The translations under genes were made by a program, and so were the position numbers. From contig JAJYXR010000026.1 in assembly GCA_021801795.1 (NCBI GenBank), positions 69,051-133,050 on the forward strand: DNA of 64,000 bases, read 5' to 3'. The notes under the pieces were generated by a model that saw nothing but the letters and a program-made list of their open reading frames with translations, was not told where the DNA came from and did no database searches. This document shows positions 1 through 64,000 of the stretch, in pieces. The first letter of the stretch is position 1, and each line of letters starts with the position of its first letter. The stretch is from Actinomycetes bacterium (lineage in GTDB: Bacteria; Actinomycetota; Acidimicrobiia; Acidimicrobiales; JAJYXR01).

Positions 1-8
1 GAGCTGCT

Positions 9-1523
9 CTAGGCGGGGCCCCGGTCCTCGTGTTCGCCGACCAGGGCGGCCAGGGCACGCCGGTCGGTCTTCTCCGCGGCGGTACGCGGGATCTCGGAGA
101 CCACCAGGAGGTCCTCGGGGAGCTTGAAGGAGGCCAGGCGGCTACGGGCGTAGGAGCGCAGCGAGTCGAGCGATGGTGGGCGGCTGGCGTCTCGCGGCAC
201 CACTACCGCTACCCCTATCTCTCCCATGACGGCATCGTCTCTGGGAGCGACGGCCACCTCTGCTACATCGGGGTGGGAGGCGAGCACTGCCTCGACCTCG
301 ACCGGGAAGACGTTGTATCCCCCCCGGACGTACATCTCCTTCGAGCGCCCTACCAGGTGGAGGCGGGAACGGTCGTCGAGGAAGCCGATGTCGCCTGTAC
401 GAACGGCGCCGTCGGCTCCGAAGGCACGCGCGCTGGCCTCGGGGTCGCGGTAGTAGCAGGTCATCGAAGCCGGGGACCTGAGGCAGACCTCACCGGTCTG
501 GCCGGCGCCGAGGACGGTTCCGTCCTCGGCACGTATGGTGAGCTCCACCGATCCCCGGGCCCGCCCGACGGTGGTCTCCGCGTCCTCGGGAGGGTCATCG
601 AAGCTGGTTCCGACGCCGGTGCCGGCCTCGGTGCAGCTGTAGCGCATCAGGACCGCGGCGTCGAAGCGTTCGCGCGCCTCGCGTACCAGCGCCGGGGTGG
701 CCGGACCACCACCCATGACGATCGCGACCACGCTGGTGAGATCGCTCGCTCCGATGGCCTCGTGGCGGAGCATCAGGGCTATCTGGGTCGGTATGCCTCC
801 GAGGGTCGTCAGGCGATGATCTGCCACCATCGCGAGGGCGCGGCCCGCGTCCCAGCGCTCCATGAGGAAGGTGGTGCCCCCGCTGCGGAGCACCTGGGGA
901 AGCTTGGTCATGTAGCCGAGGTGCGCGTAGGAGGTGGCGCTGAGCGTCCTGCCCCCTGCCCCCCAGCGTCTAGCGGCGTCTATCTCCGAGATGGCGTCCA
1001 GCTGCCGGTTCGCGAACAGGGCGGCCTTGGGCACCCCGGTGGTGCCGGAGGTGAACACGATGGCGATCGGCCTGTCGGGGTCGTCGGGGATGGGGGCGAA
1101 GGTCTCCCCCTTTATCCTCAGCTCCCCGACCAGGTCTGCAGCCGGTGGCGAGAGATCCACCTCGACGACCTCCGAGTCCGGGATGCTGCAGTCAGCCGCG
1201 AGAGCCGGGTCCGTGATAACCAGCCGGGGTGCACAGGCGCTCAGGCACGCTGACCTCTCCTCGGGCGACAGCCGCTCGTTCACGCCTGCGGTGATGGCTC
1301 CGATCTTCGCAGCTGCGAGATATGCATACGTGTAGGCAGGACCGGAGGGGACCAATAGTGCCATCACGTCGCCTTCACCGAGGCCCCTGGCCTTCAGCCC
1401 GGCTGCCAGCTCGTCGGAGACCCGGTCGAGAAGCTGGTAGCTCACCTGGTCTCCCGTCGGGGTCACGTAGGCAGGCGAGCTTCCATAGCGGCGCGCTGCA
1501 GCCGAGATCACCTCTGCGAGCAT
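9..1523 (-). CDS. AMP-dependent acyl-CoA synthetase/ligase (504 aa)
   Basis: Member of the adenylate-forming ANL superfamily, expected to activate a carboxylic acid through an acyl-adenylate and load it on CoA in the cytoplasm. The phosphate-binding motif TSGTTGVPK lies at about residues 158-166, a VRTGD motif and the hinge region follow, and the C-terminal lid carries a lysine in PRTAAEKTDR that matches the usual catalytic lysine. Length is normal for the family. The start chosen is the ATG at 1523. The frame stays open upstream, but only through the other strand-mate's repeat region and without ligase similarity. The start overlaps the end of the amidohydrolase gene by 16 bases, so the two are probably co-transcribed. 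Acid specificity cannot be read from the sequence. Confidence 0.88.
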   Translation of the reverse strand: MLAEVISAAARRYGSSPAYVTPTGDQVSYQLLDRVSDELAAGLKARGLGEGDVMALLVPSGPAYTYAYLAAAKIGAITAGVNERLSPEERSACLSACAPRLVITDPALAADCSIPDSEVVEVDLSPPAADLVGELRIKGETFAPIPDDPDRPIAIVFTSGTTGVPKAALFANRQLDAISEIDAARRWGAGGRTLSATSYAHLGYMTKLPQVLRSGGTTFLMERWDAGRALAMVADHRLTTLGGIPTQIALMLRHEAIGASDLTSVVAIVMGGGPATPALVREARERFDAAVLMRYSCTEAGTGVGTSFDDPPEDAETTVGRARGSVELTIRAEDGTVLGAGQTGEVCLRSPASMTCYYRDPEASARAFGADGAVRTGDIGFLDDRSRLHLVGRSKEMYVRGGYNVFPVEVEAVLASHPDVAEVAVAPRDDAVMGEIGVAVVVPRDASRPPSLDSLRSYARSRLASFKLPEDLLVVSEIPRTAAEKTDRRALAALVGEHEDRGPA

Positions 1524-2869
1524 GGCCCGATCATGCCAGACCGGGCCTCGAGCGCTGTCTGGGAGGTTCGCTGTCTGGGAGGTTCGCCGGCTGGGAGGTT
1601 CGCCGGCTGGGAGGTTCGCCGGCTGGCGGGCCGCCAGTCGACGCTGGGTGGCAGTGGGTGGCGGAACAGGCCTGCGGCGTTCCCCGATGCCATGGCCCGC
1701 ACCTCGTCTGGTGGCAGAGCCCCGAGGCGCGACGCGAGCAGGGGCTGGGTGTCGGGCCAGCTCGAGTCGGCGTGGGGGTAGTCGCACTCGAGCATGATGT
1801 TCTCTACACCTATCCGGTACCTGAGGTCGATGACCGAGGGGTCGTCGATGCTGCAGAACCAGAAGTTCCTCTTCAGCACCTCGCTCGGGAGCATGTCCGA
1901 GGGCCAGGCCCGTGAGTCGGTTCCCGAGGCGGAGTGTTGGAGCACGTAGTCGACCCGGTCGAGGAGCATGGGCACCCAGCCGATGCCGCCCTCCGACAGG
2001 GCGACGCGGAGACCTTCGAAGCGCAGGGCCACCCCCGACCAGAGCCACTCGGCTGCGGCCACCAGGGCGTTCACGGGGAACAGCGTCGGCAGCAGCTCGA
2101 AGGGCGGGTCGGGCGACGGCAGGGGCGCCCACGCGGAGGCCCCGGTGTGGAGGCAGACGACCGTCTGGGTCTCGGCGCAGGCCGCGAAGAAGGGATCCCA
2201 GTAGCCGGTGAAGATGGAGGGCAGGTGGAGCTGGGCAGGGAACTCCGGGAAGCTGACGGCCCTGAAGCCGCGTTCGGCGTTGGAGATCACCTCGTCTGCG
2301 GCGAGGGCAGGATCGACCAGCCAGGGTAGCTGTAGGGGGATGATGCGTTCGGGGTGGGACCCTGCCCAGACCTCTATGTGCCAGTCGTTCCATGCCCTGA
2401 CGCAGGCGAGGCCGAGATCGGGGTCATCGGAGCCGCTGAAGACCGCTCCGCAGAAGCCGGCGACCAGCGAGGGGAAGCACAGGGAGGCCCAGATGCCGCC
2501 CAGGTCCATGTCGGCCACACGCGCCTCTATCTCGTAGCAGCCCGGCCGCATCTCGTCGAAGCGCGCGGGGTCCATGCTCCAGGAGTCCCGAGGCCGTCCG
2601 GCTACCGCGTTCAGGCCTACGTTCGGGTAGGTCCGCCCCTCGTAGACCCAGGCCTGGCGGCCGTCGGCATCCTCCACCACCCTGGGTGCGCGCTCCGCGA
2701 GCCTGGAGGGCAGGCGACCCTCGAACAGGTCGGGGGGCTCTATCAGGTGGTCGTCGACGGATATCACCGGGGTGAAGATCGGCCGGGGTTCGGGATCGGC
2801 GAGCAGGGTCACCTCTCGGCCTTCCGCAGGGGGCAGCTCGCCCGACATCCAGCCGAGACCTCCGGCCAC
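1508..2869 (-). CDS. Metal-dependent amidohydrolase (amidohydrolase_2 type, 453 aa)
   Basis: TIM-barrel amidohydrolase of the kind that includes decarboxylases and ring or amide hydrolases found in aromatic and lipid catabolic clusters. The N-terminal SVDDHLIEPPDLF (near residue 38) is the typical start of this subfamily, and VCLHTG further on gives a further metal-ligand candidate. The last 35 or so residues are not family-like: they are encoded by a 16-base tandem repeat whose period is not divisible by three, so the tail cycles through frames before ending inside the downstream ligase start. The original stop may have been lost when the repeat expanded. The gene probably shares an mRNA with the ligase and diverges from the aldehyde dehydrogenase at 2891. 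Substrate unknown. Confidence 0.82.
   Translation of the reverse strand: MAGGLGWMSGELPPAEGREVTLLADPEPRPIFTPVISVDDHLIEPPDLFEGRLPSRLAERAPRVVEDADGRQAWVYEGRTYPNVGLNAVAGRPRDSWSMDPARFDEMRPGCYEIEARVADMDLGGIWASLCFPSLVAGFCGAVFSGSDDPDLGLACVRAWNDWHIEVWAGSHPERIIPLQLPWLVDPALAADEVISNAERGFRAVSFPEFPAQLHLPSIFTGYWDPFFAACAETQTVVCLHTGASAWAPLPSPDPPFELLPTLFPVNALVAAAEWLWSGVALRFEGLRVALSEGGIGWVPMLLDRVDYVLQHSASGTDSRAWPSDMLPSEVLKRNFWFCSIDDPSVIDLRYRIGVENIMLECDYPHADSSWPDTQPLLASRLGALPPDEVRAMASGNAAGLFRHPLPPSVDWRPASRRTSQPANLPAGEPPRQRTSQTALEARSGMIGPCSQR
1561..1624. repeat. 16-bp tandem repeat, four copies
   Basis: GGGAGGTTCG recurs at 1561, 1577, 1593 and 1609, an exact 16-base period, in the 3' end of the amidohydrolase gene just before the ligase start. 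Because 16 is not a multiple of three, any copy-number change shifts the frame of the amidohydrolase tail and could change how it overlaps the ligase. Confidence 0.9.
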
Positions 2870-2886
2870 GGAGCGCCTAGGATCTC

Positions 2887-2900
2887 TGACATGGGAGTCA
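2887..2900. promoter_or_regulatory. TGAC-N6-GTCA operator candidate at aldehyde dehydrogenase start
   Basis: TGACATGGGAGTCA, one of eight exact TGAC-N6-GTCA palindromes found in the window. A TANNNT-type -10 box (TAGGAT, 2878-2883) lies 7 bases before the ATG at 2891, so transcription should begin at or next to the start codon and the palindrome would cover it. A bound repressor would block RNA polymerase. The amidohydrolase start at 2869 lies on the other side, so both directions may be controlled. Confidence 0.65.
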
Positions 2901-4384
2901 TACTAGATGCCGGACCTGCCGACTGCGGATCCGGGCGTATCGGGCTCTTCGTAGACGGCGGGAGTCGCCCAGGGGCCGAGGCGTCCTACCCGGTGGTTAA
3001 CCCAGCGCGCCCGGCCGAGGTCGTGCTGGAGGCACCCGCGGCCTCGCCGGACCAGCTCGACGAGGCGGTGGCGGCTGCCACCAGGGCGCAGGTGGCGTGG
3101 GGGCTCCTGGAGCCTGCGGAGCGCGCGGCGAAGCTGTGCGAGGCGACGGTCGCCGCAGAGCGGATGGTGGAGGGTCTGGGCCTGGCCCGACTTCTCACCC
3201 GGGAGAACGGAAAGGTGCTCTGGGAATCCGAGCTCGACCTGGGGGTCATGGCGGGCATGGCCGCGGCGATGGGACCCCTGGCCACCCAGGCCCTAGAGCC
3301 AGAGGTCATCGACCCCTCTCCGCAGCGCTCCTTAACAGTGGAGAGGATTCCCCAGGGGGTCCTGGCTGCCATCCTCCCCTTCAACTGGCCTGTATCGGTT
3401 CTCGGAGCCAAGGTCCTCCCCGCGCTGCTCGCCGGCAACGCGGTGGTGGTGAAGACGCCACCGACCTGCCCAGGTGCCGCCCTGGTGATGGGGGCTGCCC
3501 TCGCCGCATGCCTGCCGCGGGGGCTGCTCGGAATGCTGAACGGACCGGGCCCTGAGCTCGGGCGGGCACTGGTGTCACACCCGGGCATCGACATGGTGAG
3601 CTTCACCGGGGGGATCCTGGGCGGTAGGGCTGTCATGGCCGCTGCCGCTGCCTCGGCGAAGCCCCTGGTACTGGAGTTGGGCGGTAACGATCCCGCGATC
3701 GTGGCACCCGACATGGAAGTCGACGAGCTGCTGGCGGGCAGGCTCTTCGACGCGGCCTTCGTGACGAGCGGCCAGGTGTGCATGGCGATCAAGCGCATCT
3801 ACGCGCCCGAGGAGAAGGTGGAGGCGCTCTGCGAGGCCCTCGCGTCGAGGCTCTCAGACGAGCTGGTCGGCGACGGCCTGGCGGAGGGCGTCACCATGGG
3901 ACCCGTCCACAGACGGGAGGCTGCGGAGCGCGCGGAGGAGTCCGTGCGCGAAGCCATCGGTCGGGGCGCGCGCGTGCAGCGGACCGCGAGGCTGCGTAGA
4001 GAGGACGTCGAAGCCGGTGGCTACCTGGTCTCGCCTGCGATCGTGGTGGATCCACCCGAGGATGCATCGGTGGTGGCCGACGAGCTCTTCGCGCCGGTGT
4101 TGCCGGTGGTCGGCTACGTCGACACCGATGGCGCGCTGGATCAGGCGAACTCCACGGACTACGGGCTCTCTGGATCGGTCTGGAGCCACGACCTGGACCT
4201 GGCAGTCGGCCTTGCCCGGCGGTTACGGGTCGGGACGGTGTTCCTGAACTCGCACGGTATGGCCGCGATGGACCATCGCGCCCCCTTCGGTGGCCTGGGG
4301 GCCTCTGGCTTCGGAGTGGAGCTCGGCGAGGAGGGGATGAGGGCCTTCACCAGGCCACGGGTGCTACGCGAGGCACCGTTCTGA
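2891..4384 (+). CDS. NAD(P)-dependent aldehyde dehydrogenase (497 aa)
   Basis: Oxidises an aldehyde to the acid. The fold landmarks are in order: NPARPAEVV near the N-terminus, FNWPV and KTPPTCP in the cofactor domain, the general-base glutamate E262 in VLELGGNDP, the nucleophile C297 in SGQVCMAIKR, and FGGLGASGFG near the C-terminus. Length is typical. The ATG at 2891 is the only start in frame close to the conserved region. It has no clear Shine-Dalgarno sequence but sits 7 bases after a TAGGAT box, which fits leaderless translation, and it lies inside an operator candidate. It is followed after 37 bases by the aminoacylase and alcohol dehydrogenase genes, a likely operon in which alcohol, aldehyde and acid would be successive intermediates. 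Confidence 0.92.
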   Translation: MGVILDAGPADCGSGRIGLFVDGGSRPGAEASYPVVNPARPAEVVLEAPAASPDQLDEAVAAATRAQVAWGLLEPAERAAKLCEATVAAERMVEGLGLARLLTRENGKVLWESELDLGVMAGMAAAMGPLATQALEPEVIDPSPQRSLTVERIPQGVLAAILPFNWPVSVLGAKVLPALLAGNAVVVKTPPTCPGAALVMGAALAACLPRGLLGMLNGPGPELGRALVSHPGIDMVSFTGGILGGRAVMAAAAASAKPLVLELGGNDPAIVAPDMEVDELLAGRLFDAAFVTSGQVCMAIKRIYAPEEKVEALCEALASRLSDELVGDGLAEGVTMGPVHRREAAERAEESVREAIGRGARVQRTARLRREDVEAGGYLVSPAIVVDPPEDASVVADELFAPVLPVVGYVDTDGALDQANSTDYGLSGSVWSHDLDLAVGLARRLRVGTVFLNSHGMAAMDHRAPFGGLGASGFGVELGEEGMRAFTRPRVLREAPF

Positions 4385-4421
4385 GACCAGCACCGCAGGC
4401 CGCGGAGAGAGGAGGGGTCAC

Positions 4422-6137
4422 ATGTACGACACGCTCATAAGGGGAGGAACCGTCGTCGACGGCACGGGGGCACCCGCCTACCGGGCGGACATAGCCATCG
4501 AGGGGGGCCGGATCGTGGAGATCGGCTCACCGGAGGCGGGGGCCAGGCGGGTGGTGGATGCCGGGGGCCTGGTGGTGACTCCGGGCTTCGTGGACCTCCA
4601 CACCCATTACGACGCCCAGCTCGCCTGGGATGCGACGGCGAGCCCCTCGCCCCTCCATGGCGTCACCACGGTCATCGGGGGGAACTGCGGTTTCTCGCTC
4701 GCGCCCGCTGGCCCGCTGCACGCGGGCTACCTGTCGCGGATGATGTCGCGGGTGGAGGGCATGCCACTGGAAGCCCTCCAGGCAGGCCTCGACTGGCAGT
4801 GGGAGAGCTTCGGAGACTGGCTGGGGCGCCTGGAGGGTGCCATCGGGGTGAACGCCGGCTTCCTGGTGGGACACTCCACCATCAGGCGCGTGGCGATGGG
4901 CGATGATGCCATAGGCGGCCCGGCCGGCGAGGAGCAGTTGGCCACCATGCGGGAGCTTCTCCAGAAGGCTCTCGGGGAGGGAGCCCTCGGTCTGTCGACC
5001 TCCCAGGCACATACCCACCACGACGGCGAAGGCTCCCCGGTGCCTTCGCGCTACGCCAGCCGAGCGGAGCTGGAGGCACTGGCGGCGGCGGTGCGCGATT
5101 ACCCGGGCACCACGCTGGAGCTGATAGTGCCGGGGTGCCTCAACGGCTTTAGTGCGGAGGAGGTGGAGCTGATGGGAACGCTGTCGGTACTGGCGGGTAG
5201 GCCTGCGAACTGGAACGTGCTGGGTGTCTCGGCGATGAACCCGGAGGGTGCCTGGAAGCAGCTGGCGGCCTCCGACGCGGTCGCGGAGCGTGGCGGGCGG
5301 CTGGTGGCTCTTACCCTCCCCCACACCATGAAGATCCGCCTGTCCTTCCTGAGCGGCACCATCCTCGACGGCCTGCCGGGATGGCGGGAGGTGCTCGCAC
5401 TGCCACTGGAGGAGAGGATCAGGGCTCTCATGGACCCGGCTGTGCGGGCACGGCTGGACGAGGGTGCCCACTCGAAGGAGGCAGGGATAATAGGAGCGCT
5501 TGCTCACTGGAGGATGCTGGTCTTCGAGGAGGTCTTCGCGCCACAGAATGCCGGCTACGAGGGCTCCAGCGTGGGCGAGGTAGCCGAGCAGCGTGGCCAG
5601 TCGCCGTTCGACGCGATGCTGGACGTGGTGGTGGCGGACGGTCTGCGGACCGGGCTGCGCCCACCCATACCCGAGAGCGAGGCGGACTGGGAGCTGCGTG
5701 CAGAGGTATGGCGCGATCCGAGAACGGTCGTAGGTGGCTCCGATGCCGGGGCCCATCTCGACACCATGTGCGGGGCCATCTACTCCACCTCGCTCCTCGG
5801 CGAGGGGGTCCGCAAGCGGTCCCTTCTCACCATGGAGGAAGCCGTCGAGCAGCTCACCGACGTTCCCGCTCGCCTCTATGGCCTTCTGGACAGGGGAAGG
5901 CTGGCCGAGGGCTACTGGGCAGACGTGGTGCTCCTGGACCCAGAGAAGGTCGGCCACGGTCCCGAGCGCACCCGATACGACCTCCCCGGCGGTGCCAGCC
6001 GGCTATATGCAGAGGCAGAGGGGATCGAGCGGGTCCTCGTGAACGGCCTAGACGTGGCCGTCGAGGGTGACTTCACCGGTGCACTGGCCGGCCAGGTGCT
6101 CAGATCGGGCGTGGACACCGTCACGGTAAGCCCGTGA
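4422..6137 (+). CDS. D-aminoacylase / N-acyl-D-amino-acid deacylase family amidohydrolase (571 aa)
   Basis: Metal-dependent hydrolase of the amidohydrolase_3 group, related to N-acyl-D-amino acid deacylases and dihydroorotase-like enzymes. It opens with IRGGTVVDGTG and ADIAIEGGRIVEIG, has the metal-binding HxH in VDLHTHYDAQ (about residue 63) and the family motif GGNCGFSLAP, and later GGSDAGAHLD. The start is the ATG at 4422 with a strong GAGAGGAGGGG ribosome site just upstream. The 3' end overlaps the alcohol dehydrogenase start as GTGA, so the two are translationally coupled. Many catabolic-cluster members of this family have no proven substrate, so 'D-aminoacylase' is only a family label. 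Confidence 0.85.
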   Translation: MYDTLIRGGTVVDGTGAPAYRADIAIEGGRIVEIGSPEAGARRVVDAGGLVVTPGFVDLHTHYDAQLAWDATASPSPLHGVTTVIGGNCGFSLAPAGPLHAGYLSRMMSRVEGMPLEALQAGLDWQWESFGDWLGRLEGAIGVNAGFLVGHSTIRRVAMGDDAIGGPAGEEQLATMRELLQKALGEGALGLSTSQAHTHHDGEGSPVPSRYASRAELEALAAAVRDYPGTTLELIVPGCLNGFSAEEVELMGTLSVLAGRPANWNVLGVSAMNPEGAWKQLAASDAVAERGGRLVALTLPHTMKIRLSFLSGTILDGLPGWREVLALPLEERIRALMDPAVRARLDEGAHSKEAGIIGALAHWRMLVFEEVFAPQNAGYEGSSVGEVAEQRGQSPFDAMLDVVVADGLRTGLRPPIPESEADWELRAEVWRDPRTVVGGSDAGAHLDTMCGAIYSTSLLGEGVRKRSLLTMEEAVEQLTDVPARLYGLLDRGRLAEGYWADVVLLDPEKVGHGPERTRYDLPGGASRLYAEAEGIERVLVNGLDVAVEGDFTGALAGQVLRSGVDTVTVSP

Positions 6138-7261
6138 GCCCTGGTGGCCCGGTGGTGCGGGCTGCCGTCCTGCGTGCGCCGGGGACCAGGATGTCGGTGG
6201 AGGAGATCCAGCTGGCGCCCTGCGGACCCGGCCAGGTGCGAGTGAGGCTCCACGCGAGCGGTGTGTGCCATTCCGATCTCTCTGTGGCGGCGGGGGCCAT
6301 ACCCTTCATGTTCCCAACCGTCCTCGGCCACGAGGGCGCGGGGGTGGTGGAGGAGGTAGGTCCTGGCGTTACCCGCGTAGCTGCCGGCCAGCACGTGGTG
6401 CTCACCTGGATGCCCCCCTGCCGGTACTGCTTCTTCTGTCTGGCCGGCCAGCCCATGCTCTGCGAGAACGGCCTCGGGGAGTCGCTCGGGTCGCCCTACG
6501 CGAGCCTCGGTGGCGGGCAGCTCGTCCGTGGGCTGGGTACGGCGACCTTCGCCGAGCAGACGCTGGTGCCCGAGCGGAGCGTGGTGCCGGTGGACAGCTC
6601 GATCCCGATGGAGCTCCTAGCCCTCGTCGGCTGCGCGCTCGGAACCGGCACGGGGGCAGTCTGGAACACCGCCCGCGTAGAAGCAGGATCGAGCGTCGCG
6701 GTGGTCGGCTGTGGCGGCGTGGGTCTGGCCGTGGTGCAGGCAGCCCGGCTGGCCGGAGCCTCCGAGATAGTGGCCGTGGACAAGGTGGCCTCCAAGCTGG
6801 ATGCAGCAAGGGCCTTCGGGGCCACCACGGTCATCGACGCCTCGGTACTGGAAGCTTCGGGCGGCGACACCGTAGCGGCGGTCAGGGAAGCCACCTCGGG
6901 ACGTGGCGCGGACTACGCCTTCGAGGTGGTAGGTCGCTCGGAGACCATCAGGCAGTCCTTCTCGATGACCCGGCGCGGTGGGACGACGGTGATAGTGGGG
7001 GCAGGATCGCCCGACGACGAGGTGCGCTTCTCGGCAATGGACCTTTTCGTGGACGCGAAGACCATCCGCGGCTGCGTCTACGGCTCGACAGATCCCGACC
7101 GGGACTTCCCCAGGCTGGTGGAGATGATCGCCCGCGGAGGGATAGACGCTGCTTCGATGGTCACCCGCCGGATCGGCCTCGATGAGATAGACGATGCCTT
7201 CAGGGCGATGAGCGCCGGGGAGGTGCTGAGAAGCGTCGTGGTCATGGCCGGGGGCGGCTGA
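6134..7261 (+). CDS. Zn-dependent alcohol dehydrogenase (375 aa)
   Basis: Medium-chain dehydrogenase that oxidises an alcohol with a nicotinamide cofactor. Catalytic zinc ligands are visible in GVCHSD (Cys) and GHEGAG (His, Glu). The structural zinc cysteines are in PPCRYCFFCLAGQPMLCENG, and the Rossmann motif is VVGCGGVGLAVV. The layout resembles the class III/NDMA-type group of actinobacteria. The GTG start at 6134 overlaps the preceding stop (GTGA). The gene converges on the 2-hydroxyacid dehydrogenase, and its stop codon is part of a perfect inverted repeat shared with that gene. It probably supplies the aldehyde for the upstream dehydrogenase (inference from operon order). Confidence 0.9.
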   Translation: MSPGGPVVRAAVLRAPGTRMSVEEIQLAPCGPGQVRVRLHASGVCHSDLSVAAGAIPFMFPTVLGHEGAGVVEEVGPGVTRVAAGQHVVLTWMPPCRYCFFCLAGQPMLCENGLGESLGSPYASLGGGQLVRGLGTATFAEQTLVPERSVVPVDSSIPMELLALVGCALGTGTGAVWNTARVEAGSSVAVVGCGGVGLAVVQAARLAGASEIVAVDKVASKLDAARAFGATTVIDASVLEASGGDTVAAVREATSGRGADYAFEVVGRSETIRQSFSMTRRGGTTVIVGAGSPDDEVRFSAMDLFVDAKTIRGCVYGSTDPDRDFPRLVEMIARGGIDAASMVTRRIGLDEIDDAFRAMSAGEVLRSVVVMAGGG

Positions 7262-7295
7262 GAGCATGGCTCCCGGTCTGGTCCGCCGCTCTCAG
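7258..7295. terminator. Shared hairpin between convergent genes
   Basis: CTGAGAGC (7258-7265) and GCTCTCAG (7288-7295) are perfect inverted repeats separated by 22 bases. The left arm contains the TGA of the alcohol dehydrogenase and the right arm contains the complement of the hydroxyacid dehydrogenase stop. It could act as a bidirectional terminator; no T-run follows, as is common in high-GC genomes. Confidence 0.5.
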
Positions 7296-8275
7296 TGCTC
7301 GAGCACCTCGGGGTTCACGATGTGCAGGGGCCTCTCGCCAGCCAGGAGCCTGCTCAGGTCCTCTGCGATCATGCGGGTGTGGTTGGCCTCTGTGTCGTAG
7401 CTGGCCCCGCCGATGTGAGGTGTGAGGACCACGTTGTCCATGCCACAGAGCGGGTGGCCGGCGTCCAGGAACTCCCCTTCGAAGTGGTCGAGCCCGGCCG
7501 CGGCGACCTTCCCGGACTCGAGGGCCGCGACCAGTGCGTCGGTGTCGTGGAGCTGGGCGCGGGCGGTGTTCAGGAATACCACCCCGTCGCGCATGGCCTC
7601 GAACTGCGCGGCGCCGATCATGCGCGAGGTCTCGGCAGTAACCGGCGCATGCATGGAGATCACGTCGGCGGTCGACAACAACTCGTCGAGCGTGGAGGTC
7701 GCGTCGGGAGCGTAGGGATCGTAGGAGATGACCGTCATGCCCAGTCCCTCGAGCCGCCACCGCAGCGCCCGGCCCACAGCGCCGAGCCCTATGAGCCCCG
7801 CGGTCCTGCCCGCTACCTGCCAACCTCGGAATCGCTGGTAGGGAATGGTCCCGTCGCTCATGGTCCTGCCGGCCCTCACGTCGCGGTCGGCAGGCAGGAT
7901 CCATCGGGTGGCGGCTATCAGGAGCCCTACCGTCATCTCGGCCACGGCATCGGCATTGCGCCCGGGGGCATTCAGCACGGGGATCCCGGCGGCTGTGGCC
8001 GCGCCAAGGTCCACGTTGTTCGGGTCCCCCCGGCAGCTTCCGACGGCGAGGAGATCCAGCTCGAACACCGCTGCACCGCAGAGATCGGCCTCGACCACCA
8101 GGATGTCGGCCCCCTCGGCAGATGCCCTCTCGGCAAGCTGCTCCGCGTTCATGATGCGTATGGGGTTCTGATCGATCCAGGGATCCAGGACCACCTCGGC
8201 CATCTGGCGCAGCAGGTCCAGCCCGCTACCCCGTGCCGGAGCAGTTACCAGTGCGCGGTGTGGCTGTGGACTCAT
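7292..8275 (-). CDS. D-isomer-specific 2-hydroxyacid dehydrogenase (327 aa)
   Basis: NAD-dependent oxidoreductase of the phosphoglycerate dehydrogenase/hydroxypyruvate reductase family, interconverting a 2-keto acid and a D-2-hydroxy acid. Visible landmarks are the nucleotide motif GLIGLGAVGRAL, the substrate arginine in LNTARAQ and the catalytic histidine in LTPHIGGAS. The ATG at 8275 is preceded by GAGGAGG at good spacing. The frame is open further upstream, but that extension overlaps the divergent kinase and has no family similarity. It is divergent from the FGGY kinase with 103 bases between them. The kinase promoter and an operator candidate lie at the far side of that gap. Confidence 0.88.
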   Translation of the reverse strand: MSPQPHRALVTAPARGSGLDLLRQMAEVVLDPWIDQNPIRIMNAEQLAERASAEGADILVVEADLCGAAVFELDLLAVGSCRGDPNNVDLGAATAAGIPVLNAPGRNADAVAEMTVGLLIAATRWILPADRDVRAGRTMSDGTIPYQRFRGWQVAGRTAGLIGLGAVGRALRWRLEGLGMTVISYDPYAPDATSTLDELLSTADVISMHAPVTAETSRMIGAAQFEAMRDGVVFLNTARAQLHDTDALVAALESGKVAAAGLDHFEGEFLDAGHPLCGMDNVVLTPHIGGASYDTEANHTRMIAEDLSRLLAGERPLHIVNPEVLEH

Positions 8276-8378
8276 GGAGGCCTCCTCAGCTCGGCTCCTC
8301 GGCGTGGCGCGTGCTCGCAGGCATGCGCCGGCACATCCGGCGCGCGCCGGAGGCGAAGGTACAGCATAATGGCACTCT

Positions 8379-9878
8379 GTGACTGCTACGTCAGATCCGT
8401 TGACGGTGGGCATCGACATCGGCACCACGGCTGTGAAGGCCCTGCTGGTCGATGCCGACGGTAACGTCGTGGCCCGCAGCCGGGTCCCCCACAGGGTGAT
8501 GACCCCTTCGCCGGATTTCCTGGAGCACGACGCCGACCAGGCCTGGAGGAGGGGGCCGCGCAAGGCCTTCTCGGCGGTGACCGGTACGAGGTCGGGGATC
8601 GCCGCCGCCGGCATCACCGCGATGGTGCCCTCGATGACCGCGGTGGACCGGCGCGGGATCCCGCGCTCGGCTGGGCTGCTCTACGGCGACCGGCGCGGGA
8701 TGAGCCAGACGGGTGGTGCGGGGGTGCAGGCCGGCATGCCCGACGCCGAGGGCCAGCTGCGTTGGGCCGCGAGCACGGAGCCGGGTGCACACGGCTACTG
8801 GCCAGCCCAGGCCGTGGCCTCCCAGAGTCTCTGCGGGGTGGCTGCCATCGACACGGTGACGGCCGTGTCCTTCGGTCGCCTCCATACCTGGCAGGGCTGG
8901 GACGAGGAGGTCCTGTCGGGACTCGGGGTGGAGGCATCCCAGATGCCATCGGTGCTCGGGCTGGGCGCGCCTGCGGGCCGCATGGAGGGCAGTGGGATCC
9001 TGGTGGCTGCGGGCACCGTCGATGCGCTCGGAGACCAGATCGTCTCGGGGGCAGAGCACGTAGGTGACGTGCTGGTGGTCTTCGGTGCGACCCTGGTGAT
9101 GTGGGTGGTGACGGACGAGTGGATAGAGGTGCCCGGCTACTGGACGGTTCCCCACACGGTGCCCGGAAGGGTCCTGGTCGGCGGTCCGAGCAACGCCGGC
9201 GCTCTGTTCCACGACTGGGCCTCGTCGCTGCTCCAGCGTTCCCGGCGCCAGGCAGGTCCCGCGGCACGGCTGGCTGCTTCGCGGGCGCCGGCGAGACCGG
9301 GTCCGAGACCGGGTCCGAGACCGGGTCCGAGACCGGGTCAGAGGAACGGTCCTCCCGGAGATGCCTCGCAGGGGGGGGTGCGGCGGTCACCCTCGTCACC
9401 GGCTGGAGCTCTCCATCCCGGGAGGGTTCCGGTCTGGCTGCCCTGGGTCCGCGGCGAGCGTGTTCCGTTCCACGACCCTGGCCTGTCTGCCTCTCTCCAC
9501 GGGCTCGACATCTCCCAGGGACCCGAGGCCATCCAGAGGGCGGCGGACGAGGCTGCCGGATTCGTCATACGGAGGCTGGTGGAGCGCTCGGGTGTCAGCG
9601 CCCGGAGGATAGTCGCGAGCGGCGGTGGGACGCGGGACATCGCCTGGATGAAGGCAGTGGCAGATGCCAGCGGCCTGCCAGTCGATCTGGTGGCGGTTCC
9701 CGAGGGGGCCGCTCTCGGGGCAGCCTTCGTGGCACGGATCGCGGCGGGCCTCGAAGAGGGCATCGAGGGAGCAGGTCGGTGGGCGAGGGTGTCCTCCAGG
9801 GTCGAGCCTGATCCGGCCTACCTCGAGGGAGTCTCGGATCGCTACCGTGTCTTCAGATCCCATGAGCCGGACGAGTGA
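8379..9878 (+). CDS. FGGY-family carbohydrate kinase (499 aa)
   Basis: ATP-dependent sugar or polyol kinase related to xylulokinase. The N-terminal VGIDIGTTAVKALLVDADG is the phosphate-binding start of the actin-like fold, GLLYGDRRG gives the substrate loop, and ASGGGTRDIAWMK near residue 410 is the C-terminal FGGY ATP-binding motif. A non-family proline-rich insert around residues 306-325 comes from a 12-base tandem repeat. The GTG start at 8379 lies 8 bases after a CATAAT box (8365-8370) with no ribosome site, so a leaderless transcript is likely, and it touches an operator palindrome. Its substrate is unknown. Sugar-acid genes elsewhere in the window (class II aldolase, hydroxyacid dehydrogenases, RraA-like) suggest a sugar side-branch. 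Confidence 0.82.
   Translation: MTATSDPLTVGIDIGTTAVKALLVDADGNVVARSRVPHRVMTPSPDFLEHDADQAWRRGPRKAFSAVTGTRSGIAAAGITAMVPSMTAVDRRGIPRSAGLLYGDRRGMSQTGGAGVQAGMPDAEGQLRWAASTEPGAHGYWPAQAVASQSLCGVAAIDTVTAVSFGRLHTWQGWDEEVLSGLGVEASQMPSVLGLGAPAGRMEGSGILVAAGTVDALGDQIVSGAEHVGDVLVVFGATLVMWVVTDEWIEVPGYWTVPHTVPGRVLVGGPSNAGALFHDWASSLLQRSRRQAGPAARLAASRAPARPGPRPGPRPGPRPGQRNGPPGDASQGGVRRSPSSPAGALHPGRVPVWLPWVRGERVPFHDPGLSASLHGLDISQGPEAIQRAADEAAGFVIRRLVERSGVSARRIVASGGGTRDIAWMKAVADASGLPVDLVAVPEGAALGAAFVARIAAGLEEGIEGAGRWARVSSRVEPDPAYLEGVSDRYRVFRSHEPDE
8380..8393. promoter_or_regulatory. TGAC-N6-GTCA operator candidate at kinase start
   Basis: TGACTGCTACGTCA, an exact copy of the palindrome, starting one base inside the GTG start codon of the kinase. 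The -10 box CATAAT at 8365-8370 predicts transcription starting at about 8377-8379, so the palindrome would lie immediately downstream of the transcription start. Confidence 0.6.
9293..9340. repeat. 12-bp in-frame tandem repeat in kinase gene
   Basis: GAGACCGGGTCC is repeated at 9293, 9305, 9317 and 9329 (the last copy ends TCA). It encodes a Pro-Arg-Pro-Gly-type spacer in the middle of the kinase, at a place where family members have a loop. Confidence 0.92.
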
Positions 9879-9929
9879 AGCTGGTGGAGGAACCGGTGCC
9901 GAGGCGCGGCAGGCCCCGGTGAGCTACCA

Positions 9930-9976
9930 AAGCCGCGGCGCAGTGCCCCGGCCTTCAGGCCGGGGAGGATGTCAAG
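9930..9976. mobile_element. Possible IS605/TnpB-type right-end remnant
   Basis: A perfect hairpin CCCCGGCC-TTCA-GGCCGGGG (9946-9965), preceded by GCGCAGTG and followed by AGGATGTCAA, looks like the sequence at the 3' end of many IS200/IS605-family tnpB genes, where it forms the end of the guide (omega) RNA. No tnpB gene is beside it: the preceding gene is the FGGY kinase, with only a 15-codon GTG-started frame between. This is recognition from memory of the family, not a database match. It may otherwise be a plain transcription terminator for the kinase gene. Confidence 0.35.
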
Positions 9977-10058
9977 GGCGGAGGATGGTAGGTGAGGACG
10001 TTCAGAAAGGAGGTCGCGTCGTGCAACTCATGCCTACTCAAAGTGCAACGGAGCAGCC

Positions 10059-12434
10059 ATGGGTATAGCCCTGTCCGAGGAGCACCTGGAGCTGGAGCGC
10101 GCCGTCAGGCGGTTTGCCGAGGCGAACTTCCCCCGGGAGGTGATGCGTGAGGCCCTGGAGGCCCCGAGGGAGCGCCTGGGAGCCGCCTGGGGGCGACTGG
10201 CCGGTCAGGGGTGGCTGGGAATGGCTGTCCCCGTGGCTTCGGGTGGGGACGGATTCGGGCTGGTGGAGCTCGGCATCGTCGTGGAGGAACTGGGCCGGGC
10301 CATGGCCCCTGGGCCCTTCCTCCCGAGCGCGCTGGTGGCACTGGCGATGGCACACGGGGGCGCTGAAGACCTATGGAGCGAGCTGATGCCCGGTCTGCTC
10401 GACGGGAGCCTCCCAGCAGGCCTGGTCCCAGCGCAGCGTGGAGCCGGCGGTATGGCCACGACCCAGTCCCGCCTGGTCTGCGAGCGCTGGCCTGGAGGTG
10501 GCAGTCGAGGCTCCCGGCCACTGGTCGTGTCGGGGGTCCTCGAGGTGGTCTGGGGAGGCCCCCTGGCGCGCCTGATCCTGGTGCCGGTTGACCTCGCAGG
10601 AGCCCAGCCGACCGGGGAGCACGACTCACCGGGGACATGGGGACCCGGCGCGGGCCAGCCCGCTGGCCGTGAGCTGTGGTGCGTGATCGACGCCGAGGCC
10701 TGCTCGGTGGCGGAGGCAGAGAGCCTGGATCCCACCAGGCGGGTCGCTTCCATCGAGGTCAGCTCCGTCGAGGTGCCGGAGTCTCGCCAGCTCCGTGACC
10801 TGTCCAGCGAGCTGCTGGCAGACCTCTGCGGAGCCCTGGTGTCCGCCGAGGCAGTCGGCATAGCCCGATGGTGTGTGGACACCGCGGCGGCCCACGCCCG
10901 CGAGCGCGTCCAGTTCGGGAGGCCGATCGGTGCATTCCAGGGCGTGAAGCACCGTTGCGCGGACATGCTGGTGGCCCTGGAGTCTGCGGTCGCCACAGTC
11001 GCCGACGCGCTCGACGCGCTCGACGAGCACCTGATCGGCTCCACCCATGACCCCGGATCTCTCCACGATCCCGGGTCCAGGACGCGCGACCCGGCATCCC
11101 TGTCGGTTTCCCTCGGGGTCTCCTCTGCCCTCGGAGCAGCCGTGGAGGTAGCCAAGGGAGCGATACAGGTACTCGGGGGGATTGGTTTCACCTGGGAGCA
11201 CGACGCACACGTGTACCTGCGGCGAGCGGTGGCATCCAGGCAGTTATTCGGACCCGAGGGTCCCTGGAGGCAGCGGGCCGCGAGCCTCGCTCTGGCCGGG
11301 ACCCGGCGCAACCTGCACATGCGCCTTCCCGAGGAGGCGGAGGTTTTCCGGCCGGGCATCGCCGCCGAGCTAGAGGCCCTGGCGTGCCTTCACGGCCCCG
11401 AGAGGAGGCGTGCTCTAGCGCAGGGAGGCTGGATGGTGCCGAGCTGGCCTCGGCCCTGGGGTCGTGACGCGTCCGCGCTCGAGCAGCTGGTGATCGAGGA
11501 GGAGCTGGACCGCGCGAAGATCCGGCGCCCCACCCTCGGTGTGGGTGCCTGGGCTCTGCCCACCCTCATCGCACACGGTACTGAGTCTCAGCGCGAACGC
11601 TTCGTGGGTCCCACCCTCGCCGGGGAGATCACCTGGTGCCAGCTCTTCAGCGAGCCTTCCGCGGGATCGGACCTGGCCTCCCTCGCCACCCGTGCCGAGA
11701 GGGCAGAGGGTGGCTGGGAGCTGACCGGCCAGAAGGTGTGGACGTCGATGGCCGACAGGGCTGACCTAGGGATCTGCCTGGCCCGAACCGACCCGACGGC
11801 CCCGCGTCGTGAGGGGATCAGCTACTTCGTTCTGGACATGGGCAGCCCCGGTATCGACGTGCGGCCTCTACGGGAGCTGACCGGTGAGGCCATGTTCAAC
11901 GAGGTGTTCCTCGATTCGGTGTTCGTGCCCGAGGACTGCCTGGTAGGGGAGCTGAACGACGGCTGGCAGATCGCGCGCACGACGCTCGCCAACGAGCGTG
12001 TCTCGCTGTCGAGCGGCTCCACCTTCGGAGCGGGGATCGAGTCCCTCATAGAGGTGCTGGGTGCCGGTGGGCAAGCCGGGATCGACGCGGCCCGCCTCGA
12101 GCGCCTGGGCGGCCTTCTCGCAGAAGCCCAGGCGCTGGCAGCGATGGCACATCGGTCTACTGCGCGGGCGCTGGCCCGCAGCGGACCAGGTGCCGAGGCG
12201 AGCGTGAGGAAGCTCCTGGGGGCTGAGCACGAGCAGCGAATCCACGAGCAGGCTCTCGAATGGCTGGGACCCTGCGGTGCGTCTGGACTGGGCGACGCGG
12301 CTCGCTTCGCCAGGGGCTTCCTGGTCACGCGCTGCCTCACCATTGCCGGCGGCACCTCGGAGGTGCAGCGGAACGTGATAGGCGAGCGCCTGCTCGGGCT
12401 GGCGCGCGACCTAGAGCCAGAGGAGCCTCGGTGA
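10059..12434 (+). CDS. Double-length (fused) acyl-CoA dehydrogenase (791 aa)
   Basis: Two complete acyl-CoA dehydrogenase-like halves in one chain. Half one (about 1-410) opens with the typical N-terminal helices and has RERVQFGRPIGAFQGVKHR and VLGGIGFTWEHD. Half two (about 418-791) has WCQLFSEPSAGSDLA, TGQKVWTS and IAGGTSEVQRNVIGERLLGL. E646 in LANERVSLS is at the helix-G position used as catalytic base in isovaleryl-type enzymes. Single-chain doubled enzymes are known in steroid-degrading actinobacteria (FadE34 type), where one half is catalytic and the other structural. The same is inferred here. ATG 10059 has GGAG six bases upstream. The next gene starts two bases after the stop. Confidence 0.88.
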   Translation: MGIALSEEHLELERAVRRFAEANFPREVMREALEAPRERLGAAWGRLAGQGWLGMAVPVASGGDGFGLVELGIVVEELGRAMAPGPFLPSALVALAMAHGGAEDLWSELMPGLLDGSLPAGLVPAQRGAGGMATTQSRLVCERWPGGGSRGSRPLVVSGVLEVVWGGPLARLILVPVDLAGAQPTGEHDSPGTWGPGAGQPAGRELWCVIDAEACSVAEAESLDPTRRVASIEVSSVEVPESRQLRDLSSELLADLCGALVSAEAVGIARWCVDTAAAHARERVQFGRPIGAFQGVKHRCADMLVALESAVATVADALDALDEHLIGSTHDPGSLHDPGSRTRDPASLSVSLGVSSALGAAVEVAKGAIQVLGGIGFTWEHDAHVYLRRAVASRQLFGPEGPWRQRAASLALAGTRRNLHMRLPEEAEVFRPGIAAELEALACLHGPERRRALAQGGWMVPSWPRPWGRDASALEQLVIEEELDRAKIRRPTLGVGAWALPTLIAHGTESQRERFVGPTLAGEITWCQLFSEPSAGSDLASLATRAERAEGGWELTGQKVWTSMADRADLGICLARTDPTAPRREGISYFVLDMGSPGIDVRPLRELTGEAMFNEVFLDSVFVPEDCLVGELNDGWQIARTTLANERVSLSSGSTFGAGIESLIEVLGAGGQAGIDAARLERLGGLLAEAQALAAMAHRSTARALARSGPGAEASVRKLLGAEHEQRIHEQALEWLGPCGASGLGDAARFARGFLVTRCLTIAGGTSEVQRNVIGERLLGLARDLEPEEPR

Positions 12435-12435
12435 C

Positions 12436-12852
12436 ATGAGGCCCCCGCTCTGGGCAAGAATGGCAGTCATGAGCCCCCCGCCTGAAGAGCCACCCGGGTC
12501 ACCGGAGGCAGACGACGACTGGATCTTTCCGTTCGAGGCCGAGTTCCACGCGGTTGCCCCCGGTCTCCACCAGGCTCAGAATGCCTGGCTGAGCCAGATC
12601 GACTCCCTGGCGGCCCCCGACAGGAAGACCCACGAGCTCATCCGGTTGGTCTGCACGGTGATCCTGGCGAACCGGCCTGGTGTGGAGCGTCACGCGATGC
12701 TGGCCGCCGAGGTAGGGGCCACATGGGAGGAGGTTGCCGGGAGCATCGTGCTCACCGAGCCCGCCTTCGGCCTGGTACGGGTGGTGCAGGCGCTCCCCTG
12801 GGCTCGCCGTGGCTGGGAGCGCGGGAGGTCGCTGGGCGACGGTGAGACCTAG
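12436..12852 (+). CDS. Carboxymuconolactone decarboxylase/AhpD-like small protein (138 aa)
   Basis: Small all-helical protein. The stretch RPGVERHAMLAAEVGATWEE resembles the AhpD-like fold, in which a helix pair carries a redox CxxxH or CxxC motif. The cysteine is not at the usual place (RPGVERHA has only the His), so a peroxidase role is unlikely and a decarboxylase-like or structural role is possible. The ATG at 12436 follows the stop of the fused dehydrogenase by one base, with GAGGAG upstream inside the previous gene. ATGs at 12460 and 12469 are alternatives. Its convergent neighbour is the TetR gene, and the two stops share a hairpin. Family assignment is moderate. Confidence 0.6.
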   Translation: MRPPLWARMAVMSPPPEEPPGSPEADDDWIFPFEAEFHAVAPGLHQAQNAWLSQIDSLAAPDRKTHELIRLVCTVILANRPGVERHAMLAAEVGATWEEVAGSIVLTEPAFGLVRVVQALPWARRGWERGRSLGDGET

Positions 12853-12881
12853 GGCTTAGAGCGGCTTCACGCGAGGTCTCA
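12843..12881. terminator. Shared hairpin between convergent genes
   Basis: TGAGACCT (12843-12850) and AGGTCTCA (12874-12881) form a perfect 8-base inverted repeat with a 23-base loop. The right arm contains the TetR stop codon and the left arm abuts the TAG of the AhpD-like gene. This is the same arrangement as at 7258-7295. Probable bidirectional terminator. Confidence 0.5.
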
Positions 12882-13724
12882 GGAGCGCCGGGTCTTTCTC
12901 GGGGTCTTCCTCTGGGTATTCGCCTGCGTGCCTGGAGCACCGAAGAGACCTCGATGGATGAGGGTGGTGAGGGTGTCGAGGGCCTGCGCGTCCACGGGCT
13001 CTCCCGAGAACTGCCTCAGGTAGTGGAAGCGGTCCACCATGGCCACCACGGCCTCGGCTGCTGCCACCGGATCGATGCCTTCGGGGGGGCCGGCTTCGGC
13101 GATGCGCCGCACCAGGGTGGCGCTTACCCCGCTGGCCGCGGCGTGAGCCTGGTCGCTCAGCTCCGAGTCGTTCATCACCAGGTCTGTCCACGCTCGTATG
13201 ACCGGTGCGTAGCGCTGCCAGGCCAGGGAGAACCGGTCGATCCAGGTCCTGAGCTCCTGCCAGCCCTCGGGTCCCGGACCTACGGGACCCAGCACGCTGT
13301 CGAGGCCGGCGACCTCCTCGGCGGCTTCGGATACCAGGGCTCTCAGAAGGTCTTCCTTGTTCGAGAAGTAGAGGTAGAAGGTGCCATGGGAGGTCCGGGC
13401 CACCTTCACTATGTCGTCGACCCTCGCCGCGTGGTAGCCACGGCGGGCGAAGACCACCATGGCTGCGTCGAGCAGCTTCCTCATGGTCTGGCGTCCCTGC
13501 TTCCTGAGGGCGCGCTTCGAGGCTGGCTCCCCGGTCCCGCCGAGAGCGAATGGTTCGACGGCCTGGCGCGTCCGAGCGCGTCCCGCCACACGCACCGAGG
13601 GGCTCACGGCCGGCTTACGTCCGGAAGAGCTCACGGCAGGCTTGCGCACCGAGGGGCTCACGGCAGGCTTGCGCACCGAGGAGCTCGCGGCAGGCTTGTG
13701 TCCGGTGGGGCCAGGAGCGGTCAT
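12879..13724 (-). CDS. TetR-family transcriptional regulator (281 aa)
   Basis: One-component regulator with an N-terminal helix-turn-helix at about residues 101-120 (RVDDIVKVARTSHGTFYLYF) and a helical ligand-binding domain. TetR proteins in such clusters usually bind acyl-CoA or a related intermediate and release a palindromic operator. At 281 aa it is longer than the usual 190-220, because residues 10-50 are a nine-residue repeat (SVRKPAVSP type) of low complexity and positive charge. It is the only DNA-binding regulator in the window, so it is the first candidate to bind the TGAC-N6-GTCA sites. A one-mismatch copy lies about 20 bases upstream of its ATG. That link is inference. A later start after the repeat cannot be ruled out. 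Confidence 0.88.
   Translation of the reverse strand: MTAPGPTGHKPAASSSVRKPAVSPSVRKPAVSSSGRKPAVSPSVRVAGRARTRQAVEPFALGGTGEPASKRALRKQGRQTMRKLLDAAMVVFARRGYHAARVDDIVKVARTSHGTFYLYFSNKEDLLRALVSEAAEEVAGLDSVLGPVGPGPEGWQELRTWIDRFSLAWQRYAPVIRAWTDLVMNDSELSDQAHAAASGVSATLVRRIAEAGPPEGIDPVAAAEAVVAMVDRFHYLRQFSGEPVDAQALDTLTTLIHRGLFGAPGTQANTQRKTPRKTRRS
13603..13704. repeat. 27-bp in-frame tandem repeat in tetR
   Basis: CTC(A/G)CGGC recurs at 13603, 13630, 13657 and 13684, an exact 27-base period, coding nine-residue units ahead of the DNA-binding domain. The middle copies are nearly identical, suggesting recent expansion. Confidence 0.92.
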
Positions 13725-13743
13725 GACTTCATGAATGGTACTC

Positions 13744-13757
13744 AGACGCAGGCGTCA
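13744..13757. promoter_or_regulatory. One-mismatch operator candidate upstream of tetR
   Basis: AGACGCAGGCGTCA differs from TGAC-N6-GTCA at one base. It lies 20-33 bases upstream of the tetR start and covers the stop codon of the alcohol dehydrogenase gene. If real, it would allow autoregulation. Its imperfect match keeps confidence low. Confidence 0.3.
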
Positions 13758-14993
13758 GGTAAGGGTTGGGTCGAAGGCGACCTTGATCGCGCCGCCGGTC
13801 GCCTGGTCGGAGAGGGCAAGCATGGCAGGCCACCAGTCGCTCAGCGCGAAGCGGTGGGTGAGCAGTCCCGATAGATCGACCCTCCCCGCAGTCACCAGGT
13901 CCAGGTAGTGGTTCAGGGCGTGCTGGCGTACTCCTTCTACGGTCTCCATGCCGAAGGCGTTCGATCCCACGACTCGGAGCTCCTTGAAGTAGATAGGGGT
14001 CCACTCGTAGCGTCCTGGCGTGTGAACCCCGGTCACGACCAGGGTGCCCCGTGAAGCGAGCAGGCGGATCCCCACCTCGAGGGTGCCGGGCTTGGCGACG
14101 GTGTCGTAGACCACGTCGACTGCCCCGGGATGGGCCATGGGGAGCCCGGCGAAGGCCTGTCTCAGGGTGGAGCCGGACCAGGCAGCCAGCTGCTCGACCA
14201 GTGCGTCGGCGGGCTCGGGTTCGAACACTGTCTCTGCCCCGAGTCCCAGCGCCATGGCCTTCTGAGCCGCGAAGCGGGCTACCACCGCTACGCGTGTGGT
14301 CGGGTAGAGGGCCCGGAGGGCGGCGACGGTGGTGAGTCCCAGGGCCCCGGCACCGTAGACGATGACCGTGCCGGCATCGGGTGGCGGGTGGCGGGTGACT
14401 GCATGGAGAGAAACCGAGAAGGGGTCGGCCAGGACCGCGAGCTCGGCGGGGATCGAGTCGGGGACCGGTATAAGCATCGAGCAATGGGCCGCCATGAGCT
14501 CGGCGAACCCCCCCGGCGCGTCAGCGGTGACGCCGATGTGGACCCCAGGTCCGATATCTCCCGAGGCGAAGCTGTGGCAGAGGCTGAGGTCGCCGGAGCG
14601 GCATGCCGGGCAGAGGGGGCTCACACCCCTGGGCAGGCAGGACAGCCAGGGATTCAGGACCACCCGCTGGCCGGGTTCGACCCCACTGGCGCCCGGGGCG
14701 AGCTCGAGCACCTCGGCCACCACCTCGTGACCTGGCACGTAGGGCAGCGACGAAAAGGCAGCCATGGGGTTATCGATGTCTCCCTCGGAGAGATCGCCCA
14801 GCATCACCTTCGAGTCCGATCCGCATATCCCGGCCAGCAGCGGGCGGGTGAGGATCCAGCCATGCCTGAGGGTGGGCTCGGGGATGTCGTGGAGGCCGAA
14901 TGGCTGGGAGGCCAGGTATTGCTCGTGTGGGTCCCGGGGCTCGGGTTCGATGCATCCCGCAGGTCGAGCCACCCCGTACACCAGAGCCCTCAT
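13755..14993 (-). CDS. Zn-dependent alcohol/polyol dehydrogenase (412 aa)
   Basis: Medium-chain dehydrogenase/reductase with catalytic-zinc ligands in AGICGSDSKVM and PGHEVVAEV, structural cysteines in LCPACRSGDLSLC, and a Rossmann motif VIVYGAGALGLTTV. It is rather long for the family because of extra N-terminal residues before LLAGICGSD. The ATG at 14993 overlaps the SDR stop as ATGA, so this is the last gene of a tightly coupled minus-strand operon (acyl-CoA dehydrogenase, enoyl-CoA hydratase, CaiB/BaiF, SDR, this gene). Substrate is probably an alcohol intermediate of the same route (inference). Confidence 0.85.
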   Translation of the reverse strand: MRALVYGVARPAGCIEPEPRDPHEQYLASQPFGLHDIPEPTLRHGWILTRPLLAGICGSDSKVMLGDLSEGDIDNPMAAFSSLPYVPGHEVVAEVLELAPGASGVEPGQRVVLNPWLSCLPRGVSPLCPACRSGDLSLCHSFASGDIGPGVHIGVTADAPGGFAELMAAHCSMLIPVPDSIPAELAVLADPFSVSLHAVTRHPPPDAGTVIVYGAGALGLTTVAALRALYPTTRVAVVARFAAQKAMALGLGAETVFEPEPADALVEQLAAWSGSTLRQAFAGLPMAHPGAVDVVYDTVAKPGTLEVGIRLLASRGTLVVTGVHTPGRYEWTPIYFKELRVVGSNAFGMETVEGVRQHALNHYLDLVTAGRVDLSGLLTHRFALSDWWPAMLALSDQATGGAIKVAFDPTLT

Positions 14994-15889
14994 AAGGGCT
15001 GCTGGCCTGGTCCGGCTTCTTCCCCGCGGGCGCCGGCGTCCTCGTCTCGGGTGGCTGGCGAAGGAACGATGTCTGGCGAACCCCCACCCGCAGATGAGGT
15101 GGCGTTCATCGACAGCATCCCCTCTATGAAGGCGTCGAAGTCGACGGTCTTCATCTGTACCACCGGGCGCATGTCGGGCAGGTAGTGCTCGAATGCGTCG
15201 GACTCGATCGCGCTGGCTATTCCTTCGGCCAGTTCCTCCGCGGGGATCTTCGGTCCCTCGTAGAGAGGGGGGTCGTTCCCGGGCTGCTCCCATATCTCGG
15301 TCTCCACCGCGCCGGGGAGCACCAGGCGAACCCGGATACCGGTGCCTGTAAGGTCCGCAGCCATCGCCTCGCTGAAGCCGGCCAGGGCGAACTTCGAGGC
15401 GCAGTAGGCAGCTTCTGTGGCTATGCCCAGCCGCCCGCCGAGACTGGAGACGTTCACGATGGTCCCCTGTCGACGCTCGAGCATGGCGGGCAGGATGGCG
15501 AGCGTCATCGCGACCGGCGAGTGGAAGTTCACGCGCATGACGCGCTCGATCTCGTCGGTGGTGAGCTTGGTCACGTGGCGCCGCATCGGGACGCCGGCGT
15601 TGTTCACCAGCACGTCGATCCCCCCTAAGCCGTCCCATGCGCCCAGTGCCAGCTCGGCAGCCCGAGCTGGGTCGGATAGGTCTGCGACCCACATCATGGA
15701 GTCCGGGGAGCTCTCCAGGCAGTCGTCGAGCACCTCCTGGAGCCGCTCCTGGCGCCTGGCCACCAGTCCGACCCTGGCGCCCCTCGACGCGAGCAGCCTG
15801 GCGGTCGCCGCGCCTATTCCCGAGGATGCCCCCGTCACGAGCACGGTGGTACCGGGCCCGAGAGCCACGGGTGAGACGTTCCCGTTCAT
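14990..15889 (-). CDS. Short-chain dehydrogenase/reductase (299 aa)
   Basis: NAD(P)-dependent oxidoreductase. The cofactor motif TGASSGIGAAT, the NNAG motif in VNNAGVPM, the catalytic serine in NVSSLGG and YCASK (Tyr and Lys) are all in place. The start is the ATG at 15889: it has AAAGGAG at ideal spacing and overlaps the upstream stop as ATGA. The frame is open further upstream but has no SDR similarity there. The C-terminal extension of about 50 residues after the core is polar and unassigned. In the operon it probably oxidises a hydroxyacyl or alcohol intermediate. Confidence 0.87.
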   Translation of the reverse strand: MNGNVSPVALGPGTTVLVTGASSGIGAATARLLASRGARVGLVARRQERLQEVLDDCLESSPDSMMWVADLSDPARAAELALGAWDGLGGIDVLVNNAGVPMRRHVTKLTTDEIERVMRVNFHSPVAMTLAILPAMLERRQGTIVNVSSLGGRLGIATEAAYCASKFALAGFSEAMAADLTGTGIRVRLVLPGAVETEIWEQPGNDPPLYEGPKIPAEELAEGIASAIESDAFEHYLPDMRPVVQMKTVDFDAFIEGMLSMNATSSAGGGSPDIVPSPATRDEDAGARGEEAGPGQQPL

Positions 15890-17226
15890 ACAACTCCTTT
15901 CGCCGCCAGGGAGCCGAGCTCGTCGGCACAGAGCCCGAGAAGGCCGCACCAGATCTCCTCGTTGTGCTCACCGAGCCTGGGTGCTCCCAAGGGTAGTGGA
16001 ATGTCGAGTCCCGCCACGCGTGGGTAGGGCGCCTGCTGGGCCACCGGGCCGATCACCGGGTCGTCTACGTAGACGATGTCTCGCCTGGCCTGCATATGGG
16101 GGTCGGCCATGATGTCGGCGACGCTGTAGGCGGTCGCGACCGGTACGTCGAAGGCGATGCAGGCGTCCTCGACCTCCCTGGCAGTGCGCTCGGCGGTCCA
16201 GCCGGCCACGATCGAGTTGATCGTGTCGCCGTTGGCCGCACGTTCCTGGAGGCTCCCAAAGCGCGGGTCGTCTGGGATATCGGGCCGGCCCATCGCGTGG
16301 CACAGACGCCGGAAGTTGGCGTCGGATCCCGCGACTATGCAGACGTAGCGGCCGTCGGCCGTCGGGTAGTTGTCCAGGGGGGCCGAGTTCGCCAGGCGGT
16401 TCCCCTCGCGCTCGCGCACCGTTCCCAGGCGCTCGTAGGCCGGTATGGTCCATTCGAGGATGCGAAGCACCGATCCGTAGAGCGAGGCGTCCACCACGGC
16501 GCCCTGCCCGTAGGGCCGGCCATCCGCTCCCGGCACGTCGCGGCGGTACAGGCAGGCCATGGCTGCCTGCGCGGCGAACACCCCGGTCAGGTAGTCGGCC
16601 ACCGTCACGCCCGGCCGGACCGGCGGGCGACCCGGCTCTCCGGTCAGGTGCATGAGGCCCCCGTAGGCGATCCCCAGCCGGTCGAGGCCAGGGCGGGCCG
16701 AGTATGGGCCGTCCTGACCGAACGCGCTTATCCGGACGTAGACCAGCTTGGGGTCCAGATCGCCTGGTCCGAGCCCCCAAGACTCCATGGTTCCGGGCCG
16801 GAAGTTCTCGCAGAGCACGTCTGCGCTGCTGGCCAGGCGCCTGAAGAGGTCCTGACCCTCGGCCGAGCGGAGGTCACATGTCACGCTCTTGCGGCCGCGT
16901 CCCTCCACTGCCCAGAAGAGGGAGTAGCTCCCGGCAGGCCCGGCACTGCCGCTCTCTGCTGGCCCGCTCCCGGCAGGCCCGGTCTCGGCCCCATGGCGGT
17001 GTAGTGCGTGGTCGACACCAGTGGTCACGAATGGGCCGATCTCGCGCATGAAGTCGCCCCTAGCCGGCTGCTCGACCTTTATGACCTCGGCGCCCCACTC
17101 TCCGAGCAGGCCGGCGCAGAAGGGGGCGCCTATCCGGGTTCCGGCATCGATGACGCGAATGCTTCCGAGCGGGAGGGGCTGGCCCGTGGTCCGACCGTCA
17201 GTCCTGCTGCCGGCCCCTGGGGTCAT
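15886..17226 (-). CDS. CaiB/BaiF-family (family III) CoA-transferase (446 aa)
   Basis: Moves CoA from a donor thioester to an acid without ATP, through an aspartyl-CoA intermediate. Visible are GAEVIKVEQPARGDFMR near residue 45, the catalytic aspartate in PGLDRLGIAYGG and CENFRPGTMESWGLG. A Gly/Ala/Ser-rich spacer near residue 85 (AETGPAGSGPAES) is not typical of the family and looks repeat-derived. Both ends overlap the neighbours by four bases (ATGA), showing tight translational coupling with the enoyl-CoA hydratase and SDR genes. Its place between dehydrogenase and hydratase genes suggests it activates the acid that this operon degrades. Confidence 0.9.
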   Translation of the reverse strand: MTPGAGSRTDGRTTGQPLPLGSIRVIDAGTRIGAPFCAGLLGEWGAEVIKVEQPARGDFMREIGPFVTTGVDHALHRHGAETGPAGSGPAESGSAGPAGSYSLFWAVEGRGRKSVTCDLRSAEGQDLFRRLASSADVLCENFRPGTMESWGLGPGDLDPKLVYVRISAFGQDGPYSARPGLDRLGIAYGGLMHLTGEPGRPPVRPGVTVADYLTGVFAAQAAMACLYRRDVPGADGRPYGQGAVVDASLYGSVLRILEWTIPAYERLGTVREREGNRLANSAPLDNYPTADGRYVCIVAGSDANFRRLCHAMGRPDIPDDPRFGSLQERAANGDTINSIVAGWTAERTAREVEDACIAFDVPVATAYSVADIMADPHMQARRDIVYVDDPVIGPVAQQAPYPRVAGLDIPLPLGAPRLGEHNEEIWCGLLGLCADELGSLAAKGVV

Positions 17227-18230
17227 CGCCCGCCCCCGCGCCCGGCATCGCGCCCGGCATCGCCCCCGGCATCGCGCCCGGCATCGCCCCCGCGTCCGGC
17301 ATCGCGCACGCCACCGGGTGCAGGTTCTTCGCCCCCGCCACCCGGTGCAGGGGTCTCGACCGGGGGTGTGGTCGGCCTGGCTGGGTCACCGCGATCGCGG
17401 GCTGCGAAGACCTCCTTCATCGAGCCCATCCTCTGTCGCTCTTCCAGTGCAGACAGAGCCGTGGCGGTGTTGTGGACGAAGTGGTGGGCCATGAAGTGGT
17501 ACTGCCATGAGAGCCCCTTGCCCATGAGCTCTGCGGCGTGGTTTATGGAGCCCTTGACCACCTGGGCGGTGATCGGGGGGACCAGCGCGATCCTCTCGGC
17601 CAGCTCCTGGGCGCGCTCGGCGAGCTCGGCTCTGGGCACCACGCGGTTCACCAGCCCCAGCCTCTCGGCCTCACTGGCATCCAGCTCCTCGGCAGCCAGC
17701 ATGAACTCCTTGGCCTTACGTATGCCGAGCTCCCAGGGTTCCACGAGGAGCTCAACGCCGGCCCCGCTCATCCTCAGCACCGGGTTCTGGAAGACGGCAT
17801 CGTCGGCTGCGACGATGATGTCGCACATGCAGGCGAGCATCATCCCGGCTGCGATGCACTTACCCTGTACGGCGGCGATGGTCGGCTTGCGGAAGTCGTG
17901 GATCCTCCTGCAGCGGTCCACGTACATGACCTGCTCGTGACGCAGCTTTCCCTCCGGGGTCTCGCGCATCAGCCGCCAGCCGTCAGGCTCCGCCTCGCCC
18001 ACGAGCGCCTTCAGGTCGTGGCCGGAGCTGAAGTGCCTGCCCGCGCCGGCGAGGATGACGACCCGCACGCCGTCGTCCGCGTCTGCGGCGTCGAAGGCTG
18101 CGTCGATGGCATCTATCATCTCGCTGTTCTGGGCGTTGGCGACACCTGGCCTGTTCATCGTCACCGTGGCCACCGGTCCGCGGACCTCGTAGAGGACAGG
18201 CGGTTGGGGCTCGGTAGCGGCAGGGCTCAT
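17223..18230 (-). CDS. Enoyl-CoA hydratase/isomerase family protein (335 aa)
   Basis: Crotonase-fold enzyme, expected to hydrate or isomerise an enoyl-CoA. TMNRPGVANAQNSEM near the N-terminus and GRHFSSGHDLKAL (oxyanion-hole region) are clear, as is GKCIAAGMMLACMCDIIVA. The usual catalytic glutamates are not obvious, so it may catalyse another crotonase reaction. The last 50 or so residues are a low-complexity Gly/Asp/Arg tail from a 12-base tandem repeat. The start overlaps the acyl-CoA dehydrogenase stop and the end overlaps the CaiB start. Confidence 0.87.
   Translation of the reverse strand: MSPAATEPQPPVLYEVRGPVATVTMNRPGVANAQNSEMIDAIDAAFDAADADDGVRVVILAGAGRHFSSGHDLKALVGEAEPDGWRLMRETPEGKLRHEQVMYVDRCRRIHDFRKPTIAAVQGKCIAAGMMLACMCDIIVAADDAVFQNPVLRMSGAGVELLVEPWELGIRKAKEFMLAAEELDASEAERLGLVNRVVPRAELAERAQELAERIALVPPITAQVVKGSINHAAELMGKGLSWQYHFMAHHFVHNTATALSALEERQRMGSMKEVFAARDRGDPARPTTPPVETPAPGGGGEEPAPGGVRDAGRGGDAGRDAGGDAGRDAGRGGGR
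17241..17288. repeat. 12-bp in-frame tandem repeat at end of hydratase gene
   Basis: CCCGGCATCG occurs at 17241, 17253, 17265 and 17277, alternating with C(G/C)C spacers. On the minus strand it encodes an Asp-Ala-Gly-Arg/Gly tail of the enoyl-CoA hydratase. Confidence 0.9.
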
Positions 18231-19414
18231 CTCGGTCTCCCTTCGCGCGGCAGGCCGAGCATGCGCTCCGCCAGCACGTTCCTCTGGATCTCGTTCGTTC
18301 CGGCAAAGATGGAGGCAGCCTGGTAGTAGAGCCAGCTTCTCTGCCAGATGCCCTGCGACGGGTTCGCGTCTGCGCCAGCCCAGAGTGGTGCTGCAGGCCC
18401 GAGCGCGTCGAGCGCTAGCTGGTGGAGTCGCTGGCTCATCTCGCTCCAGAAGATCTTCGAGATGCTGCCCTCGGGTCCAGGATCACGGCCGCGTTCCATG
18501 GAGCTCAAGGCTCGCCAGTTCATCACCTCGAAGAGCCTGACCTCTGCGTAGGCCTGGGCCAGGCGCCGAGCCGTACGGCGATCATCGAAGGAGCCGTTCC
18601 GCTCGGCCAGAGCGAGCAGCTCTTCGGCGTGCTGGAGGTGGATGACGAGCTGCCTCGGGTTCAGGCCCCGTTCGTGGGAGAGGGTGGACCCGGCTACCTG
18701 CCAGCCTTCACCCTCGGCCCCTATGAGGTTCTCCACAGGAACCTCCACGCCATCTAACGTCACCTCGTTGAACTCGGACTCGCCAGTGGCCTGCACCAGC
18801 GGGCGAACCTCTACTCCGGCTGCACGCATGTCGACCACCAGCATCGAGAGGCCGCGGGGACCCGGTGTGGCGGGATCCGTCCGCGCCAGGCAGAGGCCGT
18901 AGTCGGCGAACTGAGCATAGGAGGTCCATACCTTCCTGCCCGTGAGCAGGTAGCAGCCACCCTGGTGGCTGGCGAGGGTGCGAACCGATCCGAGGTCCGA
19001 TCCGGCATCGGGCTCGCTGAAGAGCTGGCACCACAGGGACCTGGCCGAAAGGATGCCCGGTAGCCAGCGCCGGCACTGCTGGGCGCTGGCGCGCGCTATG
19101 AGGGTGGGACCTACCAGGTTCAGGCCGATGCGGCCGACCAGCTCAGGTGCGCGGGCCCTAGCGAGCTCTTCCTGTACCACGAAATGCTCGGTCGGCCCGA
19201 GGCCCCGCCCTCCGTATTCTCGTGGCCAGGTGATGCCGACCCACCCCGCTCCGGCCAGACTGGCCTGGAAGCCGCGCCCGAATGCCACCTGGTCGCCTAG
19301 ATCCTCGAAGCGCGGAGGCAGGCCGGTTCCGTACTCGAAGGGGAGGTTCGCCACGAGCCACTCACGGATCTCGGACCGGAGGTGTTCCTGGGCGGGGGAG
19401 AACCTCAGATCCAT
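18227..19414 (-). CDS. Acyl-CoA dehydrogenase (395 aa)
   Basis: FAD-dependent enzyme that introduces an alpha-beta double bond in an acyl-CoA and passes electrons to an electron-transfer flavoprotein (none is encoded here). Motifs in order: WCQLFSEPDAGSDLG, TGRKVWTSYAQ, a glutamate in LSHERGLNP (helix-G base position) and FAGTNEIQRNVLAERMLGLP. The ATG at 19414 starts MDLRFSPAQ, the normal family N-terminus. The frame is open further upstream but that extension has no similarity. It is the first gene of the minus-strand operon down to 13755. The divergent gene starts at 19561 and an operator palindrome lies between. Confidence 0.9.
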   Translation of the reverse strand: MDLRFSPAQEHLRSEIREWLVANLPFEYGTGLPPRFEDLGDQVAFGRGFQASLAGAGWVGITWPREYGGRGLGPTEHFVVQEELARARAPELVGRIGLNLVGPTLIARASAQQCRRWLPGILSARSLWCQLFSEPDAGSDLGSVRTLASHQGGCYLLTGRKVWTSYAQFADYGLCLARTDPATPGPRGLSMLVVDMRAAGVEVRPLVQATGESEFNEVTLDGVEVPVENLIGAEGEGWQVAGSTLSHERGLNPRQLVIHLQHAEELLALAERNGSFDDRRTARRLAQAYAEVRLFEVMNWRALSSMERGRDPGPEGSISKIFWSEMSQRLHQLALDALGPAAPLWAGADANPSQGIWQRSWLYYQAASIFAGTNEIQRNVLAERMLGLPREGRPR

Positions 19415-19514
19415 GCGCTGCGGGTCTTCTTCGGCAGCCGGCAGCCGGCCGACACGCCGCCACCGGCTACATGCCTGGTCTGCTCGCACATGGATAAAGC
19501 ATGGCACAGGTGGC

Positions 19515-19528
19515 TGACGTGTGCGTCA
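19515..19528. promoter_or_regulatory. TGAC-N6-GTCA operator candidate between divergent dehydrogenase genes
   Basis: TGACGTGTGCGTCA, an exact palindrome copy in the 146-base gap between the divergent acyl-CoA dehydrogenase genes. It lies 33-46 bases upstream of the GTG at 19561, overlapping the place of a -35 element relative to the TAAGGT box at 19547-19552. It could control both directions. Confidence 0.65.
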
Positions 19529-19560
19529 TAAATGCCGAGCCTGGGCTAAGGTTTTCTGCC

Positions 19561-20784
19561 GTGGACTTCGAGCTATCCGCCGACCAGGCTGCCCTGGGTG
19601 AGGCAGCCGGAGCCCTGCTGGAGGGTGTCAGCCCTTTGCCTGCGCTCAGGCGGCTGGTGGAATCCGAAGACGCATACGACGCCGACCTGTGGCACGCGAT
19701 CGCCGAGCAGGGCTGGCTGGCGGTGGAGGTACCCGAAGAAGAGGGTGGTCTCGGGCTCGGCATGGTCGAGGTGGCGGTTCTCGCCGAGCAGATCGGTCGT
19801 CGGCTAGCCCCAGTCCCGGTGTGCTCTACCCTGCTCGTCTGTTCGGCACTCCGGGCATCGGTGGTGTCCGGTGAGATCTCTCCGTCGACCCCGATCGGGA
19901 GCAGGGACGCGGCTTCCTGGCTCGACCTGCTGGCCGGGGGAGGATGCATAGGCGCAGTGGCCTGGTCGCGGGACATGGCATCGGTGAGGGCCTCTGCGCT
20001 CACCCCCCAGCATGCCTCGTCCCTCACACGCGAGCATGCCCCCGAGGGAACCGATCAGCAGACCGCAGAGCACGGTCGGGACCGTCCCGGGCGATGGATG
20101 CTCTATGGCAGGTCGGACCTGGTGGTGAACGGTCCGATAGCCGACTTCGTAGTCGTGGCTGCCACCGAGGACGGCCAGGATGAGCCTTCACTGTTCGCGC
20201 TGGCTGTAGAACCCGATGAGCGCCCGAGGCGGGAGCCTGCCATGGACCGTACCCGCAGCGTTTCATGGCTCGATCTGGCAGGCCGCGAGGCGGTGCGCCT
20301 GGGCAGAGTGGAGAGCGTGGAGGCGCTCACGGCTCGCGCCAGCGTGGCCGTGTCGGCGGAGATGCTGGGTGCCGCCGAGCGGGTGCTGGAGATGACCGTG
20401 TCCTACGCGAAGGACAGGGTGCAGTTCGGCAGGCCGATAGGCAGCTTCCAGGCCGTGAAGCATCGGTGTGCCGACATGCTGGTGGACGTGGAAGGCATGC
20501 GCTCGGCGGTCTACTACGCAGCCTGGTGCGTGGGAGCCATGGATGCCGACGCGCAGGCTGCGGCGTCGGTGGCGAAGATGTGGTGCTCGGACGCCGCACG
20601 GCGGGTGATGGCGTCTGGGCTGCAGGTGCACGGCGGCATCGGGTTCACCTGGGAGCACGACCTGCATCTGTTCCTGAAGAGGTCCCAGCTCGATCAGTCC
20701 TCCTACGGCGACGCCACCTGGCACCGCGACCGCCTGGCTGGCCTGCTGAGAGAGCGCGTCGGAGCTGGAGCCTCCCTGTTCTGA
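19561..20784 (+). CDS. Acyl-CoA dehydrogenase, beta-type (407 aa)
   Basis: Acyl-CoA dehydrogenase-like protein of the class with RVQFGRPIGSFQAVKHR and VHGGIGFTWEHDLHLF near the C-terminus. It closely resembles the first half of the fused enzyme at 10059. Such chains pair with a second, catalytic type of chain in heterotetramers of steroid-degrading actinobacteria, so it may pair with the product of 18227-19414 or 23988-25184 (inference). The start chosen is GTG 19561, which begins VDFELSADQ, a standard N-terminus, and lies 8 bases after a TAAGGT box (leaderless). ATG 19501 would add 20 unrelated residues that cross the operator. Confidence 0.85.
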   Translation: MDFELSADQAALGEAAGALLEGVSPLPALRRLVESEDAYDADLWHAIAEQGWLAVEVPEEEGGLGLGMVEVAVLAEQIGRRLAPVPVCSTLLVCSALRASVVSGEISPSTPIGSRDAASWLDLLAGGGCIGAVAWSRDMASVRASALTPQHASSLTREHAPEGTDQQTAEHGRDRPGRWMLYGRSDLVVNGPIADFVVVAATEDGQDEPSLFALAVEPDERPRREPAMDRTRSVSWLDLAGREAVRLGRVESVEALTARASVAVSAEMLGAAERVLEMTVSYAKDRVQFGRPIGSFQAVKHRCADMLVDVEGMRSAVYYAAWCVGAMDADAQAAASVAKMWCSDAARRVMASGLQVHGGIGFTWEHDLHLFLKRSQLDQSSYGDATWHRDRLAGLLRERVGAGASLF

Positions 20785-20860
20785 GAGCGCAGCCACCACC
20801 AGCGAGGTGCGAATAGAGCCACCACCCGCTCGTCGGCAGCCGGTCATCGAGATATGGCGC

Positions 20861-22315
20861 TCATGCCTGTAGGCGCTGGAGCTCCTGGAGGTAAAGCTCG
20901 AGGAAGCATCTCGCGTCGGAGTCGCTGAAGGCAGACCGGCACCAGCGGGCGGAGAGGCTGAGCCGTCCGTTCGTGGTGACCGCGCCCAGGACTATTCCCT
21001 GCGGAGGACGGCAGGGCGGGCTGAACCAGAGCCTCTCCACCACGGGCGCGCCCGATGCCGGAGAGGGACCCTCCCCGGCAGGGCCGGATCCGATGTGTGG
21101 CCTCGGCTCCTGGACACCGAGGTTCGAGAGGCGGGCGCTCGCAGCGAAGAAGTCGTTCGTGATCCGGCCGACCAGCGGAGGCAGCAGCGACCTTATGCGG
21201 TAGGGGGCGAGCGCGAGGGCATGGAGGACACCGGTAGGGTCTCTCACTGCCCTGCCTTCCTTCGCGTAGTGGGTCTGGGCGGCTATCGCCTGGAGCAGGA
21301 GCCGCGGCTCGGAGCGCTCTGCGGGAGTGCTGAAGGTGGTGGTCTGCAGGGTGGCGTTAGCCACCGGCGGCTCTGGACCGTCCCGACCTCCCAGGTAAAC
21401 CGGCACCACCACGCTCACGAGGCCGGAGTCGGCCAGCGCCAGGCTCAGGCGGCCACTTCGCTGCCTCCCGGATGCCCAGGAGGCGATGGCGAGGTGGAGC
21501 GCGGCCACCAGCACGTCGTTCACCGTTGGTCTGGCTACCGCTCCAGCTCGCGGGAGCGCCTCTGGAAGGCGTGGCGGGTCCGTCTCTATCACCATGATCC
21601 CGTAACCCGAGGCCCCGGGGTCGCCGTCGCCGGATATCTTCAGGCTCGGCCGCCAGGGGCGGCCCGGAGCACTCTTGGTGGCCCGACCGGCTGGGCGCGA
21701 TCCGGCGCTGTCCGAGGTGCGAGGACCCCGTTGCTCCAGGTCGGCCAGGTCGGATGCCTCCGACCGCAGTCGAACCCCGGCATAGGCGCTCAGAGTAGCG
21801 TCGAGCATCCTGATGAGGCCTACACCGTCGAAGGCGGCGTGATTGCAGACGATGGCGATGGAAGTTCCTCCCGGTCCCGGTCCCGGTCCAGAGGATCCAG
21901 GGGCCGGGCCCGGATGGGGAGGTTCGGAGGAAGGTGCAGGCAGGCCCCACCCATCGGGGATGTCCTTCCAGAGGGCGACCCTGAGAGGCGGCGACGTGGA
22001 TAGCTCTATCGGCGTGCTCAGCAGCTCTGCCGCCGACAGTCCGCTCACCACTGGGTTCAGGTCGAGCTCATCTGGTATCTCCCAGTAGGCGTGGCGTGAC
22101 CAGGCCGGGCTGGGTGCCAGGCGGGCGTGGGCAAGCGGGTGGGCCATGACAGCCTCTGTCACCGCCTCGACGAGGCGTTTCTCGTCGAGCTCTCCGGTGA
22201 GCAGGGCACCGAGCGCGACGGTCATGGGCCAGCGGGCCACCTCGCTCATCACCACCCCCTCCTCGAGGAGGTTCAGCTCCACCCGTGGCGTCTCGGCGCC
22301 CCGTGGACTCTCCAC
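20861..22315 (-). CDS. Condensation-domain-type acyltransferase (484 aa)
   Basis: The motif HAAFDG at residues 159-164 (preceded by Asn) matches the catalytic HxxxDG of the condensation/PapA/WES-DGAT superfamily, which transfers acyl groups from thioesters to alcohols or amines. The N-terminus VELNLLEEG is also of that type. A Pro/Gly-rich insert lies just before the active site (residues 130-150). An acyltransferase in a breakdown cluster is unusual. It might form a storage ester or an acylated conjugate. The GTG at 22315 sits five bases after the ligase stop, and a GTG slightly downstream at the VELN position is an alternative. The exact family is uncertain. Confidence 0.65.
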   Translation of the reverse strand: MESPRGAETPRVELNLLEEGVVMSEVARWPMTVALGALLTGELDEKRLVEAVTEAVMAHPLAHARLAPSPAWSRHAYWEIPDELDLNPVVSGLSAAELLSTPIELSTSPPLRVALWKDIPDGWGLPAPSSEPPHPGPAPGSSGPGPGPGGTSIAIVCNHAAFDGVGLIRMLDATLSAYAGVRLRSEASDLADLEQRGPRTSDSAGSRPAGRATKSAPGRPWRPSLKISGDGDPGASGYGIMVIETDPPRLPEALPRAGAVARPTVNDVLVAALHLAIASWASGRQRSGRLSLALADSGLVSVVVPVYLGGRDGPEPPVANATLQTTTFSTPAERSEPRLLLQAIAAQTHYAKEGRAVRDPTGVLHALALAPYRIRSLLPPLVGRITNDFFAASARLSNLGVQEPRPHIGSGPAGEGPSPASGAPVVERLWFSPPCRPPQGIVLGAVTTNGRLSLSARWCRSAFSDSDARCFLELYLQELQRLQA

Positions 22316-22319
22316 GGGA

Positions 22320-23927
22320 TCAGGCGTCCCGAGGTGCCGGGGCGCCCTCGGAGGCAGCCAACGCTCGGATGGCGGCGCGGTCGGGCTTACCGGCAGCCAG
22401 GGTGGGGATCTGTGGGAGCACGAGGATCAGCTCGGGGGTCTTGAACATGGTGATGCCCTGCGATCGGAACCATTCCCGGCAGGTGGCTAGGTCGAAGTGG
22501 CCTGAGGTGCTGACCGCCGCCGCGACCCTCTCGCCGGTGGCTGCGTCCGGGATGCCCACGGCTACTGCCTGGCGGACAGCCGGATGGGACTCCAGGACGG
22601 CCTCTACCTCCGAAGCGGAGATGTTCTCGCCGGAGCGGATGATTATGTCTGAGAGACGGCCCATCACGGTGAGCCAGCCGTCGTCGAGCGCACCGAGATC
22701 TCCGGTGCGGAACCAGCCGCCGGGCTCCACGATCACCTTCTCGGTGTAGGTCCGGTCGGCGTATCCGACGAAGAGCTCGGGGCCGCGTAGCCATATCTCT
22801 CCGGTGTCGCTGCCCGGATCGAGCTGAGCGCCGGTAGCCGGGTCACCTAGGACGAGCTCCACCTCTCCCAGAGCGTGCCCGTCGGTCTCGCGCGCTCGGT
22901 CGGGGGGATCGCCGGGGATCGAGGTGGTCACCGTCGGCGCCTCGGTGGAGCCGTAGGTTCGCTTCACCGTGCAGCCGAATCGCTCCGCGAGGCCGGCCAC
23001 GAAGGCCGGGCTTATGGAAGCCCCCCCGGTGGAGACGAGGCGCATGGAGCGCACCTTCTCGGCCGAGAAGCTTCCCGCCTCGCCCATCTGCAGGAAGAAG
23101 ACCGGTGGTGCACCCATGAAGGTGACCCTCTCCGCGGCGATGAGACCCAGTGCCTCGTCGGGATCCCAGCGGTCCATCAGCGTGACGGGCAGACCGGCCA
23201 GCGAGGGTATGAGCACCCCGTTCAGGAGCCCCGAGATGTGGGCCAGGGGCGCGGGCATCAGTAGTGCGTCGCTCGGCCCCAGCCCGTGGGCACGAGACAT
23301 GAGCGTTGCCTTGTAGCCGAGGCCACGATGGGTGTGCAGCACGGCTTTGGGTACCCCGGTGGACCCGGAGGTGAACAGCGCTACCGCGATGTCGCCAGCC
23401 TCTGCCGGGGAGTCCGGGGCTCTCACGCTGGGGCCGTAGGGAAGTACCCGTAGGAGGGAGTCGGGGTCCCCCCCGTGCACCACCTCGAGCGCCCCCTCCA
23501 CTCCGGCGGCAGGCATGGTGGGATCCGAGATGACCACCCTGGGGCCGACCTGGTCCAGGGCAGCCCTCACCTCGCGCTCTCCCAGCCGGTGGTGGAGGGG
23601 AGCTGCCACGGCGCCGATCCGCCAGCAGGCGCGGTAGAGGGCGACTGCCGGTATGCCGTTGGGCAGCTGCCAGGCGACCGTCGAGGCCCGGGTGGCACCT
23701 GCAGACCGTAGGTGTCCGGCCAGAGCTCCAACCAGTGCATCGAGCTCCATCCCGGTCATCGTGGCGTCCCTGGCTCTGAGGGCACGGCTCTCGGTGCGCG
23801 GCGTGCATGCCTCTATGGACCCACGGTCCCATGGACCACCGGGACGCAGGTAGTGGCGCTCCAGGGCCAGCTTCCTGGTGGGTTCGAGGATGATCCCTGG
23901 AGTCGAGGGGGGGCGCTGGTCGTTCAT
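22320..23927 (-). CDS. AMP-dependent acyl-CoA synthetase/ligase (535 aa)
   Basis: ANL-superfamily ligase with TSGSTGVPK at about residues 186-194, YGSTEAPTV in the acyl-adenylate site, WFRTGDLGALDDGW, and a C-terminal lysine in LAAGKPDR. The ATG at 23927 begins MNDQRPPST; a slightly longer frame lacks support. It is divergent from the acyl-CoA dehydrogenase at 23988 with only 60 bases between. It probably shares an mRNA with the condensation-type acyltransferase downstream, and so might supply that enzyme with its acyl-CoA or acyl-adenylate (inference). Confidence 0.88.
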   Translation of the reverse strand: MNDQRPPSTPGIILEPTRKLALERHYLRPGGPWDRGSIEACTPRTESRALRARDATMTGMELDALVGALAGHLRSAGATRASTVAWQLPNGIPAVALYRACWRIGAVAAPLHHRLGEREVRAALDQVGPRVVISDPTMPAAGVEGALEVVHGGDPDSLLRVLPYGPSVRAPDSPAEAGDIAVALFTSGSTGVPKAVLHTHRGLGYKATLMSRAHGLGPSDALLMPAPLAHISGLLNGVLIPSLAGLPVTLMDRWDPDEALGLIAAERVTFMGAPPVFFLQMGEAGSFSAEKVRSMRLVSTGGASISPAFVAGLAERFGCTVKRTYGSTEAPTVTTSIPGDPPDRARETDGHALGEVELVLGDPATGAQLDPGSDTGEIWLRGPELFVGYADRTYTEKVIVEPGGWFRTGDLGALDDGWLTVMGRLSDIIIRSGENISASEVEAVLESHPAVRQAVAVGIPDAATGERVAAAVSTSGHFDLATCREWFRSQGITMFKTPELILVLPQIPTLAAGKPDRAAIRALAASEGAPAPRDA

Positions 23928-23987
23928 GGCGTGGTCCAGACTCTCGGAGCCTTTCGCGACGAGCATAGGTGTGCAAGCATCGTCGGA

Positions 23988-25184
23988 GTGGACCTGGCAT
24001 TCAGCGACGAAGAGCTGAGGTTACGCGACGAGGTTCGTGCGTGGCTGGCTAGGAACGTGCCGGGTGCGGTGGACCGGCGGGAGAAGGGCCCAGTCGACCG
24101 CCCGGAGTCGGGCCCAGTGGACCGGCTGGAGGAGGGTCCAGTCGACCGGCTGGAGGAGGCTCGTGCATGGCAGGCGAAGCTGGCCTCAGCAGGCTGGGTG
24201 GGAATCGACTGGCCTGCCGAGTACGGCGGCAGGGGAGCGAGCCCGCTCCAGGTGGCGGTGCTGAACATGGAGTACGCGCGCTCGGGGGCTCCCCAGCTGG
24301 TGAACCGGGTGGGCATAAACCTCGCGGCACCGACGCTGCTGGCTCACGGCACGCCGGAGCAGTGCCGTCGGTACCTTCCCTCCATCGCAGACGCCTCGGA
24401 GATATGGTGCCAGCTCTTCAGCGAGCCCGGGGCCGGATCCGATCTCACCGGTCTGGCCACCCGGGCAGAGCCCGTCAGTGGCGGCTGGCTGGTGAGCGGC
24501 CAGAAGGTCTGGACTTCATATGCCCTGGTGGCGACCTTCGGGCTATGCCTGGCGAGGACCTCGCCCGGTGCGCGTCCCGCCGAGGGGCTGTCGCTCCTGG
24601 TCGTCGACATGGGCGACCCGGGGGTGACGGTCCGGCCGTTGGTCCAGATCACGGGGGATGCGGAGTTCAACGAGGTGTTCCTCGAGGAGGTGTTCGTGCC
24701 AGACGACCGGGTCATAGGCCAGGTGGGGCGAGGATGGCAGGTGGCCAGCACCACCCTCGCGCACGAGCGGGGGACGAACTTTCCCTTCAAGGAGGAGGTC
24801 GTCCACGAGGGACATCTCGCACGCCTGGTGGCCGGCGCGCTGGATAGCTCCAGCTTCGACGACCCGGCCATAGCAGACGCCATAGTCGACTCCTACGCGC
24901 TGCTGGTCATCCTGCGGACGCATAACTGGAGGACGATGTCGAAGCTCGCTCTCGGGGCCGAACCAGGTCCGGAGTCGAGCATCGTGAAGCTCACCTGGTC
25001 GCAGATGACCGAGCGCCTGTCGGAGGCAGCCCTGGACGCGCTCGGTCCGACCTCTCCCACTATGGGACCCGAGCAGCGCCAGTGGCTCTGGTCGAAGGCT
25101 GCGGGCATAGCCGGAGGGACCTCGGAGATCCAGAAGAACGTGATCGCGGAGAGGATCCTGGGGCTTCCACGGGAGCCGGCGTGA
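23988..25184 (+). CDS. Acyl-CoA dehydrogenase with repeat insert (398 aa)
   Basis: Acyl-CoA dehydrogenase with WCQLFSEPGAGSDLT, SGQKVWTSYA, a helix-G glutamate in LAHERGTNFP and IAGGTSEIQKNVIAERILGLP. The GTG at 23988 starts VDLAFSDEELRLRDEV, the normal N-terminus. Upstream frame residues show no similarity. An insert of four eight-residue units (PVDRLEEG type, residues about 28-58) interrupts the first helical segment. The gene overlaps the fused CoA-transferase gene by four bases (GTGA), so the two products act together or are at least made together. Confidence 0.88.
   Translation: MDLAFSDEELRLRDEVRAWLARNVPGAVDRREKGPVDRPESGPVDRLEEGPVDRLEEARAWQAKLASAGWVGIDWPAEYGGRGASPLQVAVLNMEYARSGAPQLVNRVGINLAAPTLLAHGTPEQCRRYLPSIADASEIWCQLFSEPGAGSDLTGLATRAEPVSGGWLVSGQKVWTSYALVATFGLCLARTSPGARPAEGLSLLVVDMGDPGVTVRPLVQITGDAEFNEVFLEEVFVPDDRVIGQVGRGWQVASTTLAHERGTNFPFKEEVVHEGHLARLVAGALDSSSFDDPAIADAIVDSYALLVILRTHNWRTMSKLALGAEPGPESSIVKLTWSQMTERLSEAALDALGPTSPTMGPEQRQWLWSKAAGIAGGTSEIQKNVIAERILGLPREPA
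24072..24165. repeat. 24-bp in-frame tandem repeat in acyl-CoA dehydrogenase gene
   Basis: GACCG units start at 24072, 24096, 24120 and 24144, exactly 24 bases apart, coding eight-residue units rich in Asp, Glu and Arg. The array sits in the N-terminal helical region of the enzyme rather than at its end. Confidence 0.92.
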
Positions 25185-26857
25185 GCGACCGCTCGAGCCT
25201 CTCGGAGGCGGTGGAGCGTCATGTGAGACCCGGCGACACCATCCACGTGATGCTCGGCCACAGCCGATGGACTGCGGCCGCTAGGGAGGTGGCGCGCCAG
25301 TTCTGGGGACGCGATCCGGGATTCACCCTGGTGATGGTGAGCCTCGGGTCCCTCGGAGCCATGTTCTTCCGTGGCGGGCTGCTCAGGCGTGTGGTGACGG
25401 CATACTCGGGCGACAGCTTTCCTACCTATACGCCGAACCCGGTCTTCCAGGCGGCCTACTCCTCGGGTGAGGTGGAGGTGGAGCACTGGTCCATCCTCAC
25501 CTTCGCCCAGCGTCTGGAGGCCGCGGCTAGGGGGCTGCCCGCGGTGGTCACATCCTCCGTCGGGGGTTCGTCGATGGAGCTGAACCCCGGCTACGCCCGC
25601 GTGGATTCGCCGTTCGGCATGCTCGGTCTGCTGGCTCCGCTCGTCCCGGACGTGACGTTGCTCCATGGAGCGCTCGCCGACAGGTCAGGAAACGTGGTCA
25701 TCTCGGAGCCGATGCTCGAAGGTGCCTTCGGGGCCTGGGCGGCCCGCCGAGGTGTGATCGCCACGGTGGAGAAGGTGGTGGACTCCCTGGAGTACCTGGG
25801 ACATCGCGCGCAGGTGCCTGCCCACCGGGTGCTCGCGGTCGTGGAGGCGCCTTTCGGGGCCCATCCGGGAGGCCTCTACGCACCGGGTCTCCCGGTCGAG
25901 TCCTACGGCGAGGACATACCGTTCTGGGTGGAGGCACGTGAGGCGTGCCGCGGCGATTTCGACGCATGGGCACGCACCTACGTCCTAGGCCCCTCGGACC
26001 ACGCGGAGTACCTGGAGATCCTAGGCAGGGAGCGCCTGGAGGCTCTGAGGCGGAGGGCCGATCCGGGATCCTGGAGGGAGGACGCCGCCGCGCATCCCAT
26101 GACAGCCTCGGAGCCGGCGAGCGCCTGGGAGAGGGCTGCGGGCCTGGCAGCCAGGGAGGTCTGCCGGACGGTGGAGGAGCTCGGCGCCGATGCGGTGCTC
26201 GCCGGGGCCGGGGTGGCGAACCTGGCTGCCTGGGTGGGCGTGGAGGCCGCCAGGTCCGCTGGATCGCGGGTCCTGCTCACCGCCGAGCTCGGTATGCTCG
26301 GCTACAGCCCCACGCCGGCGGACCCGTATATCTTCAACCACCGGGTGTTTCCCGGCACCCCCCTGCTGGCCGACGCTGGGGCGGTGCTCGGCATGATCGT
26401 GGGGGGTCCGGGTACCCGGACCATCGGCTGTCTCGGCGCGGCCGAGGTGGACTCGGAGGGGAACCTGAACTCCACCCTCGTTCCAGACGGTCCCTTCCTG
26501 GTCGGCTCCGGTGGTGCGAACGACGTGGCGAGCAGGGCGGACGGGTGCGTGGTCGTCACCCTGGCCAGGCCGGGGCGCCTGGTCGAGAGAGTCGGGTACG
26601 TGACCAGCCCGGGGCAGCGGGTGGTGTCGGTGGTGACGGACCTCGGCGTGCTGCGGCGCCAGGACGGGGTGCTGCGTATCGCCGCGGTCCCCGCGGGAGA
26701 CGGCAGCCTCGAGGATCGGGTCCGGGAGATGGCCTCGGGATGCGGCTTTACGCCACTGGTTGCCAGGGAGGTGGAGGAGCTCGCTCCTCTGAGCAGCGAG
26801 GAGGTGCTCTCCCTCAGGCGCTACGACCCCGAACGCCTCTTCCTGGCCGGTGGCTGA
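25181..26857 (+). CDS. Fused family I CoA-transferase, alpha and beta subunits in one chain (558 aa)
   Basis: The N-terminal half (to about residue 300) is alpha-like, with VVTSSVGGSSMELNPG and DVTLLHGALADRSGNV. The C-terminal half is beta-like, with LTAELGMLGYSPTPADPY and DSEGNLNST. The family covers glutaconate-type CoA-transferases and the ring-opening hydrolase IpdAB of steroid degradation, normally encoded as two genes. E369 in the beta half is near where true transferases carry the catalytic glutamate. Whether it is equivalent needs alignment. GTG 25181 overlaps the dehydrogenase stop as GTGA. This frame can be read upstream, but only inside the dehydrogenase gene. Confidence 0.82.
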   Translation: MSDRSSLSEAVERHVRPGDTIHVMLGHSRWTAAAREVARQFWGRDPGFTLVMVSLGSLGAMFFRGGLLRRVVTAYSGDSFPTYTPNPVFQAAYSSGEVEVEHWSILTFAQRLEAAARGLPAVVTSSVGGSSMELNPGYARVDSPFGMLGLLAPLVPDVTLLHGALADRSGNVVISEPMLEGAFGAWAARRGVIATVEKVVDSLEYLGHRAQVPAHRVLAVVEAPFGAHPGGLYAPGLPVESYGEDIPFWVEAREACRGDFDAWARTYVLGPSDHAEYLEILGRERLEALRRRADPGSWREDAAAHPMTASEPASAWERAAGLAAREVCRTVEELGADAVLAGAGVANLAAWVGVEAARSAGSRVLLTAELGMLGYSPTPADPYIFNHRVFPGTPLLADAGAVLGMIVGGPGTRTIGCLGAAEVDSEGNLNSTLVPDGPFLVGSGGANDVASRADGCVVVTLARPGRLVERVGYVTSPGQRVVSVVTDLGVLRRQDGVLRIAAVPAGDGSLEDRVREMASGCGFTPLVAREVEELAPLSSEEVLSLRRYDPERLFLAGG

Positions 26858-26866
26858 GCGGCTCAG
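26854..26866. terminator. Palindrome spanning both stops of convergent genes
   Basis: CTGAGC-G-GCTCAG (26854-26866) is a perfect palindrome that contains the TGA of the CoA-transferase and the complement of the aldolase stop, which are only five bases apart. The stem as RNA would be short (5 pairs, 3-base loop), so termination is possible but weak. Confidence 0.35.
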
Positions 26867-27513
26867 GTGGTTCGCAGCAGCCGGTAGACGTCCCCGAAGT
26901 TCTTGTTCATGTCCCCGGGCAGCTCCACGGCTCCACCCAGGGCGACGGCCCCGAGGATGATCTCGGCACTTCGCTCCACCAGGGCGGTGATGTGGAGGGC
27001 GTCGGCGGGGGACTTTCCCACGGCGACCATGCCGTGGTTCGCCAGCAGGGCAGCACCTCGTTCGGCCAGCACGGCTACGGCAGCCTGGCCGACTTCCGGC
27101 GTGCCGCTCGGGGCGTACTCGGTCACGGCCACCTCACCGCCGACGTAGACGGTGAACTCGTCGATGCATGCTGGAATCGGTCGGCGGGCGACTGCGAAGA
27201 CGGTGGCGTGGACCGGATGGGAGTGGATCACCGACCCGACCTCCTCGAATGCCTGGTAGCAGGCCAGGTGTAGTGCCTTCTCCGAGGAAGCTGGCCTGGT
27301 GCCCGACACGGGTTCCCCTGCCTGGTCGATCACCACGAGGTCCTCGATCGCCATCTCCTCGTAGTCGACCGAGGAAGGGGTTATGCAGATGCTCCCGTCG
27401 GCCATCCGAGCAGAGACGTTTCCGGCGGTGCCCTCCACGAGCCCTTTCCTGAGTAGCTTCTTCGCGGTCGCGAGTACCTCGTCCGGAGCGTTCTGAACGA
27501 AACGTGTAGCCAC
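26863..27513 (-). CDS. Class II aldolase/adducin-type protein (216 aa)
   Basis: Zinc-dependent aldolase fold of the L-fuculose-phosphate aldolase and ribulose-5-phosphate 4-epimerase family. Metal-binding histidines are in HSHPVHAT, a third is in LANHGMV, and SSEKALH carries the usual glutamate. GLVEGTAGNVSARM is the standard N-terminal phosphate-site region. Length is normal. It cleaves or epimerises a sugar phosphate or a related hydroxy acid. Substrate is not readable. It is divergent from the ABC importer, with an operator candidate in the 225-base gap, and it could be linked with the FGGY kinase at 8379. Confidence 0.88.
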   Translation of the reverse strand: MATRFVQNAPDEVLATAKKLLRKGLVEGTAGNVSARMADGSICITPSSVDYEEMAIEDLVVIDQAGEPVSGTRPASSEKALHLACYQAFEEVGSVIHSHPVHATVFAVARRPIPACIDEFTVYVGGEVAVTEYAPSGTPEVGQAAVAVLAERGAALLANHGMVAVGKSPADALHITALVERSAEIILGAVALGGAVELPGDMNKNFGDVYRLLRTT

Positions 27514-27658
27514 AGGATCCTCCTCATACCCGATTCTGCCAGCACGCGGGCGCCCGACGCGCCTAGGCTCGCTTGAGCAGATGCACGACCGGGGCGGCCC
27601 GCACTACGGCTTGCCTGACACGCAGGCCAGGACGACCGGCCCTAGCCTATACAAAGGC

Positions 27659-27672
27659 TGACATGAGTGTCA
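27659..27672. promoter_or_regulatory. TGAC-N6-GTCA operator candidate upstream of ABC importer
   Basis: TGACATGAGTGTCA, exact and with an extra matching pair (TGACA/TGTCA). A TAGCCT box at 27643-27648 predicts a start around 27655, so the palindrome lies just downstream of the transcription start of the importer operon, 67 bases before the GTG start. The rest of the 27514-27738 gap shows nothing recognisable. Confidence 0.65.
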
Positions 27673-27738
27673 TAATCAGGGGGGTTCCCGGGGAGGAACC
27701 GGCGGTGCAGGTGCCGCATAGTCAGGAGGAGGCGACAG

Positions 27739-29073
27739 GTGGCAACACGGGGGCAGGGTGCAGGCCCGTCGAGGAATCCTCATAGGCATTTCGTAGCCAG
27801 ATCGCTGGCGCTGGTGGCAGTGTCGGGCCTGGTGCTGGCAGCTTGCTCGAACGCGTCCACGAAGGCGAGCTCCGGCGGTTCGGGAGCCCCCGGGGTGAGC
27901 GCTCACAGCATCGTGGTGGGCAGTCTCGCATCTGCCACGGGCTCCCTGTCCTCGGGCTTCGGGGAGATCGTGGATGGGGTGCAGGCCTACTTCGACAAGG
28001 TGAACGCCGAAGGCGGGGTCTACGGGCGCAAGCTCGATCTGGCCTATCAGGCGAACGACACGGGGAACCCCACCACCGACGCAGACCTGGCCCGGACCCT
28101 GGTGGACCAGGACCACGTGTTCGCCGTGGTGGGGGTAGGCACCCCGTTCTTCACCGGCTCGCAGTTCCTGGCCCAGTCCGGTACCCCGACCTTCGGATAC
28201 GTGGTGAGCTCTAACTGGGACAACGCCCCGACGCTGTTCGGGACCTACGGTTCGTACCTGAACTACTCCACTTCACAGTACGACGTGGTGTATGTCGCTA
28301 AGCAGCTCCACGCGACCTCCGTTGCCCTGGTTTCCTACGGGGTGCCTGCTTCGGCGGACGCCTGCGAGGGGTCGGCCCAGGGGCTGAAGAGGGCAGGGAT
28401 AAACGTGGGCTTCGAGGACTTCAACTTCTCCATCGGGGGAAGCCCGGTGCCCGACGTGCTGCAGATGGTCGCGCATCATGTGGACCTGCTGGTCACCTGC
28501 ATGGAGGGTTCGGACAACCTGTCTTTCGCGAGAACCATGCACCAGTACGGCCTGGGATCGGCCCACGCGATCTGGTTCAACGGCTACAGCCGCCAGATCG
28601 CAGCCGACTACCCCAGCCTGATGGACGGGGTGATCTTCCTGGACCAGCATGTCCCCTTCGAGGCCCCCGGGGCCTTTCCTGGCAAGTACCCGGCGATGGT
28701 CACCTACCTGGACACGATGGAGCGCTACGAGCCGCAGTGGACCTACGACGACGTGGCCTTCCAGGGTTATGTGAACGCCGCCCAGTTCGTGGCTGGGCTG
28801 AAGGCAGCGGGGCCGGACCTCACCCAGGCGAAGCTGGTGAAGGCCATTAACTCCGAGACAGCCTTCACCGCAGGTGGTCTGATGCCTCCGGTGAACTGGA
28901 CCCTGGACCACACGCTCGCCGGCACGACGAGCGGTCCTTACTGCTCGGCGTTCGTGGAGGCAGAGGACGGCCACTACGTTCCAGTCTTCACCCAGCCGCA
29001 CGGCCAGGTGTTCACCTGCGTGAACAAGGACTTCCAGGTGGTGGCGCCGCCAGCGGGCACGCCGGGCACCTGA
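27739..29073 (+). CDS. Substrate-binding lipoprotein of branched-chain-type ABC importer (444 aa)
   Basis: Periplasmic-binding-protein type I (LivK-like) lipoprotein. A signal peptide with a hydrophobic core at residues 20-35 ends in the lipobox LAAC (C36), so the mature protein is tethered to the outer face of the membrane. HSIVVGSLASATG and the following region match the ligand-binding domain. The GTG start has AGGAGGAGG six bases upstream. It heads an importer operon with permease and two ATPases. In catabolic islands this family often carries aromatic or steroid acids rather than amino acids. The ligand here is unknown. Confidence 0.9.
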   Translation: MATRGQGAGPSRNPHRHFVARSLALVAVSGLVLAACSNASTKASSGGSGAPGVSAHSIVVGSLASATGSLSSGFGEIVDGVQAYFDKVNAEGGVYGRKLDLAYQANDTGNPTTDADLARTLVDQDHVFAVVGVGTPFFTGSQFLAQSGTPTFGYVVSSNWDNAPTLFGTYGSYLNYSTSQYDVVYVAKQLHATSVALVSYGVPASADACEGSAQGLKRAGINVGFEDFNFSIGGSPVPDVLQMVAHHVDLLVTCMEGSDNLSFARTMHQYGLGSAHAIWFNGYSRQIAADYPSLMDGVIFLDQHVPFEAPGAFPGKYPAMVTYLDTMERYEPQWTYDDVAFQGYVNAAQFVAGLKAAGPDLTQAKLVKAINSETAFTAGGLMPPVNWTLDHTLAGTTSGPYCSAFVEAEDGHYVPVFTQPHGQVFTCVNKDFQVVAPPAGTPGT

Positions 29074-29091
29074 GCCCGGCTGATCGCAGCG

Positions 29092-31122
29092 GTGAGCAGC
29101 TTCCTCGACTACGCGATACCAGGCATTCCCTACGGTTGCGGGTTTGCCCTGCTGGCCGTGGGGCTGGTCCTGACCTTTCGCGCGACTGGTGTTTTCAACC
29201 TGGCGTTCGGCGCCCAGGCGTTCCTGTCGGCCTTCGTGTTCGACCTGCTGAACCAGTACGCCCACTGGGACCAGCCCGCGTCGTTCGCTCTGGCCGTCCT
29301 GGTGGTGGCGCCCGGACTCGGTCTGGCGCTCGACCGGTTTCTCTTCAGGCACATCCCGACGGCCTCCTCCACTGCCAAGGTGGTCTCGTCACTGGGTCTG
29401 CTGGTGGCCATTCCCGAGATGATCCCGATCATCTTCGGCGGGCGCACCCGCCACCGCATCGGCTACCTGTGGCTGAGCCCGAACCTGGTCTACTTCCATC
29501 TGGGCTCGACGCCGGTGAACGGTGCGGACATTGCCACCACGGTCATCACGCTCGGTGTGGTCGCGGCTCTCCTGGCCATGTTCCGCTGGAGCGCGGCTGG
29601 CGTGACCATGCGCGCGGTGGTGGAGAGCCGCCGGCTGTCCCAGCTCGAGGGGGTGAACGCCTCGCGGGTGGCCGCGGGCGCCTGGGCGCTGTCGAGCACC
29701 CTGGCGGGACTGTCCGGCGTCCTGCTCCTCTCGCAGTCTAACTCCATAGATCCCACGAACCCTCTGGCCTTCACCACCCTGCTGGTAGCGGGGATCACCG
29801 CTGCAGCGCTGGCGAGCATGGAGAGCATCTCGGTGGCATTGCTCGGCGGCATCGGCCTCGGGGTGCTGGAGAACGTGCTCGTGAAGTACCTGCCCCCTGG
29901 CAGCGTGCTGGCCACGGGCTTCCTGCCGTCCCTGCCCTTCGCAGTGCTGGTGATCGTGCTGTTGGCTAACCCCCGCCTGAGGCACATCGAGCAGAGCTCC
30001 GATCCGATGGCCTCGGTGGATCCGCCCCCTCCCCCCCCGGCCGTCTCGACGCGCGACCCGCGTCTGGCGGCACCGATGAAGTGGGGGTTTCGCATCCTGA
30101 TGGTGGCCTTCGTAGCCTCGGTGCTCACCTGGGTACCGGGCAACTGGGTGTTCGTGCTGGCCCAGGGGATCGTCTTCTCGGTCATCTTCCTGTCGGTGAC
30201 CATGATCACCGGTATGAGTGGACAGCTCTCGCTGTGCCAGGCCACCTTCGCAGGTATAGGTGCCTTCACCGCGGGGCGCCTGGCCGAGCACCTGGGCTTG
30301 TCGGTGCTCGCGGGTGCTCTGGTCGGCGGGCTGCTGGCCGCCCTTGTCGGCATCGTGCTGGCAGTGGTGGTTAGTCGTGTGTCGGGGCTGCTGCTCACAC
30401 TCGTGACCCTGGCGTTCGCGATCTTCGCGGACAACGTGCTGTTCCAGTTCTCCTGGTCCGGTGGGGGGATCACCGGGGTGGACGTGCCGAGACCCGCCAT
30501 AGGCCCGCTCAGCTTCGCGAGCGACCGGTACTTCCTCGTCCTGGCCCTCGTGATCCTGGCGTTCTGCATGCTGCTGGTGGTGCTGGTCCAGCGCGGGACC
30601 GTCGGACGGTACCTGGCGGCCATGCGCGGGAGCCCTGGGGCGGCCGCCAGCCTCGGGATAAACCTCACCTCGACGAAGGTGGTGGTATTCGCCATGTCGG
30701 CAGGTCTGGCGGGGATCGGCGGTGCCCTCTACGGCTCCGCCGAGGGCCCTATTGCCAGTACCGACTTCAGCTACGTCCTGTCGCTGGTGTGGGTGGTGGT
30801 GGTGATCACCACCGGGGCGACGACTGTGGAGGGGGCCGTGCAGGCAGGTATGGCCTTCGCCGTACTGGCCCAGGTCCTCAGCTACCTGCCGAGCCGTCTG
30901 GATGGGCTCGAGTTCGTCATGTTCGCCTTCGGGGCCCTCACCTATGCGAAGCATCCCGAGGGGATAGTCGAGTACCAAAAGGCGCGCTGGCTGGCCAGGG
31001 TCAGCCGGCTGCTGGCAGCCTGGGATGCGCGCCATCCCGGCAGCGGTCAGCCGAGCCTCGCCGGCTCCGGCGAGACTGCTTCCGCTGCCCCGGCCGGATC
31101 GGTGGAGCTGAGCAATGGGTGA
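29092..31122 (+). CDS. Fused LivH-LivM type ABC permease (676 aa)
   Basis: One chain with two permease domains that are normally separate genes. The N-terminal part (about 1-300) is LivH-like, with GLVLTFRATGVFNLAFGAQ and VNASRVAAGAWALSS. The C-terminal part (about 330-640) is LivM-like, with TGMSGQLSLCQATFAGIGAF and a cytoplasmic EAA-type loop SLGINLTSTKVVVFAMSAG. Many hydrophobic segments cross the membrane. A Pro-rich linker (residues about 305-320) joins them. GTG 29092 follows the binding-protein stop by 18 bases. The 3' end overlaps the first ATPase gene by eight bases. Confidence 0.9.
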   Translation: MSSFLDYAIPGIPYGCGFALLAVGLVLTFRATGVFNLAFGAQAFLSAFVFDLLNQYAHWDQPASFALAVLVVAPGLGLALDRFLFRHIPTASSTAKVVSSLGLLVAIPEMIPIIFGGRTRHRIGYLWLSPNLVYFHLGSTPVNGADIATTVITLGVVAALLAMFRWSAAGVTMRAVVESRRLSQLEGVNASRVAAGAWALSSTLAGLSGVLLLSQSNSIDPTNPLAFTTLLVAGITAAALASMESISVALLGGIGLGVLENVLVKYLPPGSVLATGFLPSLPFAVLVIVLLANPRLRHIEQSSDPMASVDPPPPPPAVSTRDPRLAAPMKWGFRILMVAFVASVLTWVPGNWVFVLAQGIVFSVIFLSVTMITGMSGQLSLCQATFAGIGAFTAGRLAEHLGLSVLAGALVGGLLAALVGIVLAVVVSRVSGLLLTLVTLAFAIFADNVLFQFSWSGGGITGVDVPRPAIGPLSFASDRYFLVLALVILAFCMLLVVLVQRGTVGRYLAAMRGSPGAAASLGINLTSTKVVVFAMSAGLAGIGGALYGSAEGPIASTDFSYVLSLVWVVVVITTGATTVEGAVQAGMAFAVLAQVLSYLPSRLDGLEFVMFAFGALTYAKHPEGIVEYQKARWLARVSRLLAAWDARHPGSGQPSLAGSGETASAAPAGSVELSNG

Positions 31123-31885
31123 CCACGCACCGCTGCTCGACGCGCGCTCGATATCCATCCATTTCGGCGGCCTGCGGGCACTGGCGGAGGTGTCTGTTCA
31201 GGTCTACGAAGGTGAGTCGCTGGGTATCGTAGGACCCAACGGTGCGGGCAAGACCACCCTCTTCAACTGCCTCTGCGGGCAGCTCCGCCCGGACAATGGC
31301 TCGGTCTCCTTCGCCGGGAGGCCCATAGACGGGCTTCCTTCCTATCGCAGGGCACGGCTCGGCATCGCGAGGACCTTCCAGCGCATCGAGGTATTCCCCG
31401 AGATGACGGTGTTCGAGCACCTCATGGTGGCCGAACGGGCTCGCCGTGGTGACGGCCGGCTCTGGAAGGACCTTTTGAACCTGGGCAGGCCCCGGCGCGA
31501 CGAGCTCGAGAACGTAGAGGAGATGCTCAGCCTCGTGGGCCTGTCGGATGTGGCCATGACCCCCGTTGCGGCGCTCAGCCTGGGCCACTGCCGGCTGGTG
31601 GAGCTGGGAAGGGCGTTGATGCTCCAGCCGAGGCTCCTCATGGCCGACGAGCCGTCCTCGGGGCTCGACACCCGCGAGACCCAGGTGCTAGGCGACCTGC
31701 TGCGGTATGTGCAGAGGGAGCGGTCGGTCGCCATGATCCTGGTCGAGCACGACCTGGACATGGTGGCGCGGGTGGTGGACCGGGCGATGGTGCTCGACTT
31801 CGGCGAGATGGTCGCCGAGGGCACCCTGCGAGAGGTGATGGCGAACCCCGAGGTGAGGCGGGCCTACCTGGGTCGTGGCGCGTGA
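31115..31885 (+). CDS. livG: LivG-type ABC importer ATPase (256 aa)
   Basis: Cytoplasmic ATPase of the importer. Walker A is GPNGAGKTT at about residues 40-48, Walker B is LLMADEPSSGLD, and the switch histidine is in VEHDLDMV. The signature motif reads LSLGHCRLVELGRAL rather than LSYGQ or LSGGQ; variation is common in this family but the His-Cys pair is unusual. Length is normal for LivG. It overlaps the permease stop by eight bases and the second ATPase gene by four (GTGA), consistent with a coordinated complex. Confidence 0.92.
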   Translation: MGDHAPLLDARSISIHFGGLRALAEVSVQVYEGESLGIVGPNGAGKTTLFNCLCGQLRPDNGSVSFAGRPIDGLPSYRRARLGIARTFQRIEVFPEMTVFEHLMVAERARRGDGRLWKDLLNLGRPRRDELENVEEMLSLVGLSDVAMTPVAALSLGHCRLVELGRALMLQPRLLMADEPSSGLDTRETQVLGDLLRYVQRERSVAMILVEHDLDMVARVVDRAMVLDFGEMVAEGTLREVMANPEVRRAYLGRGA

Positions 31886-32607
31886 GCCCGGCGCTGCTCG
31901 AAGCCGACGGCCTATGTGCCTCCTACGGCTCCTACCGGGCCTTGTTCGGCGTGTCCCTGGAGGTTCCCGAGGGTTCCGCGGTGGCGCTCCTGGGGTCGAA
32001 CGGAGCCGGGAAGTCGACCTTCGCCCGGGTGCTCACGGGTCTCGTTCCGGCTAGCTCGGGGTCCGTCCGCCTGGACGGTCACGATGTGACGGGTATGCCA
32101 GCCTGGCGCATAGCGCGCATGGGCGTGGCTCATGTGCCCGAGGGACGGGGGATCTTCTCCTCCCTGAGCGTCGAGGAGAACCTGAGTCTCTCCTTCCGGC
32201 GCAGGATGGGCCGCGGGGGGATCGGTGAGGCATTGGACAAGGCCTACGCGGGGTTCCCCATCCTGGCGGAACGCCGCCGCCAGCAGGCGGGCACGCTGTC
32301 GGGAGGCCAGCAGAGGATGCTCTCGCTCGCGAAGGTCCTCGCGGTGCCGCCGCGGCTGCTGGTGGCCGACGAGCTGTCCCTCGGCCTGGCTCCGGTGGTG
32401 GTCGACGCCGTCTACGACGGTCTCGCAGAGATACGCAGGGCCGGCACAGCGTTGCTGGTGGTGGAGCAGCACATCGATCGCGCGCTGGCTCTGGCGGAGC
32501 ACGCGGTGCTGCTGGCGAAGGGCGAGGTGGCGTGGCAGGGGCCACCGTCGGGCGCCGCGGAGGCCATGGAGCGTATCCTCGGATCCGGTAGAGCCGAAAG
32601 GACTTGA
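31882..32607 (+). CDS. livF: LivF-type ABC importer ATPase (241 aa)
   Basis: Second ATPase of the importer heterodimer. Walker A GSNGAGKST, signature LSGGQQRMLSLAKVL, Walker B LLVADELSLGLAP and switch VEQHIDRAL are intact. The GTG start overlaps the livG stop as GTGA. The next gene, an SDR, begins one base after the stop and is likely in the same operon, which suggests that import and the first oxidation steps are coupled. Confidence 0.92.
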   Translation: MSPALLEADGLCASYGSYRALFGVSLEVPEGSAVALLGSNGAGKSTFARVLTGLVPASSGSVRLDGHDVTGMPAWRIARMGVAHVPEGRGIFSSLSVEENLSLSFRRRMGRGGIGEALDKAYAGFPILAERRRQQAGTLSGGQQRMLSLAKVLAVPPRLLVADELSLGLAPVVVDAVYDGLAEIRRAGTALLVVEQHIDRALALAEHAVLLAKGEVAWQGPPSGAAEAMERILGSGRAERT

Positions 32608-32608
32608 G

Positions 32609-33514
32609 ATGGGATTGCTGGACGGCAGGGTGGCAGTGGTCACGGGTGCCGGACGGGGCATCGGCCGGGAGATAGCACGCTGCCTCGCGGCCGAGGGCGC
32701 TGGCGTGGTGGTGAACGACCTGGGCACCGGTCTCGGGGGTGAGGGCGAGGGACAGGACCCGGCCGCCGAGACCTGCGAGCTGATCGCCTCAGCGGGCGGG
32801 AGAGCGGTGGCGAACTACGACTCGGTGGCTGACTTCGAGGCAGCAGGCCGGATGATTGCCACGGCGGTCGAGTCCTTCGGCAGGATCGACATCCTGGTGA
32901 ACAACGCCGGCATCGTCCGCGACCGGACCCTTCTGAAGATGACCGAGGAGGACTACGACGCGGTAGTGGCCGTGCACCAGAAGGGCACCTTCAACTGCAC
33001 CAGGCACGCGGCCGTCCATATGAAAGAGGCCGGGTACGGGCGTATCGTGAACATCACCTCCTCGGCGGGCTTGAGGGGGAACTTCGGCCAGACCAACTAC
33101 GGTGCGGCAAAGGCAGCCATCATGGGCATGACCTTCGTATGGGCACTGGAGCTCGGTCGCTACGGGATCACCGTGAACGCTGTGGCCCCTGCCGGTCTGA
33201 CGCGGATGACCGAGAACCTCTTCGGGGACAGGGAGGCTCCTCCCGACCAGGACCCTGCGCTCAATGCCCCCTTGGTGGCCTTCCTGGCATCCGAGCAGGC
33301 CTCTTACGTGAACGGGCAGGTCCTTGGACGCACCGGCTACGCGTTCACCATCTTCCAGACCCCCAGACAGGTGGCCGCCATGTGGAAGGAGGGAGGTTGG
33401 ACGCCCGCACAGGTGGCGGAGCATTTCCATGAGGTGCTGGGCCAGCACCTCCAGCCGGTCGGCATGCCCGCGCATCCACTCCTCGGCCAGAAGGAGGCCA
33501 AGGAGGGGAGCTAG
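32609..33514 (+). CDS. SDR-family 3-hydroxyacyl-CoA dehydrogenase-like protein (301 aa)
   Basis: NAD(P)-dependent oxidoreductase closely like the dehydrogenase part of peroxisomal multifunctional enzyme type 2 (17-beta-HSD4). TGAGRGIGREI binds the cofactor, VVNDLGTGLGGEGEG is typical of that subgroup, NITSSAGLRGN contains the catalytic serine and YGAAKAA the Tyr/Lys pair. The ATG at 32609 has AAAGGA upstream; a longer reading in this frame runs through livF and is not real. Expected to oxidise a 3-hydroxyacyl-CoA. A relative is encoded at 52019. Confidence 0.88.
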   Translation: MGLLDGRVAVVTGAGRGIGREIARCLAAEGAGVVVNDLGTGLGGEGEGQDPAAETCELIASAGGRAVANYDSVADFEAAGRMIATAVESFGRIDILVNNAGIVRDRTLLKMTEEDYDAVVAVHQKGTFNCTRHAAVHMKEAGYGRIVNITSSAGLRGNFGQTNYGAAKAAIMGMTFVWALELGRYGITVNAVAPAGLTRMTENLFGDREAPPDQDPALNAPLVAFLASEQASYVNGQVLGRTGYAFTIFQTPRQVAAMWKEGGWTPAQVAEHFHEVLGQHLQPVGMPAHPLLGQKEAKEGS

Positions 33515-33530
33515 CGAAGGAGCCCGAGAC

Positions 33531-33884
33531 CTATTTGGCCAGCGGGGTGTAGAAGACCAAGCCGTTTCCCTTGTTGTCGTAGACGACGGCCCGTCGCTCG
33601 TGCGCGTCGTTGTAGGGCTGCTTCACGATGCCGCCGCCGTTCTCATCGACCGCCTGGGCGGCCGCGTCGACGTCGGCGGTCTTTATTCCGACGGCCACCT
33701 GTCCCGGGAGGGGGTGGTCGACCGCGGTCGCCAGGGCAATCGTGACCGATCCCCCATCTATGGCGGCGAAGTGGGCACCATCGCGGAACTTGAGCGCCAT
33801 GCCCAGGGTCTCGGTGTAGAAGCGGATCGATTCCTCGAGGTCGTCAGTAGAGAGCACGACCATGCGAACGTCGTAGTCGCTCAA
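33531..33884 (-). CDS. VOC/glyoxalase-fold protein (117 aa)
   Basis: Small vicinal-oxygen-chelate fold protein with paired beta-alpha-beta-beta-beta modules. DDLEESIRFYTETLGMALKF is the family N-terminal pattern and NKGNGLVFY the C-terminal one. Members isomerise, cleave or bind small molecules, some with a metal. Function is open. The start chosen is TTG 33884, with AAGGAGG five bases before it and a normal N-terminus (SDYDVRMVVLS). An ATG at 33920 with a weaker AAGGA site would add 12 charged residues. Confidence 0.75.
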   Translation of the reverse strand: MSDYDVRMVVLSTDDLEESIRFYTETLGMALKFRDGAHFAAIDGGSVTIALATAVDHPLPGQVAVGIKTADVDAAAQAVDENGGGIVKQPYNDAHERRAVVYDNKGNGLVFYTPLAK

Positions 33885-33980
33885 CGCTGCCTCCTTCCTG
33901 ATAGCTCTTTCCTTTTCCATGCAGCTAGTTCCTTGCAGCTAGCTGCCCTTGGTTGGTTGCTCCAGGCTAGGCGCGCCTTA

Positions 33981-34044
33981 GGCCGAGCGCTCCTCGACCC
34001 AGGCGCCCACGGGGCCGAGCGCTCCTCGACCCAGGCACCCGCTT
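33981..34044. repeat. 32-bp tandem duplication
   Basis: GGCCGAGCGCTCCTCGACCC begins at 33981 and again at 34013, a 32-base period, in the short gap between the VOC and thiolase genes (with a duplicated GCAGCTAG at about 33919-33945 close by). The gap otherwise shows nothing. Confidence 0.85.
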
Positions 34045-34054
34045 CGGGCGTGGA

Positions 34055-35230
34055 TCAGCGGTTCCTGGTGAGGATGTTCACCACGGACACCCCTGAGCCG
34101 CGCCCGCCTACGTTGTGCTGGAGAGCGTTGCCGTTCCTGATCGCCACCTGGCGCTCGCCTCCCTCCTCGCGTAGCTGCCAGGTGCACTCGACCAGCTGGG
34201 CGACACCGGTGGCGCCGATGGGGTGACCCTTCGCGAGCAGCCCGCCGGAGGGATTCACCGGTATGCGTCCACCGAGCGAGGTGGTGCCATCCAGGGTGGC
34301 CGGACCGCCCTTGCCCTTGTCCACGAACCCGAGGTCCTCGATGTCGAGTATCTCGGTGATGGTGAAGCAGTCGTGGACCTCGGCCATGTCCATGTCTTCG
34401 GGTCCCAGCCCCGCCATCGCGTAGGCGCGCCTGGCAGCTTCTACGGTCGCGGGCAATGCGAGGAAGGTGGACTTCTCGTGCAGGTAGGGGTGGTCGGTGG
34501 CGACTCCGAAGCCTGCCACCAGCACCGGTTTGTCCGTATAGCGGCCGGCGTCCTCGGCCGAGGTGAGGATCACCGCTGCAGCGCCGTCGGTCTGGGGGCA
34601 GCAGTCGAGCAGGCGAAGCGGGTGGCACACCGGGGGAGAGGAGAGCACCTGATCCACGGTCACCTCGTAGCGGAAGTGGGCATAGGGATCCAGGCAGCCG
34701 TTATGGTGGTTCTTCACCGCGACGGCCGCGAGCATCTCGGGGGTGGTGCCGAAGTCGTGCATGTGGCGGGTGGCGAAGGGGGCGAAGAGCACCGGGGCGG
34801 TCTCACCGCGGTTATAGACGGGGTGGCCGGATGCGGCACGCGACAGCAGGCCTTCCTGGGAGGACTTGTCACGCATCTTCTCGACGCCGATTACCAGGAC
34901 CACCTGGTGGACCCCGGAGGCCACCATCATCGCCCCCACCCTGAAAGCGTCGGAGCCCGAGGGGCAGGCATTCTCCACACGCGTGCAGGCGACCCCCGAG
35001 ATGCCCAGCGCGCTCGGCACCGTGTTGCCCCCGATGCCCTCCTGGCCCCAGAGCGTGCCGCGCTGCGTGGCGACGACCACCGCGTCCACCTCGCGGGGAT
35101 CGAACCCCTTGTCGACATGACCCGCGGCTGCCCTGAAGGCACCTGCAGCCATCTGCTCGTAGCTCTGGTCGAACAGCTCGCCGAACTTCACCAGCCCGGC
35201 GCCTACCACGGCGACGCGATTCCAGCTCAT
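34055..35230 (-). CDS. SCP2/SCPx-type thiolase (391 aa)
   Basis: Thiolase-fold protein of the non-specific lipid-transfer subgroup, expected to cleave a 3-ketoacyl-CoA with CoA, or to condense acyl-CoA units. The nucleophile cysteine is present in VENACPSGSDAF (about residue 90) and the histidine in KGHPIGATGVAQL near the C-terminus, so it looks active, unlike two relatives at 53817 and 57057. The ATG at 35230 overlaps the upstream fusion gene by four bases (ATGA). It is the last gene of the operon 38024 to 34055. Confidence 0.88.
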   Translation of the reverse strand: MSWNRVAVVGAGLVKFGELFDQSYEQMAAGAFRAAAGHVDKGFDPREVDAVVVATQRGTLWGQEGIGGNTVPSALGISGVACTRVENACPSGSDAFRVGAMMVASGVHQVVLVIGVEKMRDKSSQEGLLSRAASGHPVYNRGETAPVLFAPFATRHMHDFGTTPEMLAAVAVKNHHNGCLDPYAHFRYEVTVDQVLSSPPVCHPLRLLDCCPQTDGAAAVILTSAEDAGRYTDKPVLVAGFGVATDHPYLHEKSTFLALPATVEAARRAYAMAGLGPEDMDMAEVHDCFTITEILDIEDLGFVDKGKGGPATLDGTTSLGGRIPVNPSGGLLAKGHPIGATGVAQLVECTWQLREEGGERQVAIRNGNALQHNVGGRGSGVSVVNILTRNR

Positions 35231-36828
35231 CGACTACCTCCCCGGTTCCTGGCCTGACGCAGCGAAGGGGCTACGCCCGCCTGGTGTGGCGGGCGGGCTG
35301 CATCAGTCTGGTGTGGCGAAGGGGCTACGCCCGCCTGGTGTGGCGGGCGGGCTGCATCAGTCTGGTGTGGCGAAGGGGCTACGCCCGCCTGGTGTGGCGG
35401 GCGGGCTGCCTTGTAGCCGTAGACCGGGATGCCCCGTTCGACTCCATAGCGGCGCAGCACCAGCTGGACCCGGTCGCCTATCGCCAGATCCGGCGCGTCC
35501 TCGCTGACTCCCTGGAGCATCACTCGGGCGCCGTCGTCGAGATCGATCACCGCGAGGGGGAGCGGAGCGGTGAATGGTGGCGGCATGGTCTCGTTCACCA
35601 CGAAGGTCTCCACCGTTCCCGCGCGAGCGAGGTCCACGATGGTCATGCGGTCGCCCCCGCAGCCGGCACAGGAGGGGTGTATGGAGGGCGGGGTGGATAT
35701 GTAGCCGCAGTCCTCGCAGCGCGCACCTCTGAGGCAGAGCATCTCCAGGTTCCCGCGTACGAACGCGGCGCTCCCGGGCGGGACGCCCATCGGCACCGGG
35801 TCTCCCGAGGAGACGAGCTGGGCCCGCGACCTGAGGAGCTGGGGGTAGCTCGCCGTGTGCGCCGGCGCGCCCAGCAGCGCGAGCGCGCCGCGAGCTCCGG
35901 GGACCTCGCGGGTGGATCCCGCCAGCACGGCGGTGGCCCGACCACCTCCGTAGGCGACCATGGCGAAGCTGCCTGGTGCTGTCATGGCAGTCATGGCGCC
36001 GAGGAAGGCAGCCGGCGCGCCGGTGTCACCCAGAGAGCCAGTCACCTCTGCCGAGATCAGGTTCGCTCCTATGCTCCGAGCCAGGGCAGGGGCGAGCCTG
36101 CCGTCGGGGTCGGCGATGGACCAGTCGTGAGGACCGGTACCTCCATCGGCGCCGGGTGCCCGACAGAGCTCAGCAGCCACCCGTGATACGAGCGGCATGA
36201 AGACCTTGTCGCGAAAGAGCCTGCCGTCGTAGGTGTCGCTGGTGGCGAACGCGCCGTCGCCCCTGTAGCGGTCCACCACCGGAAGGGAGTCGGTGGTCCT
36301 GTAGGCGAGCATGCCGGGCGCGCCCGCGACCGGTCCGAGGACGTAGGCTGCTGCACCCGCACCGGTGGTGGTCTCTACTGCGCTGCCTGGACCCGGCACG
36401 AGGGCGTCCGAGGCCACCACGAGGGCGGTCCTCACATGGCCTGCTCCGAGGGCGTCCCAGGCGCTGACGAGGGCGTCCATGCCGGAGTGGGTCGATCCCG
36501 AGGAGAGGTGGCCTCCGGCACGTCGGTCGATGCCGAGTGCGGTCGCGAGGAAGACGTGGCTCGGACCCTCGGCCAGGGGCGGCCTGGTGGTGCCCCAGAA
36601 GAGGCCGTCGAGCTGGTCGGGGCGGACGCCGGCTGCGTCGAGGGCCATGAGCGACGCTGCCCAGGCCAGGGTGAGGGTGTCCTCGTCAGCGTCGGGCACG
36701 GCCAGGCTTCCTCGGGCCGATGCCGACCAGGCTCGGGCTATCTCGGCGGCATCGATCCTGAGCGAGGGGACTGCCACCCCCACCCCGAGGATACCGACGG
36801 GTAGGGTCACCCTTGGTTCTGTTTCCAC
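35227..36828 (-). CDS. HMG-CoA synthase-like domain fused to DUF35 OB-fold protein (533 aa)
   Basis: Residues 1-320 are of the thiolase-like HMG-CoA synthase/KAS III fold. Residues 365-490 are a DUF35-type zinc ribbon (C371, C374, C387, C390) followed by an OB-fold (GTVETFVVNETMPPPF). At the expected nucleophile position the sequence is SSGSTHSGMDAL (109-120), with no cysteine. DUF35 proteins usually bind a degenerate thiolase partner, as in ChsH2-Ltp2 or HMGS-thiolase complexes. Here it is fused to one and overlaps the gene of another (34055). The C-terminal 50 or so residues are a repeat tail (see 35262-35409). ATG 36828 lies 22 bases inside the upstream dehydrogenase gene. Confidence 0.75.
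   Translation of the reverse strand: METEPRVTLPVGILGVGVAVPSLRIDAAEIARAWSASARGSLAVPDADEDTLTLAWAASLMALDAAGVRPDQLDGLFWGTTRPPLAEGPSHVFLATALGIDRRAGGHLSSGSTHSGMDALVSAWDALGAGHVRTALVVASDALVPGPGSAVETTTGAGAAAYVLGPVAGAPGMLAYRTTDSLPVVDRYRGDGAFATSDTYDGRLFRDKVFMPLVSRVAAELCRAPGADGGTGPHDWSIADPDGRLAPALARSIGANLISAEVTGSLGDTGAPAAFLGAMTAMTAPGSFAMVAYGGGRATAVLAGSTREVPGARGALALLGAPAHTASYPQLLRSRAQLVSSGDPVPMGVPPGSAAFVRGNLEMLCLRGARCEDCGYISTPPSIHPSCAGCGGDRMTIVDLARAGTVETFVVNETMPPPFTAPLPLAVIDLDDGARVMLQGVSEDAPDLAIGDRVQLVLRRYGVERGIPVYGYKAARPPHQAGVAPSPHQTDAARPPHQAGVAPSPHQTDAARPPHQAGVAPSLRQARNRGGSR
35262..35409. repeat. 54-bp in-frame tandem repeat, about 2.7 copies
   Basis: GCGAAGGGGCTACGCCCGCC starts at 35262, 35316 and 35370, exactly 54 bases apart, with near-identical copies. 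On the minus strand it encodes 18-residue units of Pro, Ala, His and Gln at the C-terminus of the HMG-CoA synthase-like/DUF35 fusion. Confidence 0.93.
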
Positions 36829-38024
36829 GGCGATCCCTCCGGGCTGCGGCCAGCCATCAGCGCGGTGCCTATGAAGTTCCGCTGGATCTCCACCGTCCCG
36901 GCCCCGATGCAGAGTCCTCGAACGTCACGGTAGGCCCTCTCCAAAGGGTACTCCCGCGAGTAGCCGTAGCCGCCCAGGAGCTGGATGGCCTCGTCGCACA
37001 CGCGCCTGGCTGCCTGGTTACAGGCCAGCTTCGCCATGGCCGATTCGAGGGGAGGCGGGGTGCCATGCCTGCCCGCGAGCGCGAGGGCGCGGTCCAGCAG
37101 CAGGCGGCTGGCTTCGAGCTCGGTCGCCATGTCGGCCACCTTCCACTGGAGTCCCTGGAGGTCGGCCAGCCGGACCCGGCCGACCGAACGGTTGCGCATG
37201 TAGTCGATGGCGTACTCGAGGGCCCCCTGGGCGGCACCGAGGCACATGGCGGCGTTCCCGCATCGCTCGTGGTTTATGTGACCCAGGAGCGTCTTCAGCC
37301 CCGAGTTATCCCCGGCCTTGCCCTCCACCAGGATGTCCTCTGGCTCGATCCTCACCCCGTCGAAGGCGAGCTCGGCCTCGGTGCACCCGCGCAGCCCCAT
37401 CTTCCTGTGGGTGCCCGCCACGCTCACTCCCTCGCTGGCGAGGTCGACCACCACCGCTCCTATGCCCCTGCCGGTGCCGGGCTCCGATCCCGGGAACCGG
37501 CACCAGACCAGGCAGGCAACCGCGCGATGACCGCCGGTCACGTAGTTCTTGTAACCGTCGAGCCGGTAACCGTTTCCGTCGGCTACGAGGCGTGCCCTCA
37601 TGGAGGTGGCCGCAGATCCGGCGTCGGGCTCGGTGATCCCGATGCAGAAGAGCTCGCCTGCAGCAGCTCGTGGGAGCCAGCGGCGCGCCAAGGTCTCGCT
37701 GCCCAGGTGCTCGATAGCCCGTGGGGGGCCGTTATAGACGAGCTGGCAGAGGATCGCGCTCGACACGTCTGCCCTGGCGATCTCCTCCAGGACTATCGCC
37801 GCCTCCACGTCGCCCATGCCCATGCCGCCGTAGGCCTCGCCCACCGTGACACCGAAGAGCTCGGCCCGGCGCAGGGCCTCCAGGGACCCCTCGGCGAAGG
37901 CCTCCTGCTCGTCGAAGGCCGGTGCCAGGGGGGAGATGTCCCGCTCGGCTACCTCACGGGCCAGCTTCCTAAGGGCCTCCCGGTCGGCCGCGAGATCGGG
38001 ATCAGGGACATGGCCTGACATCAT
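36807..38024 (-). CDS. Acyl-CoA dehydrogenase, isovaleryl-type (405 aa)
   Basis: Acyl-CoA dehydrogenase with CIGITEPDAGSAATSMRA, GYKNYVTGG and LLGGYGYSREYPLERAYRD. Medium-chain enzymes use a glutamate before GT near the C-terminus. Here the position is alanine (GAGTVEIQRN), while a glutamate is present in NHERCGNAAM, the base position of isovaleryl-CoA dehydrogenase. The start is ATG 38024, which lies in an operator palindrome and 8 bases after a TAAGTT box on the minus strand (38033-38038), so leaderless. First gene of the operon with the fusion and thiolase. Confidence 0.88.
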   Translation of the reverse strand: MMSGHVPDPDLAADREALRKLAREVAERDISPLAPAFDEQEAFAEGSLEALRRAELFGVTVGEAYGGMGMGDVEAAIVLEEIARADVSSAILCQLVYNGPPRAIEHLGSETLARRWLPRAAAGELFCIGITEPDAGSAATSMRARLVADGNGYRLDGYKNYVTGGHRAVACLVWCRFPGSEPGTGRGIGAVVVDLASEGVSVAGTHRKMGLRGCTEAELAFDGVRIEPEDILVEGKAGDNSGLKTLLGHINHERCGNAAMCLGAAQGALEYAIDYMRNRSVGRVRLADLQGLQWKVADMATELEASRLLLDRALALAGRHGTPPPLESAMAKLACNQAARRVCDEAIQLLGGYGYSREYPLERAYRDVRGLCIGAGTVEIQRNFIGTALMAGRSPEGSPWKQNQG

Positions 38025-38029
38025 CGTCA
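38016..38029. promoter_or_regulatory. TGAC-N6-GTCA operator candidate at divergent start
   Basis: TGACATCATCGTCA (on the minus strand TGACGATGATGTCA) contains the start codon of the acyl-CoA dehydrogenase. The minus-strand -10 box TAAGTT at 38033-38038 lies 8 bases before that codon. The divergent gene at 38123 may also be affected. Confidence 0.65.
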
Positions 38030-38122
38030 GAGAACTTACTACACTGGTGGAGGCTGCCCGGCGGGTGCCGGGTGCCGACGGCGCCTGCGAATGCGGGCTG
38101 TGCAGCGGAGGAGGGATCAGAG

Positions 38123-38917
38123 ATGACGAGCGACAGCCGCCAGTTCCGCGACATCAGACGTGACCCTGCGGGGGGTGATGCCCCAGAGGCGAAGCCCGTA
38201 GAGGAGTTCATGGCCGAGCTGGAGTCGATACAGCGCGAGGTGGCTACGACGAAGAACCTTCTCTGGGAGGCAGTCGCCGACGGTTCGCTCGCCGAGGAGC
38301 TGCTGAAGCGTCTGTGCCTGGAGTACTACTTCTTAGGGCGCTACTTCACCACCGAGTTCGGTTCGCTGGTGGCTAACGCCCCCGACGCCGACTCGCTGTC
38401 GCTCGGCGCGAGCGAGCACTTCGCGCACTGGCTCCAGAACCTCTGTGACGAGACCGGGTACACCGGTGACGCGAACCATGTGGACATGAAGATCGAGTGG
38501 GCCCACCAGCTGGGCATCTCCGATGCCGAGCTCGAGAGCTACGTGGCCATGCCCGAGACGATCGGTGCGGTGTTCACCTCGCTCTACTACATGAGGCGTT
38601 CCTACGAGGAAGGGCTTGCAGCGTTCGGCTGGGCCGGGGAGCGCTTCGCGGCATCGACCGGGTACGCGCTGAAGATGTACGAGGGCATGCGGGACCACTA
38701 CGGGATCGAGGTGGCCAACTTCGCCGTCCACGCCTATGCCGAGGAGGACCACGGCGACAAGGCAGACTACCTCCTGAGGCAGGTGGCCGTGACCGCCGAC
38801 CAGCAACGCCGGATCAGGCGTGCGATCCTGCACACCTTCACGGTGAGGAATGCCCGTACAGCCGCCCTGAACAGGTGGCTCGACGAGCCCGGCGCTCTCC
38901 GCCGGCCGAGGGTCTAG
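38123..38917 (+). CDS. Heme-oxygenase-fold (TenA/PqqC-like) protein, possible diiron enzyme (264 aa)
   Basis: All-helical protein whose pattern of acidic residues and histidines (LEYYFLGRYF, ASEHFAHWL, YAEEDHGDKAD) resembles the iron-containing redox enzyme branch of the TenA/PqqC/heme-oxygenase-like fold. Members use a diiron or heme cofactor for oxygen-dependent chemistry, including N-oxygenation and fatty-acid cleavage. I cannot say which. ATG 38123 has GGAGGAGGG a few bases upstream; an earlier ATG has no ribosome site. It diverges from the acyl-CoA dehydrogenase across the operator at 38016 and lies just ahead of a thiolase gene on the same strand. Confidence 0.55.
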   Translation: MTSDSRQFRDIRRDPAGGDAPEAKPVEEFMAELESIQREVATTKNLLWEAVADGSLAEELLKRLCLEYYFLGRYFTTEFGSLVANAPDADSLSLGASEHFAHWLQNLCDETGYTGDANHVDMKIEWAHQLGISDAELESYVAMPETIGAVFTSLYYMRRSYEEGLAAFGWAGERFAASTGYALKMYEGMRDHYGIEVANFAVHAYAEEDHGDKADYLLRQVAVTADQQRRIRRAILHTFTVRNARTAALNRWLDEPGALRRPRV

Positions 38918-38965
38918 CCAGGGCTTCGCTCGGAGAGCCGAGGAAGAGCAGAAGGAGAGGGAGCC

Positions 38966-40156
38966 GTGGCACCAGCACGTGAGGCAGTGATAGTCGACAC
39001 TCTGAGGACGTCCTTCGGGCGCCGTGGCGGGGCCATCTCGAACTGGCACCCCGCAGACCTTCTGGGCCTGGCACTGGCGGGGCTGGTGGAGCGCACAGGG
39101 GTGGATCCCGAGCGGGTGGACGACGTGGTGGGCGGATGCGTCACCCAGGTAGGCGAGCAGAGCACGAACGTCGCTCGTAATGCCTGGGTCGCAGCGGGCC
39201 TGCCCCAGAGCGTGCCTGCCACGACGCTCGACCGCCAGTGCGGTTCCTCCCAGCAGGCAGTCCACTTCGCCGCGGCCAGCGTGCTGGCCGGTCACTACGA
39301 CCTCGCCATCGCGTGCGGGGTGGAGGTGATGAGCAGGGTCCCACTGGCCTCGAATGCCCGCGGTGGGACAGGCCCCTTCCCGCCGTCCTTCCTCGCGGCC
39401 ATCGACGGGAGGCTCTGGATGCAGTTCCGGGTAGCCCAGATCCTCGCCGACCAGTGGAAGATAACCCGCGAGGACATGGACGCGTTCGCCTTGGAGAGCC
39501 ACCGGAGGGCTGCCGAGGCCACGGACTCCGGGCACTTCTCCCGTGAGATCCTGCCGGTCCCCATAAAGGACGACGAGGGGAGACCCACGGGTGAGGTCCT
39601 CTCGGTCGACGAGGGGATACGGAGGGACAGCTCCATGGAGAAGCTCGCCTCCCTGCCTCCGGCACAGAGCTTCGATCCCGACACCGCACCGGACATCACC
39701 GCGGGTAACTCGTCCCAGGTGACCGATGGGGCGGCAGCCATGCTGATCGCGGAACGATCCGTGGCAGAGCGCCTCGGCCTGCCGGTGCGCGCCCGCCTGG
39801 CCCACTTCGCCGTCGCTGCCGAGGACGCGGCCATCATGCTCTCCGCTCCCATACCCGCCACTCGTAAGCTCCTGGAGCGCTCGGGGATGTCGGTGGACGA
39901 CTTCGACGCGGTGGAGTGCAACGAGGCCTTCGCGTCGATCGTCCTCATGTGGCAGAGGGCCTTCGCATTCGATGCCGACCGGCTGAACCCCCGGGGTGGC
40001 GCCATCGCGGTAGGTCACCCGCTGGGTGCCAGCGGAGTCCGCCTCATGACCACCCTGCTGAACCACCTCGAGGCCACAGGAGGCCGCTACGGGTTCCAGA
40101 CCATGTGCGAGGGGGGTGGCCAGGCCAACGCCACCGTGATCGAGCGTCTCGGCTGA
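38966..40156 (+). CDS. Acetyl-CoA C-acyltransferase (degradative thiolase, 396 aa)
   Basis: Classical thiolase that splits 3-ketoacyl-CoA to acetyl- or propionyl-CoA and a shortened acyl-CoA. All active-site elements are visible: nucleophile cysteine in DRQCGSSQQAVH (about residue 92), histidine in VGHPLGASGVRL and the second cysteine in MCEGGGQANA. The closest familiar group is the FadA5-like thiolases of actinobacteria. The GTG at 38966 has a rich AAGGAGAGGGAG ribosome site. The 49-base gap after the heme-oxygenase-fold gene contains no terminator-like hairpin, so the two may share an mRNA. Confidence 0.92.
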   Translation: MAPAREAVIVDTLRTSFGRRGGAISNWHPADLLGLALAGLVERTGVDPERVDDVVGGCVTQVGEQSTNVARNAWVAAGLPQSVPATTLDRQCGSSQQAVHFAAASVLAGHYDLAIACGVEVMSRVPLASNARGGTGPFPPSFLAAIDGRLWMQFRVAQILADQWKITREDMDAFALESHRRAAEATDSGHFSREILPVPIKDDEGRPTGEVLSVDEGIRRDSSMEKLASLPPAQSFDPDTAPDITAGNSSQVTDGAAAMLIAERSVAERLGLPVRARLAHFAVAAEDAAIMLSAPIPATRKLLERSGMSVDDFDAVECNEAFASIVLMWQRAFAFDADRLNPRGGAIAVGHPLGASGVRLMTTLLNHLEATGGRYGFQTMCEGGGQANATVIERLG

Positions 40157-40223
40157 GCCGGGCCCGCTAGCGTGCTGGCCGTTCTGAGGGCACGGTGGGC
40201 GTGTTCGGCGGGGAAAGCTGGCT

Positions 40224-40236
40224 GCTAGGACCTAGC
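40224..40236. other. Short palindrome between convergent genes
   Basis: GCTAGG-A-CCTAGC is a perfect palindrome in the 87-base gap between the thiolase and SnoaL-like genes. A longer pair, CCCGCTA (40164-40170) and TAGCGGG (40245-40251), embraces the gap and the latter holds part of the SnoaL-like stop. Either could act in termination. Confidence 0.35.
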
Positions 40237-40243
40237 CGCCTGC

Positions 40244-40699
40244 TTAGCGGGACTCGGGCCGGGTAGGCGAATCGAGGGTCACCCTCCGGCGGACGAATCG
40301 CCATCCCTCGGGGGTCCGGACGAGCTCGTCGTCGTATATGCCGCTGCGTTGGAGGGAGGGGTGCCTGCGCGGCTCATCGCCCGGGCGTCCGGCGCCCGGG
40401 CGCCCGACCACGAGGATGGTGCACCGCTGGGTAGCGCGGTCCCCGTCCAGGGTGACCTCGGCGTCGGTGGTGACATGCATGGTGCCGTAGGGCGTCTGCG
40501 TGCACATGGCCACGAGGGCGTCGTGACCGCTGATGGTAGGCCCACCCTCTATGACCACCTCGCCCTCGTGAAGGAAGGTGGAGGCGAAGCCGGTGGCGTC
40601 GCCCGAGTCGAAGCAGTGGTTGTACCGGGCGGTCAGCTCCCGTATGAGAGCGCGGTCGACTGCCCACCGCATCTCCTCGGGGCTCGGATCCTGTGGCAC
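40244..40699 (-). CDS. SnoaL-like/NTF2-fold protein (151 aa)
   Basis: Small protein with the cone-shaped NTF2-like fold of the SnoaL_4 type: an N-terminal helix DRALIRELTARYNHCFDSGD, then GFASTFLHEGEVVIEGG and a C-terminal strand EGWRFVRRRV. Members include isomerases, dehydratases and hydroxylases acting on steroids, polyketides and aromatics; many are of unknown role. Start is GTG 40699, six bases after a minus-strand TATGGT box (40706-40711), so probably leaderless. It is divergent from the DUF929 gene, 63 bases away. Confidence 0.78.
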   Translation of the reverse strand: MPQDPSPEEMRWAVDRALIRELTARYNHCFDSGDATGFASTFLHEGEVVIEGGPTISGHDALVAMCTQTPYGTMHVTTDAEVTLDGDRATQRCTILVVGRPGAGRPGDEPRRHPSLQRSGIYDDELVRTPEGWRFVRRRVTLDSPTRPESR

Positions 40700-40762
40700 T
40701 GAGGCACCATAGCGCGGGCTGCCGACGAGCGTAGGGGGAGACGAGCAGGTATCCTCGTCCGT

Positions 40763-41731
40763 GTGACTCCTTCGAATTCGGCCGCGAAGTCAGCCCGGAA
40801 CAACCAGGCAGCCGCCAGTTCCTCCCGGCGCGGAGGTAGGGAGCGAGCTCCGTCCGCTCCCCAGGCCAGACCTGGTCGTTTCTCCACCACGACCATGGCG
40901 ATCGTGGCCGTGGCCGTGGTGGTGGTGGTGGTGGCGGTGATGGTGATCGTGAAGATCTCCGGTGGCTCTTCTCCAGCTCCGGGGCCGAACGGTCCCTCCA
41001 GCTTCGCCGCCCCCGCGTCGATGGTGCGTGCGGCCAGCTCGGTGCCTGCATCTACTGCAGATGCCGTGGGGCTGCCCTCTGCGGTGAGCCCCCCCCAGCT
41101 CCTGAGCGGGCAGCCACCCCTCACGGATAATGGGAAGCCTGCCGTGGTCTACGTGGGTGCGGAGTACTGCCCCTACTGTGCAGCGGAGCGCTGGGCCATG
41201 GTGGTCGCGCTCAGCCGCTTCGGCACCTTCTCGAACCTGCGCGAGACACACTCGTCGCTCACCGACGTGTACTCCGACACCATCACCTTCAGCTTCTACG
41301 GGTCCACCTACACGAGCCGGTACCTCACCTTCGATCCGACCGAGATGTACACGAACCAGCCTGCCTCGAACGGAAATGGCTACCAGACCCTCCAGCCACT
41401 GGTGGGCTTGGCGAAGACTGTCTTCGCGAAGTACGACGCGCCGCCGTTCGTACCAAGTGGGGGCCAGGGGGCATTCCCCTTCGTCGACTTCGGGAACCGG
41501 GTCCTGGTGTCCGGGGCCAGCTACTCACCCCAGGTGCTCTCTGGACTGACCGCGAACCAGATCGCCTCTGACCTCTCCGATCCCTCGAGCCCCGTGGCCC
41601 AGTCCATCGTGGGCACCGCGAGCTACCTCACCGCCGCGCTCTGTGCAGTCACCAGCGGCGCCCCCTCGTCGGTGTGCCAGGAGCCCTACGTCATAAAGGC
41701 CGCTAACGCCATGAAGCTGAAGATAAAGTGA
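40763..41731 (+). CDS. DUF929-family membrane-anchored thioredoxin-like protein (322 aa)
   Basis: A charged N-terminal 40 residues, one membrane segment (about 45-64), then an extracytoplasmic domain with a redox motif CPYC (C136, C139) in [17 protein letters not shown]929 proteins are thought to act as disulfide oxidoreductases. The VKOR-like gene downstream overlaps by four bases, so the pair is probably the oxidant (VKOR) and the DsbA-like partner (this protein). GTG 40763 lies seven bases after a TATCCT box (40750-40755), so leaderless translation is likely. The domain between about 210 and 300 is less conserved. Confidence 0.82.
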
Positions 41732-42345
41732 GCCCTTCTCCTTCCACCAAGCGAGGCAGGGCTGGCGGGGTGGGCGTGAAGGAGACTCCGCCATCACGCG
41801 CGAAGGTGTCCCGTGGGTCAGGACCGAAAGAGGCCCCGGGGTCGCGCGCGAGGGGGGTCCCGGAGGCAGGCGTGGCTGCTCCCGGTGGCACAGGCAGGTA
41901 TCCAGGGTCCTGGCGACCGTGGACCGCGCTTACACTCACGCTGCTCGGCCTGGCCGATGCCACCTACCTGACGCTCACCCATTACACCACCGTGGTGCCG
42001 CTCTACTGCCACTCGAACGGGCTGATCGACTGCGCGAAGGTGACCACCAGCCCGGAGTCCTACGTCTTCGGCATACCGGTGGCCGTGCTCGGGTTGGCCT
42101 TCTTCGTAGCGATGGTCCCGATGAACCTGCCTGCTGCATGGCGCCATCCCTCGCTGCTGCTCGCCCGGGCGCGCCTCGGGATGCTAGTCATAGGGATGCT
42201 GTTCGTCCTCTACCTCGTCTACTCCGAGCTGTTCCGGATCGGCTCCATATGCCTCTACTGCACCGGCGTCCACCTAGTCACCTTCGCCCTCTTCGTGGTC
42301 GTGGTGACCGGATGGGACGCGACCAGGACCGCCGGCCAGGCCTGA
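41728..42345 (+). CDS. Vitamin K epoxide reductase (VKOR)-family protein (205 aa)
   Basis: Four-helix integral membrane enzyme that re-oxidises a periplasmic disulfide oxidase and passes electrons to quinone. The cysteine pairs are C94/C102 ([10 protein letters not shown]) and C175/C178 (CLYC), which is the complete VKOR set. Hydrophobic segments flank them. The N-terminal 65 residues are polar, low-complexity and cytoplasmic by prediction. The GTG overlaps the DUF929 stop (GTGA). Function in disulfide-bond formation for exported proteins such as the GH5 lipoprotein is inference. Confidence 0.88.
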
Positions 42346-42445
42346 GCCGGCTCGGCTGTCTGGCGATGATCTTCCCAGCCCGAGGTGAGATGGCTCCCCG
42401 GCTGGACACCAGGCCCGTGCTCCTATCCCTGGGGAGGAGATCCGG

Positions 42446-42862
42446 GTGGGCATAACCGGTTTCGTGAACCTGGCCATGAAGGTCCGAGATGTGGAGACTG
42501 CTGCCGAGGCCTACCGCAGGCTCGGGGCCACGGTGGGCATCCCCGAGGACTGGGAGGGGTCCCGCCGCGTGGACCTCTGGATGGGTCCGGTGCAGATCAC
42601 CCTCTTCACCAGGGCACTCTACGAGGACCGTATCGAGCTGCCCGAGGAATGCTTCCTGCACGCGGTCTATGCGGTGGACGATCTGGACACGGCCCTGGAA
42701 GGTCTGGATGTCCTCTGGGGGCCAACCGTGGTGAGCGGGAGCTTCGGTGTCCGGCGGATCGCTTTCCTAGAGGCACCCGGAGCGGTCAGGATAGAGCTGA
42801 TGGAGCAGTTGGAGGAGCCGCCCGCCCCCGGGGTGGCCCGAGGAAGCGTGGGAACCGTTTAG
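42446..42862 (+). CDS. VOC-fold protein with repeat-derived tail (138 aa)
   Basis: Glyoxalase/VOC-type protein: FVNLAMKVRDVETAAEAYRR, an acidic central part (DDLDTALEGLDVLWG) and FLEAPGAVRIELME. It has only the usual four-strand pairs and no clear metal site. The GTG at 42446 has GGAGGAGA upstream. The last 15 or so residues (AP GVARGS type) come from the first copy of a 53-base repeat that continues past the stop codon, so the gene's end has been altered by repeat expansion. It is followed by a second VOC gene. Confidence 0.75.
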   Translation: MGITGFVNLAMKVRDVETAAEAYRRLGATVGIPEDWEGSRRVDLWMGPVQITLFTRALYEDRIELPEECFLHAVYAVDDLDTALEGLDVLWGPTVVSGSFGVRRIAFLEAPGAVRIELMEQLEEPPAPGVARGSVGTV

Positions 42863-42956
42863 GAGAGCAGCCGCCCGCCCCCGGGGTGGCCCGAGGAAGC
42901 GTGGGAACCGTTTAGGAGAGCAGCCGCCCGCCCCCGGGGTGGCCCGAGGAAGCGTG
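42817..42956. repeat. 53-bp tandem repeat, about 2.6 copies, covering a gene end
   Basis: GCCGCCCGCCCCCGGGGTGG begins at 42817, 42870 and 42923, exactly 53 bases apart. The first copy encodes the C-terminus and stop of the VOC gene; the others lie in the gap before the next VOC gene. The period is not a multiple of three, so each copy is in another frame. The ribosome site of the next gene lies directly after the last copy. Confidence 0.95.
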
Positions 42957-42967
42957 AGGAGAGAGAC

Positions 42968-43345
42968 GTGAAGGCGAGCCGGATACTGCATGCCAGCGTG
43001 AACGTGACGGGGAACCTCGAGGAGGCCCGGCAGTTCTACGAGGAGGTGCTGGGCATGTCCACCACTCCCCGACCCGAGGTGCCCGGAGTCCCCGGTCACT
43101 GGTTCGCGGTCGGCGACGCCCAGGTGCACCTGGTGGCGGCCCCGCCGCTCGGGACCGATATCGACCCCACCGCGAACCACTTCTGCATCGCGGTGGATGA
43201 CATCGAGGCGACGGTGGCGGAGCTCGAAGCCAGGGGGGTGCCCTACCTGAGGGCCACCCAGGGCGACGAGGAGGTAGTCCAGGTATGGGTGGTGGACCCA
43301 GCGGGCAACACGGTGGAGCTCCAGCAGGACCGGGTGCTGTCGTGA
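42968..43345 (+). CDS. VOC-fold protein (125 aa)
   Basis: Single VOC module pair with LEEARQFYEEVLGM, the metal-ligand candidate His in HFCIAVDDIEATVAELEARG and WVVDPAGNTVELQQ, where the glutamate is a usual ligand. It is more complete than the VOC protein upstream and may be a dioxygenase, isomerase or epimerase-like enzyme (methylmalonyl-CoA epimerase belongs here, but specificity is not shown). The GTG at 42968 has GAGGAGAG upstream. The end overlaps the RraA-like gene by four bases (GTGA). Confidence 0.8.
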   Translation: MKASRILHASVNVTGNLEEARQFYEEVLGMSTTPRPEVPGVPGHWFAVGDAQVHLVAAPPLGTDIDPTANHFCIAVDDIEATVAELEARGVPYLRATQGDEEVVQVWVVDPAGNTVELQQDRVLS

Positions 43346-43998
43346 GCCCCAGTCGGGGTCCCTCGGCAGATGCCCGCTACGGGCTCTCAGGCGAGTTCGT
43401 CGATCTGGGTGCCGCGACGCTAGGGGAATGCGGCGCGCTGCCCATGTCTCCGCGGCTGAAGGCTGCCTGGCCTGGCGCTGTCCTGGCGGGTCCGGCGGTG
43501 ACGGTCCGGTGCGCACCTGGGGATAACCTCGCCATCCACGTAGCCCTCCTCGAGGCACCGGAGGATTCGGTGTTGGTGGTGGACTGCTCCGAGGTCCCCG
43601 AGCGTGGCTACTGGGGAGAGGTCCTGGCGACAGCCGCGATGGCACGGGGAGTCGCGGGCCTGGTGATCGACGGAGGAGTGCGCGACACCGGGGCGCTCAG
43701 GTCGCTCGGGTTCCCTGCCTTCTCCAGCGTGCTCGCACTGAGGGGCGCGACGAAGCTGGCTGGTGGGGAGATCGGTGGGCCGGTGGAGGTGGGAGACGTC
43801 ACCGTCTCACCGGGAGACTGGGTGGTAGGTGACGTCGACGGGGTGGTGGTGGTCCCCGGGGGCCGCCTGGCAGAGGTGGCCGAGGCAGCTCACCGGCGGG
43901 CGAAGAAGGAGGGCGAGATGTTCGCTGCCCTGCGTGAAGGCTCGAGCACGGTAGAGCTCCTCGGCTTGGATCCCTCGGCCGTGAAGCGCGTGTCGTGA
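43342..43998 (+). CDS. RraA-like / 4-hydroxy-4-methyl-2-oxoglutarate aldolase family protein (218 aa)
   Basis: Belongs to the RraA/HMG-aldolase fold, in which GGVRD (here IDGGVRDTGALR) provides the metal-binding Asp and substrate Arg of class II pyruvate aldolases. AMARGVAGLV and VSPGDWVVGDVDGVVVVP are family-typical. Members cleave 4-hydroxy-2-oxo acids to pyruvate or act as RNase E inhibitors. With the coupled VOC gene and the aldolase context, an aldolase role is more likely. The GTG at 43342 overlaps the VOC stop; longer reading upstream overlaps the VOC gene and is not real. Confidence 0.82.
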   Translation: MSPSRGPSADARYGLSGEFVDLGAATLGECGALPMSPRLKAAWPGAVLAGPAVTVRCAPGDNLAIHVALLEAPEDSVLVVDCSEVPERGYWGEVLATAAMARGVAGLVIDGGVRDTGALRSLGFPAFSSVLALRGATKLAGGEIGGPVEVGDVTVSPGDWVVGDVDGVVVVPGGRLAEVAEAAHRRAKKEGEMFAALREGSSTVELLGLDPSAVKRVS

Positions 43999-44027
43999 TT
44001 GACACAGGCGTCAGCTTTATTTAGCTT
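43999..44027 (+). promoter_or_regulatory. Promoter with embedded TGAC-N6-GTCA operator
   Basis: TTGACA (43999-44004), a 17-base spacer and TAGCTT (44022-44027) form a near-ideal promoter for the Gfo/Idh gene. The palindrome TGACACAGGCGTCA (44000-44013) includes the -35 box, so a bound regulator would exclude the polymerase. This is the cleanest promoter-operator overlap among the eight sites. Confidence 0.7.
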
Positions 44028-44075
44028 TGCCCAGGATGCCCGGCCGCCAGTAGCCGGACGCGGTCGGGAGATAAC

Positions 44076-45182
44076 GTGGAACGTGTACGGATTGCCATAG
44101 TCGGTGCGGGGAACATCGCTCCGCTGAACGTAGCCGGCTACCTGGACCACCCGCGTTGCGAGGTGGTGAGCGTGTGCGACCCGCGCCGCTCGCTCGCCGA
44201 AGCCAGGGCTCGCGACTGGGGTGTCGAGCGAGTCGCGACGGACCTAGCCGAGGTCCTGGCCGACGACGAGGTGGACGCAGTGGAGATACTCACGCCCACC
44301 TACCTCCATCCCGAGCATGTGATCGCGGCTGTCCAGGCAGGCAAGCACGTCTCCTGCCAGAAGCCGATCGCCAACTCCGTGGACGAAGCCGGCGAGATGC
44401 TGGCCGCCGCCGAGAAGGCTGGGGTCAGTTTCCGGATCAGCGAGTGCGCCCTCCACTACCCGCCGCTCATGAAGGCCAAGCAGCTGGTCTCCGAGGGTGC
44501 GATCGGCACACCCACGATGCTGAGGGTGAAGACGGTCGTCGGGCGCACGGACGCTGCGTTCCAGATGGGCCTGGATCCCCAGGGTTACATATGGCGCTTC
44601 AACGACCGGAGCCCCGCGGGCCATCTGTTCGACGACGTCGTCCACAAGTACGCGGTCGCACTCTGGATGTTCGAGGAGCGGATCCGCTCGGTGCAGGCGG
44701 TGGTTCGCCAGGGACCGCTCTTCTTCGAGGCTCCCACGGCCGCACTCTGGGAGTACGAGCGCGACGACCTGCTGGGTCTCATGGAGGTGACATATGCCCC
44801 CGAGATGTTCATACGCAGCGACTACTACGGAGCAGACGAGTTCTTCGAGATACAGGGTACGGCGGGCTTCATATGGGTCACCCGGTTCACCGGCAGGCTG
44901 CTCGACCTTCCAGCGGTGGTCCTCTACTCCTCAGACGGCACCACTACGACGTTCGCAGACCTCGATGCGGACTGGCAGGCAGGCTTCAGGGGCGCGTCCA
45001 GGCACTTCGTCGACTCCCTGCTGGAGGGTGTCCCGCCGGACATGACAGGGGAGCTGGCCGTGGACGTGCTGAAGCTCTGCTTCGCGGTCTACCAGGCCTC
45101 CAACACCCGCCAGGCCGTGGACCCCTCGACGATAACCGGCTCTGTGTCGCCTCCCTGGTGGCCTCCCTTCCGGAGCGCCTGA
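44076..45182 (+). CDS. Gfo/Idh/MocA-family oxidoreductase (368 aa)
   Basis: NAD(P)-dependent dehydrogenase with N-terminal Rossmann fold (IAIVGAGNIAPLNVAGYL) and a C-terminal substrate domain. The family's EKP motif reads QKPIAN (about residue 95), and the catalytic His is probably in ISECALHYPP. Substrates are usually sugars, inositols or biliverdin-like compounds, but steroid and alicyclic ones are known. The GTG at 44076 follows a weak CGGGAG ribosome site. The promoter with embedded operator is 49 bases upstream. The ligase gene at 45226 follows on the same strand. Confidence 0.87.
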   Translation: MERVRIAIVGAGNIAPLNVAGYLDHPRCEVVSVCDPRRSLAEARARDWGVERVATDLAEVLADDEVDAVEILTPTYLHPEHVIAAVQAGKHVSCQKPIANSVDEAGEMLAAAEKAGVSFRISECALHYPPLMKAKQLVSEGAIGTPTMLRVKTVVGRTDAAFQMGLDPQGYIWRFNDRSPAGHLFDDVVHKYAVALWMFEERIRSVQAVVRQGPLFFEAPTAALWEYERDDLLGLMEVTYAPEMFIRSDYYGADEFFEIQGTAGFIWVTRFTGRLLDLPAVVLYSSDGTTTTFADLDADWQAGFRGASRHFVDSLLEGVPPDMTGELAVDVLKLCFAVYQASNTRQAVDPSTITGSVSPPWWPPFRSA

Positions 45183-45225
45183 GACCCGAGACCATGTACC
45201 AGCCTGCCCGGCGCCGAGGCCAGAG

Positions 45226-46767
45226 ATGCCCCTGACCGACCAGCTCCGCCTCATGGCCGGCGCCCACCCCGACGAGGTGGCCTATGGCGTGCTGGCGGGC
45301 GGGGAGCTGACCTTCGGGGACTGGGAAGCCGAGGCGAGCAGCCTGGCTCGCGGCCTGGGTGCTCTCGGGGTGTCGAGGTCCGAGCGCGTGGCCATTGGCC
45401 TGGCGACCACCGAGGCCCTGCGCTGGCTGGTCGCGTACGCGGGCATCCATAAGGCCGGTGCCGTGGTGGTGCCGCTGAATCCCCGGCTGTCGGATCGTGA
45501 GATCACCACGATGCTGCACCACGCGGGAGCCAGCTGCGCGATCGTCTCGGGGGAGCTGCTCGAGCGCATGTGGACCATGGCTCCCCAGCTCCTCGACCTT
45601 CGCCTCGTGGTCGACGCAGGGGGTGCAGAGCCAGCCAGCCGCCCGGCGCCGACCACCCCGGGGCCACAGGTCGTGGCCTGGGCAGATCTGCTCGACGCGG
45701 ACAGGACTCCCTACCAGGTGGAGGTCTCCGAGGACGACCTTGCCGACATCCTCTACACCTCGGGGACGACCGGTGCCCCGAAGGGGGTGGCTGTACGCCA
45801 TCGGAGCGCATCGCTGCTCCCGGTAAACCTTCCCCGCTGGACGGGTGAGCGATGGCTGCATGCGAGCCCCCTGTTCACCTTCGCGGGGATCTCGTTCATC
45901 TATAACCCGATGAAGCTGGGGATGTCAGGTCTCTACCAGCCCCGCTTCGAGGTGGATCCCTGGCTCGACGCGGTAGAGCACTACAGGCCTACCGCGGTGT
46001 TCCTGGTGCCCTCCATGGCTCAGCTCCTGGTGACCCACGAGCGATTCGAGAAGGCCGACCTATCCTCGGTGAAGCTCTGTGCCATCGGCAGCGCTCCACT
46101 GGCACCGGGGACCCTGAGGAGACTCCAGGACCGGATGCCCGAGGCGGCGGTGTCCAACAGCTACGGGATGACCGAGGCCGGCGCGGCCTACTGCGCGATG
46201 CCCAAGGGCGAGGCGGTGAAGCGGGTGGGATCGGTGGGAAAGCCCATGGCGCCCATGGAGGTCCGCTGCGTCGACGAGGCCGGTCGTGAGGTGGCCGCCG
46301 GGGAGGTCGGCGAGGTGCTGATCAGGATGCCCGGCCGCGAGCGGGAGTACTTCAGGGATCCCGAGGCCACCTCCCGCACCTGGGCTGGAGGGTGGCTACA
46401 CACGGGAGACCTGGGTCGCCTGGACGACGACGGGTACCTCTACATCGTCGGCCGCCGGAAGGAGGTGATCATACGGGGGGGCAACAACGTCCATGCCGCG
46501 GATGTGGAGTCGGTGATCCTCGAACATCCGATGGTGGCCGAGGCTGCTGTGATAGGGGTTCCACACGAGGTTCTCGGAGAGGATCTGGTGGCCTTCGTCG
46601 TCCCCGTGCCCTCCGGGCAGATCAGCGAGGTCGAGCTGCGAGACCACTGCCTGGAGCACCTGGCCGACTACAAGTCCCCGCGTCGCTTCATCCTGGTCGG
46701 CGAGCTTCCTCGTAATGCCACCGGGAAGGTGATGAAGCATCTGCTGGTGGTGCCCCCGGCCGGGTGA
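45226..46767 (+). CDS. AMP-dependent acyl-CoA synthetase/ligase (513 aa)
   Basis: ANL-superfamily ligase with TSGTTGAPKG at residues 178-187, NSYGMTEAG, WLHTGDLGRLDDDGYLYIVGR and the C-terminal lysine in NATGKVMKHLL. It is the third such ligase in the window and the one with the most standard sequence. The ATG at 45226 has no strong Shine-Dalgarno sequence and lies 43 bases after the Gfo/Idh stop; co-transcription from the operator-controlled promoter at 43999 is likely. Acid substrate unknown. Confidence 0.88.
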   Translation: MPLTDQLRLMAGAHPDEVAYGVLAGGELTFGDWEAEASSLARGLGALGVSRSERVAIGLATTEALRWLVAYAGIHKAGAVVVPLNPRLSDREITTMLHHAGASCAIVSGELLERMWTMAPQLLDLRLVVDAGGAEPASRPAPTTPGPQVVAWADLLDADRTPYQVEVSEDDLADILYTSGTTGAPKGVAVRHRSASLLPVNLPRWTGERWLHASPLFTFAGISFIYNPMKLGMSGLYQPRFEVDPWLDAVEHYRPTAVFLVPSMAQLLVTHERFEKADLSSVKLCAIGSAPLAPGTLRRLQDRMPEAAVSNSYGMTEAGAAYCAMPKGEAVKRVGSVGKPMAPMEVRCVDEAGREVAAGEVGEVLIRMPGREREYFRDPEATSRTWAGGWLHTGDLGRLDDDGYLYIVGRRKEVIIRGGNNVHAADVESVILEHPMVAEAAVIGVPHEVLGEDLVAFVVPVPSGQISEVELRDHCLEHLADYKSPRRFILVGELPRNATGKVMKHLLVVPPAG

Positions 46768-46796
46768 AGGCCCCCGGGGGGCGCTACCATGGACTA

Positions 46797-46810
46797 TGAC
46801 GATCCTGTCA
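46797..46810. promoter_or_regulatory. TGAC-N6-GTCA operator candidate upstream of hyuB
   Basis: TGACGATCCTGTCA, flanked by a further matching pair (ATGAC/GTCAT). A TACCAT box (46785-46790) predicts a start at 46797-46798, that is, at the palindrome. It is followed directly by a six-copy 15-base repeat whose first unit overlaps the right half of the palindrome. Confidence 0.65.
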
Positions 46811-46890
46811 TAGAGGATCCTGCCGAAAGGGATCCTGCCGAAAGGGATCCTGCCAGTAGGGATCCTGCCAGTAGGGATCCTGTCAGGAGG
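46801..46890. repeat. 15-bp tandem repeat in hyuB leader, six copies
   Basis: GATCCTG recurs at 46801, 46816, 46831, 46846, 46861 and 46876, exactly 15 bases apart. The first and last units read GATCCTGTCA, the middle four GATCCTGCC. The array fills the 5' untranslated region between the operator and the ribosome site AGGAGGTGAT of hyuB, and the last unit runs into that site. Confidence 0.95.
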
Positions 46891-46896
46891 TGATAC

Positions 46897-48714
46897 ATGG
46901 AAGTCGACCTGCGATCTCTGGCTGGACACCGGGGCCGCCTGGTGGAGCGCGCAGACCCGGATCCGGTGACCGCAGAGGTGGTCCGGGGATTCATGGAGAC
47001 GGTCTGCTTCGAGATGGCCACCTATGTGTCGCGTACGGCCACCACCCCGATCCTGAACCAGTCGAACGAGCGGAACGCCACCGTGCTCGACGCGAAGGGT
47101 CGCCTGGCAGCGTTGAGCGTCGGCATACCGCAGTTCATGCTCACCTCCACGCTCCCGGTGCGCTTCGCCCTGGAGCTCTTCGGTGCCGAGGAGTTCCACG
47201 CGGGTGACGTCTTCATAGCGAACGATCCCTACCACGGGGGCGGCCATCTCCCGGACTACAACGTGTTCGCTCCCGTGGTGGTCGACGGTCGGCTGGTGAT
47301 GATCCCGAGCATCCAGTGCCACCACGGCGACACCGGTGGCGCCGTGCCAGGTGGCTATAACGTCACGGCTGCCGATATCTGGGGAGAGGGGGTCCGCTGG
47401 CCGGCGCTGAAGGTAGTGGACCGCGGCGTGGAGCGTCGTGACGTGATGTACGCCCTACAGGTGAACAACCGCCTCGCGGGCTTCCTCGGTGACCTGCGCG
47501 CGCAGATCGGTGCGGCTCAGATGGCGGCTGAGCGCCTGGGGGAGCTGGTGGAGCGCTACGGGGTGGAGATGGTGGAGGCGTCGGTCGACTACATGATCGA
47601 CTACGCAGCCCGGAGGTTCTCCGAGGAGGTGGAGGCCTGGCCGGACGGGGTCTTCGAGGCAGACGCCTACGTCGACCACGACCCGCTCGGGAACCCCGAT
47701 GTCCACATACATGTGAAGGTGACCATCGACGGTAGCCGGCTCGCCATCGACTTCACCGGGTCCGATACCCGCCAGGAGCTACAGGCCTGGTCTACCTTCG
47801 GTAATACCAGGGGATGCACGGTGGCGCAGATAGCGTCGATGATGGACCCGGAGATCCCGAAGAACGAGGGTTTCTTCGATTCGATAGAGCTGGTGGTTCC
47901 GGAGGGATGCGTGCTGAACCCCTACCCGGGCCGGCCCGTGAGTGCTGGCACCCACCATCCAGGGATCGACATCGGGGAGGTCATAGCCCTGGCCTTCGCC
48001 CAGGTAATGCCCGATCGGGCGGTGCCCCAGACCTATAAGACCGGGATACCGACGACCATCACGGGGACCGACCCGAGAACCGGCAGACCCTTCATCGACC
48101 CCTCCACCGAGGTATACGCGGGCTGGTGCAACGCAGCCAAGGGGATGGATGCCTGGGGCGCCCAGGCGGCTTCCTTCGGGAACCTCTGGAAGGCCACCGC
48201 GGAGATAAACGAGAGCCTCTTCCCCCATGTCCAGTGGTCTCGGGACTACCGCACCGACTCGGGAGGCCCCGGACGCTGGCGCGGGCTGTGCGGCAGCCAC
48301 TACCGCAAGGAGGTTCGCGTGCCGGCGAAGGTCTACACCTATGTGGTCGGGATGAAGTACCCGATGCCTGGCATAGCCGGCGGAAAGCCCGGTGCCCCGA
48401 ACAGGCTGACCCTGAAGGTCGGCTCGGACAGCCCGGTGGTGGTGTCCCACACCGCCGAATGGGTGCCCCTAGAGGCAGGGGAGTCCATCGTCTACGACTA
48501 CGGCGGCGGGGGCGGCTGGGGCGACCCACTCGAGCGCGACCCCCAGGCGGTGCTGGACGACGTGCTCGACGAGTACGTGAGCGTCGAGGGTGCGCGGCGG
48601 GACTACGGCGTGGTCCTGACCGGCTCCCTGGAGGATCTCAGCCTGCGGGTGGACGAGCAGGAGACCGATACCCTCAGGGCATCGCTCAGGGGCGCTCCAG
48701 CACCTCCGGGTTGA
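46897..48714 (+). CDS. hyuB: Hydantoinase B / oxoprolinase-type subunit (605 aa)
   Basis: HyuB-like subunit of ATP-dependent hydantoinases, 5-oxoprolinases and acetone or acetophenone carboxylases. FIANDPYHGGGHLPDYNVF and CHHGDTGGAVPGGYNV are conserved family stretches, as are DFTGSDTRQ and GGGGGWGDPLERDP at the C-terminus. The large subunit HyuA is encoded 1 kb away at 49724, not adjacent. The ATG at 46897 has a near-perfect ribosome site AGGAGGTGAT. The 3' end overlaps an antisense gene by 29 bases. Reaction (hydrolysis of a cyclic amide or carboxylation of a ketone) cannot be decided. Confidence 0.88.
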   Translation: MEVDLRSLAGHRGRLVERADPDPVTAEVVRGFMETVCFEMATYVSRTATTPILNQSNERNATVLDAKGRLAALSVGIPQFMLTSTLPVRFALELFGAEEFHAGDVFIANDPYHGGGHLPDYNVFAPVVVDGRLVMIPSIQCHHGDTGGAVPGGYNVTAADIWGEGVRWPALKVVDRGVERRDVMYALQVNNRLAGFLGDLRAQIGAAQMAAERLGELVERYGVEMVEASVDYMIDYAARRFSEEVEAWPDGVFEADAYVDHDPLGNPDVHIHVKVTIDGSRLAIDFTGSDTRQELQAWSTFGNTRGCTVAQIASMMDPEIPKNEGFFDSIELVVPEGCVLNPYPGRPVSAGTHHPGIDIGEVIALAFAQVMPDRAVPQTYKTGIPTTITGTDPRTGRPFIDPSTEVYAGWCNAAKGMDAWGAQAASFGNLWKATAEINESLFPHVQWSRDYRTDSGGPGRWRGLCGSHYRKEVRVPAKVYTYVVGMKYPMPGIAGGKPGAPNRLTLKVGSDSPVVVSHTAEWVPLEAGESIVYDYGGGGGWGDPLERDPQAVLDDVLDEYVSVEGARRDYGVVLTGSLEDLSLRVDEQETDTLRASLRGAPAPPG

Positions 48715-49642
48715 CCGGGTGGGCCGGTCGCCTGCCGGCCAGCACGTCTGCGACGCACTGGGTGGCCATGCGTGCCATGGCGGTCCTGGTCCTCACCGAG
48801 GCACTGCCGATGTGTGGCAGCAGGACCACGTTGGGAGCGCTCAGCAGGCGGGGATGCACGGCGGGCTCCTTTTCGTAGACGTCGATGCCTGCGCCGAAGA
48901 TCGCCCCCGAGTGCAGCGCCTCTGCCAAGGCTTCCTCGTCCACGACAGGACCCCTCGCGGTGTTCACCAGCACCGCAGTCGGCTTCATGAGGGCCAGCCG
49001 GCGGGCGTCGATGAGGTGATGGGTGTCGGGGCCCAGGGGCACGTGGAGGCTTATCGCGTCTGCACGCGCCAGAAGCTCGTCGAGGTCGGCTACGTAACCG
49101 GGCAGGCCGGTGTCCCTGCGTGCGTGGTGTATGACCTCCATGGAGAACCCCGACGCGCGACGGGCCAGGGCCTGGCCGATGCGGCCGAAGCCGACGATCC
49201 CGAGGGTCGCCCCGTGGACGTCCTGGCCGAGGTAACCGGACAGCTCCCATCCCTGCCAGTTCCCCTGGCGCAGGTCGGATTCAGCAGCGCTCATCCGGCG
49301 GCACGCGGCCAGCACCAGCGCGAATGCGAGATCGGCGGTGGTCTCGTCCAGGATCCCCGGGGTGTTGCAGACGACTATGGAGCGCTCGGTCGCGGCGGCC
49401 ACGTCTATGTTGTCGAAGCCGACAGCCACGTTCGCGATCACCCGCAGCGCCGGTGCTGCCTCCATGGCTCCGCCGTCGACGCGGTCGGTGAGCAGGCAGA
49501 CCAGCGCATCTGCATCTGCCAGGGCAGCAGCCAGCTCGCCGGCGCTGTAGCGGTCGTCGTGGTCCCGGATCACGATCTCGTGGTGGGCGATGGGGTCCAG
49601 GCCTCCATCGGGTAGGTGGCGCGAGACTACGACCCGGGCCAT
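48686..49642 (-). CDS. D-isomer-specific 2-hydroxyacid dehydrogenase (318 aa)
   Basis: Glyoxylate/hydroxypyruvate reductase-like enzyme. GIVGFGRIGQALARR is the cofactor site, VNTARGPVVDEEAL holds the substrate arginine, and LLPHIGSASVRTR the catalytic histidine. It is a second copy of the family, distinct from the one at 7292. The ATG at 49642 begins MARVVVSRHLP; upstream reading in this frame crosses hyuA and is not real. The gene sits antisense between hyuB and hyuA, with its 3' end overlapping hyuB by 29 bases, an unusual arrangement. Confidence 0.88.
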   Translation of the reverse strand: MARVVVSRHLPDGGLDPIAHHEIVIRDHDDRYSAGELAAALADADALVCLLTDRVDGGAMEAAPALRVIANVAVGFDNIDVAAATERSIVVCNTPGILDETTADLAFALVLAACRRMSAAESDLRQGNWQGWELSGYLGQDVHGATLGIVGFGRIGQALARRASGFSMEVIHHARRDTGLPGYVADLDELLARADAISLHVPLGPDTHHLIDARRLALMKPTAVLVNTARGPVVDEEALAEALHSGAIFGAGIDVYEKEPAVHPRLLSAPNVVLLPHIGSASVRTRTAMARMATQCVADVLAGRRPAHPVNPEVLERP

Positions 49643-49719
49643 CAGGGTGCCTGGGGATGGGAGGCGGCGGCGGCAGGGCTCACGAGCACGAGTGTACGCG
49701 GCTGGTATATGTTGGAAGG

Positions 49720-49733
49720 TGACATGGGCGTCA
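49720..49733. promoter_or_regulatory. TGAC-N6-GTCA operator candidate at hyuA start
   Basis: TGACATGGGCGTCA includes the chosen hyuA start codon (ATG 49724). A TATGTT box lies at 49708-49713. The divergent hydroxyacid dehydrogenase starts 78 bases away. Arrangement matches the site at 2887-2900, which has an almost identical core. Confidence 0.62.
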
Positions 49734-51847
49734 GTGAACCACCCGAGGGGCTCGCAGGGGATCGGGCCCGCGTGTCCCCTGGGCGCTACAGGGTGGGCGT
49801 AGACGTAGGGGGTACCTTCACCGACCTGGCCTGCGTGACGCCCTCGGGAGACCTGGTGGTCGAGAAATCCCCTACCACCCCCGAGGACCAGTCCCTGGGG
49901 GTCATGGGGGGCCTGGAGCGCCTGGGGGAGACCCTTGGCATCTCGACTGGTGAGCTCTGCGGGTCGATGGAGGTGCTCGTGCATGGCACTACCACCGCCG
50001 ACAACACCATGATCGAGATGAGCGGTGCCGCGACCGGGCTGCTCGTCACCGAGGGACACCGTGACGAGATCGAGATGCGCCGGGTTCACAAGGAGCAGAT
50101 CTGGGACCCTGCGTACCCTGCCCCACCGCCGATAGCGCGCAGGCGAGCGAGGATGCCGATTCCCGAGCGCCTCGACTTCGAGGGGAACATCCTGCTCCCC
50201 CTCGACGAGGAGGCAGTTCGCGCGGGAGTCCGGAGGCTGAGGCTTCTCGGCGTGCGCTCCATAGCGGTGGTGTTCCTGTTCAGCTTCGTGAACCCAGAGC
50301 ACGAGCTGAGGGCGCGGGAGCTCATCTACGAGGAGTTCCCGGAGGTGGAGCACGTATCACTCTCCCACGAGGTCCTTCCTAGAGCACCAGAGTTCGAGAG
50401 GACCTCCACGACCCTCGTGAACGCCTACGTGGCACCCCGTATCAGCGCCTACGTGGAGCGGATGGTGAAGCGCCTGGCCGGGGCGGGCTTCGGTGGTCAG
50501 GTGGTCCTGATGCAGGCGACCGGAGGGGTGATGCCCCCCGAGTACGTGGCACGGCACGCGGTGTCGCTGCTGGCCTCGGGACCCACCGCCGGTGCGCTCG
50601 GTGCTGCGATAGCGGCCCGCCGCAGCGGGGTAGAGGATCTGGTCTCGGTCGACATGGGTGGCACCTCCTACGACGTCTGCCTCGTGAGGGGCGGCGCCCC
50701 GGAGGTCACCGTCGACTGGAACTGGCGGTACCGCTACTACATAGGCCTGCCCATGGTGGACGTGCAGAGTGTCGGTGCCGGCGGTGGGTCGATCGCTCGG
50801 GTGCGCCAGGGGGCGCTGCTGGTGGGTCCCGAGAGCGCGGGGTCCGTTCCAGGGCCGGCCTGCTACGGGCGCGGTGGCACCAGGGCCACGGTGACCGACG
50901 CGGACTGCGTGCTCGGCTACCTCTCCAGGGACCGCTTCGCTAAGGGCCGGATGCACCTCGTGGCCCAGGCGGCGGAGGCGGCCATAGAGCGTGACGTCGG
51001 GGCTCCCCTCGGGTTGGATCTTCTGGCGGCAGCCTGGGCAATCGAGCGAATAGTGAACTCGAACATGGCAAATGCCGTCCGGAAGGTCCTGGCAGGACAC
51101 GGCGCGGATCCGCGCCGGCTGGCCATGATGGCCTTCGGGGGCAACGGGCCTGTCCACGCCTGGGCTCAGGCACGGGAGCTCGGGATAGATCGTGTCCTGG
51201 TTCCGAAGGCCTCCCCGGCCTTCTCTGCTCTCGGCCTACTGGTGGCCGACTACGTGGTGGACCAGCTCCGGGCCTACGTAGCTCCCCTTTCAGAGGTCCA
51301 GGTGGAGCGGATCAGGGCCCTGCTGGAGGAGCTGAGGCAGCAGGCTGCCGGCGCGCTGGCACCCGCGGGCCTGGCCGAGGCCCAGGTGGGCGAGGAGTAC
51401 TTCGTCCAGATGTGCTACCCGGGTCAGAACTTCGACATGAGCGTGGCACTCCCCGAGGGACTCGAGGTCGGCGAGACGACCCTGCTGGACCTGGCGGGCC
51501 GCTTCCACTCCGAGCACGAGGCGACCCGGGGCTTCGCCTTTCGTAACCAGCAGCCCCTCGTGAGAGGCCTGCGGGTGGTCACGCGCGGCTTCACGCCGAA
51601 GCCCCGCATCCTGGCGCATCTGGGTACCGAGACCGAGGCCACCAAGGCCATGATCGGGACGCGCCAGGCGTACTTCGGTGAGGGTTTCGTCGAGGCCGCT
51701 GTCTACGACGGGGAGATGCTGGGGCCCGGTGCGCACGTCGAGGGGCCAGCCCTCGTGGAGGAGCCCTTCACCGTCGTGGTCCTGGCGCCCGGGGACTCGG
51801 CAGTGCTGGACCAGGCTGGGAACTACGACATCCACGTCGGGAGCTGA
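49724..51847 (+). CDS. hyuA: Hydantoinase A / oxoprolinase-type subunit (707 aa)
   Basis: HyuA-like ATP-binding subunit of the hydantoinase/oxoprolinase/acetone carboxylase family. The N-terminal VGVDVGGTFTDLACV is the phosphate-binding motif of the actin-like fold, VSVDMGGTSYDVCLV is the second phosphate motif and GGNGPVHAW is family-typical. Length is normal. ATG 49724 has GGAAGG five bases upstream; ATG 49709 and GTG 49771 are alternatives. It pairs with hyuB at 46897, and each gene has its own copy of the operator, which fits coordinated expression although they are separated. Confidence 0.88.
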   Translation: MGVSEPPEGLAGDRARVSPGRYRVGVDVGGTFTDLACVTPSGDLVVEKSPTTPEDQSLGVMGGLERLGETLGISTGELCGSMEVLVHGTTTADNTMIEMSGAATGLLVTEGHRDEIEMRRVHKEQIWDPAYPAPPPIARRRARMPIPERLDFEGNILLPLDEEAVRAGVRRLRLLGVRSIAVVFLFSFVNPEHELRARELIYEEFPEVEHVSLSHEVLPRAPEFERTSTTLVNAYVAPRISAYVERMVKRLAGAGFGGQVVLMQATGGVMPPEYVARHAVSLLASGPTAGALGAAIAARRSGVEDLVSVDMGGTSYDVCLVRGGAPEVTVDWNWRYRYYIGLPMVDVQSVGAGGGSIARVRQGALLVGPESAGSVPGPACYGRGGTRATVTDADCVLGYLSRDRFAKGRMHLVAQAAEAAIERDVGAPLGLDLLAAAWAIERIVNSNMANAVRKVLAGHGADPRRLAMMAFGGNGPVHAWAQARELGIDRVLVPKASPAFSALGLLVADYVVDQLRAYVAPLSEVQVERIRALLEELRQQAAGALAPAGLAEAQVGEEYFVQMCYPGQNFDMSVALPEGLEVGETTLLDLAGRFHSEHEATRGFAFRNQQPLVRGLRVVTRGFTPKPRILAHLGTETEATKAMIGTRQAYFGEGFVEAAVYDGEMLGPGAHVEGPALVEEPFTVVVLAPGDSAVLDQAGNYDIHVGS

Positions 51848-51883
51848 GGACATGTGCTGAGCAGCCACCACGGCGGGCTACTA

Positions 51884-51925
51884 CGGCGGGCCAGGCGCGG
51901 CGGGCCAGGCGCGGCGGGCCGGGCG
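51884..51925. repeat. 14-bp GC-rich tandem repeat
   Basis: CGGCGGGCC(A/G)GGCG begins at 51884, 51898 and 51912 in the 171-base gap after hyuA, followed by further GGGCCGGGCG-like sequence to about 51950. No hairpin with a T-run and no open frame of interest is seen here. Confidence 0.8.
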
Positions 51926-52018
51926 CGGGGCCGGGAGCGGGGGCCGGGCGCACACCCTGAGGGGGTGATGCCTGGGAACGAATCGTTAGGAAGAAGCTGG
52001 AGATGAAGGAGAGGAAAG

Positions 52019-52939
52019 ATGGGGATACTCGATGGCAAGGTAGCCATAGTCACCGGGGCCGGCCACGGCATCGGTCGAGGTGAGGCACTGGAGCTGGCTG
52101 CCGAGGGCGCGAAGGTGGTGGTGAACGACCTCGGCGGGTCCGTGAGCGGCGAGGGCGCTGACAAGCGGACGGCAGAGGAGGTGGCGGAGCTACTCCGCTC
52201 ACGCGGGGCCGAGGCCGTGGCCGACTACGAGGATGTCGCGGACTGGGGAGGTGCAGAGCGGCTCGTCGCCCATGCGGTCGAGGCCTTCGGGCAGCTCGAC
52301 ATCCTGGTGAACAACGCGGGGATCATGCGCGACCGGATGCTCTTCAGCATGACCGAGGACGATTTCGACTCGGTGGTGCGGGTCCACCTGAAGGGGACCT
52401 TCGCCATGACCCACCACGCGAGCGTCTACTGGCGGGAGCGCTCGAAGTCAGGCGACCAGCCGAGGGCCGCGGTGGTGAACACGGTCTCCTCGGCCGGCCT
52501 CCAGGGCAACGTGGGCCAGGCCAACTACGGTGCCGCGAAAGCAGGCATAGCCGCCCTCACGGTCATAACTGCTCTGGAGATGAGTCGCTACGGCGTCCGG
52601 GCGAACGCCATCGCCCCCGGCGGGGTAACCCGCATGTCGGGTGCGATCCTGAAGGACATGGAGGTGAAGGAGCCGGAGCTCTACAGCGAGTTCGACCGCC
52701 TGAACCCGGCTAACTCGGCACCGATGGTGGCCTGGCTCGCATCCGACGAGTCGCTCCATGTGACCGGGCAGGTGTTCAGGGCTGTCGGATCCACCATCAC
52801 CCACTACGAGCCATGGCGCCTCGGGGCTTCGGTGGAGACGCCCAACGGACCCGCGAAGTGGTCCCCAGCCGATATCGGGCCTGCCGTGAATGCCCTAGTG
52901 TTCCATTCGCGTGCCGTAGGCCTTCAGCTCGGCGGTTGA
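52019..52939 (+). CDS. SDR-family 3-hydroxyacyl-CoA dehydrogenase-like protein (306 aa)
   Basis: Relative of the protein at 32609 and of 17-beta-HSD4-type dehydrogenases: TGAGHGIGRGEAL, VNDLGGSVSGEGADK, catalytic serine in NTVSSAGLQGN and YGAAKAG. Expected to oxidise a 3-hydroxyacyl-CoA with NAD. The C-terminus carries about 40 residues beyond the core, ending GLQLGG. The ATG at 52019 has AGGAGAG upstream. It is the first gene of a block to 58789 that appears dedicated to side-chain removal. Confidence 0.88.
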   Translation: MGILDGKVAIVTGAGHGIGRGEALELAAEGAKVVVNDLGGSVSGEGADKRTAEEVAELLRSRGAEAVADYEDVADWGGAERLVAHAVEAFGQLDILVNNAGIMRDRMLFSMTEDDFDSVVRVHLKGTFAMTHHASVYWRERSKSGDQPRAAVVNTVSSAGLQGNVGQANYGAAKAGIAALTVITALEMSRYGVRANAIAPGGVTRMSGAILKDMEVKEPELYSEFDRLNPANSAPMVAWLASDESLHVTGQVFRAVGSTITHYEPWRLGASVETPNGPAKWSPADIGPAVNALVFHSRAVGLQLGG

Positions 52940-53001
52940 GGCGGTTGGGTGGGCGGCACCGGTCGGGAATAGGGCAGAGAGGATCTCTGGAGGGATTGGC
53001 T

Positions 53002-53820
53002 ATGGAGGATTTCGAGACGCTCGGCTACAGGCAGTCCGAGGGCGTCGCGTACGTGACCCTGAACAGACCCGACGTGCACAACGCCTTCAACGCGCTCATG
53101 CAGCGCGAGCTGCGCGACCTCTGGAGGTCCCTGCGCGACGAGGACGAGGTGCGCTGCGTGGTCCTGCGCGGGGCCGGTGACAAGGCCTTCTGCACCGGCA
53201 TCGACCGGAGGGAGATCCTCGAGGGAAGCCCGGCTGCTTCCGAGCGCACCGTGGGCACTGGGGCCACGCCGTTCATGTTCGACGACCCGGGACACTTCAT
53301 CGGTCCCAAGAGCTGCGATCTGTGGAAGCCGGTGGTGGCAGCGGTGAACGGGATGGCTTGCGGAGGCGCCTTCTACATCCTCGGTGAGGTGGACGTGATC
53401 ATCGCCTCCCAGAACGCGACCTTCTTCGACCCGCACGTCACCTATGGCATGACCGCTGCATTCGAGCCGATCCACATGATGCAGAAGATGCCCTTCGGGG
53501 AGATCGTGAGGCTCAGCCTCATGGGGAATGCCGAGCGGATGTCTGCCGGCAGAGCACATGAGATCGGCCTCGTGTCCGAGGTGGTCGAACCCGGTGAGCT
53601 CGACGCTGCCGCGGAGCGGGTGGCAGCGGTGATCGCCTCCCATCCCCCCCTGGCCGTGCAGGGGACCCTGAGGGCACTCTGGGCAGGGCTGGAGATGTCA
53701 CGCTCCCAGGCACTCGCGCTCGGGTATGCATTCGTGGGTCTCGGCAGCGACCCGGACACCCTCGCGGCCGGGCAGGACCGCTTCTCGTCGAAGCAGATGA
53801 GAGAATGGAGGATTCGATGA
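53002..53820 (+). CDS. Enoyl-CoA hydratase/isomerase family protein (272 aa)
   Basis: Crotonase-fold protein: LNRPDVHNAFNALMQ, DKAFCTGIDRREIL (oxyanion-hole loop) and GMACGGAFYILGEVDVIIA. The position of the usual first catalytic glutamate region (YGMTAAFEPIH) holds a glutamate in a changed context, so hydratase activity is possible but not assured. The ATG at 53002 has GGAGGG eight bases upstream. The 3' end overlaps the SCP2-like thiolase gene by four bases (ATGA), indicating that the two act in sequence. Confidence 0.85.
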   Translation: MEDFETLGYRQSEGVAYVTLNRPDVHNAFNALMQRELRDLWRSLRDEDEVRCVVLRGAGDKAFCTGIDRREILEGSPAASERTVGTGATPFMFDDPGHFIGPKSCDLWKPVVAAVNGMACGGAFYILGEVDVIIASQNATFFDPHVTYGMTAAFEPIHMMQKMPFGEIVRLSLMGNAERMSAGRAHEIGLVSEVVEPGELDAAAERVAAVIASHPPLAVQGTLRALWAGLEMSRSQALALGYAFVGLGSDPDTLAAGQDRFSSKQMREWRIR

Positions 53821-55022
53821 GCTCCAGCGGCGCTCGCCGCAGCGAAGGGACCAGCCCCACTGACTCAGTTCCCCGGGGCGCGCGACGGGTGGCCATAGTG
53901 GGCGCGGCCCTCTCGGACTGCGGAAGGGTCGATCACGCGAGCGCCTTCGAGCTCCACGCGCAGGCGACCTCCAGGGCGCTCGCGGACGCCGGCATATCAC
54001 GCGAGGAGGTAGACGGTTTCATGTCGACGGGCCTCGGCACCCTGGCACCGGTGGAGGTGGCCGAATACCTGGGTCTCAGGCCCTCCTGGGCAGACTCCAC
54101 CGGTGTGGGCGGTTCCACCTGGGAGTTCATGGCAGAGCACGCGTATGCAGCCATAGCCATGGGGCTGGTCGAGGTCGTGGTGCTGGTATACGGCTCCACC
54201 GCGAGGGCCGACCTGAAGAAGAAGCTCCGCACAGCGAACCTCTCTTTCGGCACGAGGGGACCGGTGCAGTTCGACGCACCCTTCGGCCATACCCTCATCT
54301 CGAAGTACGCGATGGCTGCCCGCCGTCACATGGTCGAGTTCGGGACCACCATCGAGCAGCTTGCCGAGATAGCCGTCTCCGCCCGCCACAACGCCTCGCT
54401 GAACCCCGAGGCCATGTACCGCGAGCCACTCACCCTCGAAGAGGTTCTCGGCGAGGCCCCCATCGCGGATCCCCTAACCAAGCACCACTGCTGCGTGCGC
54501 TCCGACGGCGGTGGCGCCATCGTCATGGTCGCCGAGGACCGTGCACGGGACTGTGCGAAACCGCCGGTATGGGTGCTCGGCACCGGGGAGGCCATATCGC
54601 ATACGACGATGAGCGAGTGGGAGGACTTCACCGAGTCCCCCTGCGTCCGCTCCGGTGCCCAGGCCTTCGGCCGTGCCGGGGTGACCCCCGAGGACATAGA
54701 CCTATGCACCATCTACGACGCCTTCACCCCCATGGTCCTGCTGACACTGGAAGGTCTGGGCTTCTGCTCCAAGGGTGAAGGCGGTCCGTTCGTGGCCGAT
54801 GGAAAGCTGAGGGTCGGCGGCGCACTGCCCACGAACCCAGACGGGGGAGGGCTCTCTGCGTGCCACCCGGGTATGCGGGGGATGTTCCTGCTGGTCGAGG
54901 CCACCAGGCAGCTCCGTGGCGAGTGTGGTGACCGGCAGGTCCCCGACGCCGAGCTGGCCTGCGTGAACGGGACCGGCGGCTGGTTCTGCTCGGCCGGAAC
55001 GATGATCCTCGGCAGGGACTGA
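53817..55022 (+). CDS. SCP2-thiolase-like protein lacking the nucleophile cysteine, probable aldolase (401 aa)
   Basis: Thiolase-fold protein of the Ltp2/SCPx group that partners DUF35 proteins: VDGFMSTGLGTLAPVEVAEY, LCTIYDAFTPMVLLTLEGLG (Y300), GEGGPFV and SACHPGMRGMFLLVEATRQ. Where active thiolases have a cysteine the sequence is VGGSTWEF, so thiolysis is unlikely. Ltp2-type enzymes instead perform retro-aldol cleavage with tyrosine and histidine residues. A DUF35 gene is present at 58364 as possible partner. The ATG at 53817 has GGAGG five bases upstream and overlaps the hydratase stop; ATG 53805 is the alternative. Confidence 0.82.
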   Translation: MSSSGARRSEGTSPTDSVPRGARRVAIVGAALSDCGRVDHASAFELHAQATSRALADAGISREEVDGFMSTGLGTLAPVEVAEYLGLRPSWADSTGVGGSTWEFMAEHAYAAIAMGLVEVVVLVYGSTARADLKKKLRTANLSFGTRGPVQFDAPFGHTLISKYAMAARRHMVEFGTTIEQLAEIAVSARHNASLNPEAMYREPLTLEEVLGEAPIADPLTKHHCCVRSDGGGAIVMVAEDRARDCAKPPVWVLGTGEAISHTTMSEWEDFTESPCVRSGAQAFGRAGVTPEDIDLCTIYDAFTPMVLLTLEGLGFCSKGEGGPFVADGKLRVGGALPTNPDGGGLSACHPGMRGMFLLVEATRQLRGECGDRQVPDAELACVNGTGGWFCSAGTMILGRD

Positions 55023-55080
55023 GAGGCTGACGAGGATGCCGGTGATCTGTTGAACACTCACCACCAGGAGGAGATACGCG

Positions 55081-55890
55081 GTGCCAATCCATTACGAGGA
55101 GCCGGAGGACCATCTGGTCGTCATACGGATCGACAGGCCCGAGAAGCGTAACGCCCTGGATCTCTACCACTTCCGGGATCTCGCAGCAGCCTGGCGCCGC
55201 TTCGGCGGGGACCCTGAGGCCTGGGTGGCGATAGTCACGGGAACGGACGGGTCGTTCTTCGCGGGGGCCGACCTGAAGACCTACATACCCCAGGTGACCG
55301 AGCTCCAGCAGAGGATCGCCTCGGGTGAGGTCACCGAGATCGACGGTTGCCGGCTCTCGGACGGCACCTACGCGGTGCTGAGGAACGTGAAGCTCTTCAA
55401 GCCCGTGATAGCAGCCGTCGACGGTCCCTGCGTGGCCGGGGGGATGGAGCTCCTCGGAGGGGTCGACATCCGGCTGGCCACTCCCCGGTCGACCTTCGGG
55501 GTGCTCGAACCGCGCCGGGGCCTCTTCGCGGGTGGTGGGACGACGGTACGCCTCGTGCGCCAGATAGCCTTTCCGGCTGCCATGGAGCTGTTGCTCACCG
55601 CCGAGGCGGTGTCAGCCGAGCGCGCGCTGTCCATGGGTCTTCTGAACGAGCTGGTCGGAGAGGACGAGCTCATGGAGCGGGCCTTGGACTGGGCGCACCG
55701 GATCCTTGCCAACGGCCCCCTGGCTGTGCAGGCCACGAAGGAGAGCGTCATGCGGGGGCTCGCCCTCGATCTCGAGGCCGCATACCGGCTGGAGCAGGAG
55801 CTCGCTACGAAGGTCTTCTCGTCCGAGGACGCGAAGGAGGGCCCCCGCGCGTTCTCCGAGAAGCGCCCCCCGGCGTGGAAGGGGCGGTGA
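55081..55890 (+). CDS. Enoyl-CoA hydratase/isomerase family protein (269 aa)
   Basis: Crotonase-fold protein with IDRPEKRNALDLYHF, GSFFAGADLKTYIPQ, GPCVAGGMELLGGVDIRLA and EPRRGLFAGGGTTVRL. The GGGTTVRL and LEPRRGLF region carries the glutamate used by hydratases, so hydratase activity is likely. The C-terminus AFSEKRPPAWKGR is the standard end of the family. GTG 55081 has AGGAGGAG upstream. It lies between the two SCP2-like thiolase genes with the lipoate-ligase-like gene. Confidence 0.9.
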   Translation: MPIHYEEPEDHLVVIRIDRPEKRNALDLYHFRDLAAAWRRFGGDPEAWVAIVTGTDGSFFAGADLKTYIPQVTELQQRIASGEVTEIDGCRLSDGTYAVLRNVKLFKPVIAAVDGPCVAGGMELLGGVDIRLATPRSTFGVLEPRRGLFAGGGTTVRLVRQIAFPAAMELLLTAEAVSAERALSMGLLNELVGEDELMERALDWAHRILANGPLAVQATKESVMRGLALDLEAAYRLEQELATKVFSSEDAKEGPRAFSEKRPPAWKGR

Positions 55891-55921
55891 TGATCGCCGG
55901 CTCGCCTCCCGCAGGGCACCC

Positions 55922-57064
55922 ATGAGCGAGACCTGGCGCTACGTGGACTGCGGGCTGGTCGATGCATACACGAACGCGGCCCAGCTCCCGGTTCTCATCC
56001 GGTCCATGCTTGCCCAGTCGCGGCCCCTGGTCATGACGAGTGCATGGGGCGCCACCCATCTGAACGTCGGCTGGTTCGACGACGTGGACTCGACGCTCGA
56101 TCTGGAGGCCTGCCGCCGGCTCGGGGTGCAGGTGGTGAGGCGCCAGTCCTATGGGGGTGGGACCGCGTTCTACGACGAGGGCTGTGCGGTGATGTGGACC
56201 TTCATCCTCCCGAAGGAAGGGCACGAGGACATGGACGCCGAGCTGGCCCGCTTCCAGCCGGTCCTGCTCGACACGCTGGGGCGGCTGGACCTAGGAGCCG
56301 TGGCATTCGAGGGCTCCAGCGACCTCAGGTTCGAGGGCCGTAAGCTCGGCGCGCTGGCTGCCCAGGACCTGATGGTGTGCCTGAGCATCGGCGGCTTCCT
56401 GAACGTGGCCCCTCCCGATATCGACCTCTACCTGAAGGTGGTGCGGATACCGGAGGAGAAGTTCCGGGACAAGGTCGTGAAGGATCTGCGTGAATATGTT
56501 GCGACCGCAGAGGACGTGCGGGGGAGGCCGCTCGGCTACCAGGAGTTCCAAGAAGCCTTCCTGGCGGCTCTGGGAGCATCAGGCATCACCGTCTCCGAGG
56601 AGCCCCTCGGCGACGGTGAGCTCCGTGGGCTGGCGAAGGTGGCAGCGAAGGTCTCCAGCGACGAGGCGCTGAGGCGCGTCTCGTCAGAGCGTTTCGCAGA
56701 GATGGCTCCCGAGGGCAGCCGTGTCGGCTTCGGCAACCATAAGGGCCGTAAGCTCTGCCGTGCCGGTGTGGCTCTGGACGCGGGCTCGAAGGTGATCGCC
56801 GCGATGCTGGCCGGGGACATGCACGTGAGCCCTCCCGATGTGATGGATCGCGTGGCGGCCGCGCTCGTCGGGGCGGATGTCGGTGGCGACTTGGACGTCT
56901 TCGAGCCGGATCTGAGGCAGAGGATCGCCGGGGTATTCGAGGCGCCCGAAGTCCACCAGGCCGAGGCCTCCATGGGAGTCACCACGGAGGATCTGCTGGC
57001 TGCCGTGGAAAAGGCCGTGGCAGATGCCCTCCCGTCCAGCCCCAAGGGGGGGCCTCGTGGCTGA
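55922..57064 (+). CDS. Lipoate-protein ligase A-like protein (380 aa)
   Basis: Biotin/lipoate ligase fold: RRQSYGGGTAFYDEG at residues 73-87 is the adenylate-binding loop and the lysine K141 in EGRKLGALAAQ matches the catalytic lysine of LplA. The C-terminal part (GFGNHKGRKLCRAGVALDAG) resembles the LplA accessory domain. Normal LplA attaches lipoate to an E2 or GcvH protein, but no such acceptor gene is present here. Placed between two thiolase-like genes it might be an acyl-adenylate-forming enzyme acting on another substrate (inference). ATG 55922 is 31 bases after the hydratase stop. Confidence 0.8.
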   Translation: MSETWRYVDCGLVDAYTNAAQLPVLIRSMLAQSRPLVMTSAWGATHLNVGWFDDVDSTLDLEACRRLGVQVVRRQSYGGGTAFYDEGCAVMWTFILPKEGHEDMDAELARFQPVLLDTLGRLDLGAVAFEGSSDLRFEGRKLGALAAQDLMVCLSIGGFLNVAPPDIDLYLKVVRIPEEKFRDKVVKDLREYVATAEDVRGRPLGYQEFQEAFLAALGASGITVSEEPLGDGELRGLAKVAAKVSSDEALRRVSSERFAEMAPEGSRVGFGNHKGRKLCRAGVALDAGSKVIAAMLAGDMHVSPPDVMDRVAAALVGADVGGDLDVFEPDLRQRIAGVFEAPEVHQAEASMGVTTEDLLAAVEKAVADALPSSPKGGPRG

Positions 57065-58367
57065 TCGCACACCGGTTATCGCCGGGATCGGGCTCTCGGA
57101 CCTGCCCGTGACGCCGCACCTGAGCGCGCCGGGGCACCATGCGCTGGCCATGAAGCGGGCACTCGACGACTGTGGCATCGCCAAGGCAGACATCGACGGC
57201 TTCATGACTGCCGGGGCCTACGACGAAGCGGTCGTGACAGCTGAGTACCTGGGCATAAGACCCCGTTTCATAGGTGGTGCCATGACCGGGGGATCGTCCT
57301 TCGAGCTGTTCACCGAGCAGGCCATGCTGGCGATCGAGGCCGGCCACGCGGAGGCGGTGCTCATCACCTACGGTTCCAACCTCCTGTCTCAGAGCGGTAG
57401 GACCCTCGGCACCGGAGATATCTCCAGCGCGCCTGCCAAGCCCGGCGCCTCGGGGGCCTCGCCTGGTCCCTCGGGAGCCTCGCCTGGCGCCTCGGGAGCC
57501 TCCGGAGCGAGCTTGGATTCAGGCTCACCAGCTGCACCAGCTGCACCAGCTGAGCCGACGAGGCCGGCGAGGCCGCCCAGGCAGAAGGTCGTCTCCGGTC
57601 CTGCGGCTTTCGAGGCGCCATTCGGCAACACGCTTGTCGGCTCCTATGCCATGGCGGCGACGCGTCACATGCATGACTTCTCCACCAGCCCGGAGCAGCT
57701 GGCGGAGATCGCTGTGGCTGTCCGGGCTCATGCAGCGATGAACCCGGCTGCCATGCACCGTGATCCGATAACCGTCGAGGACGTCCTTGCCTCCCGCATG
57801 ATCGCCGAACCCCTGCACCTGCTCGACTGCTGCCTGGTAACCGACGGTGGCGGCGCATTGGTCATCACTACCGCCGAGCGCGCGCGAGACCTGAGGCAGC
57901 CGCCTGCGTACCTGCTCGGCGCTGCTTCTGCCATGACCCACTGGAACGTGAGCCAGATGCCGGACTTCACCACCACGGCCGCAGCCCGGTGCGGCCCCGA
58001 GGCGATGGCACGGGCAGGCATCCGCCCGAGCGACGTCGATGTCGTGCAGCTCTACGACAGCTTCACCATTACGGTGCTGCTCCTGCTCGAAGACCTCGGG
58101 TTCTGTGCCAAGGGCGAGGGCGGGAGCTTCGTCACCGGAGGACGGATCGGTCCAGGTGGCGCATTGCCGGTCAACACGGACGGCGGTGGCCTGTCTGCCT
58201 GCCACCCCGGCATGCGGGGGATCTTCCTGCTGGTCGAAGCCGTCCGCCAGCTGAGAGGTCAGGCCGGCGAGGCTCAGGTTCCAGATTGCCAGGTGGCAAT
58301 GGCATGTGGCTCGGGTGGGTGGCTCTCGTGCATGGGAGCCGTAGTCCTCGGAGCGCAGCACCCATGA
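57057..58367 (+). CDS. SCP2-thiolase-like protein lacking the nucleophile cysteine, with repeat insert (436 aa)
   Basis: Second Ltp2/SCPx-type member: IAKADIDGFMTAGAYDEAVV, VQLYDSFTITVLLLLEDLGF (Y333), GEGGSFV and SACHPGMRGIFLLVEAV. At the cysteine position it has GGSSFELFTE, so it too should not be a thiolase. A low-complexity insert of about 45 residues (Gly-Ala-Ser-Pro repeats) lies near residues 130-175. GTG 57057 overlaps the previous gene by eight bases with a GGGGG ribosome site. Its stop overlaps the DUF35 start (ATGA). A ChsH2-Ltp2-like complex with the next gene product is the best guess. Confidence 0.83.
   Translation: MADRTPVIAGIGLSDLPVTPHLSAPGHHALAMKRALDDCGIAKADIDGFMTAGAYDEAVVTAEYLGIRPRFIGGAMTGGSSFELFTEQAMLAIEAGHAEAVLITYGSNLLSQSGRTLGTGDISSAPAKPGASGASPGPSGASPGASGASGASLDSGSPAAPAAPAEPTRPARPPRQKVVSGPAAFEAPFGNTLVGSYAMAATRHMHDFSTSPEQLAEIAVAVRAHAAMNPAAMHRDPITVEDVLASRMIAEPLHLLDCCLVTDGGGALVITTAERARDLRQPPAYLLGAASAMTHWNVSQMPDFTTTAAARCGPEAMARAGIRPSDVDVVQLYDSFTITVLLLLEDLGFCAKGEGGSFVTGGRIGPGGALPVNTDGGGLSACHPGMRGIFLLVEAVRQLRGQAGEAQVPDCQVAMACGSGGWLSCMGAVVLGAQHP
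57441..57553. repeat. In-frame low-complexity tandem repeats in SCP2-like gene
   Basis: Repeats of GGCGCCTCGGGAGCC-like and GCACCAGCT units encode a Gly-Ala-Ser-Pro then Ala-Pro-rich insert. The unit lengths are multiples of three (9-15 bases), so the frame is kept. It is one more intragenic array among many in the window. Confidence 0.85.
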
Positions 58368-58789
58368 CCTCGCCTCCCGGCAGCGAGCCGTGGGGGATCC
58401 GACCCCTTCCCTGGCCTGACGCTCTCTCGCGCCCGTTCTTCGAGGCCGCTGCCGCGGGGAGACTGGTGCTGCAGAGGTGCACGGTGTGTGGTGAGGCAGT
58501 GTTCTATCCACGGCCCTACTGCACACTCTGCGCTGGGGAGCTCGAATGGACAGAGGCCTCTGGCAGCGGGACGGTCTACACCTTCACGGTGATACACCAG
58601 AATCTCTCGGGTGCCTTCAGCGAGCGGGTGCCCTACGTCGTGGCGATGATCGAGCTGGCCGAAGGTGTGCGGATGATGGGGAACCTGGTGGAGTGCCCTC
58701 CTCGGAGTGTGAGGATAGGAATGCCGGTGAGGGCCTGCTTCGTCGAGGCGGCTGACGGGATCGGGATCCCGCTCTGGAGGCCCGCGTGA
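58364..58789 (+). CDS. DUF35 OB-fold/zinc-ribbon protein (141 aa)
   Basis: Acyl-CoA-binding accessory protein: a rubredoxin-like zinc ribbon with CTVC and CTLC cysteine pairs (residues 38-58) and an OB-fold (GSGTVYTFTVIHQNL). Such proteins bind SCP2-type thiolases or aldolases, as ChsH2 does with Ltp2 in cholesterol side-chain degradation. The ATG at 58364 overlaps the preceding thiolase-like stop (ATGA), which makes pairing with that protein very probable. It converges on the GH5 gene with 29 bases between. Confidence 0.9.
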   Translation: MTSPPGSEPWGIRPLPWPDALSRPFFEAAAAGRLVLQRCTVCGEAVFYPRPYCTLCAGELEWTEASGSGTVYTFTVIHQNLSGAFSERVPYVVAMIELAEGVRMMGNLVECPPRSVRIGMPVRACFVEAADGIGIPLWRPA

Positions 58790-58818
58790 GGCCGATGGTG
58801 GCCGATCTGGGGAGCGGG

Positions 58819-60324
58819 TCAGGTGCCAGCAGGTGGATCGGGCGCAGCCCCGCTGGCAGGCAGCTCATCCACCGGTGACCAGGGTCCCGAGACGCCCTGC
58901 TCGTTGAACCCGGCCACCCGGTACCAGGCCGAGCCGGCAGGGACCCTGCTCTCCAGCCAGGGCGTCGAGTCGTCGGTGGCACAGCGGTTGCAGACCACCT
59001 CCCAGGGACCACCGGGGCCGGTGGTGGACTGCTCGACGCTGTAGGTGGCGGCATCCGTGGTCCCCCGCCAGGCTACCTTCAGGCCGGCTCCCGAGGTGGT
59101 CGTCGCTGATGTCCGTACCAGCACGGTGATCAGCGGTGTCCCCGGGGCAGGCTCGGGAGGCTCGGCGACGTCCTCCATCGCGTAGTCGAATGCCCTGATC
59201 AGGTGGTCACGGGTACGCATGACAGGGGATATCCCCGGGAAGTGGAGCGTCTCGCCGTCGTTGTGCTGCTCGTAGCCGTAGGTGTCGAGGTGGGCGAAGA
59301 GGGACCAGAACGCGGCTCCCGAGACGTGGGTGTCGGACTCCATTGCCCGGAAGAGGGCCGCGTTCGCGTATATGGATCCGTACTCCCCGGCGATGAACAC
59401 CTTGCCGGCCAGGGTTGCCTCGGTAGCGGCCACCTCCACCCCGGCGATGGTGGGTGGGTAGTAGTGGCAGTCGACGATGTCCACCAGCGGGTCGGTGAGG
59501 GTCGCGGGGTTTATCCCGTACTGCTGGCCTGCAGCCACCAGCTGATCGGGTGCGAGGGTGTGGAGGTAGGAGGCGATGGTGTGTATCCAGGAGGGGGTCA
59601 TGCCGTTCAGCTCGTTCCCGAGCTCCCAGGACATGATGGTGGGGTCGTCTCCTAGCTCGAGACCGGTCAGAGGATTCCGGTGTGTCAGCAGGACCTTTAT
59701 GTATTGCTCGAAGGCGTTGATGGCCAGGGGACTCGAGTAGAAGTCCGCCGATGGAAGGCCGAGCCATTGGGTGAAGTTATGGTAGCTGCCCTCGTAGTAG
59801 TGCCAGTTGTCGGTGAGGGGGATGATGAGGCGGATCCCCAGCCTGCATGCCTCGTATATGGAGTAGTCGATGGTCGCGAAAGCCTGGGGGTTGAACTGGC
59901 CCAGTGATGGCTCGAGGCTGAGGGGGTTGCCCACCGATATGCCCAGCGTGTGTGATCTCACCACCGTCGCCCCCATGTCGGCAGCGGTTCGCAGCGCGTC
60001 ACGGATCCGGAAATCCGTCGGGTAGGCGATTCCCCCCACGTTCTCGTCCAGGCCGAGCCAGTAGATGTTCGCGCCACCGAAGCGGTATCGGCTTCCACCT
60101 AGGACCAGGTGGGAGCCGTCTCGCGCGACGAAAGCGCTGGCTGGGGCAGGCTGCCTGGCTGGGTGACCAGCGCAGCCGCCCTCCTGCCTCGAGAGTCTGA
60201 GAGCTGCTGCCAGCTGGGCCGGGGTGCGCTCCGGGGCGGTCGAGCTGCTGGTCTGGAGGATGCTGCAGCTGGCCGCTGCCAGCGCAAGGGCGATCAGGAT
60301 TGGCCCAGAGCGCCTCAGGCGCAT
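58819..60324 (-). CDS. GH5-type beta-mannanase/cellulase-like lipoprotein with fibronectin III-like tail (501 aa)
   Basis: Secreted glycoside hydrolase of clan A, closest in appearance to GH5 endo-mannanases. The signal peptide ends in a lipobox with Cys20 (AAASC), so it is surface-anchored. The acid/base glutamate is E238 in SWELGNELNG and the nucleophile E314 in IAGEYGS, and other GH5 landmarks are SHTLGISVG and CHYYPPT. After residue about 400 a fibronectin type III-like domain follows (KVAWRGTTDAATYSVEQS). It is the only clearly extracellular enzyme in the window and not obviously related to the acyl-CoA island. ATG 60324 lies next to a hexamer array. Confidence 0.88.
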   Translation of the reverse strand: MRLRRSGPILIALALAAASCSILQTSSSTAPERTPAQLAAALRLSRQEGGCAGHPARQPAPASAFVARDGSHLVLGGSRYRFGGANIYWLGLDENVGGIAYPTDFRIRDALRTAADMGATVVRSHTLGISVGNPLSLEPSLGQFNPQAFATIDYSIYEACRLGIRLIIPLTDNWHYYEGSYHNFTQWLGLPSADFYSSPLAINAFEQYIKVLLTHRNPLTGLELGDDPTIMSWELGNELNGMTPSWIHTIASYLHTLAPDQLVAAGQQYGINPATLTDPLVDIVDCHYYPPTIAGVEVAATEATLAGKVFIAGEYGSIYANAALFRAMESDTHVSGAAFWSLFAHLDTYGYEQHNDGETLHFPGISPVMRTRDHLIRAFDYAMEDVAEPPEPAPGTPLITVLVRTSATTTSGAGLKVAWRGTTDAATYSVEQSTTGPGGPWEVVCNRCATDDSTPWLESRVPAGSAWYRVAGFNEQGVSGPWSPVDELPASGAAPDPPAGT

Positions 60325-60360
60325 GGATGCGCTTCCCGGCTATCAGGAACCTGGAGCACG

Positions 60361-60457
<97 letters not shown>

Positions 60458-60472
<15 letters not shown>

Positions 60473-61063
60473 GCCTGAGGTCATGCCGGTGCCGCTGGCT
60501 GCCACGGCCACCACCATATCCTGACCCGCCAGGTCCACACGGGTGTTGTCCTCGAGATAGGCGATGGATTGGATGTTGAAGAGCCTTACCTGGTCGGTTC
60601 CAAGAGGGTAAGGCCCCCAGTGCCAGGTACCCTTGTGGAGGACCAGCCTGTCCAGGGGCCTCAGGTGGAAGGCTCTCAGCTCCTCGCGGTCGGCCGGTCG
60701 ATCGAAGCTGACCGAGCGCTCGGCTACTACCATCAGTGCCTCGGAATCCAGGACGAGAAGAACCTGGGTGTGATGGTCATGGCGGTACAGCTCCTCGCAG
60801 AGCGGGGTGCTGCCTTCGTAGGAGATCTCGTCACGGGCGTGGCTGATGATGTTGGCATGGGGGTCGTTCCACTCGAAGTCGAGCCTCTGGAGACCGTCGC
60901 CAGGCGCGGTGTCGGGCAGGGGCAGCCAGCCATAGGGTTCCCACGCACCAGCGGTGAGAGGTTCTGCGATCAGGCAGGGATGAGTGCCCGGCACCGGCGC
61001 CTCCGCGCATTCACTAGGAAGTTCAGGTACACCAGTGTAGGGACCTGCCGGTAGCGGGTCCAT
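60458..61063 (-). CDS. Ureidoglycolate lyase-like protein (AllA family, 201 aa)
   Basis: Cupin-like fold of the AllA family, which converts ureidoglycolate to glyoxylate and urea. The family pattern is clear: LDFEWNDPHANIISHARDE, LYRHDHHTQVLLVLD and RPLDRLVLHKGTWHWGPYPL. The usual purine-breakdown neighbours are absent, so another substrate is possible. The ATG at 61063 begins MDPLPAGPYTG; the frame also opens from a TTG ten codons earlier, but without support. Last residues partly fall in the hexamer-repeat region. No ribosome site is obvious. Confidence 0.85.
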
Positions 61064-61245
61064 AAGAGTGGTATAAGACGACCACTGCAGCAACCATCTT
61101 GATTGGCCGCCTGGGTGTCCTATGGACGGAACCTGAAGCTTGGTGCGGTGGAGGTCGCGTCGGGGGGATCCTCGGGTCGGGCTACCCTCCGGACACCAAT
61201 CTGGTGGACTGGACTTCTCGCCATACTGCAGGATCGTCAGCTTGG

Positions 61246-61266
61246 TGTAGCACTTATAGTGCTACA
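61246..61266. promoter_or_regulatory. Palindromic operator of toxin-antitoxin operon
   Basis: TGTAGCACT-TAT-AGTGCTACA is a perfect 9+3+9 inverted repeat nine bases before the antitoxin ATG. It overlaps the -10 box TACAAT (61263-61268), and a possible -35 TTGGTG lies at 61242-61247. Antitoxins of this type bind such palindromes to repress their own operon. The start codon lies only six bases after the -10 box, so the mRNA is probably leaderless. Confidence 0.75.
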
Positions 61267-61274
61267 ATCATGCG

Positions 61275-61553
61275 ATGACCAGAATCGGGGTGCGAGAGCT
61301 TCGTCAGCACGCGAGCCGCTACCTCGAACGAGTAAAGGCCGGGGAAGTCGTCGAGATAACCGACAGGGGAAAGCTGGTTGCCCTTTTGGTGCCCCCCACT
61401 CCGGCCGCTACCGTGAGAGATGAACTCATCGCCTCCGGTCGCCTTCTGCCGGCCAAGGGCGCGTTCCATCTGCCGGAGCGCCGGAAGGTAGCCCGTGGAG
61501 AAGCGACGGGTACTGACGTCCTCACCGAACAGCGTCGGGAACGTAGCAGGTGA
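61275..61553 (+). CDS. Phd/YefM-type antitoxin (92 aa)
   Basis: Small antitoxin with the Phd-like N-terminus MTRIGVRELRQHASRYLERV and EITDRGKLVALLVP, which forms the dimeric DNA-binding part. The C-terminal half (residues 50-92) is polar and would bind and neutralise the toxin. Its stop overlaps the toxin start as GTGA. Expression is predicted to be autoregulated through the palindrome at 61246-61266. TA pairs of this size are typical of mobile or accessory regions. Confidence 0.87.
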   Translation: MTRIGVRELRQHASRYLERVKAGEVVEITDRGKLVALLVPPTPAATVRDELIASGRLLPAKGAFHLPERRKVARGEATGTDVLTEQRRERSR

Positions 61554-61942
61554 TCTACTTCGACACCTCCGCGCTGGTAAAGCTGGTCTTCGAAGAGACC
61601 GAAAGCGCGGCTCTAGCCGAGTGGCTGATGGTGAGAGCAGACGTGCCCAAGTTGAGCAGCGACCTGGCAACCATTGAACTGCTCCGAACATGTCGGCGGG
61701 TGGACGAGGACGCCGTCGAGGGTGCCACCCTCCTGCTCGGAGGAATCGACCTCCTCCCGATGGATCGCGCCATCGTCGAGAGAGCTGCTGGCCTCGTACC
61801 TACCGACCTGAGGAGCCTCGATGCGGTTCACCTGGCAAGTGCCTTGTCGGTCAAGGCGAGCCTGACCGCCTTCGTCGCATATGACAGTCGACTGTGTTCT
61901 GCCGCTGTGCAGGCGGGTCTCGAAGTGGCCTCCCCTGCCTGA
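61550..61942 (+). CDS. vapC: VapC-type PIN-domain toxin ribonuclease (130 aa)
   Basis: PIN-domain metal-dependent ribonuclease toxin. The four acidic residues of the active site are seen: D5 (YFDTSALVK), E43 (IELLR), D91 (LDAVHLASA) and D112 (YDSRL). The fold is complete at 130 residues. It probably cleaves tRNA or rRNA when the antitoxin is degraded; target is unknown. GTG 61550 overlaps the antitoxin stop. No terminator T-run follows, but a hairpin lies at 62025. Confidence 0.9.
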   Translation: MIYFDTSALVKLVFEETESAALAEWLMVRADVPKLSSDLATIELLRTCRRVDEDAVEGATLLLGGIDLLPMDRAIVERAAGLVPTDLRSLDAVHLASALSVKASLTAFVAYDSRLCSAAVQAGLEVASPA

Positions 61943-61990
61943 TACCATTGCTGGTGCTCTCACAGCGGCTTCCTGGAAGCGACTGGTACG

Positions 61991-62003
61991 GACCGTAACG
62001 GTC
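61991..62003. other. Perfect 13-base palindrome in intergenic gap
   Basis: GACCGT-A-ACGGTC in the 260-base gap after the toxin gene. Its position relative to a promoter is unclear; it may be an operator or part of a hairpin. The rest of the 61943-62202 gap has only the hairpin at 62025 and no clear small gene. Confidence 0.4.
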
Positions 62004-62024
62004 TTAGTGCACAAGCCACCGAGA

Positions 62025-62051
62025 CACCGGCACTCCTCTCGGGTGCCGGTG
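62025..62051 (+). terminator. Hairpin, possible terminator of toxin-antitoxin operon
   Basis: CACCGGCAC (62025-62033) and GTGCCGGTG (62043-62051) are perfect 9-base arms with a 9-base loop, 83 bases after the toxin stop. No T-run follows. Confidence 0.45.
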
Positions 62052-62202
62052 GCCGTCAGCCCGAGGTGGCCTGATGCGCGCGCATCAGTCAGAGGTTGTG
62101 CATCCGGAGCACCAGATGGCAGTCAGGACCAGGGGTCAGGGACGTGTGGCACCCAGGTCATCGAGATGTTCGCTGATACTTAGGGGATCACAGGGGGCAG
62201 TT

Positions 62203-62580
62203 ATGGACGTGCGGACCATCCGCGAGGTAGAGCCGGAGATAGAGCACGGTGGCACGGTGCCGGTCTGGTGGCTCGTCAGCCCCCGCGAGCTGAAGGATGC
62301 TACGGATGGAGGCTACCTGGAGCTGGTGAGCGAGTTCGAGGTGGCAGGCGGGGGAATGGTGGACCCGCACTCGCACCCCACGCACGAGTTCTACTACGTG
62401 ACCTCGGGGCGCGGGATCATGGTCATCGGCGACGAGGAAGCCGAGGTATCCCAGGGGGATCTGATCCATATCCCGCCCGGTGAGGTCCACAGCCTCCGGC
62501 CGGTGACCAGCCATGCCCCGATCCACTGTTTCTGCTTCGCGGTCGGGCTGAAGGACGCGGGACCGGTCGATTACTCCTAG
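62203..62580 (+). CDS. Cupin-domain protein (125 aa)
   Basis: Single-domain cupin with the metal-binding motif HSHPTHEFYYVTSG (two or three histidines and the glutamate) and second motif PPGEVHSLRPV. Members bind a metal and act as isomerases, dioxygenases or sensors. No closer assignment is possible. The ATG at 62203 follows a GGGGG site; a longer frame reaches back to 62074 but has no cupin similarity. The frame ends in a Tyr-Ser, after which comes the terminator hairpin. Confidence 0.8.
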   Translation: MDVRTIREVEPEIEHGGTVPVWWLVSPRELKDATDGGYLELVSEFEVAGGGMVDPHSHPTHEFYYVTSGRGIMVIGDEEAEVSQGDLIHIPPGEVHSLRPVTSHAPIHCFCFAVGLKDAGPVDYS

Positions 62581-62596
62581 GCCGCTGCCATCGGCA

Positions 62597-62632
62597 CCTC
62601 ACCGGCGCCTGCTGCCAGCCGGGCCGGTGAGG
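62597..62632. terminator. 10-bp stem hairpin between convergent genes
   Basis: CCTCACCGGC (62597-62606) and GCCGGTGAGG (62623-62632) form a perfect 10-base stem with a 16-base loop, between the cupin stop and the thiolase-like stop. It is the longest perfect arm pair in the window and the most likely intrinsic terminator, though without a T-run. Confidence 0.55.
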
Positions 62633-62688
62633 ATCTGCAGTTCCGAAGCTCACGCGGGTGCGGGATGGTCATGTGAGGTGCCCGAAGG

Positions 62689-64000
62689 CTACGCGAGGTG
62701 CGCGACGTTCACCATGGTGCCGGCTGGCGCCGAGGCGCTTGCATGGGAATCGTCGAGGGCAAGCGTGCGAAGCTCCACGGTGCTCCCGACCAGCCCCATG
62801 CCGCCGTCATCCTCCATGGCTGCCAGCATCGCGGGATCGAACGTCCTGGCATAACAACGGGCCGGCAGAGCACCCCGATCCGCTGTGCCCCGAGTGAGGG
62901 CGCTGGCCTCGCCGGCATGGATCCCGCTGGCCTCGCCGGCATGGACCCTGCTGGCGCTGGCCTCGCCGGCATGGAGCCCGGGGCCTGCTCCACCAGTGGC
63001 ATCGCCGGGGATCTCGCAGACGAGGAGACCCCATGCGGGCTCGCCGCTGTGAGCATGGACGGCGCTGGCGGCCAGCACCCGGGCGCTTCCCTGGTGGTGC
63101 TCGAGAAGGCATGGCCCGGGCACTCGGTCGACCCTTGCCTGCAGATCCTCGCCTCCGTGAGGCGACATCCGGGTGGGGGGATCGGTGGAGTAGACAGCGG
63201 CCGAGTGCTTCGACATGTGCATGCCCACGCCGGTCACGAGACCGAAACTGCCGGGGTCCTGCCTCAGCACCTCGACCATGGTCGCGATGGCGTGGGTGAC
63301 GGGATTGGACCCGGGTCCACCGTGGTAGGGGAGGCCACCGGTGACGCTGAGGGGACGCATGTCGCCATCCACGATCCCGAGGGCGTCACGGGCGAAGTCG
63401 ACGGAGCTGGCGAAGCAGGCATATAGGTCGAGGTGCCCTACGTCGTCGATCCCGATGCCGGCATTTCTGAGAGCAGTCTGGTGGGCTTCTGACATGGCCA
63501 CAGAGCGCCAGAGGTCTGGGCGCTCGGCGACGTAGGGGGAGTCCTCGGCATAGGCCCAGCCGTGCAGGTAGACCCGCCTGTCTCTCGGTACGCCGAGATC
63601 CTCGGCAAGCCGGTGGGTGGAGACGAGCACCCCGGCGGCCATGTCCACGTCCATGATGGCAGTCATGAGCTTGGTGTAGGGCGATGCCACGTAACGGTTG
63701 GACATGCTGGGCGTGGTGATCTCCTCGGCAGATCGGGGGTCTCGGAACCAGGCAAAGGGGTTCTCGGCGGCCACAGACGACAGCGAGGCCATCAGTTCCC
63801 CGAGATGCCTCCGGTGGTCGCCAAGGGGGGTGCCCAGGTGCCCGCGACGGGCGCTGTCGAAGATCGCGAAGGTCAGCCAGGCCTGGAGCACCTCGTGGGC
63901 GAGCTCTGCTGGGTGGAAGGGGGCTTCCCAGGGGAAGGGTCGGGGCTCGGAGGGAGGGAAGCTCCATCCAGGCCGCTCACCGGCTTTTCCGAGTCGCCTC
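62689..64000 (-). CDS. Acetyl-CoA acetyltransferase-like (thiolase superfamily) protein, 5' end outside window
   Basis: Long thiolase-like protein of the class annotated as acetyl-CoA acetyltransferase, usually about 500 aa. 436 residues are visible and the frame stays open through the last base, so the start lies beyond the window. Recognisable stretches: ASPYTKLMTAIMDVDMAAG, LDLYACFASSV, SVTGGLPYHGGPGSNPVTH and GLVTGVGMHMSKHSA. A His-Ala-Gly-Glu repeat (see 62902) interrupts the C-terminal domain. It might join the thiolase/aldolase set, but the operon lies mostly outside. Confidence 0.78.
   Translation of the reverse strand, partial: RRLGKAGERPGWSFPPSEPRPFPWEAPFHPAELAHEVLQAWLTFAIFDSARRGHLGTPLGDHRRHLGELMASLSSVAAENPFAWFRDPRSAEEITTPSMSNRYVASPYTKLMTAIMDVDMAAGVLVSTHRLAEDLGVPRDRRVYLHGWAYAEDSPYVAERPDLWRSVAMSEAHQTALRNAGIGIDDVGHLDLYACFASSVDFARDALGIVDGDMRPLSVTGGLPYHGGPGSNPVTHAIATMVEVLRQDPGSFGLVTGVGMHMSKHSAAVYSTDPPTRMSPHGGEDLQARVDRVPGPCLLEHHQGSARVLAASAVHAHSGEPAWGLLVCEIPGDATGGAGPGLHAGEASASRVHAGEASGIHAGEASALTRGTADRGALPARCYARTFDPAMLAAMEDDGGMGLVGSTVELRTLALDDSHASASAPAGTMVNVAHLA
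62902..62985. repeat. 24/30-bp in-frame tandem repeat in thiolase-like gene
   Basis: GCTGGCCTCGCCGGCATGGA occurs at 62902, 62926 and 62956 (spacing 24 and 30 bases). On the minus strand it encodes His-Ala-Gly-Glu-Ala-Ser units in the C-terminal part of the thiolase-like protein. Confidence 0.9.

Follow-up and report, generated by a model that had tools for sequence, protein, structure and literature searches.

A widespread fusion of a catalytically dead HMG-CoA synthase-like domain with DUF35, encoded beside an SCP2-type thiolase

Thiolase assemblies with HMGCS-like and DUF35 partners

The combination of a dead HMG-CoA synthase (HMGCS)-like protein, a DUF35 protein and a thiolase is of a kind already known from PhlABC. 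In the PpATase complex, PhlA lacks the HMGCS Cys and Glu, and catalysis rests wholly on Cys88 of PhlC; PhlB links the dimers of PhlA to those of PhlC, and all three subunits line one cavity (PMC6392133). PhlA has been published as non-catalytic, and the authors' conclusion is that assembly requires both PhlA and PhlB (PMC6392133). In 6ESQ, the Methanothermococcus thiolase/HMGCS/DUF35 complex, CoA is bound where all three subunits meet (PMC6392133). DUF35 also binds SCP2-thiolase-fold aldolases, in the Ltp2-ChsH2 and Sal-Shy pairs (PMC12329534).

A general remark of 2010 speaks of DUF35 fused to "members of the thiolase superfamily" (PMC2954200); it may cover the HMGCS-DUF35 architecture in general terms, with HMGCS fusions and catalytic loss unmentioned in that part of the article. 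A literature search, with subscription literature mostly outside its range, found no paper on an HMGCS-DUF35 fusion, its bacterial and archaeal spread, or its universal catalytic loss. The gene described here lies in a 64,000-nucleotide stretch of an Acidimicrobiales contig (hereafter the window). The genome, of 2.5 Mb, carries ten DUF35 domains.

The fusion gene and the loss of HMGCS catalytic residues

The fusion gene occupies positions 35227-36828 of the window, as placed by the initial annotation, and lies on the minus strand, which that annotation left unstated. It is one open reading frame of 533 amino acids with a GTG start, preceded by the Shine-Dalgarno sequence GGAGG (36836-36840, minus strand). 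The translation, domain searches and an AlphaFold2 model divide the product into a dead HMGCS-like half, a DUF35 half composed of zinc ribbon and OB fold, and a disordered tail, all encoded on the minus strand. The HMGCS-like half spans about residues 10-335 (35824-36801), as delimited by Foldseek and by a match to archaeal-type HMGCS over residues 11-287 (NCBIfam PRK04262, E 1.3e-28), whose 100.1 bits fall short of the curated cut-off of 244 bits. DUF35 is recognized at residues 364-473 (NCBIfam). Within it, the zinc ribbon (residues 364-395; 35644-35739) has Cys371, Cys374, Cys387 and Cys390, the four cysteines first reported for it, and the OB fold (residues 398-475; 35404-35637) matches Pfam OB_ChsH2_C at 398-458 (3.6e-11), with strands of the model reaching residue 475. 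Both parts had been called intact; the OB fold scores above its Pfam gathering score (PF01796, 43.3 vs 27.1 bits), and the ribbon scores 17.2 bits, below the Pfam cut-off of 23.2, with all four cysteines there nonetheless.

The AlphaFold2 model, made with 40 sequences, has both halves folded (mean pLDDT 83, pTM 0.84), and low confidence is confined to residues 348-355 and the tail, 482-533. Its top Foldseek match is the HMGCS of 6ESQ (E 6.5e-24), and the TM-score of 0.86, by the length of the target chain 6esq_J, assigns the predicted model to the HMGCS fold; next in rank come PhlA of CsATase and PpATase, and then MucABC. Sequence searches against solved structures led to the same complex, with its HMGCS as the top relative of the fusion (7.5e-16) and its DUF35 protein as the best DUF35 chain (1.1e-5).

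A 54-bp tandem repeat in 2.7 identical copies (35262-35409, minus strand) encodes the low-confidence C-terminal tail, and no such repeat was seen in the aligned orthologues. Tandem repeats also occur elsewhere in the window, at 42812-42956, 24072-24159 and 33980-34040, with units that include one of 53 bp at 98% identity, one of 24 bp in an acyl-CoA dehydrogenase gene and one of 32 bp by the thiolase end, the tail unit being at 100%. These short repeats suggest recent repeat expansion in this genome.

The nucleophile region, residues 109-120, reads SSGSTHSGMDAL, just as first reported. Alignment to 6ESQ sets T113 (36490-36492, minus strand) opposite the nucleophile Cys114, T81 opposite Glu82 and A239 opposite His238. 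The initial annotation called this half cysteine-less, which is true at the nucleophile position, but the loss extends to the Glu and His as well. A cysteine elsewhere aligning with the nucleophile had been named as the observation that would count against that description, and none does so. With its catalytic residues absent, the HMGCS-like half is, as was suspected, probably not a condensing enzyme.

The same fusion was sought in the order to which the window belongs (148 genomes), in the phylum (297 genomes; 150 genomes), in named genomes (48 loci) and in plasmids, and was recovered in 103 distinct sequences once twice-fetched copies had been removed. The two domains had been described as normally separate partners; their fusion is not rare, being widespread in Actinomycetota and found also in haloarchaea and Proteobacteria. 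Not one of the 103 fusions, from all of these groups, has Cys, Glu or His at the respective HMGCS catalytic positions, while four genuine HMGCS proteins, as controls, have E-C-H in those alignment columns. Among the 150 phylum genomes no match exceeded the PRK04262 cut-off for HMGCS, and the top-scoring matches were open reading frames of fusion length. Because of these two results the fused state and the dead state, as read from sequence, go together in the sampled data. For close pairs (at least 92% identical) dN/dS of the HMGCS half is 0.03-0.10; on this measure the half is maintained by purifying selection, dead as it appears to be as an HMGCS.

In a tree of the HMGCS domain, the fusions and PhlA-type proteins stand opposite the active HMGCS (93/85), and the haloarchaeal fusions are nearest to the window clade (97/91). 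The AU test is compatible with the fusion having arisen once (p-AU 0.36); a single origin is not claimed, because two unfused proteins of 340 amino acids, on a long branch, are placed inside the fusions on this tree.

The zinc cysteines Cys371, Cys374, Cys387 and Cys390 are invariant across the window-clade alignment. The full set is present in 90 of the 103 fusions and incomplete in 13. Ribbon cysteines are replaced (for example by DTSG), with the remaining DUF35 kept, at loci L025, L033, L107, L133, L139-L141 and others. Since some fusions beyond the window clade have lost these cysteines, the role of DUF35 may vary.

The adjacent thiolase and its gene surroundings

Directly after the fusion gene on the minus strand is a gene for an SCP2-type thiolase of 391 amino acids (34055-35230), with Cys89 kept. 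Its start lies within the fusion stop, an overlap of 4 bases, ATGA (35227-35230), and its Shine-Dalgarno sequence, GGGGAGG, is at 35237-35243 (minus strand); overlap and retained cysteine had both been correctly read. Upstream, an acyl-CoA dehydrogenase gene (36807-38024, minus strand) shares 22 bp with the fusion gene. Because of the 22-bp and ATGA overlaps, the acyl-CoA dehydrogenase, fusion and thiolase genes look translationally coupled, and this order is repeated in the nearest related loci (e.g., L043-L045, L052, L069 and L070). A downstream gene of the VOC/glyoxalase family (33531-33920, minus strand) is of uncertain operon membership.

In every one of the 48 window-clade loci the thiolase gene comes after the fusion, in the same orientation; of 43 more distant loci, 42 have the two genes side by side, and the remaining one stops at a contig edge. 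Proteobacteria and Rhodococcus have the order fusion-thiolase and haloarchaea, with Haloferax mediterranei (pHME505) among the carriers, the order thiolase-fusion, in which the genes still abut or overlap. Across the window-clade loci, identity is 75-88% for the thiolase and 44-59% for the fusion. Cys89 is present in 49/49, and the HDCF motif, with H286 and C288, and the GHPIGATG histidine, H336, are invariant where aligned. The nearest solved structure is 6esq_A (5.5e-76), in which Cys85 aligns with Cys89, and by sequence match the partner is nearer to the 6ESQ thiolase than to PhlC. This conserved adjacency and the related complexes of solved structure, PhlABC and 6ESQ, lend strong support to the proposed partnership of fusion and thiolase.

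Around the pair, related loci carry genes for acyl-CoA dehydrogenase, enoyl-CoA hydratase, SDR, CoA ligase, CoA transferase and transporters. In Mycobacterium nebraskense the genes around the pair include an FAD monooxygenase and one resembling extradiol dioxygenases, and ring-hydroxylating dioxygenases adjoin it in Rhodococcus, Variovorax, Niveispirillum and M. avium plasmids. Because of these surroundings, the evidence points to a place for the pair in the catabolism of CoA-activated compounds, the substrate of which may differ by clade. The window as a whole (1-64000) is rich in genes of acyl-CoA catabolism, among them acyl-CoA dehydrogenases, enoyl-CoA hydratases, CoA transferases and hydantoinase A. 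In seven loci (L063, L072, L079, L081-L083 and L087) another SCP2-type thiolase, which shares 35-38% identity with the partner, is encoded upstream of the fusion; in these a CoA-transferase-like gene, similar to that at 25082-26857 of the window, also precedes the fusion.

Two further SCP2-thiolase-like genes of the window, at 53805-55022 and 57024-58367 on the plus strand, encode proteins without the nucleophile Cys and with Tyr replacing the His of HDCF (YDAF, YDSF). They look for this reason like Ltp2/Sal-type aldolase genes, which the partner of the fusion does not; a DUF35 gene (within 57989-58789) comes after the second and overlaps it. On a Priestia megaterium plasmid (L149, 3992-6770) an unfused dead HMGCS-like gene, which carries the annotation HMG-CoA synthase, lies with thiolase and zinc-ribbon genes beside NRPS genes, a putative Phl-type complex in a Gram-positive.

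Proposed role and comparison with known systems

By analogy with PhlABC, there is a good likelihood that the fusion combines the non-catalytic roles of PhlA and PhlB in one chain and completes the CoA/substrate cavity of the adjacent catabolic thiolase. Since the same dead fusion adjoins a working thiolase in bacteria and haloarchaea alike, its part in a thiolase complex is probably that of a structural subunit. The HMGCS-like half would dimerize and the DUF35 half would bind the thiolase; both halves together would complete the cavity, and thiolase Cys89 would do the chemistry. A dead HMGCS half would thus be covalently tethered to its DUF35 bridge in the service of the thiolase. The scaffold role suggested in the initial annotation fits PhlA, which is non-catalytic and needed in assembly (PMC6392133), and may by analogy be extended to the fusion; the other role put forward there, an acyl-CoA shuttle, is speculative. 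Judged by the gene clusters, the complex would act in catabolism, cleaving an unusual 3-oxoacyl-CoA by thiolysis. Complex formation and stoichiometry, like the reaction, its direction and its substrate, are what we infer from these comparisons.

It is unlikely that the thiolase-fusion complex forms C-C bonds, through Claisen condensation or Phl-like C-acylation, and carries out no 3-oxoacyl-CoA cleavage. In favour of this reading, PhlABC and CsATase transfer acyl groups, the thiolase of 6ESQ has a biosynthetic function, and the unfused dead version on the Priestia plasmid sits beside NRPS genes; against it, the fusion loci examined are surrounded by genes for beta-oxidation, ring hydroxylation and CoA ligases.

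The old active site of the window clade, in which S112 and D268 are invariant and H114 is nearly so, deserves separate consideration. These three residues could mean a new activity in place of a passive scaffold, as could the invariance in this clade of the D186-R187-x-R189, Y200-D201 and DPDG motifs and the strong purifying selection on the HMGCS half. It seems rather improbable that S112, H114 and D268, once condensing chemistry had been lost in an ancient event, became a new site, specific to this clade, that binds or acts on the thiolase substrate; if they did, the fusion would select the substrate of a widespread, uncharacterized catabolic thiolase of bacteria and archaea, or serve it as a second catalytic subunit. 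It is quite doubtful that this half has acquired another activity or another ligand of its own, as a sensor or hydrolase for example, its remodelled pocket (S112, H114, D268, R187, R189, D240-D242) binding or transforming acyl-CoA. The SxH pair is a peculiarity of the window clade, and PhlA, equally dead, has been published as non-catalytic. No shared new active site is seen, because in fusions outside the window clade the counterpart of H114 is mostly R or K, and that of D268 is variable.

A retro-aldolase like Ltp2-ChsH2 or Sal-Shy is very improbable. Those aldolases are likewise SCP2-thiolase folds bound to DUF35 (PMC12329534), and the window itself encodes the two SCP2-type proteins without Cys and with Tyr for the HDCF His. 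In SCP2-type aldolases, however, a retro-aldol site replaces the thiolase Cys and His, and the partner keeps Cys89, H286 and H336 and is nearest to an acetoacetyl-CoA thiolase. Practically no weight can be given to an ordinary HMG-CoA synthase whose nucleophile has moved elsewhere, or to two genes joined by chance or by the sequencing error that had been named as a possible undoing of the fusion: archaeal HMGCS is the top family match and 18 aligned fusions have a Cys within about six residues of the nucleophile site (in the window clade, mostly at the fourth residue upstream of it), but the Glu and His are also lost, the nearby Cys is unconserved and absent from the window protein, and 103 distinct sequences carry the fusion.

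What appeared an oddity becomes a rule, the HMGCS half being catalytically dead in every HMGCS-DUF35 fusion sampled. Such a protein is easily mistaken for HMG-CoA synthase. With the two-gene system of fusion and thiolase, the contribution of a dead HMGCS to its thiolase becomes testable, a point that the work on PhlA had not settled.

It is with PhlABC (PpATase, 5M3K; CsATase, 9SKH) that the fusion and its partner share an HMGCS-like subunit without catalytic Cys and Glu, a DUF35 with a Cys4 zinc site, a thiolase with an active Cys (here Cys89) and neighbouring genes. PhlA and PhlB are separate chains, whereas the A and B roles are here placed in one open reading frame; PhlABC, an (A2C2)2B4 assembly that carries out C-acyltransfer, serves antibiotic biosynthesis, and the fusion lies in catabolic clusters. 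The archaeal acetoacetyl-CoA thiolase/HMGCS/DUF35 complex 6ESQ provides the top sequence and fold match for the HMGCS-like half, the top sequence match for the thiolase and a significant DUF35 sequence match, but its HMGCS is active (Glu82, Cys114) and its DUF35 is a separate chain. Benzoylsuccinyl-CoA thiolase BbsAB (7PXP) is also a catabolic SCP2-type thiolase with a DUF35 subunit, and differs in having no HMGCS-like subunit. The steroid aldolases Ltp2-ChsH2 and Sal-Shy again have an SCP2-thiolase fold held by DUF35 that is fused to another domain, but their chemistry is retro-aldol cleavage and the domain fused to DUF35 is a hydratase, not an HMGCS-like domain.
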